IMG/VR virus record: IMGVR_UViG_3300032053_000382
Span: 1-28,794 of that record
Origin: a virus
DNA length: 28,794 nucleotides
Strand: one strand, 5' to 3'
The notes under the pieces were generated by a model. The model searched no databases, was not told where the DNA came from, and saw nothing but the letters and a program-made list of their open reading frames with translations. The position numbers were made by a program, and so were the translations under genes. This document shows, one piece after another, positions 1-28,794 of the stretch; within the stretch, counting starts at the first letter, position 1, and every line of letters starts with the position of its first letter.

Positions 1-1
1 A

Positions 2-106
2 GATAAACAAACTGGAGAATATATTGAAGAAGCAGAAACAACCATGCAAATATTCTTGGCTGGATTTTATGCTGGTAAACGTGCGTTGGCAAAAACTGAC
101 GTATAA
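2..106 (+). CDS. C-terminal fragment of an upstream gene, truncated by the window edge
   Basis: An open frame enters from the left edge and ends at TAA 104-106, giving the last 34 residues. The fragment ends in a mixed hydrophobic and basic stretch (FYAGKRALAKTDV). It is too short to assign to a family. A small inverted repeat (ACCGC/GCGGT) lies about 20 bases downstream without a T-tract, and a real terminator follows at 281-309. I see no gene between 107 and 367. Confidence 0.5.
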   Translation, partial: DKQTGEYIEEAETTMQIFLAGFYAGKRALAKTDV

Positions 107-280
107 CGTTATCGAGCTAAAAGCTGACCGCCTTTATTAGCGGTTAGTATGGTAAAGATGAATGGTATTATATTTATGATGATAATAATGAAAAGAATTT
201 ATTCTATTTTTGATATACTGGTTTTAGTCGAGATGAGATTGGCAAAAGTGGTAGATTCGAAATAGGATATAGAAATAAAT

Positions 281-309
281 AAAAAAACCCTCTTAATGAG
301 GGTTTTTTT
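281..309 (+). terminator. Intrinsic terminator
   Basis: AACCCTC and GAGGGTT form a GC-rich stem around the loop TTAAT, flanked by A7 upstream and T7 downstream. The symmetric A and T tracts mean it could work in both directions. It isolates the partial upstream gene from the thymidylate-synthase-like operon starting at 368. Confidence 0.85.
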
Positions 310-367
310 ATTTTGAAACCATGACCGCAGATAACCATATAAGTTAAGACATCAATTAATTACTTAC

Positions 368-1270
368 ATGAGAATTTATTCAGGCGAAAGTTTCGCAAGT
401 GTTTATCAAAGTCTTTTGACGGACTTAGTTGCAAATCCAGAATATGTGTGTTCTCCAAGAGACCAAAAGATTAAAGAGATTTTAAACGTAGGATTAGAGA
501 TTCAAAATCCACTTTCAGGACTTTATATTAATGAGGCGAGGAGTTCACAGATGAAATACATTGCTGCTGAACTTGTTTATTATTTCTCAGGTAGAAATGA
601 TTTGGAATATATTCAAAAATATGCGAAGTTCTGGAAAGATATTGCAAATGAAGATGGAACTGTGAATAGTGCGTATGGATATTTATTATTCAATAAGCTT
701 AATGAACATGGTAAAACTCAATGGGAATGGGCATTTGATTCTCTCGAAAATGATCAAGATACAAGACAAGCATTGATGCATTTTAATATGCCAATGCATC
801 AGTTTGATGGTAATAAAGATTTCGTATGTACACTCAACGGTATATTTCATATAAGAGATAATAGACTTGATCTTACAGTTATGATGAGATCGAATGATGT
901 TGTACTAGGTCTTCCAACAGATGTTGCATTCTTCACAGTCCTCCAACAGCAGATGTTTAACTTATTAAAGTCTACTTATCCTAATTTACAATTAGGAAAA
1001 TATACACACTATGTGAATTCAATGCATTTGTATGAAAGAAATTTTAAGATTGTAGATGACATGCTTAACAATAAATTCGAAGAGCTGTGTTTTCCTGCAA
1101 TAGAAAAAAATCTAATAGATGAAAAAGGCCAGATGACATTTAACATGTTAGCATTACATGACATGGTTGTTAGTGGTGTTGATAAAGATTTAATACGTGG
1201 CATGATTATAAATTATGATCCATTGATGCTTTGGATTAAGAATAGTATTAACCCTGTTAAAGAGAAATAA
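368..1270 (+). CDS. Thymidylate synthase-fold enzyme with Asp at the base-selecting position (dCMP methylase/hydroxymethylase-like)
   Basis: This 300-residue protein has the ThyA fold: E68 in AELVYYFSG matches the general Glu of the HELLWFLxG motif, W89, Y103, nucleophile C154 (FVCTLNG), phosphate-binding R174-S175 (RSNDV), LGLPTD 180-185 and H220-L-Y222. Counting from the catalytic Cys, D185 falls where E. coli ThyA has Asn177. Asp at this site is the known switch toward dCMP in T4 dCMP hydroxymethylase, and Asn-to-Asp converts ThyA toward dCMP. I therefore infer a cytosine-nucleotide enzyme rather than a second dTMP synthase. A canonical ThyA with Asn is encoded at 3973-5268. The stop overlaps the next start (TAATG), so the first three genes are translationally coupled. 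Whether the product is 5-methyl or 5-hydroxymethyl dCMP cannot be read from sequence. Confidence 0.85.
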   Translation: MRIYSGESFASVYQSLLTDLVANPEYVCSPRDQKIKEILNVGLEIQNPLSGLYINEARSSQMKYIAAELVYYFSGRNDLEYIQKYAKFWKDIANEDGTVNSAYGYLLFNKLNEHGKTQWEWAFDSLENDQDTRQALMHFNMPMHQFDGNKDFVCTLNGIFHIRDNRLDLTVMMRSNDVVLGLPTDVAFFTVLQQQMFNLLKSTYPNLQLGKYTHYVNSMHLYERNFKIVDDMLNNKFEELCFPAIEKNLIDEKGQMTFNMLALHDMVVSGVDKDLIRGMIINYDPLMLWIKNSINPVKEK

Positions 1271-1497
1271 TGGAAAAAGAAAAAAGAGGTTTATCTGGAA
1301 TATATTTCAGACATCAAAATGAAGATACTAAGAAGTGGGACAATGTTGTATTTGAAGATTTATCTGAAGCTGAACAAGATAGGATAATGGAAGGACGAGA
1401 TATTGAATGGCTGAGATCATTGGCTAAACAACTTGGAAATACTTTGAATGAAATAGGTAATCAACTTGACTTAGTTTCACAAAACGAAGTAGAATAA
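1270..1497 (+). CDS. Small acidic hypothetical protein in the thymidylate-synthase-like operon
   Basis: This 75-residue acidic protein starts KRGLSGIYFRH and has a middle segment rich in Glu and Asp (FEDLSEAEQ). The C-terminal part looks alpha-helical (WLRSLAKQLGNTLNEIGNQL). It overlaps both neighbours by one base (TAATG at each end), a strong sign that it is a real co-translated gene. No catalytic motif or membrane segment is visible and I do not recognise the family. A role linked to the upstream nucleotide enzyme is only positional inference. Confidence 0.75.
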   Translation: MEKEKRGLSGIYFRHQNEDTKKWDNVVFEDLSEAEQDRIMEGRDIEWLRSLAKQLGNTLNEIGNQLDLVSQNEVE

Positions 1498-1757
1498 TGG
1501 AACCTTTATTAAAAAGACCTTTAGCCATTGGCTTTGCTTCATTGATAATACTGAACATTATAGGAACAATCTATTACACTTTACTGTTGTATAACTTTTC
1601 CTGGTTTGGAATTTTTGTAACTATTTGCCTTACAATAGCTCCATTTTTAGGAGGAATTTATTTTTATCTTTGTATAGAAGCAATAATGAAAGATAAGAAG
1701 GATAAGGCTTCCAGAGCACCAAGTCTAAATGATGTGGCTTGTAGAAAAAAATGGTAG
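1497..1757 (+). CDS. Small two-span membrane protein
   Basis: In this 86-residue protein residues about 10-32 and 37-62 are strongly hydrophobic (PLAIGFASLIILNIIGTIYY; FGIFVTICLTIAPFLGGIYF), giving two predicted transmembrane helices, followed by a charged tail (KDKKDKASR) and an end at CRKKW. It overlaps the previous gene by one base. The family is unknown. Small hydrophobic genes like this are common in phage early operons, where some modify the host envelope, but nothing here shows a specific role. Confidence 0.7.
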   Translation: MEPLLKRPLAIGFASLIILNIIGTIYYTLLLYNFSWFGIFVTICLTIAPFLGGIYFYLCIEAIMKDKKDKASRAPSLNDVACRKKW

Positions 1758-1783
1758 AAATACTTTAAAAAATGAATAATAAT

Positions 1784-1796
1784 TGCTAAATTAGCA
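1784..1796. promoter_or_regulatory. Palindrome in the leader of the methyltransferase gene
   Basis: TGCTAA-A-TTAGCA is a perfect 6-bp inverted repeat with a one-base centre, 25 bases before the methyltransferase start codon in the only gap of this block (1758-1820). It has the size and symmetry of a dimeric repressor site. No T-tract follows, so it is not a terminator. Confidence 0.3.
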
Positions 1797-1820
1797 CATA
1801 AATAAAACCAAGATAAAACC

Positions 1821-2639
1821 ATGAGTACAGACAACACAGCAGATACTACTGCAACAACTGCACCTGATGCAGTAACACCTAAAAAAACTAAGAAGTATAA
1901 CACAACGGATTTAGATCCGGAATCGTCTTTTGAAAGACACGTTTATCACAGAGATCAATTTGCACACTATTTACGTTGGACGCATGTATTGAATCATGCA
2001 ACAATCGGAGAAACTATTGCAGATTTCGGTTGCGGTGGTGGAAGTCTTTTAGAAGTTTTCTATCGTAACAAATTCAAATGTAAAAAGTATGTTGGTATGG
2101 ATATTCGTAAGAAGACCATCGAAGCTGCTAAGGAACATTTCTCTCAAGTGCCTTGGGCAGAATTCCACGCGGTTGATTTAATCGTTGACAAATTCCCGTA
2201 TGATAAAATTCAAGCTGACAAGGTTATTAGCTTTGAGGTTGCTGAACATATTGGAAAACAAAATATCGGAACGTTCTTAGAGAACTTCAGAGCATGTGGT
2301 AATGCAGATGCAACTTACTACTTGTCAACTCCTAATTACGATGCTAAAGTTGGTGCAGCAGGAAACCACACATTCGATTCTGGTGACGGAAGAGGACATG
2401 CTGTTCAAGAATTCGCGCATGCTGAATTACAAGCTGAACTTGAGAAATACTTTACTATCGAAAAGAAGTATGGTACATTCGCATCTCAAACACACTACAA
2501 GCCAAAATTAAATGATTGGCAACAAAAGATGTTTGAAGGTTTGAAAGAGTATTACGATTCAAACTTGGTCGCTAATATCATGGCACCGTTCTTCCCAGAA
2601 GAAGCAAGAAATTGCTTATGGGTATTGAAGAGAAAATAA
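1821..2639 (+). CDS. Class I SAM-dependent methyltransferase
   Basis: This 272-residue protein has a Thr/Ala/Lys-rich N-terminal tail (1-28) and a Rossmann methyltransferase domain: motif I ADFGCGGGSLLEVF (67-80), acidic post-I GMDI (92-95), FEVAEHI (138-144) as in UbiG-like enzymes, and STPNYD (169-174). The start follows an A-rich leader (AAGATAAAACC-ATG) with no Shine-Dalgarno. Codons end in C or G more often than in neighbouring genes (TTCGGTTGCGGTGGTGG), suggesting high expression or a different origin. The substrate is not evident: it lacks the NPPY/DPPY motif of amino-DNA methylases, and UbiG-like folds in phages act on small molecules, sugars, proteins or RNA. It lies between two DNA-nucleotide enzymes. 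Confidence 0.8.
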   Translation: MSTDNTADTTATTAPDAVTPKKTKKYNTTDLDPESSFERHVYHRDQFAHYLRWTHVLNHATIGETIADFGCGGGSLLEVFYRNKFKCKKYVGMDIRKKTIEAAKEHFSQVPWAEFHAVDLIVDKFPYDKIQADKVISFEVAEHIGKQNIGTFLENFRACGNADATYYLSTPNYDAKVGAAGNHTFDSGDGRGHAVQEFAHAELQAELEKYFTIEKKYGTFASQTHYKPKLNDWQQKMFEGLKEYYDSNLVANIMAPFFPEEARNCLWVLKRK

Positions 2640-2739
2640 TTGGTGTAGAGTAGACGACTGAAATGGATTAGTTCATTGTCAAGGATGTAGGTAAACCCTA
2701 TCTTTACTTGTGTATAGTGTAAGTTTCTACCAATAAGTT

Positions 2740-2766
2740 AAAAGCCGCAGAGATGCGGCTTTTTTC
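2740..2766 (+). terminator. Intrinsic terminator after the methyltransferase gene
   Basis: AAAGCCGCA and TGCGGCTTT pair around the loop GAGA and run into a T-tract. It ends the transcript that begins at or before 368 and marks Dam (2806) as the start of a new unit. The 100 bases between the methyltransferase stop and this stem contain no convincing gene. Confidence 0.9.
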
Positions 2767-2805
2767 ATTTTGAAACAAGATCCTTCATTGCGTGTAAAAT
2801 ATGCA

Positions 2806-3654
2806 ATGAAGACAATAAAGAAAACCTGCCCTTTCAATTATGCTGGATCTAAATCCCAGTACATAGAACTATTTGATATTGATAAACCTATTGCAGACCT
2901 ATTTGGTGGAGGAGGTGGTTATTGGTCAAATGTAAAAAGTCATGACATCATAGTTAATGATGTATGTGAACCTCTAATAAAATTCCAAAAGAGAATATAC
3001 AATGCTGATGCTAATGAGTTTGAAAGCATCATAATGTTTCTTTATGAAACCACTAAGCTGGTGGAAACAAAAGAAGATTATGAAAAAATGCGAGCATTGT
3101 TTAACGAGAAGAAAGATGACATGTTATTTATGTGTTGTCTTTCTTGTTGTACAAATAATTTGATTCGCTTTAATTTAAGTGGTGGATTCAATCAGACTTG
3201 GGGTCAAAGAAAATTTAACTCAAGCATGGAAGCTAAGTTAAGAGATTTTAGAGCAAGAATAGAAAATAAAAAAATACAATTCCATGTTGGAGATTTCCAA
3301 CAAATCGATACAACAGGAAGAATTCTGTTTGCTGATCCACCATACCTCATTTCAAGTGCAGGTTATAATACATCATGGACTGTAGCAGATGAAAATAGAT
3401 TATATGCTTTCTTAAAAGGGAAAGATTTTGTTCTTACTAACTTCTTACAAAGAGGAGAATTAAAGAATACAATTCTAGAAAACTTTATACGTGATAATAA
3501 TCTTTACGTTAAGGTTGTTAAAGAAGGTCAGATGAAAGCTCAGAAGGATGACAGCATATTTAAAGAAGTTGCTGTGTCTAATCTTCCATTCAATACAACT
3601 CAAATATTTAAGGTAGAAGAATCTTCAGAAGTAAAAATCCACACATTATTTTAA
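2806..3654 (+). CDS. dam: Dam-family DNA adenine-N6 methyltransferase
   Basis: This 282-residue alpha-class enzyme has the FNYAGSK SAM-binding segment (10-16, the F-x-x-x-G-x-K motif), DLFGGGGG (31-38), the acidic ND at 51-52 and catalytic DPPY (177-180). The ATG at 2806 is preferred over an in-frame TTG at 2770 because the latter lies in the terminator tail and adds 12 residues with no family match. No restriction enzyme is adjacent, so it is a solitary methylase, probably protecting phage DNA or marking it, as T4 Dam does. Target specificity (usually GATC for this family) cannot be confirmed from sequence. A Cys-rich patch (CCLSCC, 110-115) is unusual but lies outside known motifs. Confidence 0.88.
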   Translation: MKTIKKTCPFNYAGSKSQYIELFDIDKPIADLFGGGGGYWSNVKSHDIIVNDVCEPLIKFQKRIYNADANEFESIIMFLYETTKLVETKEDYEKMRALFNEKKDDMLFMCCLSCCTNNLIRFNLSGGFNQTWGQRKFNSSMEAKLRDFRARIENKKIQFHVGDFQQIDTTGRILFADPPYLISSAGYNTSWTVADENRLYAFLKGKDFVLTNFLQRGELKNTILENFIRDNNLYVKVVKEGQMKAQKDDSIFKEVAVSNLPFNTTQIFKVEESSEVKIHTLF

Positions 3655-3655
3655 T

Positions 3656-3976
3656 ATGAATAAATCTGATTTATTAATATCTTTAGGCGTTAAACCAGAG
3701 AAAATTAATGCAACACCTCAGCCAACTGCGATATGGAATATGAAACTTAGAACATTCGTTAGAAGCGGACATGTTGATATAGAAAAACAATCAGATGGAA
3801 ATTTTATAGCAACACAGGATAATAATAGAACGGTATTTGTTAGGTCTTATATTTCTATTCCGCAAGAACTTGTAGATAAGATAAACAATAATCCAGATGG
3901 GATAGTTTTTTATGATGATGGCGGAGATTGTTTTAGATTTGATTTTATACCACAACCATTTAGCTTTAATTTATGA
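3656..3976 (+). CDS. Hypothetical protein between dam and thyA
   Basis: This 106-residue protein has no membrane segment or known motif. It is rich in aromatic and beta-forming residues toward the end (GIVFYDDGGDCFRFDF). It begins one base after the dam stop and overlaps the thyA start by four bases (ATGA), so it is clearly part of the operon. I do not recognise a family. Confidence 0.75.
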   Translation: MNKSDLLISLGVKPEKINATPQPTAIWNMKLRTFVRSGHVDIEKQSDGNFIATQDNNRTVFVRSYISIPQELVDKINNNPDGIVFYDDGGDCFRFDFIPQPFSFNL

Positions 3977-5268
3977 ACAGTACAGATTTAAAATACCTCG
4001 ATCTTCTTAGAGAAGTACGAAGTAAAGGAACACAAAAATCGGATAGAACTGGAACAGGAACTGTTTCCATTTTTGGAAGGTCTCTAACATTTAATATGAA
4101 GGAAGGATTTCCTCTTTTGACAACGAAGAAGATGCACACTAAAAGTATTGTGCATGAATTGCTTTGGTTCTTACAAGGTGGACATAACATCAAATATCTT
4201 GTAGATAATGGTGTTGGCATTTGGAATGAATGGCCATGGCAGAACTATATGAAAGAGCATGAGACTATTAAAAAGGATTTAGGTGAAGCGATAAGCAAAG
4301 CAGATTCTACTGGAGATGCAATATCTGTAGATTACCTTAGAGAAAAATTGGACAGTCATCCTGCTTTGACATTAGAAGAATTTGTTGCTAAAATAAAAGA
4401 GTCTCCGTTAAGTCATTTGTATTCTTCAACTAAAGATTCTTTCTCAGACATTTGGGGAGAGCTTGGACCTGTTTATGGAAAACAATGGAGACAGTGGCAA
4501 GGTTGGATGCAGTATAAAAAAGACGATGGAAAAACTGGATTTGGTTCTCTTTGGTATGATCAGATTCTTCGTCTTGTACAACAACTTAAAACGAATCCAG
4601 ATTCAAGAAGATTAATGGTGAATGCATGGAATGTTGCTGAGATAGATTCAATGCTTCTTCCACCATGCCATTACGGATTTCAATGTTGGACGAGAGAACT
4701 TACTATAGAAGAAAGATATAACGTTTTTTATAATAAGCATGTAGATCAAAAGCTTGAAGAAAATACTCCTGAATCTGCAATAGATGCTAAATGGACTGTC
4801 AAATCTTTTGAAGGAAGAATAAGAGCAATGACTGGATTAAGTGGAAATAATGCAGGAGAAGCTGCACTGAATATAGCACATAAATGGTTAGACGATTGGA
4901 ATATTCCAAAAAGAGCAATATCATTAATGTGGCAACAACGTTCAGTGGATTTATTCTTGGGATTACCATTCAACATTGCTTCTTATGGATTGTTATTAGA
5001 GATGCTTGCTCAGTCGACAGACATGGTTGCAGATGAGCTTATATTCAATGGGGGAGATTGCCACATCTATGTTAATCACTTTGATCAAGTAGATGAACAA
5101 CTTTCAAGAACAACATTCCCTTTGTGCACTCTTAATCTAACTAAACCTAATTCTGAATACAGCTCATTGCACGGGAACAACGGACATATCATCGAGTATA
5201 AGTATGAAGATATTAAGTTTGAAGGGTACATGAGTCATCCAGCGATTAAGGCACCAATCGCTATTTAA
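3973..5268 (+). CDS. thyA: Thymidylate synthase (ThyA) enlarged by two internal insertions
   Basis: It makes dTMP from dUMP with methylene-tetrahydrofolate. All ThyA landmarks are present: RTGTGT (25-30), HELLWFLQGGHN (61-72), GPVYGKQWR (165-173), SRR (211-213), catalytic C232 in LPPCHYGFQCW, RSVDLFLGLPFN (323-334) with the dUMP-selecting Asn334, HIYVNHFDQ (364-372) and the closing APIAI that caps the active site. At 431 residues it is far longer than the usual about 264. The excess lies in two places, about residues 92-163 and 241-316, both between core motifs and predicted to be surface-exposed. It overlaps the preceding gene by ATGA. It should be fully active as nothing catalytic is missing. 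Confidence 0.95.
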   Translation: MNSTDLKYLDLLREVRSKGTQKSDRTGTGTVSIFGRSLTFNMKEGFPLLTTKKMHTKSIVHELLWFLQGGHNIKYLVDNGVGIWNEWPWQNYMKEHETIKKDLGEAISKADSTGDAISVDYLREKLDSHPALTLEEFVAKIKESPLSHLYSSTKDSFSDIWGELGPVYGKQWRQWQGWMQYKKDDGKTGFGSLWYDQILRLVQQLKTNPDSRRLMVNAWNVAEIDSMLLPPCHYGFQCWTRELTIEERYNVFYNKHVDQKLEENTPESAIDAKWTVKSFEGRIRAMTGLSGNNAGEAALNIAHKWLDDWNIPKRAISLMWQQRSVDLFLGLPFNIASYGLLLEMLAQSTDMVADELIFNGGDCHIYVNHFDQVDEQLSRTTFPLCTLNLTKPNSEYSSLHGNNGHIIEYKYEDIKFEGYMSHPAIKAPIAI

Positions 5269-5286
5269 AAATAACTTCATTTATAA

Positions 5287-5652
5287 ATGAAAGTAACACT
5301 AATTGAATTCGGTAAAGAGAATAAAAATGGAAGAACATACTTATACCACGAAGTATCGGATCTTCCTAAAACAGCTCCTTGTACTTTAGAACACATGCAA
5401 GATGCTTATGGTCACACAACATTGGCAGCTACAATAAACGGAGAACAAACTTGCGCAATGGCAAAAATAAGTATGGATGAAAAAGGTATTTATGCTGAAG
5501 TAACACCATACGAAAACAAAAGAGAATTATTTGATACACTAATGATGAATGGTGCTACAATAGTTCCTGCTGGCACAGGTTCATTAAATGAAAAAGCTGA
5601 AGTAGAAGATTACAGATTACACTATATCTTCTTAACAAGAAACCCATCATGA
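5287..5652 (+). CDS. Hypothetical protein upstream of the replication genes
   Basis: This 121-residue soluble protein contains ENKNGRTYLY (11-20) and AKISMDEKGIYAEVTPYENK (near 59-78), reminiscent of the N-terminal beta strands of phage prohead proteases. It lacks a His/Ser catalytic pair in a recognisable context, so I do not call it a protease. The stop overlaps the next start (ATGA at 5649), which supports a co-translated gene. It lies at the head of the clamp-loader operon. Confidence 0.65.
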   Translation: MKVTLIEFGKENKNGRTYLYHEVSDLPKTAPCTLEHMQDAYGHTTLAATINGEQTCAMAKISMDEKGIYAEVTPYENKRELFDTLMMNGATIVPAGTGSLNEKAEVEDYRLHYIFLTRNPS

Positions 5653-6071
5653 ACAACGAAGAGAAAGATAAAATAAGAAAGATATTGTCTGATGCTGCTG
5701 AGCAGATTATTACTGTATTAGATGATAAAACATTTGATCTTAAAGAAATAACTCAAACTGCTAATAAGATAATGCATGACGCATTTGATGCTAAAACTTT
5801 CATGGTAGATGAGAATAAAATTGATAAGGTACGATACGGGATGCTTGATTACATACCTAATATAGAAAGTCTATATCAATCTTGTAAGTACTGGGCAACA
5901 ACAGGAGAATTAAATATAAACTCAGAGTATAAAAGGTTTTGTGAGAATATGGCAAAATTATCTGGGACAACACTTGAAGATGAATTAAATAATAACATTG
6001 ATATAATAGTTTTAAAACATAAATTAAATGGCAGCGATACAGGATCTTCTAACGGAGAAATTACGACCTAA
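5649..6071 (+). CDS. Hypothetical protein preceding the clamp loader (position of T4 gp62)
   Basis: This 140-residue, largely helical acidic protein starts MNNEEKDKIRKILSDAAEQI. Its last 44 bases overlap the start of the clamp-loader ATPase in another frame, an unusually long overlap implying tight coupling. In T4 the small clamp-loader subunit gene 62 lies directly before gene 44, so this gene is a positional candidate for a gp62 counterpart. I see no sequence motif to confirm this, and gp62-type subunits diverge fast. Confidence 0.6.
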   Translation: MNNEEKDKIRKILSDAAEQIITVLDDKTFDLKEITQTANKIMHDAFDAKTFMVDENKIDKVRYGMLDYIPNIESLYQSCKYWATTGELNINSEYKRFCENMAKLSGTTLEDELNNNIDIIVLKHKLNGSDTGSSNGEITT

Positions 6072-7020
6072 AAGGTTTGAACACTTAATACTAACAGAAA
6101 GAGTAAGAACATCTTTAGGCAATGGTCGCCTAATGCAAAATGTTTTATTATTTGGTTCTCCAGGAACCGGTAAAACATCTGCAGCAAAAGTATTAATACA
6201 AGGTTCACCAAGTATGTACATAAATGTTTCTGATGAATCAAGTGTAGATGTAATCAGAACTAAAATAACAGATTTCTGTTCAAGTATTGCAATAGATTTC
6301 GAAGAGACTGAAAATCCTAATGCTCCAATGCAAGCAAATGGTTTACCAATCAAGGTAATTATTCTTGATGAGATTGACGGAGCTTCAGATCAATTCTTTA
6401 AAGCATTAAGAGCAACAATAGAAAAATATGCTGCTAACTGTAGATTCATTGCAACATGCAATTACATTAATAAAATTCCTGAATCAATCCAATCTCGTTT
6501 TGAATGTATAAGTTTTGACTTTGCAAACAGACAAGAAGAGAATGAAGTAAGAGAAGAATGGAAGAAAAGAATATCTCACATACTTGGTAAATTAAGTATC
6601 GAAGCAGATGATTCAGCTTTACAAGAATTAGTTGACAGAAATTTTCCTGACATGCGTTCTATTTTAAACAAGATACAATCATTCGACATTCAAGGAATAA
6701 AGAAAATAACACAAGACAAAGTTAAAGAACTTAATTGGGATTTTGAAGATGTCTATAAGATGTTAGCAAGCAAACCAGATCCAATTGCAAACTATGAATT
6801 CATATTATCTAATTACTCTTCAATGGTTGAAGATGTAATGAGCAAGATTGGAACTGAATTTATTCATTGGTTAAAAGAAAAACATCCAGATAGAGTTAAG
6901 TTTGTACCAAACATTTTAATCACAACAGCAACACATCAAGCACAGAGACATACTGTTATTGATCCAGTAATTTCCTTATTAAGTTTATGTTTCACAGTTC
7001 AAAAAACACTTAATCCATAA
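6028..7020 (+). CDS. Sliding-clamp loader AAA+ ATPase (T4 gp44/RFC small subunit-like)
   Basis: This 330-residue protein uses ATP to load the sliding clamp for the phage polymerase. It has the RFC-type start LTEKLRPKRFEHLIL (8-22), Walker A GSPGTGKT (43-50), Walker B IILDEID (111-117), sensor 1 in FIATCN (140-145), the SRF box with arginine finger (156-158), and a sensor-2-like FPDMRSILNKIQ segment. The start at 6028 is chosen because the family motif begins at residue 8. It overlaps the preceding gene by 44 bases and the next by TAATG. No clamp (gp45) or polymerase gene is in this window. Confidence 0.93.
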   Translation: MAAIQDLLTEKLRPKRFEHLILTERVRTSLGNGRLMQNVLLFGSPGTGKTSAAKVLIQGSPSMYINVSDESSVDVIRTKITDFCSSIAIDFEETENPNAPMQANGLPIKVIILDEIDGASDQFFKALRATIEKYAANCRFIATCNYINKIPESIQSRFECISFDFANRQEENEVREEWKKRISHILGKLSIEADDSALQELVDRNFPDMRSILNKIQSFDIQGIKKITQDKVKELNWDFEDVYKMLASKPDPIANYEFILSNYSSMVEDVMSKIGTEFIHWLKEKHPDRVKFVPNILITTATHQAQRHTVIDPVISLLSLCFTVQKTLNP

Positions 7021-7292
7021 TGAGTCCATTTTTTAATTTATACGCAAAATACTGTTCAGGAGTTTCTTATACAGTTACAGGAATGGCTGGTTGGATTCTT
7101 GGCTTAAAGATTCCTATCCCTGAACATGGATTACATTGGCAAGCTGCATTACTTATGTTAATTGGAGCATTAGTAACACCATACGGAGTTTATAAGCTAG
7201 TTGATGCAATACTGTATCATATTAAACTAAAAGTAAAAAGAAAATACAAAGAACCAAAAGAACCATTTGAGCCATTTACTGGGAATTCATAA
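7020..7292 (+). CDS. Small membrane protein with a basic and Pro-rich tail
   Basis: This 90-residue protein has a hydrophobic segment at about 41-64 (AALLMLIGALVTPYGVYKLV) and a weaker one at about 15-32, giving one or two membrane helices. The tail is basic then Pro/Glu-rich (KVKRKYKEPKEPFEPF). It overlaps the clamp-loader stop by one base (TAATG), so it is probably co-translated. The function is unknown. Confidence 0.65.
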   Translation: MSPFFNLYAKYCSGVSYTVTGMAGWILGLKIPIPEHGLHWQAALLMLIGALVTPYGVYKLVDAILYHIKLKVKRKYKEPKEPFEPFTGNS

Positions 7293-7310
7293 AGATAAAT
7301 ATAATATACC

Positions 7311-7553
7311 ATGAGCAGAAAAGATAAAATTTCAAAGGAAATTAAAGAAACAAAAGCAGCAAAAAATATAATTGAAACGAAAGAGGAAGAATCATTCGTT
7401 GATTTCAATCCTCTTGATGCCTTGCCAGATATGATTGATAAGGATTACAGTTTCTTCCTAATGTTTGGGAAGCCTGATAATCCAATACCTGGCCCACCAA
7501 GCAACAACTATGACGCAGAGATAAACACTCGCGAACTAGGATTGGGCTTGTAA
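7311..7553 (+). CDS. Small charged hypothetical protein
   Basis: This 80-residue protein has a Lys/Glu-rich, probably helical N-terminal third (KISKEIKETKAAKNIIETKEE) and a Pro-rich segment (FGKPDNPIPGPPSNN) near residue 52. The start ATG follows ATAAATATAATATACC, the typical A/T-rich leader of this genome without Shine-Dalgarno. No family is recognised. Confidence 0.6.
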   Translation: MSRKDKISKEIKETKAAKNIIETKEEESFVDFNPLDALPDMIDKDYSFFLMFGKPDNPIPGPPSNNYDAEINTRELGLGL

Positions 7554-7572
7554 AAATAACCTAACAAGGTGA

Positions 7573-8049
7573 ATGGATGAATTTTTGATTTATGGCGAAA
7601 CCATAACTGGTTGGGCTCTTATTAGAGCCATGAAAGATGTAGCCAACATGAAAGCTGGCGAATGGGGACTTGTTTATTCAAACCTATTTTTTACAAAGAA
7701 AGAATTTTTACCATCATTTGTATTTAAAGATATACCAGTTGGTGATTTTGACGAATACGATGATTACATGCAACATCTCGATACTTTCGAAGATTGTATG
7801 AAGTGTGATCCCCAAGTGGGTTTCTCTTTATACAATGCATGTCTTGATGATGGGTTTAATCCTATATTAGATGACTTCTATATTTACATATTAGAAAGAA
7901 TACAGAAGACTGCAACAGAAGGACAAAAGAATTTATCAAAGCAACAACTTAAGATTCTAATGGAGATATTTGTATCGAAAGAAGAATACGAGAAAGCAAC
8001 TTTGGTGAGAGATACGTTAGAAGATAAATCTGTAAATAAGATCTTTTAA
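7573..8049 (+). CDS. Hypothetical protein with a C-terminal UVR-like helical hairpin
   Basis: In this 158-residue acidic protein, residues 134-150 (VSKEEYEKATLVRDTLE) fit the UVR motif (x-EYExAxxLRDxL), the short helical hairpin by which UvrB and UvrC interact and which also occurs in McsA and ClpC-linked proteins. The preceding residues (LSKQQLKILMEIF) supply the first helix. The N-terminal two thirds match nothing I know. The motif implies protein-protein contact, but the partner is not evident. It is the last protein gene before the RNA region. Its ATG lies 4 bases after AAGGTG, a rare Shine-Dalgarno-like site here. Confidence 0.6.
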   Translation: MDEFLIYGETITGWALIRAMKDVANMKAGEWGLVYSNLFFTKKEFLPSFVFKDIPVGDFDEYDDYMQHLDTFEDCMKCDPQVGFSLYNACLDDGFNPILDDFYIYILERIQKTATEGQKNLSKQQLKILMEIFVSKEEYEKATLVRDTLEDKSVNKIF

Positions 8050-8296
8050 TTTCTAGAAGCTACTAAATCACCAGTTTGATTCCACTGACGGCATTGACCT
8101 TTTACGCCATTGTCATAAGATATAAAGAATAATGAGAAAATTCTTAAGGTAAGTTACATATCATATAGCACAATAGAAAAATCTTTTAATCCAAAAGATA
8201 CAATTATTAAATTAAATTCCGTGCTTCCAAACTAAGACTCTGATTATAAAAAGTAAAATAATTTAAAATAAATTTTTTTCTTTAAATAAAATAATC

Positions 8297-8304
8297 TAAT
8301 TTTG
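8297..8304 (+). promoter_or_regulatory. Candidate promoter (Bacteroidota-type -7 box) for the tRNA array
   Basis: TAATTTTG matches the TAnnTTTG -7 box of Bacteroidota housekeeping promoters and lies in a very A/T-rich tract, 57 bases before a leader-peptide ATG. No clear -33 TTG is visible at the expected spacing, so this is a half-match. The preceding 247 bases (8050-8296) contain no credible gene and would hold the upstream promoter region. Transcription from here would start near 8311 and reach the terminator at 8483-8514. Confidence 0.45.
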
Positions 8305-8360
8305 TGAAAGAAATTGAAACAAAGATAAGTATATAGAGTAGAATAATAAATTTAAACGTA

Positions 8361-8456
8361 ATGATTTCGCAACTAATAACAAAAATAATAACAACAGTCT
8401 CTACTACCAAAACAGGTGGGAAAGGTAAGACTATGTGTTCGGGGATACGAGAATGA
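8361..8456 (+). CDS. Thr/Ile-rich leader peptide of a transcription attenuator
   Basis: This 31-codon frame opens ATG-ATT-TCG and ends TGA 8454-8456. The peptide contains 7 Thr and 5 Ile, concentrated in ITKIITTVSTTKT (residues 6-18, codons 8376-8414), followed by GGKGKT. This is the composition of threonine-operon leader peptides such as E. coli ThrL. The last codons overlap the GGGATAC strand of the antiterminator (8442-8448), so a ribosome at the stop codon would mask it. It is the only open frame between the promoter box and the terminator. I infer a regulatory peptide with no function of its own. Confidence 0.6.
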   Translation: MISQLITKIITTVSTTKTGGKGKTMCSGIRE

Positions 8457-8487
8457 CGTTATAATAAACTGAATTTGAATGTATCCC
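8442..8487 (+). promoter_or_regulatory. Antiterminator arm pair of the attenuator
   Basis: GGGATAC (8442-8448) is perfectly complementary to GTATCCC (8481-8487), which contains the 5' part of the terminator stem (8483-8491). The two structures exclude each other. Stalling on the Thr/Ile codons (8376-8414) would leave GGGATAC free to pair and prevent termination. Full translation to 8456 would cover it and let the terminator form. This is the classical ribosome-mediated attenuation geometry. The mechanism is inferred; the complementarity is seen. Confidence 0.6.
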
Positions 8488-8514
8488 AAACCAAAACGTT
8501 TGGGATTTTTTTTT
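8483..8514 (+). terminator. Attenuator terminator upstream of the tRNA array
   Basis: ATCCCAAAC (8483-8491) and GTTTGGGAT (8498-8506) form a perfect 9-bp stem with loop CAAAAC, followed by T8. It is among the strongest terminators in the window and lies between a short leader peptide and the first tRNA, with no full gene before it to terminate. This fits an attenuator rather than an operon end. Confidence 0.9.
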
Positions 8515-8545
8515 ATATTGTTCTTTGAAAAATATTGTAAAGTAC

Positions 8546-8621
8546 TGGAAATCGCATGAGCCCTTACCAAAAGGGAGCGCACTCATCAGAAGCTTAAATG
8601 CCTAAGGAAAAGCGATTTCCA
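8546..8621 (+). ncRNA. Structured tRNA-sized element of unknown type
   Basis: TGGAAATCGC (8546-8555) and GCGATTTCCA (8612-8621) form a perfect 10-bp closing helix. Inside, ATGAG-CCCTT pairs with AAGGG and CTCAT (8556-8586, six-base bulge), and GCTTA with TAAG forms a second small arm, giving a three-way junction of 76 nt. It sits 6 nt before the initiator-like tRNA. There is no T-loop (TTCRANY), so it is not a normal tRNA, and no CUGANGA core, so it is not a hammerhead ribozyme. It may be a processing signal, tRNA remnant or small RNA. Confidence 0.45.
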
Positions 8622-8627
8622 TCATAT

Positions 8628-8699
8628 TGCGGGATAGAGCAGGGGTAGCTCGACGGGCTCATAACCCGTAGGTCGTTGGTTCGAATCCATCTCCCGCTA
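8628..8699 (+). tRNA. tRNA-Met(CAT), initiator type
   Basis: Cloverleaf: acceptor GCGGGA/TCCCGC with a T-T mismatch at 1-72, D-stem GAGC/GCTC, anticodon arm ACGGG-CTCATAA-CCCGT, and T-loop TTCGAAT. Three G-C pairs at the base of the anticodon stem and an unpaired 1-72 position are the hallmarks of bacterial initiator tRNA. No CCA is encoded. One T-T mismatch lies in the T-stem. It would supply fMet-tRNA for initiation on phage mRNAs. Confidence 0.8.
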
Positions 8700-8703
8700 C
8701 AAA

Positions 8704-8834
8704 TGCGTCTTGCAAAAGAAGGAAGTGCGAAAAGCGCCGTGTATGGTTTAATTCAATAATGGAAAAAATTAGGCGAATCTTTTCTTCTCTAGTCCAAAGT
8801 AAATCCTGATAATAAGGTTCAGGAAGACGCACCA
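8704..8834 (+). ncRNA. tRNA-like structured element with an 8-bp terminal helix and encoded CCA
   Basis: TGCGTCTT (8704-8711) pairs with AAGACGCA (8824-8831), immediately followed by CCA. The 3' end carries a hairpin in the T-arm position (CCTGA/TCAGG, loop of 9), and the interior can form nested helices AGAAG/CTTCT, CGCC/GGCG and TAATT/AATTA, making one long arm instead of D and anticodon arms. It is 131 nt long. It lacks a TTCRANY T-loop and a tag-peptide frame, so tmRNA is not supported. It may be a tRNA-like RNA, a decoy or a strongly rearranged tRNA gene. Confidence 0.4.
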
Positions 8835-8838
8835 CATT

Positions 8839-8926
8839 TGCGAGGTCGACTGGAGTTTGGAACCAGCGGGGGCTCATAACCCTTAACCAGAAATGGAACG
8901 TGGGTTCGAATCCCATCTTCGCACCA
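8839..8926 (+). tRNA. tRNA(CAT), Met- or Ile2-type, with extra hairpin in the variable region
   Basis: Acceptor TGCGAGG/CTTCGCA, D-arm CTGG-AGTTTGGAA-CCAG, anticodon arm GGGGG-CTCATAA-CCCTT, and T-arm GTGGG-TTCGAAT-CCCAT, with CCA encoded at 8924-8926. Two things are odd. Four bases, not two, separate acceptor and D-stem, and the variable region is 15 nt and folds as CCA-GAAA-TGG, a GNRA-capped hairpin. Long variable arms belong to Leu, Ser and Tyr tRNAs, not to CAT tRNAs. It could be an elongator Met, an AUA-reading Ile2 (lysidine) or a second initiator-like tRNA given its G-C anticodon stem. Confidence 0.65.
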
Positions 8927-8969
8927 AGCCGAAAACAATTGATGTTGCAACGTCAATTATTAGTAAGAG

Positions 8970-9025
8970 CGTTTCCAACCGCTATATAAAGAATGGGAAT
9001 TATTTTGAAACGTAAAGAAATAATT
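8970..9025 (+). ncRNA. Possible H-type pseudoknot upstream of tRNA-Thr(GGT)
   Basis: A hairpin AATTATTT (8998-9005) / AAATAATT (9018-9025) carries GAAACG (9007-9012) in its loop, and GAAACG is complementary to upstream CGTTTC (8970-8975), giving an H-type pseudoknot. A separate 8-bp hairpin (AATTGATG/CGTCAATT) lies just upstream near 8938-8959. The helices are A/T-rich, so stability is uncertain. Confidence 0.3.
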
Positions 9026-9044
9026 TTCGTGATTGGAGAACTTT

Positions 9045-9117
9045 GCCTTTGTAGTTCAGTTGGTGGAACACCTCCTTGGTAAGGAGGAGGACATCGGTTC
9101 GATCCCGATCGCAGGCT
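9045..9117 (+). tRNA. tRNA-Thr(GGT)
   Basis: Acceptor GCCTTTG/CGCAGGC with one mismatch, D-stem GTTC/GAAC with loop AGTTGGTG, anticodon arm CCTCC-TTGGTAA-GGAGG, and T-arm ATCGG-TTCGATC-CCGAT. Discriminator T; no CCA encoded. It reads ACU and ACC, and is one of three tRNA-Thr genes in the array. Confidence 0.9.
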
Positions 9118-9218
9118 CTAGTTATGGGACTATTTAGAATTTTGTTGACTTGGCACATTTTCAAGGAGCATAAAAATTCACACATTAGGAAGTGACACAT
9201 ACTTTAGGGGAATGAGTT

Positions 9219-9275
9219 TTCTTGGTACCAAGAATTCCAATCGTCAGTGTTAGAAAGGTGTAGCAATACACTTTT
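9219..9275 (+). other. Inter-tRNA hairpins (probable processing structures)
   Basis: TTCTTGGTACCAAGAA (9219-9234) is a perfect 16-base palindrome. AAAGGTGT (9254-9261) and ACACTTTT (9268-9275) form an 8-bp hairpin with loop AGCAAT, ending five bases before tRNA-Thr(TGT). Neither is followed by a T-tract, so a role in tRNA precursor folding or cleavage is more likely than termination. Confidence 0.35.
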
Positions 9276-9279
9276 ACTC

Positions 9280-9352
9280 GCCTTAGTAGCTCAGTTGGTA
9301 GAGCATCTGATTTGTAATCAGAAGGTCATCGGTTCGAACCCGGTCTGAGGCT
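9280..9352 (+). tRNA. tRNA-Thr(TGT)
   Basis: A regular cloverleaf: GCCTTAG/CTGAGGC, GCTC-AGTTGGTA-GAGC, TCTGA-TTTGTAA-TCAGA, variable AGGTC, and ATCGG-TTCGAAC-CCGGT. No CCA encoded. It reads ACA, the commonest Thr codon in this A/T-rich genome. Confidence 0.95.
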
Positions 9353-9385
9353 CAAAATAAAAGGATGCATACAGCAAACTAAAAC

Positions 9386-9494
9386 AGCTAAGTAGCTCAG
9401 TTGGTAGAGCACTCGCCGTGAAATCCTGGTCAATGGAAACATTGTTAAGGAAAGTAATCGATAGGTCATGGGTTCGAATCCCATCTTTGCCCCA
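9386..9494 (+). tRNA. Split or degenerate tRNA with a GNRA hairpin inserted in the anticodon region
   Basis: The D-arm (GCTC-AGTTGGTA-GAGC), variable AGGTC, T-arm (ATGGG-TTCGAAT-CCCAT) and CCA (9492-9494) are canonical. Between D-arm and variable loop there are about 51 nt instead of about 18. The excess folds as TCCT (9424-9427), CAATG-GAAA-CATTG (9431-9444) and AGGA (9448-9451). The acceptor pairs imperfectly (AGCTAAG against CTTTGCC, two mismatches) and no complete 5-bp anticodon stem can be formed. No anticodon can be assigned safely. It is either a tRNA with a small intron-like insertion or a decaying gene. Confidence 0.5.
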
Positions 9495-9524
9495 GTACTA
9501 GTCATCCTGTAAAATGGTAGTAAA

Positions 9525-9773
9525 ATGGAATTGATAAAAATAATAGAAATAACTGATCCGGAAATAATTAAAAATTTTCAGGCTTCACGTGAAAAAAATG
9601 AAAAGCTAAGAGAAGGAATTCGTCAAGGACGAAAGATCTCTGAACTAGCAGAAGAACTTGGATTTGAATTTTGTCAACCTTTGAAAGATGATGGCAAAGA
9701 AAAAAAGAAAAAAGTAGTAATTGAATTAATAAAAGAAGTAAACATGAAAACTAAACAGAAATATAAACGGTAA
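9525..9773 (+). CDS. Small charged hypothetical protein inside the tRNA array
   Basis: This 82-residue basic protein starts MELIKIIEITDPEIIKNFQ, has a helical middle (REKNEKLREGIRQGRKISELAEELGF), and ends Lys-rich. The segment RKISELAEELGF resembles one helix of a helix-turn-helix but is too short to call. It is flanked by tRNAs and followed three bases on by a strong hairpin. Codon use resembles that of neighbouring phage genes. Confidence 0.5.
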   Translation: MELIKIIEITDPEIIKNFQASREKNEKLREGIRQGRKISELAEELGFEFCQPLKDDGKEKKKKVVIELIKEVNMKTKQKYKR

Positions 9774-9775
9774 TC

Positions 9776-9799
9776 GCTACTCGCTGAAATACGAGTAGC
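9776..9799 (+). other. Strong hairpin between a small gene and tRNA-Lys
   Basis: GCTACTCG (9776-9783) and CGAGTAGC (9792-9799) form a perfect 8-bp stem with loop CTGAAATA, two bases after the preceding stop codon. No T-tract follows, so it probably marks an RNase cut or protects the mRNA 3' end when the downstream tRNA is released. Confidence 0.5.
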
Positions 9800-9814
9800 A
9801 TCAAATAAATAAAT

Positions 9815-9888
9815 GCGTTCGTAGCTCAGCTGGTAGATGCACTCGGCTTTTAACCGAGGGGTCGTGAGTTCGAATCTCACCGGGCGCA
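9815..9888 (+). tRNA. tRNA-Lys(TTT)
   Basis: GCGTTCG/CGGGCGC acceptor (two G-T pairs), D-stem GCTC paired with GA-T-GC carrying one bulged T, anticodon arm CTCGG-CTTTTAA-CCGAG, and T-arm GTGAG-TTCGAAT-CTCAC. No CCA encoded. It reads AAA and AAG. Confidence 0.9.
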
Positions 9889-9907
9889 CTTTTAAATTTT
9901 GATAATT

Positions 9908-9996
9908 GCACCCGTTCGCTTAGTTGGCCCAAAGTACCATACTTTTAATATGGAGAGTTAATGTCTCGATCGCAGGTTCGAATCCTGTCGGGTGCA
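9908..9996 (+). tRNA. Second tRNA-Lys(TTT), with an expanded variable region
   Basis: Acceptor GCACCCG/CGGGTGC is perfect, anticodon arm is CCATA-CTTTTAA-TATGG and T-arm is GCAGG-TTCGAAT-CCTGT. The variable region is 18 nt and can pair GAG with CTC around TTAATGT, a class II-like arm abnormal for Lys. The D-arm is weak, with only about three pairs (CTT/AAG) around a GG-containing loop. It shares its anticodon with the gene 20 bases upstream but little else, so it is not a simple tandem duplicate. Confidence 0.75.
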
Positions 9997-10028
9997 CAAA
10001 TGGAAAGAAAGAAAAGAAATTTAAAATA

Positions 10029-10089
10029 CTGCCGGTATCACAACCCCATAAATGAATGCGTTTACAGTACGGGGTACGCATTAAGGCAG
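10029..10089 (+). ncRNA. H-type pseudoknot enclosed in a 5-bp helix
   Basis: ACCCC (10043-10047) pairs with GGGGT (10071-10075). AATGCGT (10055-10061), inside that loop, pairs with ACGCATT (10076-10082), directly abutting the first helix so the two can stack coaxially. CTGCC (10029-10033) and GGCAG (10085-10089) close the whole. Perfect 5-bp and 7-bp interleaved helices in 40 nt are unlikely by chance. It ends five bases before the next tRNA. The fold resembles small riboswitch or ribozyme cores, but I cannot match it to a known class. Confidence 0.5.
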
Positions 10090-10093
10090 ACAA

Positions 10094-10178
10094 GGCGCTG
10101 TGAACAGATGTGGTAATAGTGTCCGCCTCATAAGCGGATTCCTTTTAGGAAGTGTGAGTTCGAGTCTCACCAGCGCTA
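10094..10178 (+). tRNA. tRNA(CAT) with a class II-like variable arm
   Basis: Acceptor GGCGCTG/CAGCGCT (G-T at the end), anticodon arm TCCGC-CTCATAA-GCGGA, variable arm TTCC-TTTTA-GGAA, and T-arm GTGAG-TTCGAGT-CTCAC. The D-arm is weak (ACA/TGT) with GG in the loop. CAT reads AUG, or AUA if C34 becomes lysidine. A long variable arm is not expected for either Met or Ile. It is followed directly by a start codon at 10180. Confidence 0.7.
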
Positions 10179-10179
10179 C

Positions 10180-10371
10180 ATGATTGAAAAAATTTTTACG
10201 CATATAATAGGTGTAAGAAAAAAATGGTTACGAAAAGAATCTTATAATGTTCAGATTATAAAATCAGAAAAAGTAAGAATTTGGTATGACCATTTTAAAA
10301 AGACAGGAGAAAGATTAAATTTTAAAACAATTAAAGTAGATACGGAAAGAATAAAACATTTATTAAGATGA
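10180..10371 (+). CDS. Small basic hypothetical protein
   Basis: This 63-residue protein is rich in Lys and Arg with aromatic residues (RKKWLRKESYNVQIIKSEKV). Its ATG lies two bases after the discriminator base of the upstream tRNA, so tRNA 3' processing would leave a leaderless mRNA. Its stop overlaps the next start (ATGA at 10368), which supports a real two-gene unit. No family is recognised. Confidence 0.55.
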   Translation: MIEKIFTHIIGVRKKWLRKESYNVQIIKSEKVRIWYDHFKKTGERLNFKTIKVDTERIKHLLR

Positions 10372-10655
10372 GTTATAAAAGTCATAAAATACACGGAACA
10401 GTAGACATGAGTGGAGATGTTTATTGGAAACTTTATAAGAGTTCGAGAGGCAATGGTTTTATAACAGTTATTTGTTTACAATGGTTTGATGAAAATGATT
10501 ATTATGAAGATAGATTTATAAAGAATAGTCAAGATGAAATCCATGTGTTTGAGACAGAAGAAATGGCAATTGAAAAATTAAATGAATGGTATAAGCCGGA
10601 TGAAATTGATCCGGAATATAGAAGGAGTACGATAGAAAATCTTGTAAGAGATTAA
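10368..10655 (+). CDS. Hypothetical protein in the tRNA array
   Basis: This 95-residue acidic protein has alternating aromatic and charged residues (WKLYKSSRGNGFITVICLQWF) that suggest a small beta-rich fold, then a helical acidic tail. It overlaps the upstream gene by four bases and ends eight bases before tRNA-Lys(CTT). No known motif is seen. Confidence 0.6.
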   Translation: MSYKSHKIHGTVDMSGDVYWKLYKSSRGNGFITVICLQWFDENDYYEDRFIKNSQDEIHVFETEEMAIEKLNEWYKPDEIDPEYRRSTIENLVRD

Positions 10656-10663
10656 TATAAAAA

Positions 10664-10736
10664 GACTTTGTAGCTCAGTTGGTAGAGTACCTGACTCTTA
10701 ATCAGGGGGTCGTGGGTTCGAACCCCACCGGGGTTA
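10664..10736 (+). tRNA. tRNA-Lys(CTT)
   Basis: GCTC-AGTTGGTA-GAGT, CCTGA-CTCTTAA-TCAGG, variable GGGTC, and GTGGG-TTCGAAC-CCCAC. The acceptor GACTTTG/CGGGGTT depends on four or five G-T pairs but is complete. No CCA encoded. It reads AAG. Confidence 0.88.
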
Positions 10737-10745
10737 CTAGATATT

Positions 10746-10786
10746 TTGTACCTGAATTTAGATATATAAAATAAATTCAGGTTACA
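10746..10786 (+). promoter_or_regulatory. Hairpin with a late-promoter-like loop in front of the homing nuclease
   Basis: ACCTGAATTTA (10750-10760) and TAAATTCAGGT (10772-10782) form a perfect 11-bp stem, extended by TTGT/ACAA with one bulged T, ending two bases before the nuclease ATG (10789). The loop contains TATATAAA (10763-10770), close to the T4 late promoter TATAAATA. In T4 I-TevI a hairpin hides the start on early read-through mRNA and a late promoter in the hairpin makes a translatable late mRNA. The arrangement here looks the same. Confidence 0.55.
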
Positions 10787-10788
10787 AG

Positions 10789-11385
10789 ATGCCAAGAAAA
10801 CAAAAGAAGTATCATTATTTGTATAAAACTACAAATTTGATAAATGGAAAATTTTATGTTGGAATGCATTCAACAGATAATTTGAACGATGGTTATTTAG
10901 GAAGTGGGAAAAGATTAAGATATTCTATATCAAAGTATGGTAAAGATAATTTTAAGATTGAGCATTTAGAGTTCTTTGAAGATAGAAAAACATTGGCTGA
11001 GAAAGAAAAGAATCTCGTTAATGAAGAACTTATAAAAGATATAATGTGTATGAATTTGCATATTGGTGGAGAAGGTGGTTTTTCAAAAGAGCATGCACTA
11101 AAAGGACGAATTACACTTATAAAAAGACTTGAGTCAGATGAAAATTTAAAAATGCATCTATTAAAGAATTTGAACGGTCTTTCCTGGAAAGACACATTTT
11201 CTTGGAAGGGCAAAAAACATTCAAGTAAAACAATTAATAAATTGATAAATCATAATAGACAAACAGGAGAAAAAAATTCACAGTTTGGCACATGTTGGAT
11301 TAACAATGGAATTATTAATAAAAAAATTAAAAAAGAAGAACTACAAAAATATAAAGATTGGGTTAAAGGAAGATTAACTAAGTAG
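10789..11385 (+). CDS. Free-standing GIY-YIG homing endonuclease
   Basis: This 198-residue protein has a GIY-YIG-type catalytic region at about 8-60 (YLYKTTNLINGKFYVG, then DGYLGSGKRL and ISKYGKDNFKIEHLEFF). A NUMOD3-like DNA-binding motif GKKHSSKT lies at 141-148, and a C-terminal WINNG...W-x-x-GR segment typical of phage homing nucleases follows. Such enzymes cut related phage genomes lacking the gene and spread by repair. It lies between tRNA-Lys and a tRNA-like element, and tRNA clusters are common insertion sites for them. The start is likely controlled by the hairpin just upstream. Confidence 0.88.
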   Translation: MPRKQKKYHYLYKTTNLINGKFYVGMHSTDNLNDGYLGSGKRLRYSISKYGKDNFKIEHLEFFEDRKTLAEKEKNLVNEELIKDIMCMNLHIGGEGGFSKEHALKGRITLIKRLESDENLKMHLLKNLNGLSWKDTFSWKGKKHSSKTINKLINHNRQTGEKNSQFGTCWINNGIINKKIKKEELQKYKDWVKGRLTK

Positions 11386-11445
11386 AAACAAGATTATACA
11401 GTCGGTATATAAAGAACGTTATTTGAAGTATTGTGTATCATCAAA

Positions 11446-11522
11446 TGCCAGGCGATAATGAGCGGTTTGGAATGGCCTCATTAGCTTCCATTCGTCGGAT
11501 GCGAATCCGATCCTGGCACCCA
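11446..11522 (+). tRNA. tRNA-like element with perfect acceptor and CCA but abnormal core
   Basis: TGCCAGG/CCTGGCA is a perfect 7-bp acceptor followed by C and CCA (11520-11522). The T-arm TCGG...CCGA has an eight-base loop ATGCGAAT in place of TTCGAAT. Inside, TAATGAG pairs perfectly with CTCATTA, or alternatively GAATGG with CCATTC, exposing a CTCATTA loop like the CTCATAA loop of the CAT tRNAs. The two interior folds exclude each other. It may be a rearranged CAT tRNA or a tRNA mimic; a working amino-acid tRNA is doubtful. Confidence 0.5.
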
Positions 11523-11542
11523 ATTAGCAGTGCCACGGTTTT

Positions 11543-11626
11543 TGGGTGTGTGTTGCGGCAGAAATAAATTACGATAGTGAAATAATTCTGTTACCACTTA
11601 CCGTCTCTCGAAAGAGTTGACACCCA
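11543..11626 (+). ncRNA. tRNA-sized element closed by a 7-bp helix
   Basis: TGGGTGT (11543-11549) and ACACCCA (11620-11626) form a perfect 7-bp terminal helix around 70 nt. A CTCT-CGAA-AGAG hairpin occupies the T-arm position, and CAGAA/TTCTG forms a middle arm whose loop AGTG can pair with a downstream CACT. There is no anticodon arm or TTC T-loop. It lies six bases before tRNA-Gly(TCC). This is the same pattern as the elements at 8546 and 8704. Confidence 0.35.
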
Positions 11627-11631
11627 TCTTT

Positions 11632-11705
11632 GCATCAGTCGCATAGTGGCCTATTGCACCTGCCTTCCAAGCAGGATCTCGCCGGTTCGAATCCGGCCTG
11701 GTGCT
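11632..11705 (+). tRNA. tRNA-Gly(TCC)
   Basis: Acceptor GCATCAG/CTGGTGC, short D-stem GCA/TGC, anticodon arm CCTGC-CTTCCAA-GCAGG, and T-arm GCCGG-TTCGAAT-CCGGC. No CCA. It reads GGA, the preferred Gly codon of the phage genes here. The 130 bases between this and the next tRNA hold no safe gene. Confidence 0.9.
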
Positions 11706-11835
11706 CTTTTTCTGGTAAGTTTTTAAATAACAAAGGGATAAAAGTTTATAGGATTGAATGGAATGAAGTAATAACTGAAGATGGAAGAAAAAATATGAAA
11801 GAAAAAATTGATAACTTTATTTCGTATTACAAAAT

Positions 11836-11907
11836 GCAGATGTAGCTCAGTGGTAGAATATTTCCTTGCCAAGGAAAAGGCCGCAGGTTCGAATCCTGTC
11901 ATCTGCT
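11836..11907 (+). tRNA. tRNA-Gly(GCC)
   Basis: GCAGATG/CATCTGC, GCTC-AGTGGTA-GAAT, TTTCC-TTGCCAA-GGAAA, variable AGGCC, and GCAGG-TTCGAAT-CCTGT. No CCA encoded. A regular cloverleaf reading GGU and GGC. Confidence 0.93.
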
Positions 11908-11913
11908 CAACAT

Positions 11914-11999
11914 GCAACCGGAGGTTAACTCCCCTGGCATTCGACTCCGCAACTGTGGGTTAAGTGGAATGTTTGTTAACTGAGGTTGCTCCTTTTTTT
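11914..11999 (+). terminator. Long rod-like hairpin with T-tract between two tRNA-Gly genes
   Basis: Nested pairs GCAACC/GGTTGC (11914/11984), GTTAAC/GTTAAC (11924/11975), CATTC/GAATG (11938/11967) and CCGC/GTGG form one long interrupted hairpin, followed by TCC and seven T. It could end or reduce transcription midway through the array, or be a processing site. The internal loops make a strong terminator uncertain. Confidence 0.4.
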
Positions 12000-12003
12000 A
12001 AAC

Positions 12004-12092
12004 GCAGTAGTAGCTCCTAACTGGACGCGAAAGCATAGAGCACCTGACTTCCAATCAGGGGGTTATCGGTTCGAATCCGATCTACTGCACCA
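12004..12092 (+). tRNA. tRNA-Gly(TCC) with a GCGAAAGC mini-hairpin in the D-loop
   Basis: Acceptor GCAGTAG/CTACTGC, D-stem GCTC/GAGC, anticodon arm CCTGA-CTTCCAA-TCAGG, T-arm ATCGG-TTCGAAT-CCGAT, A73 and encoded CCA (12090-12092). The D-loop is 21 nt instead of about 8 because it contains GCGAAAGC, a GNRA-capped mini-hairpin. The rest is intact and well paired. It duplicates the decoding of the gene at 11632 with a different body sequence. Confidence 0.8.
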
Positions 12093-12093
12093 A

Positions 12094-12168
12094 ATGATAG
12101 TATCAGCTGTAATAATAATTGCAATAATCCTGATGGGTTACATGCTGTACGACACTCGTCAAAAATAG
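12094..12168 (+). CDS. 24-residue single-span membrane microprotein (possible)
   Basis: It starts at ATG two bases after the CCA of tRNA-Gly and ends TAG. The product is almost entirely a membrane helix (IVSAVIIIAIILMGYML) with a polar tail DTRQK. The composition is unlike random A/T-rich sequence, and it fills the gap between two tRNAs. As with the gene at 10180, release of the tRNA would leave a near-leaderless mRNA. At this length it could be chance. Confidence 0.35.
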   Translation: MIVSAVIIIAIILMGYMLYDTRQK

Positions 12169-12172
12169 TGTC

Positions 12173-12245
12173 GCCGATGTAGCTCAGTTGGTAGAGTGCA
12201 TGTTTCGTAAAGATGAGGTCGCAGGTTCGAAACCTGTCATCGGCT
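12173..12245 (+). tRNA. tRNA-Thr(CGT)
   Basis: GCCGATG/CATCGGC, GCTC-AGTTGGTA-GAGT, anticodon arm CATGT-TTCGTAA-AGATG with one G-G mismatch, variable AGGTC, and GCAGG-TTCGAAA-CCTGT. It reads ACG and, with the GGT and TGT genes, completes the Thr codon box. It is the last tRNA of the array and is followed by a T-rich stretch. Confidence 0.88.
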
Positions 12246-12285
12246 CAATTTTTTTTATTATATTTACATTCAATTTAAAGATAAA

Positions 12286-12504
12286 ATGTTGACTGTTAAA
12301 ATTAATAATTCAGATAAAAATTGTTGGTATTATAATCTGCAATTTAAAAACAATAAACAAAAAACTTTTGAAGTTATTCCAAATGCGAGTTTTTCAAAGT
12401 TTATTATTGTTAAAGGAGATTGTGTTGGAAAAGAAATAATGTCAGAGCATGTTAAGGATATTCCAGCAAAAGATGTTTTGAGACTTTTTAAAGAAATTAG
12501 ATAA
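12286..12504 (+). CDS. Small hypothetical protein
   Basis: This 72-residue basic protein starts MLTVKINNSDKNCWYYNLQF, then a likely beta-rich half and a helical end (PAKDVLRLFKEI). The stop is immediately followed by the next start (TAA-ATG), so the two form a unit. No motif is recognised. Confidence 0.6.
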   Translation: MLTVKINNSDKNCWYYNLQFKNNKQKTFEVIPNASFSKFIIVKGDCVGKEIMSEHVKDIPAKDVLRLFKEIR

Positions 12505-13095
12505 ATGAAAAGAAATAAGATATACGGAATTTTGATGCGTCCAGTTTCGATGAATGCAAAAGACAACGAAAAAGTTATGCAATCAACTGATGTATCTGTG
12601 AAGGAAGGATTTTATAAAGCATATAGCCATCATGTTGGTGCATTGCAAATTGTAGCAGAATGTGCAAAGGTATATGTGAATAAGAATTGGAAGAAGGTTA
12701 AGGATTGGAGTGACTTAAATGTCATATTAGAAGATGCAAATACATTAAAGGGATCATTAAATGATTTTAATGGAGGAAAACCTTTAAAAGATTTTGTTGA
12801 GTATTTCAATTACAAAGAGGGTAATAGAAGAAGCATGCAGGTTGTTGGAGGGAAGACTAGAAGTTCTGTTGTTGATAAAATAATGGATAGGATTGATAAA
12901 GAGGATAGGGCAAAACATAATCCTATTAAAACAGTAAAAGGTGTTGTTTTAGATCCAACAGATGGAGATTTTTCTCTGACTATCAATGGAAGAAAACACA
13001 TGTGGATAAGTGATAACACAATAATAATAATTGCCGATTATGTTGAGAAACAATTGGCTAAGAAGAAGAAAGTAGTAAAAACAAAAACCGAATAA
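12505..13095 (+). CDS. Hypothetical protein upstream of the release factor gene
   Basis: This 196-residue, strongly basic soluble protein ends in a Lys-rich tail (KKKKVVKTKTE). Segments such as SVVDKIMDRIDKEDRAK suggest helices, and FSLTINGRKHMWISDNTIIIIADYVEK a beta-rich end. No membrane span or catalytic motif is visible. It lies head to tail between a small gene and the release factor gene with no gap, so it probably shares their transcript. I do not recognise the family. Confidence 0.7.
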   Translation: MKRNKIYGILMRPVSMNAKDNEKVMQSTDVSVKEGFYKAYSHHVGALQIVAECAKVYVNKNWKKVKDWSDLNVILEDANTLKGSLNDFNGGKPLKDFVEYFNYKEGNRRSMQVVGGKTRSSVVDKIMDRIDKEDRAKHNPIKTVKGVVLDPTDGDFSLTINGRKHMWISDNTIIIIADYVEKQLAKKKKVVKTKTE

Positions 13096-13096
13096 A

Positions 13097-13786
13097 ATGA
13101 AAACAGAAAGAATCAAGCTCGAAATTCGAGCAGCAGAAGGAGGAGAAGATGCAAAGCTCCTTGTCAACGAAATGGCGGACATTTATCAAAAGGCCGCAAG
13201 CATTAACAAATTTGTTTCTTCAGTAGAGAACTGACTACCAGGATATGTCGCACTGTGACTGACTGGAAACGGGGTCAGGGAGTTCTTCGAGAACGAAGCA
13301 GGTGGACATAGATGGCAGAGAGTTCCTCCAACTGAAAAGCGAGGTCGAGTTCAAACAAGCACTGTAACAGTTGCTGTGATGGATGAAAATTCCAAACCAA
13401 AATACGTCTTAAACAAAAGTGAAGTCGATCGTCAATACACTTGTTCCGGTGGAAAAGGTGGGCAGAACGTAAATCGTCGTTCAACTTGCGTTATTTTGAT
13501 TCATAAACCTACTGGTATAATTGTTAGGTCTGAAGAAAATAGAACACAAGGAAAGAACGAAGATGCTGCATGGAAACGCTTAGAAGAAAAGTTAGGTGAG
13601 ATACACAATGGCAAAGATGAAGAGAAGGTAAAAGAAAATAGGTTTAATCAAATTGGATATGGAAACAGAAACGATAAGAGAAGAACTTATAGAGAGCAAG
13701 ATGGTTTTGTCCTTGATCACATTACTAACAAAAGGATAACAATAAAAGAGTTGTATAAGGGAAACATTAAACAACTCCACGCATAA
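13097..13786 (+). CDS. RF1-type peptide chain release factor-like gene with two in-frame TGA codons
   Basis: One reading frame of 230 codons encodes a class I release factor without its N-terminal domain: IRAAEGGEDA (10-19, the IRAGxGGxEA motif), GGHRWQRVPPTEKRG (69-83) and GGQ at 121-123 in CSGGKGGQNVNRRS, then NRTQGKN and RTYREQDGFVLDH. PPT (77-79) is the P-x-T tripeptide of RF1, which reads UAA and UAG, not UGA. The frame is interrupted by TGA at 13232-13234 (codon 46) and 13256-13258 (codon 54). Between and after them the frame continues to match the family (TGNGVREFFENEAGG), so no frameshift or insertion explains them. Either UGA is read through, or the gene is broken and only a GGQ-domain protein (ATG at 13379, about 135 residues, like ArfB/ICT1) is made. 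Confidence 0.75.
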
Positions 13787-13805
13787 TAATTGAATATATA
13801 AATTA

Positions 13806-13994
13806 ATGAAACTGGAAGAAATGTCATCATATCAAGACATAAAGAATTACGAACACATCTTTTTAAAGACGGTTGAACCGTACAAGAAAGGATCGTACGA
13901 AAAAAGTGTGCGAACAAAGTGGGCACGACTTCGTGCATTTGCAAAATTGAGGGCATCATTCAAGTTTAAACTAAAACGATTTGAATTGAATTAG
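13806..13994 (+). CDS. Small strongly basic hypothetical protein
   Basis: This 62-residue protein has a basic helical C-terminal half (KWARLRAFAKLRASFKFKLKR) suited to binding nucleic acid. The start follows TATATAAATTA, a box repeated before several genes here. It is downstream of the release factor gene. No family is recognised. Confidence 0.5.
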   Translation: MKLEEMSSYQDIKNYEHIFLKTVEPYKKGSYEKSVRTKWARLRAFAKLRASFKFKLKRFELN

Positions 13995-14020
13995 AAGAAA
14001 TTAAACATATATTTCAACTG

Positions 14021-14119
14021 ACACACGTCCTCAGAAACAAACCGAATAAAACCGGTATAATTTGAGACGTGTGTTTCTCTTTTATACCGTAAACAAATTA
14101 CACACGGAAAGGAGAACCT
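14021..14119 (+). promoter_or_regulatory. Long inverted repeat and strong Shine-Dalgarno leader
   Basis: ACACACGTC (14021-14029) and GACGTGTGT (14066-14074) form a perfect 9-bp inverted repeat around 36 bases that include TATAATTTG, a near-match to the Bacteroidota -7 box. A canonical AAAGGAG (14108-14114) lies five bases before the ATG at 14120. This is the only textbook Shine-Dalgarno I see in the window. The leader could be a repressor-controlled promoter or a folded 5' UTR. Confidence 0.5.
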
Positions 14120-14644
14120 ATGAAAGAATTCAAGAAGTTCGGAGGCGCGTATATCGACGACCTTGGAACGTATGTCAGGGAATACATTAAAGAGAACGAG
14201 CACAATGCTCCAAACGGAATCCGCATTTATGTAGGTTGCGACTCTGAGCACAACAAGAATAAGACAAGATACGCAGTTGTAGTTCTTATCTATCACGTTG
14301 GTGCTGGAGCTCACTATATTTTTAGAACAGATAATGTTCCAAAAGTAAAGGACATGTACATGAAGCTTTGGGGAGAAGTTGAAAGAGCTTTTGCTGTTGG
14401 TGAATATCTTGAAAAGGAACTTGAGGGTGCTTACAATAGAATTGATCCAAATGAAAAGCTTGTTGATATTGACCTTGACTTAAATCCAAATCCACGTTGG
14501 AGATCCAACATTGCTTATGATTCAGGAATGGGATTCATGAGAGCAAACGGATACCGTGTAAGAGGAAAGCCAACTGCATACGCTGCATCTTGTGCTGCCG
14601 ATCTTGTGTGTAGAAAAAAGAAGAAAAAAACTAAAGGTTATTAA
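14120..14644 (+). CDS. DUF458/YkuK-like RNase H-fold protein
   Basis: This 174-residue protein has IRIYVGCDSEHNKNKTRYAVVVLIYH (35-59), which fits the first strands of the DUF458 family, with D41 as the RNase H-type acidic residue. Further acidic residues in LVDIDLDLNPNPRW (114-127) and the end block KPTAYAASCAAD (150-161) also match. The family is presumed to act on nucleic acid through an RNase H-like fold, but no substrate is established. The first half uses C- and G-ending codons (GGAGGCGCGTATATCGACG), unlike neighbours, and its leader has a strong Shine-Dalgarno, indicating high expression or recent acquisition. It lies next to the RNA-repair operon. Confidence 0.7.
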   Translation: MKEFKKFGGAYIDDLGTYVREYIKENEHNAPNGIRIYVGCDSEHNKNKTRYAVVVLIYHVGAGAHYIFRTDNVPKVKDMYMKLWGEVERAFAVGEYLEKELEGAYNRIDPNEKLVDIDLDLNPNPRWRSNIAYDSGMGFMRANGYRVRGKPTAYAASCAADLVCRKKKKKTKGY

Positions 14645-14645
14645 A

Positions 14646-14852
14646 ATGAAAATATCTGAATTGATAGCAAAATTAGAAGAGATCAAATCCAAAGAAGGAG
14701 ATTTGGCTGTGTGTGTTTCCGAACCGCATGAATATTGGGGAAGTGTGCAATCGCACATTACATTCGATTATAACATGTGTGTAACAAATCATGCACAACC
14801 AGATGGTCCGAAATCTGGTAAATCTGAAAAGGCTGTAGTATTTGGAAATTAA
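14646..14852 (+). CDS. Small conserved-looking hypothetical protein
   Basis: This 68-residue protein starts MKISELIAKLEEIKSKEGDL. The ATG at 14646 is chosen because it is one base after the upstream stop and opens a regular helix. The motif SEPHEYWGSVQSHITF and the end DGPKSGKSEKAVVFGN resemble small phage and plasmid proteins of unknown function. It bridges the DUF458 and RNA ligase genes. Confidence 0.65.
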   Translation: MKISELIAKLEEIKSKEGDLAVCVSEPHEYWGSVQSHITFDYNMCVTNHAQPDGPKSGKSEKAVVFGN

Positions 14853-14864
14853 AAATGAATTGAA

Positions 14865-16175
14865 ATGGAATTAGCAATAACAAAATATTTAAAAGAGCAC
14901 GGTCTTGAGAAAACTCTTGCCGACTTTAAATTGAAGCATAAAGAATATCCTCACAAGGTATTGATCAAATATGATTCTTTGGAATCCAACTTCACTAACG
15001 AGGAAGTTAGAGATGCTAGAGGTTTAGTAGTTGAGAAAGATACTTGGAAGATCATGTCTATAGCATTCAGAAAATTCTTCAACCATGGAGAAGGACACGC
15101 AGCACCTATAAACTGGGAGACTGCAAGGATCTTCAAAAAGATGGATGGAACTATGATACATGTTTACCATGACTATGTTACTGGTGAGATGTGTTTTGGA
15201 ACTACTGGAACTGCAAACGGTGAAGGTGATGTAGATAACTTCCACTATACAAATGTAGGTGGAACTTTCTCTGACTTATTCGTTCATGCATTTGCTGAGA
15301 CTATAAACAGGAGAGATGATTTAGTACCAGGAGTATTTTTTAGCTTGGATGGAAAGCATTCACCATTATTAACTGATCCTGCTTTGATGGTAAAAACTTG
15401 GTTGGGAAAATATGCTGGATATACTTTAGCATTTGAGCTTTGTACTAAGTATAACATTGTAGTAACTCCACATGATGATTCAGCAATATTTTTGCTTGGA
15501 GCTAGAAAGCTTGATACACTTGAAGAGGTTTCATACGATGAACTTGTAAAAATCTCTGAGGATATTCATATTCCAATGGCACCAACTATCGCTTTAAACT
15601 CTTCACCTGAGAAGTTGAAGGATTCTTTCGAAGGAATGCCATACAAAGAGGAAGGTTATGTTGTTTGTGATTATGGAAAGCATGCTGAGTACGGATACCC
15701 TCGTCTTAAGATGAAGAACCCAGCTTATTGTGCAATACATTTCTTCAAGGACTCAACTGCATTCTGGAGATTGATCGACATCGTTAGATCTGGTGATGAC
15801 AATGTGAACGAATACAAAGCTACTTTTCCAGGAAGAGGAGAAGAGATCGAGCACTTGCAAGCTGGATGGCATAAAACTATCGATGGAATCGATGCGATTG
15901 CGGCTGAGTTAGCAACATTAGATGAATTCATAGAGTACAGAAAGCACAAGGATTTGACTCTTGAACAAAACGATAGAGGAGATGAAATTGCAATTGGTTT
16001 GAGAAAGAAATTAGCTGCAAAATTAATGAAGTTTGTTGTTGATAAAAACTTGAAGAAACACCAAGGCTTCTTCTTTGATTTCATCAATGCTCCAAAAAGC
16101 TCTATGAGGTACATGATGGAGTACGATGGTAAAGAACTTTACAATGAATTAATAAAAGGTTATAACGAGAAATAA
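14865..16175 (+). CDS. RNA ligase, T4 Rnl1 type
   Basis: This 436-residue ligase joins 5'-phosphate and 3'-hydroxyl RNA ends via ligase-AMP and RNA-AMP intermediates. It has the Rnl1 signature VRDARGLVVEK...FRKFFNHGEG (48-77), nucleotidyl motif I K92-M-D-G95, motif IIIa FELC (190-193), motif IV EEGYVV (262-267) and motif V LKMKNPAY (281-288). The length matches T4 Rnl1 (about 374) plus the longer C-terminal domain seen in some phages. In T4, Rnl1 reseals tRNA-Lys cut by host PrrC. Its stop overlaps the next gene (TAATG), forming an RNA-repair operon near the tRNA array. Confidence 0.93.
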   Translation: MELAITKYLKEHGLEKTLADFKLKHKEYPHKVLIKYDSLESNFTNEEVRDARGLVVEKDTWKIMSIAFRKFFNHGEGHAAPINWETARIFKKMDGTMIHVYHDYVTGEMCFGTTGTANGEGDVDNFHYTNVGGTFSDLFVHAFAETINRRDDLVPGVFFSLDGKHSPLLTDPALMVKTWLGKYAGYTLAFELCTKYNIVVTPHDDSAIFLLGARKLDTLEEVSYDELVKISEDIHIPMAPTIALNSSPEKLKDSFEGMPYKEEGYVVCDYGKHAEYGYPRLKMKNPAYCAIHFFKDSTAFWRLIDIVRSGDDNVNEYKATFPGRGEEIEHLQAGWHKTIDGIDAIAAELATLDEFIEYRKHKDLTLEQNDRGDEIAIGLRKKLAAKLMKFVVDKNLKKHQGFFFDFINAPKSSMRYMMEYDGKELYNELIKGYNEK

Positions 16176-16711
16176 TGATAACAAAACTTTACATATTCGA
16201 CATGGATGGAACTCTTCTTGATTCTCCTCTTCCTGAAACCGGGAAGATGGAGTATGAGAGAATTAAAGGAGTGAAATATCCACATAACGGCTGGTGGGGA
16301 AGATGGGAAAGTCTTTTGCCTGAATACAATATAAAACCATTGCAAAGTATTATGGAGCACTACAATAGGGCGACAGAAGATTACAGTGCTGGAAAGATTA
16401 TGTTGACTAACAGGATGTATAAACTTAAACCAAACATTCTCCCTTTGCTTGAGAAGAACAAACTTTATTTTCATCATCATTCTTTTAAGTATGATAATAA
16501 AACTAAGGTTGAACGTGCTCTTGAAATAATCGATAAACAATTTCCTGATGTAAAGGAAGTTGAATTCTTTGATGACATGACAGAACACATTGTAGATTTT
16601 GCAAGAATGTGGGATGAGAAGCCAGAAATTAAACTCACCATACATCATGTTGCAGAAGATAGAGAATGGATTACTATAAACAGTGTTGATGAATTTTTAA
16701 AAATGAAATGA
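16175..16711 (+). CDS. HAD phosphatase of the RNA-repair (HAD_SAK-like) type
   Basis: This 178-residue HAD-fold enzyme has motif I FDMDGT (8-13) with nucleophile D9 and acid D11, motif II-like LTNR (77-80), Lys in SFKYDNK (103-109) and acidic FFDDMTEH (131-138). The arrangement, including the W-W segment at 40-44, matches the 'Swiss army knife' RNA-repair HAD family, probably a 3'-phosphatase removing the end left by RNases, the job of the phosphatase half of T4 Pnkp. No kinase P-loop is present. It overlaps the ligase gene by one base and the next gene by four. Confidence 0.75.
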   Translation: MITKLYIFDMDGTLLDSPLPETGKMEYERIKGVKYPHNGWWGRWESLLPEYNIKPLQSIMEHYNRATEDYSAGKIMLTNRMYKLKPNILPLLEKNKLYFHHHSFKYDNKTKVERALEIIDKQFPDVKEVEFFDDMTEHIVDFARMWDEKPEIKLTIHHVAEDREWITINSVDEFLKMK

Positions 16712-17094
16712 TGAAAAAATTATTATGGTTGGATGACGAAAGAAATCCGTATCAAGATAGATGGGCTGAATGCTTTCCAATCAAAGATGCAGAAATTCAC
16801 TGGGTAAAATCTTATAAAGAATTTATCACATGGATTATGACGAATGGTTTACCAGATGCAGTATGCTTTGATCATGACTTAGCAGATATATCTTATAACC
16901 CTGAGAAAGGACAATCAATGTTTGTGTATCACGAGAAGACAGGATATGACTGTGCTAAATGGTTAGCTGACTATTGTATGGAGAATAATGTAATGATACC
17001 ATTATACAATATACAATCTGCAAATCCTGTAGGTAAAGCAAACATTGATTCATATTTAAAAAATGTTATCAAACATATAGAGGGTGGACAGTAG
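16708..17094 (+). CDS. Cyclic-phosphate-processing receiver-like (cREC) protein
   Basis: This 128-residue receiver-fold protein starts LLWLDDERNP (5-14), continues FDHDLAD (54-60), TGYDCAKWL (78-86) and ends NPVGKANI (106-113). This pattern belongs to the cREC family found in RNA-repair gene clusters, proposed to process 2',3'-cyclic phosphate ends. It differs from signalling receivers in having an acidic/His active site (DHDL) and no conserved Lys switch. It lies in the same overlapping operon (ATGA) as the ligase and HAD phosphatase. The biochemical activity is inferred from family context. Confidence 0.7.
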   Translation: MMKKLLWLDDERNPYQDRWAECFPIKDAEIHWVKSYKEFITWIMTNGLPDAVCFDHDLADISYNPEKGQSMFVYHEKTGYDCAKWLADYCMENNVMIPLYNIQSANPVGKANIDSYLKNVIKHIEGGQ

Positions 17095-17110
17095 TTCACC
17101 CTTTTTCTTT
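17082..17110 (+). terminator. Terminator of the RNA-repair operon
   Basis: GGGTGGAC and GTTCACCC pair over 8 bp (one G-T) around AGTA and run into TTTTTCTTTT. The 5' arm overlaps the last codons and stop of the cREC gene. Confidence 0.85.
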
Positions 17111-17124
17111 TATATAAATACATT

Positions 17125-17379
17125 ATGAAACTATTATCAAAAGAAATATATGAGGTGCTTGAATTGAAATTTGGGTATCAAGGGATGGGAACATCTGGAT
17201 ATAATGAAGATGTAACACACAGATTTTATTCATTTGAAAAGAATAACATTTCTTATAATGTTGTTTATTATGAACAACGTAACGGAAGTGCTACATACTA
17301 TATTGAAAAAGATGGAGTTACTGTAGATGATATTAATGAAGCTAAAGAAATTTTTGTTATTGCTAATGCAATAGAATGA
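17125..17379 (+). CDS. Small hypothetical protein before the small terminase
   Basis: This 84-residue protein has tyrosine-rich beta-like stretches (RFYSFEKNNISYNVVYYEQ) and a helical end (INEAKEIFVIANAI). The start follows TATATAAATACATT. The gene lies alone between the RNA-repair terminator and the small terminase and has no recognised family. Confidence 0.6.
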   Translation: MKLLSKEIYEVLELKFGYQGMGTSGYNEDVTHRFYSFEKNNISYNVVYYEQRNGSATYYIEKDGVTVDDINEAKEIFVIANAIE

Positions 17380-17389
17380 TATATAAATT

Positions 17390-18190
17390 ATGAGTGAAAA
17401 GAAAACTGAAAAAGCTGCACAAGATAATATCAGAAAGCAGCTTGAAGATATGTTACTCGGTGGAGAACAGATCGACGAAGCAAGTACAAAAGATAAACCT
17501 GTTGCGAATAGCGACGAGCAAGGTCCATTAGCAAAGGTACAACATCCTGGAACTAAGAACATGGATTTTTATTCTGTCAAAGATGATGTTGAAGTAGAAT
17601 CTAAAAAACTCTTAAAGAGTGTTATTGATTTTTACTTAGATGCAAAGGTTATTAAGAAGAATGAATATATCAAATACAAGAAAGCTGTAGATGAAATGAC
17701 TCTTTCGAATATTATATTCTCTTTAAAAACAACACAGCATGCTATAATAAAACTCATGGAAGAAATTGACATGGGAAATATTCATCCAAGGATTTTTGAA
17801 GTTCTTGCACAGTTGCAAAATCAAATGATGGTTGTTGTAAAACATCAAGCAGCATACATGATAACTGTAGAGGAAGGTTATAAGAAGATTAAAGATGATC
17901 ATGATAGAATTGAATATCAAAAGAGTCTTGATAAAGGAAAAGAAGATGGCGAAGAAACAAAAGGAATTGGTGAAGGTGAATCTTTAAAAATAAGAGGAAC
18001 TAAAGGTTTAATGCTCTCTATAAAAGAGAAGATTGCAAATGCAGAAGATGTTGAAGCAGAACCAGAAGAAACTAAAATGCGATTAACTGATCCACATAAT
18101 AGACCTGCAAATCCAAATATAACTGGTGATAGTGTCAGTGATAATTTTGATGAGGAAGAAGGATTTGATATAGACGAAGATAATTTCTAA
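17390..18190 (+). CDS. Probable terminase small subunit (T4 gp16-like)
   Basis: This 266-residue acidic protein has a central helical region (about 66-175) with HPRIFEVLAQLQNQM (132-146), matching the HPRAYEV motif and following helix of T4-type small terminases. Flanks are low-complexity and charged, ending in an Asp/Glu-rich tail (FDEEEGFDIDEDNF). T4 gp16 is 164 residues, so this one is extended at both ends. It would form the ring that recognises DNA and stimulates the gp17 ATPase. Unlike T4, it is separated from the large subunit by three inverted genes. The motif match is good but short. Confidence 0.7.
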   Translation: MSEKKTEKAAQDNIRKQLEDMLLGGEQIDEASTKDKPVANSDEQGPLAKVQHPGTKNMDFYSVKDDVEVESKKLLKSVIDFYLDAKVIKKNEYIKYKKAVDEMTLSNIIFSLKTTQHAIIKLMEEIDMGNIHPRIFEVLAQLQNQMMVVVKHQAAYMITVEEGYKKIKDDHDRIEYQKSLDKGKEDGEETKGIGEGESLKIRGTKGLMLSIKEKIANAEDVEAEPEETKMRLTDPHNRPANPNITGDSVSDNFDEEEGFDIDEDNF

Positions 18191-18193
18191 ACT

Positions 18194-18221
18194 AAAAATC
18201 CCTCTTTCGAGGGATTTTTTT
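18194..18221. terminator. Bidirectional terminator between convergent genes
   Basis: AAAAATCCCTC and GAGGGATTTTTTT pair around TTTC. A-tracts and T-tracts on both sides allow termination of the small terminase transcript from the left and of the inverted cassette, whose last gene stops at 18223, from the right. Confidence 0.9.
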
Positions 18222-18222
18222 A

Positions 18223-18714
18223 TTAAGCTAATTTAAAACCAATTTTCTTTAAAACATCATAGTAATCATCGATTGCAAATAAAACGAATTGTGGTTCTGT
18301 TCCTTTTCTATCTTGATTGTTTAAAGCAAATTCAGCAATTTCATCTGCATCAACTCCTTTATATGCCCAACGGTCTAAAACTTCTGGAACATTGTCATCA
18401 TAATTCTGTAATGCTTTTTCGATTGTTGGATAATCTTTTTCTTCTATTTCAAAATCATTGTATGCGACCTTGATTTTATCCATCTTTTCTACTGCATCCT
18501 TAATTTCTTTAGAGTAATTCATAAAGAAATCTGATTGAGAAGATTCAGAAAGAGTTGCATAACCTTTCTTACCTTCAACTTTGCCATCCATCGATTTTTT
18601 AACAAGAGCATGCTCTCCTTTTTCATCGTGTTTTGCATCTTCAGCTTTCTTCCTGTCTTTTAGGAATTGCTCATAAGACAAAATTTGTCTTTTATTTACA
18701 TCGAAAGTATTCAT
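18223..18714 (-). CDS. Putative packaged protein with an MNxFxV leader (inverted cassette, gene 3)
   Basis: This 163-residue protein's first about 35 residues (MNTFDVNKRQILSYEQFLKD, then KKAEDAKHDEKGEH) closely parallel those of the next gene upstream (MNIFNVKERKTMSFEEWNRN), while the rest is unrelated. The shared part contains the S-[YF]-E-x-[FW] core also seen in the MKxIKxFExF leaders of other genes here. The body is acidic and helical with no recognised domain. I infer an internal capsid protein with a cleavable or docking leader. Confidence 0.7.
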   Translation of the reverse strand: MNTFDVNKRQILSYEQFLKDRKKAEDAKHDEKGEHALVKKSMDGKVEGKKGYATLSESSQSDFFMNYSKEIKDAVEKMDKIKVAYNDFEIEEKDYPTIEKALQNYDDNVPEVLDRWAYKGVDADEIAEFALNNQDRKGTEPQFVLFAIDDYYDVLKKIGFKLA

Positions 18715-18718
18715 ATAA

Positions 18719-19021
18719 TTATTTTTTTATGTTGATTGCTTTCGGAGTATCTAATGCATTGTCATAACCTGCTGCAGCTGTAGTAGCACCACCATAAGTA
18801 GCTTTTACTGCATCATGCTTCTTCTTGTCAAGCTTTGCATTGTCATCATCCATTGCATTGTCAAATCCAGGTTTTCCTTTTTCAGGATCTAAGATACCTG
18901 CTTCTTTAGTAATATCAGCAGCGCCTTTTTCAGTTTGCTTACCTTTTTCAGCAACTGTACGATTGCGATTCCATTCTTCGAAAGACATTGTCTTTCTTTC
19001 TTTCACATTGAAGATATTCAT
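18719..19021 (-). CDS. Small putative packaged protein with an MNxFxV leader (inverted cassette, gene 2)
   Basis: This 100-residue protein has a leader homologous to that of the neighbour at 18223-18714. The rest is low-complexity and charged (Lys, Asp, Gly, Ala; GKPGFDNAMDDDNAKLDKKK) with an imperfect GYDNALDTPK repeat of GFDNAMDDD, so it is likely disordered. Small, charged, disordered proteins with such leaders resemble T4 internal proteins. It is spaced four bases from the next gene. Confidence 0.65.
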   Translation of the reverse strand: MNIFNVKERKTMSFEEWNRNRTVAEKGKQTEKGAADITKEAGILDPEKGKPGFDNAMDDDNAKLDKKKHDAVKATYGGATTAAAGYDNALDTPKAINIKK

Positions 19022-19041
19022 TTTGTTTTTAGTTTTATTTT

Positions 19042-19677
19042 TTAATCTGTATAGTCCATGAATCTATCCTTCAAATAAAGGACGACTGATTTTTTTTGTT
19101 CTTTTGTTAATCCCTCTATTGCATTATCGATTTTTGCTTGAATGCCTTTATCGAGTTTATATGTAGTTTCTTTTTCATCTTTTAAAGCCCATACAAAAAT
19201 GATGAATTCATTTGGATCTGATGATCTTGTCATTCTCATTAATTTTGCATTGATTGTGATTGCACCAAGAGCATCATTAAAAAATGTTTGTGCTCTGTTC
19301 TCTGATTTTTTTACTAAACCACCTTCAATCATTTTAATACCAGAAGTACTCCATCCTTTTTCTTTTCCTATTGCAACAGCAGATGCTGCTTTTATAATAT
19401 CACTTAAATTATTGAATCCACCTTGATCACCAAGCTTACCCCATATTCTAAGAGTGTCTATTTTATACATTCCTTTTTCAGGTTCTGCGTTAACACTAGA
19501 CCAAAGCTCACGAACCTCTGCAGGAATATCGCCTCTTGAACCACGAGATTTTTCAATTTTCCAGCCTTTTTCTTCTGCCCAATTTTTTAGTGGGTTTAAT
19601 CTTTCTGCAACAGTATCACCAAAAAGAGTTTTTGCTTCATTGATGTCGAATGATTCGAATAGTTTAATGTTTTTCAT
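19042..19677 (-). CDS. Putative packaged protein with MKxIKxFExF leader (inverted cassette, gene 1)
   Basis: This 211-residue protein starts MKNIKLFESFDINEAKTL; the start at 19677 is chosen because the leader begins there, whereas an upstream in-frame ATG at 19737 adds 20 residues overlapping the terminase start. INE-A (12-15) fits the T4 prohead protease site (I/L-x-E before A/S/G). The body has no recognised domain but looks folded (KGWSTSGIKMIEGG, FIIFVWALKDE). It is transcribed away from the large terminase gene, with 58 bases between the starts for divergent promoters. Confidence 0.7.
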   Translation of the reverse strand: MKNIKLFESFDINEAKTLFGDTVAERLNPLKNWAEEKGWKIEKSRGSRGDIPAEVRELWSSVNAEPEKGMYKIDTLRIWGKLGDQGGFNNLSDIIKAASAVAIGKEKGWSTSGIKMIEGGLVKKSENRAQTFFNDALGAITINAKLMRMTRSSDPNEFIIFVWALKDEKETTYKLDKGIQAKIDNAIEGLTKEQKKSVVLYLKDRFMDYTD

Positions 19678-19735
19678 AGAAATAGTTTCTTTTTGACTTC
19701 TTTTGGTATATATCTTGTAACTAATACAAAAATGC

Positions 19736-21547
19736 ATGGCAGATAAAAATTTTAAGAAGCCTCAAGCTTCAAATGACGGAAAAGAATCACTTGTTTGGTC
19801 GACGGAAAGAGTAGAAGAATTAATGCTACAACTTGAAGTAGGTATTGAACCTTATCAAACCCCATTTTGGGATGGTAAACCCGAATGGCGAGCAGCCAAC
19901 ATCGTATACGAATATACACCTGAAGAGCTTTCAGAGATAGAGAAATGTGCGAGAGATGTGATTTATTTTGCAAACAAATATGTGTTTGCAATGACAGACG
20001 ATGGTATCCAAAACATCGCATTAAGAGATTATCAAGAAGATATTTTAAGAGAATTCCAAGAGAATAGATTTTGTGCATTCGTTTCTCCACGTCAGGTGGG
20101 TAAAACAATTGTAACTGGAATATTCTTAACATGGTATCTCTTATTTAATGCTGATAAGAACTTAATGATCCTGTCAAATACAGGAGCAACAACAATAGAA
20201 ATTATCGACAAGATCAAAGTCATATTAACTAATTTACCATTCTTCTTAAAGCCTGGTGTTATTGTTAATAATCAAATGACAATGAAGTTTGACAATGGTT
20301 GTAGATTATTTGGTAGAAATACTACTAAGACTGCAGCAATTGGTTTCGCAGTTCACTTCTTATACTGTGATGAGTTTGCACACATTCATGCAAACTTTAT
20401 TGATCCATTTTGGAGATCAGTATATCCAACACTTTCATCATCAAAGATCTCACGGTGTATTATAACATCAACACCAAACGGACAAAATAAATTCTATGAA
20501 ATTTATATTGCAGGCCTTGAAGGCTTGAATGAGTTCAAAGCTATTAGAGTAGATTGGTGGCAAGTTCCAGGTAGAGATGAAAAATGGAGATTAAAAGAGA
20601 TTGCCAATCTTGGATCTGAGGATGACTTCAATCAAGAGTTTGGTTGTCAATTTTTAGCTTCATCTAAACTCTTATTAGATTCAAGAACATTATCACAAAC
20701 AAAAAGTGTGACTGTTGAATATCAATGGTTAGAGATAGATGACATTGGAGATCTTGGCATTGATTATGATGGACTTAAATGGCATCCTAAATTTGCTTTT
20801 GAAAATATAAAACCTACAGACAGGTTTATATTCTCTATAGATACAGCAGGTGGTGGTGGCGGAAAGAGTGACTTCTCTATTGTGAATATTTTTAAAATGA
20901 TTCCATTACCATTAGTAATGCTTGATAGGATGACCTCGTTCACAGATGAGTCTGATTTCTTTAGTCTTATGCAAATTGGAATGTACAGAAGTAATACAAC
21001 GGATATTGAGGTATTGGTTCCTATTATAGAGACCTTGCTTTACAGAACATTAGGTTCTGACAATGTTAGGATTGTATTAGAGATGGATTTTAAAGGAAAT
21101 TTAGTATTTGATAGAATGTCGAGACACAAAGAATTTTATGATGACATATTTGTGCACACTAAACATTCAGAAAATGCTAGAACTATTAAGCCAGGATTAA
21201 AATTAAATCCAAAAAATAAATTATCTTTCTGTATGGAAATGAGAAGACTCGTAAGGAGTGGAAGAATCATTCCTAATGAGAAGGTGACGTTTAATGAGTT
21301 GACTTCCTTTGGCATAAACAAGAAAGGTTCTTATTCATCTCAAATAGGACATGATGATATTGCAATGACTATAGTTAATATGAGTCCTTTTTTCTCGAGT
21401 ACTCAGTATTTTGAGATGGTTGAGGATATATATGATACGCTAGATGACAAATATAAAAAGGCAATTGCGGAAAAACTTAAAATCGGTGATGTCGGAGGTA
21501 CAGAAGACGGATTCGATATGGGATTTTTAAAGAGTCTTATGCAGTAA
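19736..21547 (+). CDS. Terminase large subunit (T4 gp17-like packaging ATPase and nuclease)
   Basis: This 603-residue protein powers DNA packaging and cuts concatemers. The ATPase domain has Walker A SPRQVGKT (117-124), Walker B FLYCDEFAH with D212-E213, and coupling motif STPNG (245-249). The RNase H-fold nuclease has D369 (FSIDTAGGGGGKSDF), E449 (VLEMDFKGN) and D540-D541 (GHDDIAM). All catalytic residues are present and the length matches T4 gp17 (610). The start lies 58 bases from the divergent gene; an inverted repeat TTGTA-ACTAA-TACAA (19715-19729) in that gap may be regulatory. Confidence 0.96.
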   Translation: MADKNFKKPQASNDGKESLVWSTERVEELMLQLEVGIEPYQTPFWDGKPEWRAANIVYEYTPEELSEIEKCARDVIYFANKYVFAMTDDGIQNIALRDYQEDILREFQENRFCAFVSPRQVGKTIVTGIFLTWYLLFNADKNLMILSNTGATTIEIIDKIKVILTNLPFFLKPGVIVNNQMTMKFDNGCRLFGRNTTKTAAIGFAVHFLYCDEFAHIHANFIDPFWRSVYPTLSSSKISRCIITSTPNGQNKFYEIYIAGLEGLNEFKAIRVDWWQVPGRDEKWRLKEIANLGSEDDFNQEFGCQFLASSKLLLDSRTLSQTKSVTVEYQWLEIDDIGDLGIDYDGLKWHPKFAFENIKPTDRFIFSIDTAGGGGGKSDFSIVNIFKMIPLPLVMLDRMTSFTDESDFFSLMQIGMYRSNTTDIEVLVPIIETLLYRTLGSDNVRIVLEMDFKGNLVFDRMSRHKEFYDDIFVHTKHSENARTIKPGLKLNPKNKLSFCMEMRRLVRSGRIIPNEKVTFNELTSFGINKKGSYSSQIGHDDIAMTIVNMSPFFSSTQYFEMVEDIYDTLDDKYKKAIAEKLKIGDVGGTEDGFDMGFLKSLMQ

Positions 21548-21643
21548 AAAGATCTTTCGAGAATTTAAAAGAAAAACAGACTGTTTATCTGGAAAAATTG
21601 AGCTCAAAAAGAATATATAATAAAAATATAAACACAACCAATA

Positions 21644-24370
21644 ATGGCGACAATTAGATTGGATTTGAACAAATTTAAGGCAAGTGGTATTTACACCCTT
21701 GAATTCGATCAGAGCGAAAACATCACGCTAACTCCACAAACAGTTAGACTCGTTGTAGGTTTCTCTAAAAAAGGACCTTTCAATGCACCGGTTTTCTGTC
21801 CTGATATTAAAACAGCAAGAACTGTTTTTGGGGATATTGATACTCAGCTCGAAAGAAAAGGATCATTTTTCCACAGAAGTTTATTCACATGTTTACAAAC
21901 AGGTCCAGTGTTTGCACTGAACTTGCTTTTATTAAACGATGATGATGTAACTTCTCCAGATAATTCTGATAAAGTAGACTATAGAGCTTTTTCTATTGAT
22001 ACTGCAGAATTTAATGGAATAGCAACTCCAAGACTTGCAAGCTCATTTTACAATAAGCAAAAATTCTGGTTCCCAGATCCTGAGTTTTTCTTAGCAACAA
22101 CTTCTACAATAGACAAACCAAAACTTTTTGATTTTGTTAACCTTGGTAAGACTCCAATGTCTTTAATCGTTAGAAAATCTGCAGTTAAAGGTTATGACCT
22201 TACAGCTAAAGAATGGTATAACAGTTTAAAAACTCCAAAACCAGAATTCTTAGATGACAATGATTTTATCAATGATTTCTTCGTTGATGTAGTTGCTATC
22301 GAAGGAAATTGGACTGATTATGCAAATCTTTCTATTGATCCTGTATACAGTAAATATTTTAATGTAAAAGGTTTCAAGAAAGATTTACTTGATGAATTTA
22401 CATCACGTCCTGAAATTAGCTTAATTGCTAGTATTACAGGTTGTATCATCCCAGATTTAAGAGATGCAAATGGAAGTAATCAATTTATTGAAAGCTTAGT
22501 AAATAATACAACTGCAGTAACTGGATTATTCTGTGCAGTTAATAAACTTGCTCTTGATGATTTGGTTAATAACTCAAGTCAGATTGACTTAGTAGGTCAC
22601 CATTTAATTGCTGCTTTAACAGGTGGTCAAACACAAATTGATTTAATCTCTTACAAAGCTCCATTAAAGAATGACCAAGTTTATACTGACATCACAGGTG
22701 CTGTAACAACATCTGGTGGTTATTTAAACTATCAATCTCCATTTGACGTATTAATTGCATACGGAGTTAGTGGTTCATTCCCTAATGGTACTGCATTATA
22801 CAATGATTGGAAAAATGGTGTTATCACTGATGGTGATTATATCGTGAAGAATAACATTGGTACAAAACAATTCTTAAAATTCTTTGCTAACACAGACGGT
22901 TTTGGTGATCCATTTGTAGAGATTAGAGCGTATGATTCTGATTTATTTGCTTCACAAGAAAACATTGCTCCAGTAGGAACTACTTATGACTCTGCAGGTG
23001 CAGCAGTTATTGGTTCTAAATGGGATATTGTTTCTTTATATGGAACATACAATCAATTCTTTAATACAATCACAGCTGATCCTCAAAAAGCAATCACAAA
23101 TAACGAGTGTATCGTTTCTAATGCTGATGCTAAGAAAATCAACATCGGTGATTTATTAGTAGATGCTTCAGGAGCAAGATTAACAAGAGTATTGAAAAAA
23201 TCTCAATATGATGTAATTGGTAATGTAAAAATTACTTGTAGTGTATCATTGAAATTCTACTCTTCAAATAGAGTTCAGAAATTCCAAAGATTGCAAGACT
23301 TCGTTACTGAATTACAGTACACATACTTAAAAGGATTTACATTAAAAGAAACTCACATGCCTAATGGTTCAGACCTTAGAATGAATGAGATCTTAGATGT
23401 AATGTACAACACAAACATTGCAACATCTCTTGCAAGTAAAGACATCATCACATTCAGATATATCGTTGATACATTCTGGGGTGGTCTTGAGCCGAACTCT
23501 AAGAACAGACTTGCAACACTTGCTAAGAACAGACAAAAATGTTTAGCATTATTAAATGCTCCATCATTCAAGCAGTTCAGTGAGAGTACAGATCCTAAAT
23601 TTACTGATGAACCTACATCGAGTAATCCAAAACCAATCTTGAATGTAAGATACATTCCTGATGGTGGTAACCAAAGCTTAAACCCAAGTTTCACTTATAC
23701 ATTAGTTGATGAGACTTTAGGTAGTAAGCATGCAGGTTATTTTGGACCATTCATTGTATTAAGAGAGAACAACAAGAATATTTCTGTTCCTCCTTCAGCA
23801 TTAGTTTCGAATTTATTCGTTCAGAAATTCTTGAACGGAACTCCATTCGCAATCGTTGCTGGTCCAAGAAGAGGTTTAATTTCTGATCCAAACTTAGTTG
23901 GTGTTGAATACGATTTAACTGATCAAGAAAGAGAATATCTTGAGCCATTTGGTATCAACCCTATCATCAGAAGAAGAGGTGTAGGTATTATGATCTTCGC
24001 TAACCAAACAGGTTTCCAAAGAGTTAACTCTGCACTTAATAACTTACACGTTAGAGACTTGTTAATCACTATCGAAGAAGACATCGAAACAATCTTAAGT
24101 AACTACTTATTTGAATTCAATGATCCTTCAATTAGATTAGAGATTAAGAGTAAAGTGGATAGCTACCTTGAAGGTGTTCAATCAGCTGGAGGTTTATTCA
24201 ACTTCTTAACTGTAATGGACAGTTCAAACAACACACCAGCTATTATCGACCAGAACATGGGAATAATAGATGTAATTGTAGAACCAGCAAGAGGTATACA
24301 CAAGTTCTTAAATAGAATTACTATCGCTAAGACTGGTGCAATTGCAACAGGTGGATTCACAATAGCATAA
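21644..24370 (+). CDS. Contractile tail sheath protein (T4 gp18-like)
   Basis: This 908-residue protein forms the sheath that contracts on infection. The N-terminal GFSKKGPFNAPV (39-50) and the C-terminal third match phage sheath proteins: GPRRGLISD, the RRRGVGIMIFANQTGF segment, LHVRDLLITIEEDIE, and the final strand region VEPARGIHKFLNRITIAKTG that interlocks subunits. T4 gp18 is 659 residues, so about 250 residues are extra, probably surface domains in the variable middle. The order terminase-sheath follows T4. The 96-base leader contains TATATAATA (21614) and no Shine-Dalgarno. Confidence 0.9.
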   Translation: MATIRLDLNKFKASGIYTLEFDQSENITLTPQTVRLVVGFSKKGPFNAPVFCPDIKTARTVFGDIDTQLERKGSFFHRSLFTCLQTGPVFALNLLLLNDDDVTSPDNSDKVDYRAFSIDTAEFNGIATPRLASSFYNKQKFWFPDPEFFLATTSTIDKPKLFDFVNLGKTPMSLIVRKSAVKGYDLTAKEWYNSLKTPKPEFLDDNDFINDFFVDVVAIEGNWTDYANLSIDPVYSKYFNVKGFKKDLLDEFTSRPEISLIASITGCIIPDLRDANGSNQFIESLVNNTTAVTGLFCAVNKLALDDLVNNSSQIDLVGHHLIAALTGGQTQIDLISYKAPLKNDQVYTDITGAVTTSGGYLNYQSPFDVLIAYGVSGSFPNGTALYNDWKNGVITDGDYIVKNNIGTKQFLKFFANTDGFGDPFVEIRAYDSDLFASQENIAPVGTTYDSAGAAVIGSKWDIVSLYGTYNQFFNTITADPQKAITNNECIVSNADAKKINIGDLLVDASGARLTRVLKKSQYDVIGNVKITCSVSLKFYSSNRVQKFQRLQDFVTELQYTYLKGFTLKETHMPNGSDLRMNEILDVMYNTNIATSLASKDIITFRYIVDTFWGGLEPNSKNRLATLAKNRQKCLALLNAPSFKQFSESTDPKFTDEPTSSNPKPILNVRYIPDGGNQSLNPSFTYTLVDETLGSKHAGYFGPFIVLRENNKNISVPPSALVSNLFVQKFLNGTPFAIVAGPRRGLISDPNLVGVEYDLTDQEREYLEPFGINPIIRRRGVGIMIFANQTGFQRVNSALNNLHVRDLLITIEEDIETILSNYLFEFNDPSIRLEIKSKVDSYLEGVQSAGGLFNFLTVMDSSNNTPAIIDQNMGIIDVIVEPARGIHKFLNRITIAKTGAIATGGFTIA

Positions 24371-24391
24371 TAAATAACTAACAAAGCTTAG

Positions 24392-24422
24392 AAGGCGAGG
24401 GAGAAATTCTCTCGCCTTTTTT
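24392..24422 (+). terminator. Terminator after the tail sheath gene
   Basis: GGCGAG (24394-24399) and CTCGCC (24411-24416) close a hairpin extended by GAGA/TCTC, followed by T6. It ends the structural transcript just before the leader-bearing gene cluster; the next ATG is at 24433. Confidence 0.9.
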
Positions 24423-24432
24423 GATAGAATCA

Positions 24433-26097
24433 ATGAAGCACATTAAAACTATATCGGAAAGAGGCTTAGCAGTCGATAAATTTCCAGATACCTATCTTGC
24501 ACAAGTAAAGAAAGGCACCCAAGAGTATAAGAAATATTCTGAAGTTGCTAAGGACATTTATCAAATGTTCAAAGATCTTAAATGGCAAGATATAAAGTTT
24601 GAAACTGTTGCAACTCCAAGATCTGGTTCTACATCAAAAGAGGTTCCAATACTTCCAGCTGCATTAAGAAGAAAACTTTTACAAGCATATAAGTTAGATA
24701 GCGATTCAACAGAAAAAAACTTTAAACAATCTGGAAATGTTTTTGCAAAGACTTGGTATGGTGATTCTATGGGGAGAGTTATTCACATGAATATCGAAGA
24801 TGTGAATGGTTCACAAAGATCACATTTTCCAGATGATGGAATTCCAGACTCATTAAAGGGATATGGTTTAGGATATAAATTATATAGAGCTCTTTTAGAC
24901 AAGTATAAATATCTTACTTCAAACACTGCAGGATCAAAAGACAAAGACAGAACTTGGCAATCATTAATATCTCCAAAGGTAGATAAAAGAGGTCGCTTCA
25001 CAGAAGATGACGTACATTCTATACTTGGAAAAGATTATGTATTTGCAATGGTTAAAAACATTTCAGATAGAAAAAAGATAGAGATAGCAAAAAAATTCAT
25101 CAACGATAATGTTGATACAGATGAAATCAATAATAAAAATTTTGGAATAGATGATGAACTAAAAGATCTTCTTCCAGAAGATGTTCTTGTTAATTTAGAT
25201 CCAAAGAAGAAAGCTGAGAAGAAAAAAGAATTAGTTAAAACTAGATTAGAAAAATTTACACCAAGAGGAAGGGCAGATCACAATTGGGAAATTGGTGATT
25301 ATGTCGTAGATGCCGATGACATAACTAGTGATGACGAAGATATAAAAATCACAGTTAAAAAAGTTGTTGGTAAAGATAGTGATGGTGATTTTGTTGCAAT
25401 TGAATTAAAGAACTTAGTAAGCTATGAACGAGGTACATATTCAAGCACGACTCCTTATGCTACATCAATAAAAAGTTTTGCTACAACAAAAAATTCTTGG
25501 GTGAAAGCAAAACTACAACGTGGCGATGTTGATCCAACAGAAGGTAGAATTCCAGTAGATGGAGCAAGACCAGCAAGAGGAGCAAGAACAAGTTCAAGTT
25601 CAGATGACAGCGGACACTTATCTTATGCAGCAAATCCCAATAATTTAAGAGCATTGAATGCTTTCATGGATGCTGACATGAATTGGGAAATACTTGCAGA
25701 TGACAATGATAAAGCGTACATCGTAAGGCGTGATGGTGGAAACATCACAATTATGGATGGAAGGATTAATAATGAAACACCTATAAGTGCAACTGACTTA
25801 AGAAGAATGAACTTAAACAATCTTAATGCATTTGCTGTAACAAGCAAGTCGGCTTTAAGATCAGGAGATCTTGTATTCATCAAAAACCACAGAAGATATT
25901 ATGGAGTCATTGCAACGGTAGACCGTGTAACTCCAGCTTCAAACAGACAGCCAGGAGTTTATTTAAAAATACCAGGAGAAAAGAGACCTATTTATTTTCC
26001 AGATCCAACCATTCTTATTAAAGTGAAACTTGCTAATGAATCTATTGACACTGGACGACACATCCAGTTATTTGAAGATTTTAATCCAAATATATAA
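24433..26097 (+). CDS. Large hypothetical protein with leader-like N- and C-terminal tails
   Basis: This 554-residue protein starts MKHIKTISERGLAVDKF, sharing MKHIK with other genes here; an upstream TTG at 24421 lies in the terminator T-tract and is not preferred. A Lys/Glu-rich linker (KKKAEKKKELVKTRLEK) and a Ser/Arg-rich stretch (ARGARTSSSSDDSG) separate likely domains. The protein ends RHIQLFEDFNPNI, nearly a copy of the N-terminal leader found on neighbours. I recognise no enzymatic motif. It probably belongs with the packaged set, possibly as a fusion of two leader-bearing genes. Confidence 0.7.
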   Translation: MKHIKTISERGLAVDKFPDTYLAQVKKGTQEYKKYSEVAKDIYQMFKDLKWQDIKFETVATPRSGSTSKEVPILPAALRRKLLQAYKLDSDSTEKNFKQSGNVFAKTWYGDSMGRVIHMNIEDVNGSQRSHFPDDGIPDSLKGYGLGYKLYRALLDKYKYLTSNTAGSKDKDRTWQSLISPKVDKRGRFTEDDVHSILGKDYVFAMVKNISDRKKIEIAKKFINDNVDTDEINNKNFGIDDELKDLLPEDVLVNLDPKKKAEKKKELVKTRLEKFTPRGRADHNWEIGDYVVDADDITSDDEDIKITVKKVVGKDSDGDFVAIELKNLVSYERGTYSSTTPYATSIKSFATTKNSWVKAKLQRGDVDPTEGRIPVDGARPARGARTSSSSDDSGHLSYAANPNNLRALNAFMDADMNWEILADDNDKAYIVRRDGGNITIMDGRINNETPISATDLRRMNLNNLNAFAVTSKSALRSGDLVFIKNHRRYYGVIATVDRVTPASNRQPGVYLKIPGEKRPIYFPDPTILIKVKLANESIDTGRHIQLFEDFNPNI

Positions 26098-26100
26098 TAT

Positions 26101-26871
26101 ATGAAAAAGATAAAGAGTTTTAGCGACTTCCACGTTAATGAGATAATATCAAAAGATACAAGAAGAAAAGAAGGATACGGTAGTATTTCAGAAGCAGGAT
26201 TATCTGAATTATTACAATTTATGATTGCCCAAATATCTGAATCTCCTATTGCATTTGAATTAGATAATTACAGAGATGATGAATTTACTGTAAAAGGACC
26301 ATTTGGGATAACATTATATTTTGGACTTCATAAAGTAGAAACAGGGTATAATCAATATAACAAGGTTGGATATAAAGTTAGTTGTAACAAATGGGAATTA
26401 ACCAATCCAACAGCTAAAGGTTTGATAAAAGAGATGAAGAAATCTTTAGAGTATAAATATTTAATCAAAGGTAAAAAAGAAGAAAAACTAAGAGATGACA
26501 GATTAAAGAAGATTTTACAAAGACCTTACACAGACGAAAATCTTATTGAATACTTATATTACGTAGAGCCAGTTAGAATTGATACAATCAAATCAGATAA
26601 TTCTGGACCATGGGCAACATCAGGAACAAGCATACATAAATACATTTTTAGTTTGAGTGCTCCTATCAATGCGTGGAAAGAACATTTCAACAAAGGGACA
26701 ACTCAACTTTCTGATGATGAACCTTACGAAACCATGGAGAGAATTAAAACAGCATTTTGCAAGAAACGTGGATTTAATTCAGGTGGAATTTCTAGCAATT
26801 CAGTAGAAGCATTTGATGTTCAAATGCCAACAGTTAGTATTACGGTTAAAAATCATACATATTATAACTAA
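26101..26871 (+). CDS. Putative packaged protein with MKxIKxF leader
   Basis: This 256-residue protein starts MKKIKSFSDFHVNEIISKD; VNE-I and a second site ISE-A (29-32) resemble prohead protease sites. The body is soluble, with an aromatic-rich region (GITLYFGLHKVETGYNQYNK) and a basic helical segment near residue 120. No known domain. The start follows TATATAATAT and the stop overlaps the next gene (TAATG), so the cluster is co-translated. Confidence 0.7.
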   Translation: MKKIKSFSDFHVNEIISKDTRRKEGYGSISEAGLSELLQFMIAQISESPIAFELDNYRDDEFTVKGPFGITLYFGLHKVETGYNQYNKVGYKVSCNKWELTNPTAKGLIKEMKKSLEYKYLIKGKKEEKLRDDRLKKILQRPYTDENLIEYLYYVEPVRIDTIKSDNSGPWATSGTSIHKYIFSLSAPINAWKEHFNKGTTQLSDDEPYETMERIKTAFCKKRGFNSGGISSNSVEAFDVQMPTVSITVKNHTYYN

Positions 26872-27257
26872 TGAAACATATAAAACTATTTGAACAATTT
26901 ATTGCTGCACCAGATGCTGCAATTTCCAGTATTACTTCTGAAGAGAAAGATCTTTTTAAGAAGATGGTTCATAAATTTACGGAAGAACAAGAACCACATC
27001 TTAATGTAGAAGATGAAACTTCTCTACTTGCTATATGTGGTAAGATGGGATTAAAACCTAATGAGGTTCACCATGATTTTTTAAATGCAAATTTTAGAGA
27101 TAATGAATCTGTAATATCGCATAGAACGGAATTGTTCTTAAATAAGGTTATATGTAACTATGATCTTAAACCAGAAGAAATTGAAATCATGAAAAGCCTT
27201 TGCACTAAGCTAGGTGAAGATTTTGATTCTATGTATAACAACTGTAAAACAATATAA
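26871..27257 (+). CDS. Putative packaged protein with MKHIKLFEQF leader
   Basis: This 128-residue acidic helical protein starts MKHIKLFEQFIAAPDA. The leader is the family consensus; the body (EEKDLFKKMVHKFTEEQEP...) looks like a helical bundle and has no recognised domain. It overlaps the previous gene by one base and ends one base before the next start. Confidence 0.7.
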   Translation: MKHIKLFEQFIAAPDAAISSITSEEKDLFKKMVHKFTEEQEPHLNVEDETSLLAICGKMGLKPNEVHHDFLNANFRDNESVISHRTELFLNKVICNYDLKPEEIEIMKSLCTKLGEDFDSMYNNCKTI

Positions 27258-27258
27258 C

Positions 27259-27549
27259 ATGAAAACTATTAAACCATTTCAAACATTCTTAAATGAATCT
27301 GATTGGGGGTCTAGCGACCAAAACATAATGATGCAATCTATGCATAAGGGTTTAAGCGAACCAAGCAGTGCACCAGGTTTAGATCCTGTCCTTACTGCTG
27401 CAGAAGAAGCAGTAGATTTTTATTGGGAAGACTGGGAAGAATATAAAACGGATAGAGCTGGACTAATCAACAAAGCAGCAAAAGATTATTATAGAAAGTA
27501 TTTTCCTGAATGGCTAGAAGGAATGCAAAAAATGTTTAAATCAAAATAA
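27259..27549 (+). CDS. Putative packaged protein with MKTIKPFQTFLNES leader
   Basis: This 96-residue protein's start at 27259 is chosen because the leader begins there and the ATG follows ACTGTAAAACAATATAAC, a leader repeated before the next gene. LNE-S (11-14) fits the T4-type prohead protease site exactly. The remaining 83 residues are acidic and aromatic (VDFYWEDWEEYKTD), with no known fold. Confidence 0.7.
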   Translation: MKTIKPFQTFLNESDWGSSDQNIMMQSMHKGLSEPSSAPGLDPVLTAAEEAVDFYWEDWEEYKTDRAGLINKAAKDYYRKYFPEWLEGMQKMFKSK

Positions 27550-27567
27550 CACTGTAAACAATATAAC

Positions 27568-27744
27568 ATGAAGAACCTTAAATTATTTGAAGATTTTTCT
27601 TCTAACATTGCAGGAATGGATATAAAGGATAAAGTTATTTTAAAAAATGCTTTGACTACATATATCGATAAATATGAAGGACGTGTTGATCCTGAAACTA
27701 TTAAAAGAGCAAATTACTTGCTTGAAACATTATCAAATAAATAA
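27568..27744 (+). CDS. Small putative packaged protein with MKNLKLFEDF leader
   Basis: This 58-residue protein starts MKNLKLFEDFSSNIAG and then has about 40 mostly helical residues (VILKNALTTYIDKYEG). It sits exactly between its neighbours, its upstream 20 bases are a near-copy of those before 27259, and its stop is one base before the next ATG. These points make it a real gene despite its size. Confidence 0.75.
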   Translation: MKNLKLFEDFSSNIAGMDIKDKVILKNALTTYIDKYEGRVDPETIKRANYLLETLSNK

Positions 27745-27745
27745 T

Positions 27746-28348
27746 ATGAAAAATTTCGATGAATTTGAAAAAAGCGTTAAGATGAATGAGTCAGAACTAT
27801 TCATTAACGAAGCGGAAGATTCTGCTGAGAATAAATTTCAACAAGCAGTTCAGTCTTCAAAAGGATTTGGAGATGCTCCTACAATCAGTAAAGAAGAAGC
27901 AAATGAATTGTTGAATAAAATGTCAGACATCAGTGACGATCAGGTTATCGATCTTTGCAGATATTTCGCTCTTAATAGAGTTCCATATCCAATGCAAATA
28001 AAGAGATCGATAGATGCAAGGATGAAGGAGAAAAACCTGAATCCGTATAAGTCATTGAAAGAGTCTATGAATGAATCAACTGAAGCAATGGCTTTAGTAA
28101 AGAAATTTACACAACCTACTTTCCCAGTAGAGCCTTTTAAAAGAAAGCTTACTGATGTAGAAACAAAAGCAATGCACATAGAATATCCTATGTACTCATG
28201 GTCTGATGTGGATGCTGAAGGTAAAATAGTTTTAGGTGGTGGAATGGAAGCACGTGGAAAATTCTATATTGAAGAAGCTGATTTAAAAAAAGTTATTGAA
28301 CTTGCAAAGAATACAGTTAGATCTTCTAAATATAATCAAAAGGATTAA
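27746..28348 (+). CDS. Putative packaged protein with MKNFDEFEKS leader
   Basis: This 200-residue protein starts MKNFDEFEKSVKMNESELFI, with two candidate protease sites, MNE-S (13-16) and INE-A (20-23). The first half is acidic and helical; the second half (FPVEPFKRKLTDVETKAMHI...) ends in a small folded-looking domain. An upstream in-frame ATG at 27674 lies inside the previous gene and is not used. No family is recognised. Confidence 0.7.
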   Translation: MKNFDEFEKSVKMNESELFINEAEDSAENKFQQAVQSSKGFGDAPTISKEEANELLNKMSDISDDQVIDLCRYFALNRVPYPMQIKRSIDARMKEKNLNPYKSLKESMNESTEAMALVKKFTQPTFPVEPFKRKLTDVETKAMHIEYPMYSWSDVDAEGKIVLGGGMEARGKFYIEEADLKKVIELAKNTVRSSKYNQKD

Positions 28349-28349
28349 T

Positions 28350-28748
28350 ATGAAACACATTAAGATATTCGAAAATTTTGCTTCAAATGAAGGATTTGAT
28401 AAATGGAAAGAAGCATTAACTTTATATAAAGATGATGCTAAAAAGATAACTCCTGCACAAGACAAAGAGTTTGATAATATATTTAAGGGAAGTAAAATAA
28501 CTGCAAGATTTATATTTAGGTCTATTTCTGCAAAGACTCAAGCTCTTTATGATAAAGATTGTAAAGATTTTGGAAAAGCAAAAGTGGACGGACTTGTCGA
28601 CACAGTTCTTGGAGTATTTAAGTTAACTGAAAGTGCTGATGATGACAAAACACATTGTTCAAGTTGCGATGCTCTAGTAGATATTGATGAAACTGATAGT
28701 TATGGAAGATGTGAGAGATGTCAAAATGAATACGGAGAAATAAAATAA
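28350..28748 (+). CDS. Putative packaged protein with MKHIKIFENF leader and C-terminal zinc ribbon
   Basis: This 132-residue protein starts MKHIKIFENFASNEGF. The body is basic and helical, and the last 30 residues contain C-x2-C, 15 residues, C-x2-C (HCSSCDALVDI...GRCERCQNEYG), a zinc-ribbon pattern often used to bind nucleic acid or RNA polymerase. The start at 28350 is one base after the previous stop. A packaged zinc-ribbon protein delivered at infection would be a candidate early host-takeover factor; that is inference. Confidence 0.72.
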   Translation: MKHIKIFENFASNEGFDKWKEALTLYKDDAKKITPAQDKEFDNIFKGSKITARFIFRSISAKTQALYDKDCKDFGKAKVDGLVDTVLGVFKLTESADDDKTHCSSCDALVDIDETDSYGRCERCQNEYGEIK

Positions 28749-28753
28749 TAACC

Positions 28754-28794
28754 ATGAAACACATTAAACTATTCGAAGGATTCCTTTTAGAAGG
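28754..28794 (+). CDS. Start of another leader-bearing gene, cut by the window edge
   Basis: Thirteen codons are visible, MKHIKLFEGFLLE, identical to the family consensus in the first eight residues. It shows that the leader-bearing gene series continues beyond the window. Confidence 0.7.
   Translation, partial: MKHIKLFEGFLLE

Follow-up and report, generated by a model that had tools for sequence, protein, structure and literature searches.

Leader peptides that mirror the tRNA genes behind them: putative multi-input transcription attenuators of tRNA arrays in huge phages

Introduction

When and why phages express their tRNA arrays is a long-standing question, and it is raised again by a 28.8-kb linear IMG/VR fragment, referred to here as the window, in which a short open reading frame and an intrinsic terminator stand in front of such an array. 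A first-pass annotation of this locus described a threonine-type attenuator, with scarcity of charged tRNA-Thr or tRNA-Ile opening the array. The window comes from a T4-superfamily myovirus, as indicated by its clamp loader and T4-like terminase and sheath, and this phage is related to Lak and other megaphages, as well as to L003, a 482-kb contig with 88% identity in the clamp loader and 87% in the terminase. From the boxA-like element described below and the relatedness to Lak phages, whose host is Prevotella (PMC6784885), we infer a host of the phylum Bacteroidota. Two thymidylate-synthase-like genes are also found in the fragment, at 368-1270 and 3973-5268.

Results

The leader region of the window

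The features of the locus are as follows.

8316..8346, + strand: upstream block GAAACAAAGATAAGTATATAGAGTAGAATAA, a candidate promoter or 5′ UTR; 31 nt identical in the window, L003 and L002
8361..8456, + strand: leader ORF, MISQLITKIITTVSTTKTGGKGKTMCSGIRE followed by a stop; 31 codons, equal in length in L003 and L002
8370..8432, + strand: regulatory-codon core QLITKIITTVSTTKTGGKGKT, 5′ of the antiterminator strand
8442..8448, + strand: antiterminator 5′ strand GGGATAC (segment 2), at the ORF end, complementary to 8481-8487
8481..8487, + strand: antiterminator 3′ strand GTATCCC (segment 3), overlapping the terminator 5′ arm
8483..8514, + strand: intrinsic terminator, with hairpin 8483-8506 and T-run 8507-8514; conserved in L003 and L002
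8520..8528, + strand: boxA-like element GTTCTTTGA, 3′ of the terminator; same position in relatives
8628..12246, + strand: putatively controlled tRNA array; 11 tRNAs by ARAGORN, plus tRNA-like genes

The ORF with its seven Thr and five Ile codons, the complementarity of GGGATAC to GTATCCC and the terminator overlapping GTATCCC had all been reported in the first-pass annotation, and each is present as described. Four of the five Ile codons are ATA. With 0 mismatches allowed, each record has one copy of the upstream block GAAACAAAGATAAGTATATAGAGTAGAATAA.

Thr is the most over-represented residue of the window leader, with 7 of 28 residues compared with 1.6 expected from the proteins of this phage (P = 8e-4), and ARAGORN confirms the three tRNA-Thr genes previously noted downstream (GGU, UGU and CGU). 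These observations favour a thr-operon-type attenuator sensing only Thr, and perhaps Ile. However, Thr, Lys and Gly together account for 14 of the 21 core residues versus 4.4 expected (P = 7e-6), and the array likewise carries three Lys and two Gly tRNAs, besides three with the Met/CAU anticodon. Of the proposed sensing of Thr and Ile scarcity, the Thr component is supported as part of a longer list. For the five Ile codons the array offers no confirmed tRNA-Ile; it is possible that they are matched, if one of the CAU tRNAs is a tRNA-Ile2.

The amino-acid identities of the atypical CAU and UUU tRNAs of the window are uncertain. Those at 8839-8925, 10094-10179 and 9908-9997 have odd D-arms or long variable arms, and the anticodon stem of the CAU tRNA at 8628-8700 is of the initiator type (GGG/CCC). 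A conserved non-tRNA RNA separates the first two tRNAs, at 8701-8838, the structure of which is backed by three relatives with five pairs changed on both sides, and which has no match in Rfam. A tRNA-like gene at 9386-9492 has a long insert in its anticodon arm, is conserved in L003 and lacks arms in L002; it may be a tRNA with an intron, of the kind reported in Lak phages (PMC6784885).

Conservation in close relatives

In L003 and L002 the element sits, as in the window, between a UVR-motif gene and a tRNA array, and the three leaders, each of exactly 31 codons, share 55% peptide identity. The core of the pairing, GGGAT/ATCCC, is kept in all three phages with the extra pairs shifting flank, such that GGGATAC/GTATCCC in the window corresponds to TTTGGGAT/ATCCCAAA in L003. 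The box GTTCTTTGA is also common to all three. Loss of the Thr codons or of the pairing in relatives had been named at the outset as what would count against attenuation, and the comparison instead favours the general claim: the pairing is conserved, whilst the Thr codons, numbering seven, eight and four in the window, L003 and L002, are fewer in the last. The L002 leader has the lowest Thr and the highest Lys count of the three, with six Lys codons, which speaks against a sensor of Thr only. Its array contains a Thr(UGU) tRNA copy with a disrupted anticodon and a first tRNA-Met reduced to a stub, and the L002 leader thus appears to follow its array, within which the L002 sequence ends.

A long-range stem between the start and stop regions of L003, AACGTCAT...ATGACGTT, was considered and set aside, with at least one pair broken in both the window and L002; it is not needed by the attenuation model. 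Between the box and the first tRNA of the window (8543-8625), complementary ends can be seen by eye, GGAAATCGC...GCGATTTCC, with TTGGAAC...GTTCCAA in relatives. These are perhaps a processing stem, and an alignment fold of this region returned no consensus structure.

A class of leader elements in front of phage tRNA arrays

A search for relatives with the neighbouring UVR-motif protein yielded two phages only, and it was the combination of a terminase search with a pattern of a T-run followed by GTTCTTTGA that revealed a class. The pattern is present in 13 of 50 terminase relatives, with the reversed control pattern giving 0 matches in the same 50, and nearly all matches lie in front of tRNA genes, together with a terminator and a short ORF. 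Scanning viral contigs, mostly from IMG/VR, for the pattern yielded 105 usable elements that fall into 38 leader clusters, all 105 having a short, putatively translated ORF that ends near the terminator. The median leader length is 30 codons, the terminator follows the stop codon by 21-31 nt (10th-90th percentile across cluster representatives), and the first tRNA begins a median of 18 nt past the box. One leader precedes 21 tRNAs and approximates a one-of-each list. In L395 (2957), a second, box-less leader, MRNQNQYNYYPMPEQGNEGNYMDTDLG, lies within the array before Asn, Met, Glu and Tyr tRNAs.

When applied to 257 Gb of cellular genomes, the pattern matched at 13 scattered places, compared with at least 120 stretches in viral contigs, and none of the 13 stands in front of a tRNA array by ARAGORN; a host origin of the leader-terminator-box-tRNA arrangement was sought in these genomes and not found. 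In INPHARED there were no close nucleotide homologues of three leader regions and no close protein homologues of two leaders, with just two chance-level matches in one search.

Leader codons match the tRNAs of their own array

Match statistics used one leader per cluster (37 cluster representatives); the T-run and box pattern, by which most elements were found, biases this set to terminators but not to a codon match or to complementarity of ORF ends, contig ends truncate some of the arrays, and the clusters may be distantly related. Among the 37 representatives, 62.2% of leader residues have a tRNA in their own array versus 44.0±1.7% after permutation, with 0 of 20,000 permutations reaching the observed value, and 93.8% of array amino acids are found in their own leader versus 71.7% permuted. 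The match is confined to the translated frame (z = 11.0), with frames +1 and +2 and the antisense strand at about -1 to 0; by both permutation and frame, the control codons thus fit the function of the downstream operon. Furthermore, across the 37 families the match is limited to codons at the position of the core, with those that end 9 nt or more upstream of the antiterminator strand matching at 0.692 versus 0.440 (z = 11.7), and tail codons at 0.449 versus 0.437 (z = 0.4).

Rare residues track their tRNAs, with Trp found in 13/14 leaders whose array has the tRNA versus 3/23 of the others, and Tyr in 17/17 versus 7/20, and Gln and Glu likewise follow the presence of theirs. Within split codon boxes, the codon tracks the anticodon for Leu, Arg, Ser and Ile (P = 0.02 to 0.001). 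The leader MKNTLYSSLYASLGTG precedes Tyr Ser Ser Leu Leu Ala tRNAs, MSVCNSKFTHKTGASNRYLG precedes Phe Cys His Thr Met Lys Gly Ala, and MKKYITYSAGLPETYHNDQPEDNKPLGGISM precedes Thr Tyr Glu His Asp Asn Gln Pro Leu, with other composite leaders built on Ser/Arg, on Asp/Glu/Val/Leu/Ala/Trp, on Gln/Met/Ile/Glu, or on Leu throughout. These composite leaders mirror whole arrays, and the label "threonine-type" is consequently wrong; on this codon-array match we reject Thr-only sensing, which we regard as improbable.

The same match is seen in a set collected independently of the box, in which arrays from the published records Lak-B1, LR745206, LR756501 and LR756500 were chosen by their tRNAs only and leaders by terminator position only, the longer ORF being taken where two were possible. 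The 11 leaders of these megaphages match at 58.5% versus 27.0±4.9% (0/200,000 permutations) with a coverage of 98%; for LR756500-a an inner ATG was set manually as the start, and without this trimming its match is 0.60. The leader MLQTSKHSKHFSSSSKWFTTF... precedes Trp His Phe Lys Ser tRNAs, and MNNILHINLLNSLCLLGIKLIG precedes five Leu tRNAs; LR756501 has a Leu-only leader. No such leaders were found in six control records, namely Erwinia, Aeromonas, Phaeobacter, Sinorhizobium and Vibrio phages and an Acinetobacter record, the last of which looks bacterial, with the control phages being mostly of Proteobacteria.

A different reading would take the ORF and its terminator for an ordinary gene of a conserved small protein, the array being transcribed from separate promoters and the codon match being incidental. 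Peptides are indeed conserved inside a cluster, and the leaders of the window clade share a C-terminal GKGKxMCxGxCE motif. Between clusters, however, the sequence differs and the composition follows the array (0/20,000, as above), the tail residues show no such dependence, ORF end and terminator are specifically complementary (see below), and among ten sampled relatives nearly all arrays of at least two tRNAs have a leader, some of them without the box. We therefore consider a small-protein gene highly unlikely. A peptide acting in trans, for which peTrpL of Sinorhizobium offers a precedent (PMC7298713), or a T-box-like direct sensing of uncharged tRNA, is no more credible, with neither predicting a match in the translated frame only and before segment 2 only, and with no T-box match in Rfam over window positions 7000-14000 at E up to 10.

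Pairing and folding of the antiterminator

The attenuation reading draws further support from the RNA. The complementarity of ORF ends to their own terminators scores 20.0 versus 13.3±0.47 with swapped terminators and falls mostly 10-30 nt upstream of the last base of the stop codon; in the window it is scored as GGGATACG/TGTATCCC. In simulations, segment 3 is captured by upstream RNA with a value of 0.66 for a stalled ribosome and 0.11 for a ribosome at the stop codon, and segment 2 is freed by the stall relative to stop-codon occupancy in 37/37 families. This difference is partly trivial because masking removes upstream RNA, and shuffled upstream RNA is therefore the fairer comparison, against which native upstream RNA performs better in 34/37 families. 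By these measures the antiterminator and terminator are mutually exclusive across the class, and a ribosome that has reached the stop codon would mask the 5′ strand, an arrangement that is modest in the window.

Folding with and without masking had been proposed as a check on the window, where the margin over shuffled upstream RNA is small. The folding energy of the window is unremarkable compared with shuffles (z about -0.9), with L003 (-3.5) and L002 (-2.4) folding better than shuffled, and equilibrium folding of the window by itself was discarded as uninformative. The window antiterminator is likewise modest, with segment 3 held at 0.56 native versus 0.46 shuffled, and in the equilibrium simulation the terminator still forms with a probability of 0.82 when the ribosome is stalled, such that the window switch would have to act kinetically.

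A boxA-like element beyond the terminator

The box past the terminator is absent from the first-pass annotation. Most elements carry GTTCTTTGACAT, identical to a box before 23S rRNA in Bacteroidota, and GTTCTTTGACATATTGG is found in Bacteroidota genomes in the 16S-23S spacer just before 23S rRNA. Exact matches to GTTCTTTGACATNTTGG number three, in 2 of 60 Bacteroidota genomes, and all three lie in 16S-23S spacers just before 23S rRNA; the phage box therefore resembles an rRNA-type boxA. Past GTTCTTTGA, the copy in the window departs from this sequence. The element probably recruits the Nus antitermination machinery of the host.

Discussion

Attenuation of the tRNA array by a translating ribosome, as put forward in the first-pass annotation, is strongly supported by these comparisons of sequence and appears to be a general phenomenon. 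We consider it very likely that the element is a multi-input ribosome-mediated transcription attenuator controlling a phage tRNA operon. RNA polymerase would transcribe a leader ORF whose codons are read by tRNAs of the downstream array, with the window leader sensing mainly Thr, Lys and Gly, and possibly Ile or Met. With all listed charged tRNAs present, the ribosome would translate through to the stop codon and mask segment 2 (GGGATAC), so that the terminator hairpin would form and the array would be off. Were any listed charged tRNA in short supply, the ribosome would stall in the core, segments 2 and 3 would pair, the terminator would not form in time, and the array would be transcribed, giving the leader the predicted logic of an OR-gate. 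Beyond the terminator, the boxA-like element may engage the Nus machinery and so keep polymerase transcribing across the long untranslated array. The tRNAs produced would relieve the stall and close a negative feedback loop.

Candidate triggers include depletion or cleavage of host tRNAs, or heavy demand by the phage. Replacement of tRNAs lost to cleavage or degradation would make the most sense, since extra uncharged tRNA cannot cure amino-acid starvation.

The phage elements share with the thrL, hisL, ilvL and trpL attenuators a short ORF with regulatory codons, a segment 2 masked at the stop codon, exclusive 2:3 and 3:4 hairpins, and an intrinsic terminator. They differ in controlling tRNAs rather than biosynthetic enzymes, in listing up to about 19 amino acids where amino-acid-operon attenuators list one to three, and in residing in phages, usually followed by a boxA-like element; the Rfam Thr leader has no match in window positions 7000-14000 at E up to 10. 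T-box riboswitches similarly read out tRNA charging by transcription attenuation, whereas the phage leaders would sense it through translated codons. Compared with the boxA of bacterial rRNA operons, the phage GTTCTTTGACATATTGG is identical to the Bacteroidota pre-23S element, but comes after a regulated terminator and before phage tRNAs.

Leader-peptide attenuators have been suggested in 5′ UTRs of Flavobacterium psychrophilum (PMC9723704) and in Bacteroides thetaiotaomicron (PMC7366714), making the presumed host phylum one for which translation-coupled attenuation has been proposed. In the portions of these two reports relied on here, the F. psychrophilum attenuators control amino-acid biosynthesis operons, in contrast to the phage leaders, and no tRNA operon is named for either species. 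The huge-phage and Lak papers make no mention of leaders, attenuators or terminators, and, in keeping with the earlier remark that no phage tRNA cluster was known to be so controlled, searches of open-access PMC found no description of leader attenuators for phage tRNA arrays.

It is likely that these elements form a widespread and previously undescribed class in huge phages of Bacteroidota, with leaders acting as codon checklists, or OR-gates, for the array that follows, and any listed shortage, such as that caused by cleavage by a host anticodon nuclease, switching on the whole replacement set. Attenuation would thereby reach beyond biosynthetic operons to the supply of tRNAs, with each leader taking many inputs and being linked to an rRNA-type antitermination box. 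The leaders spell out in codons what each array serves and so predict its on-signal, namely a local failure to decode codons that the array can serve. Compensation of codon bias and replacement of tRNAs destroyed by host defence or by the phage thus become testable array by array, and the leader, used as an annotation handle, may reveal the amino-acid identity of odd or intron-bearing phage tRNAs.
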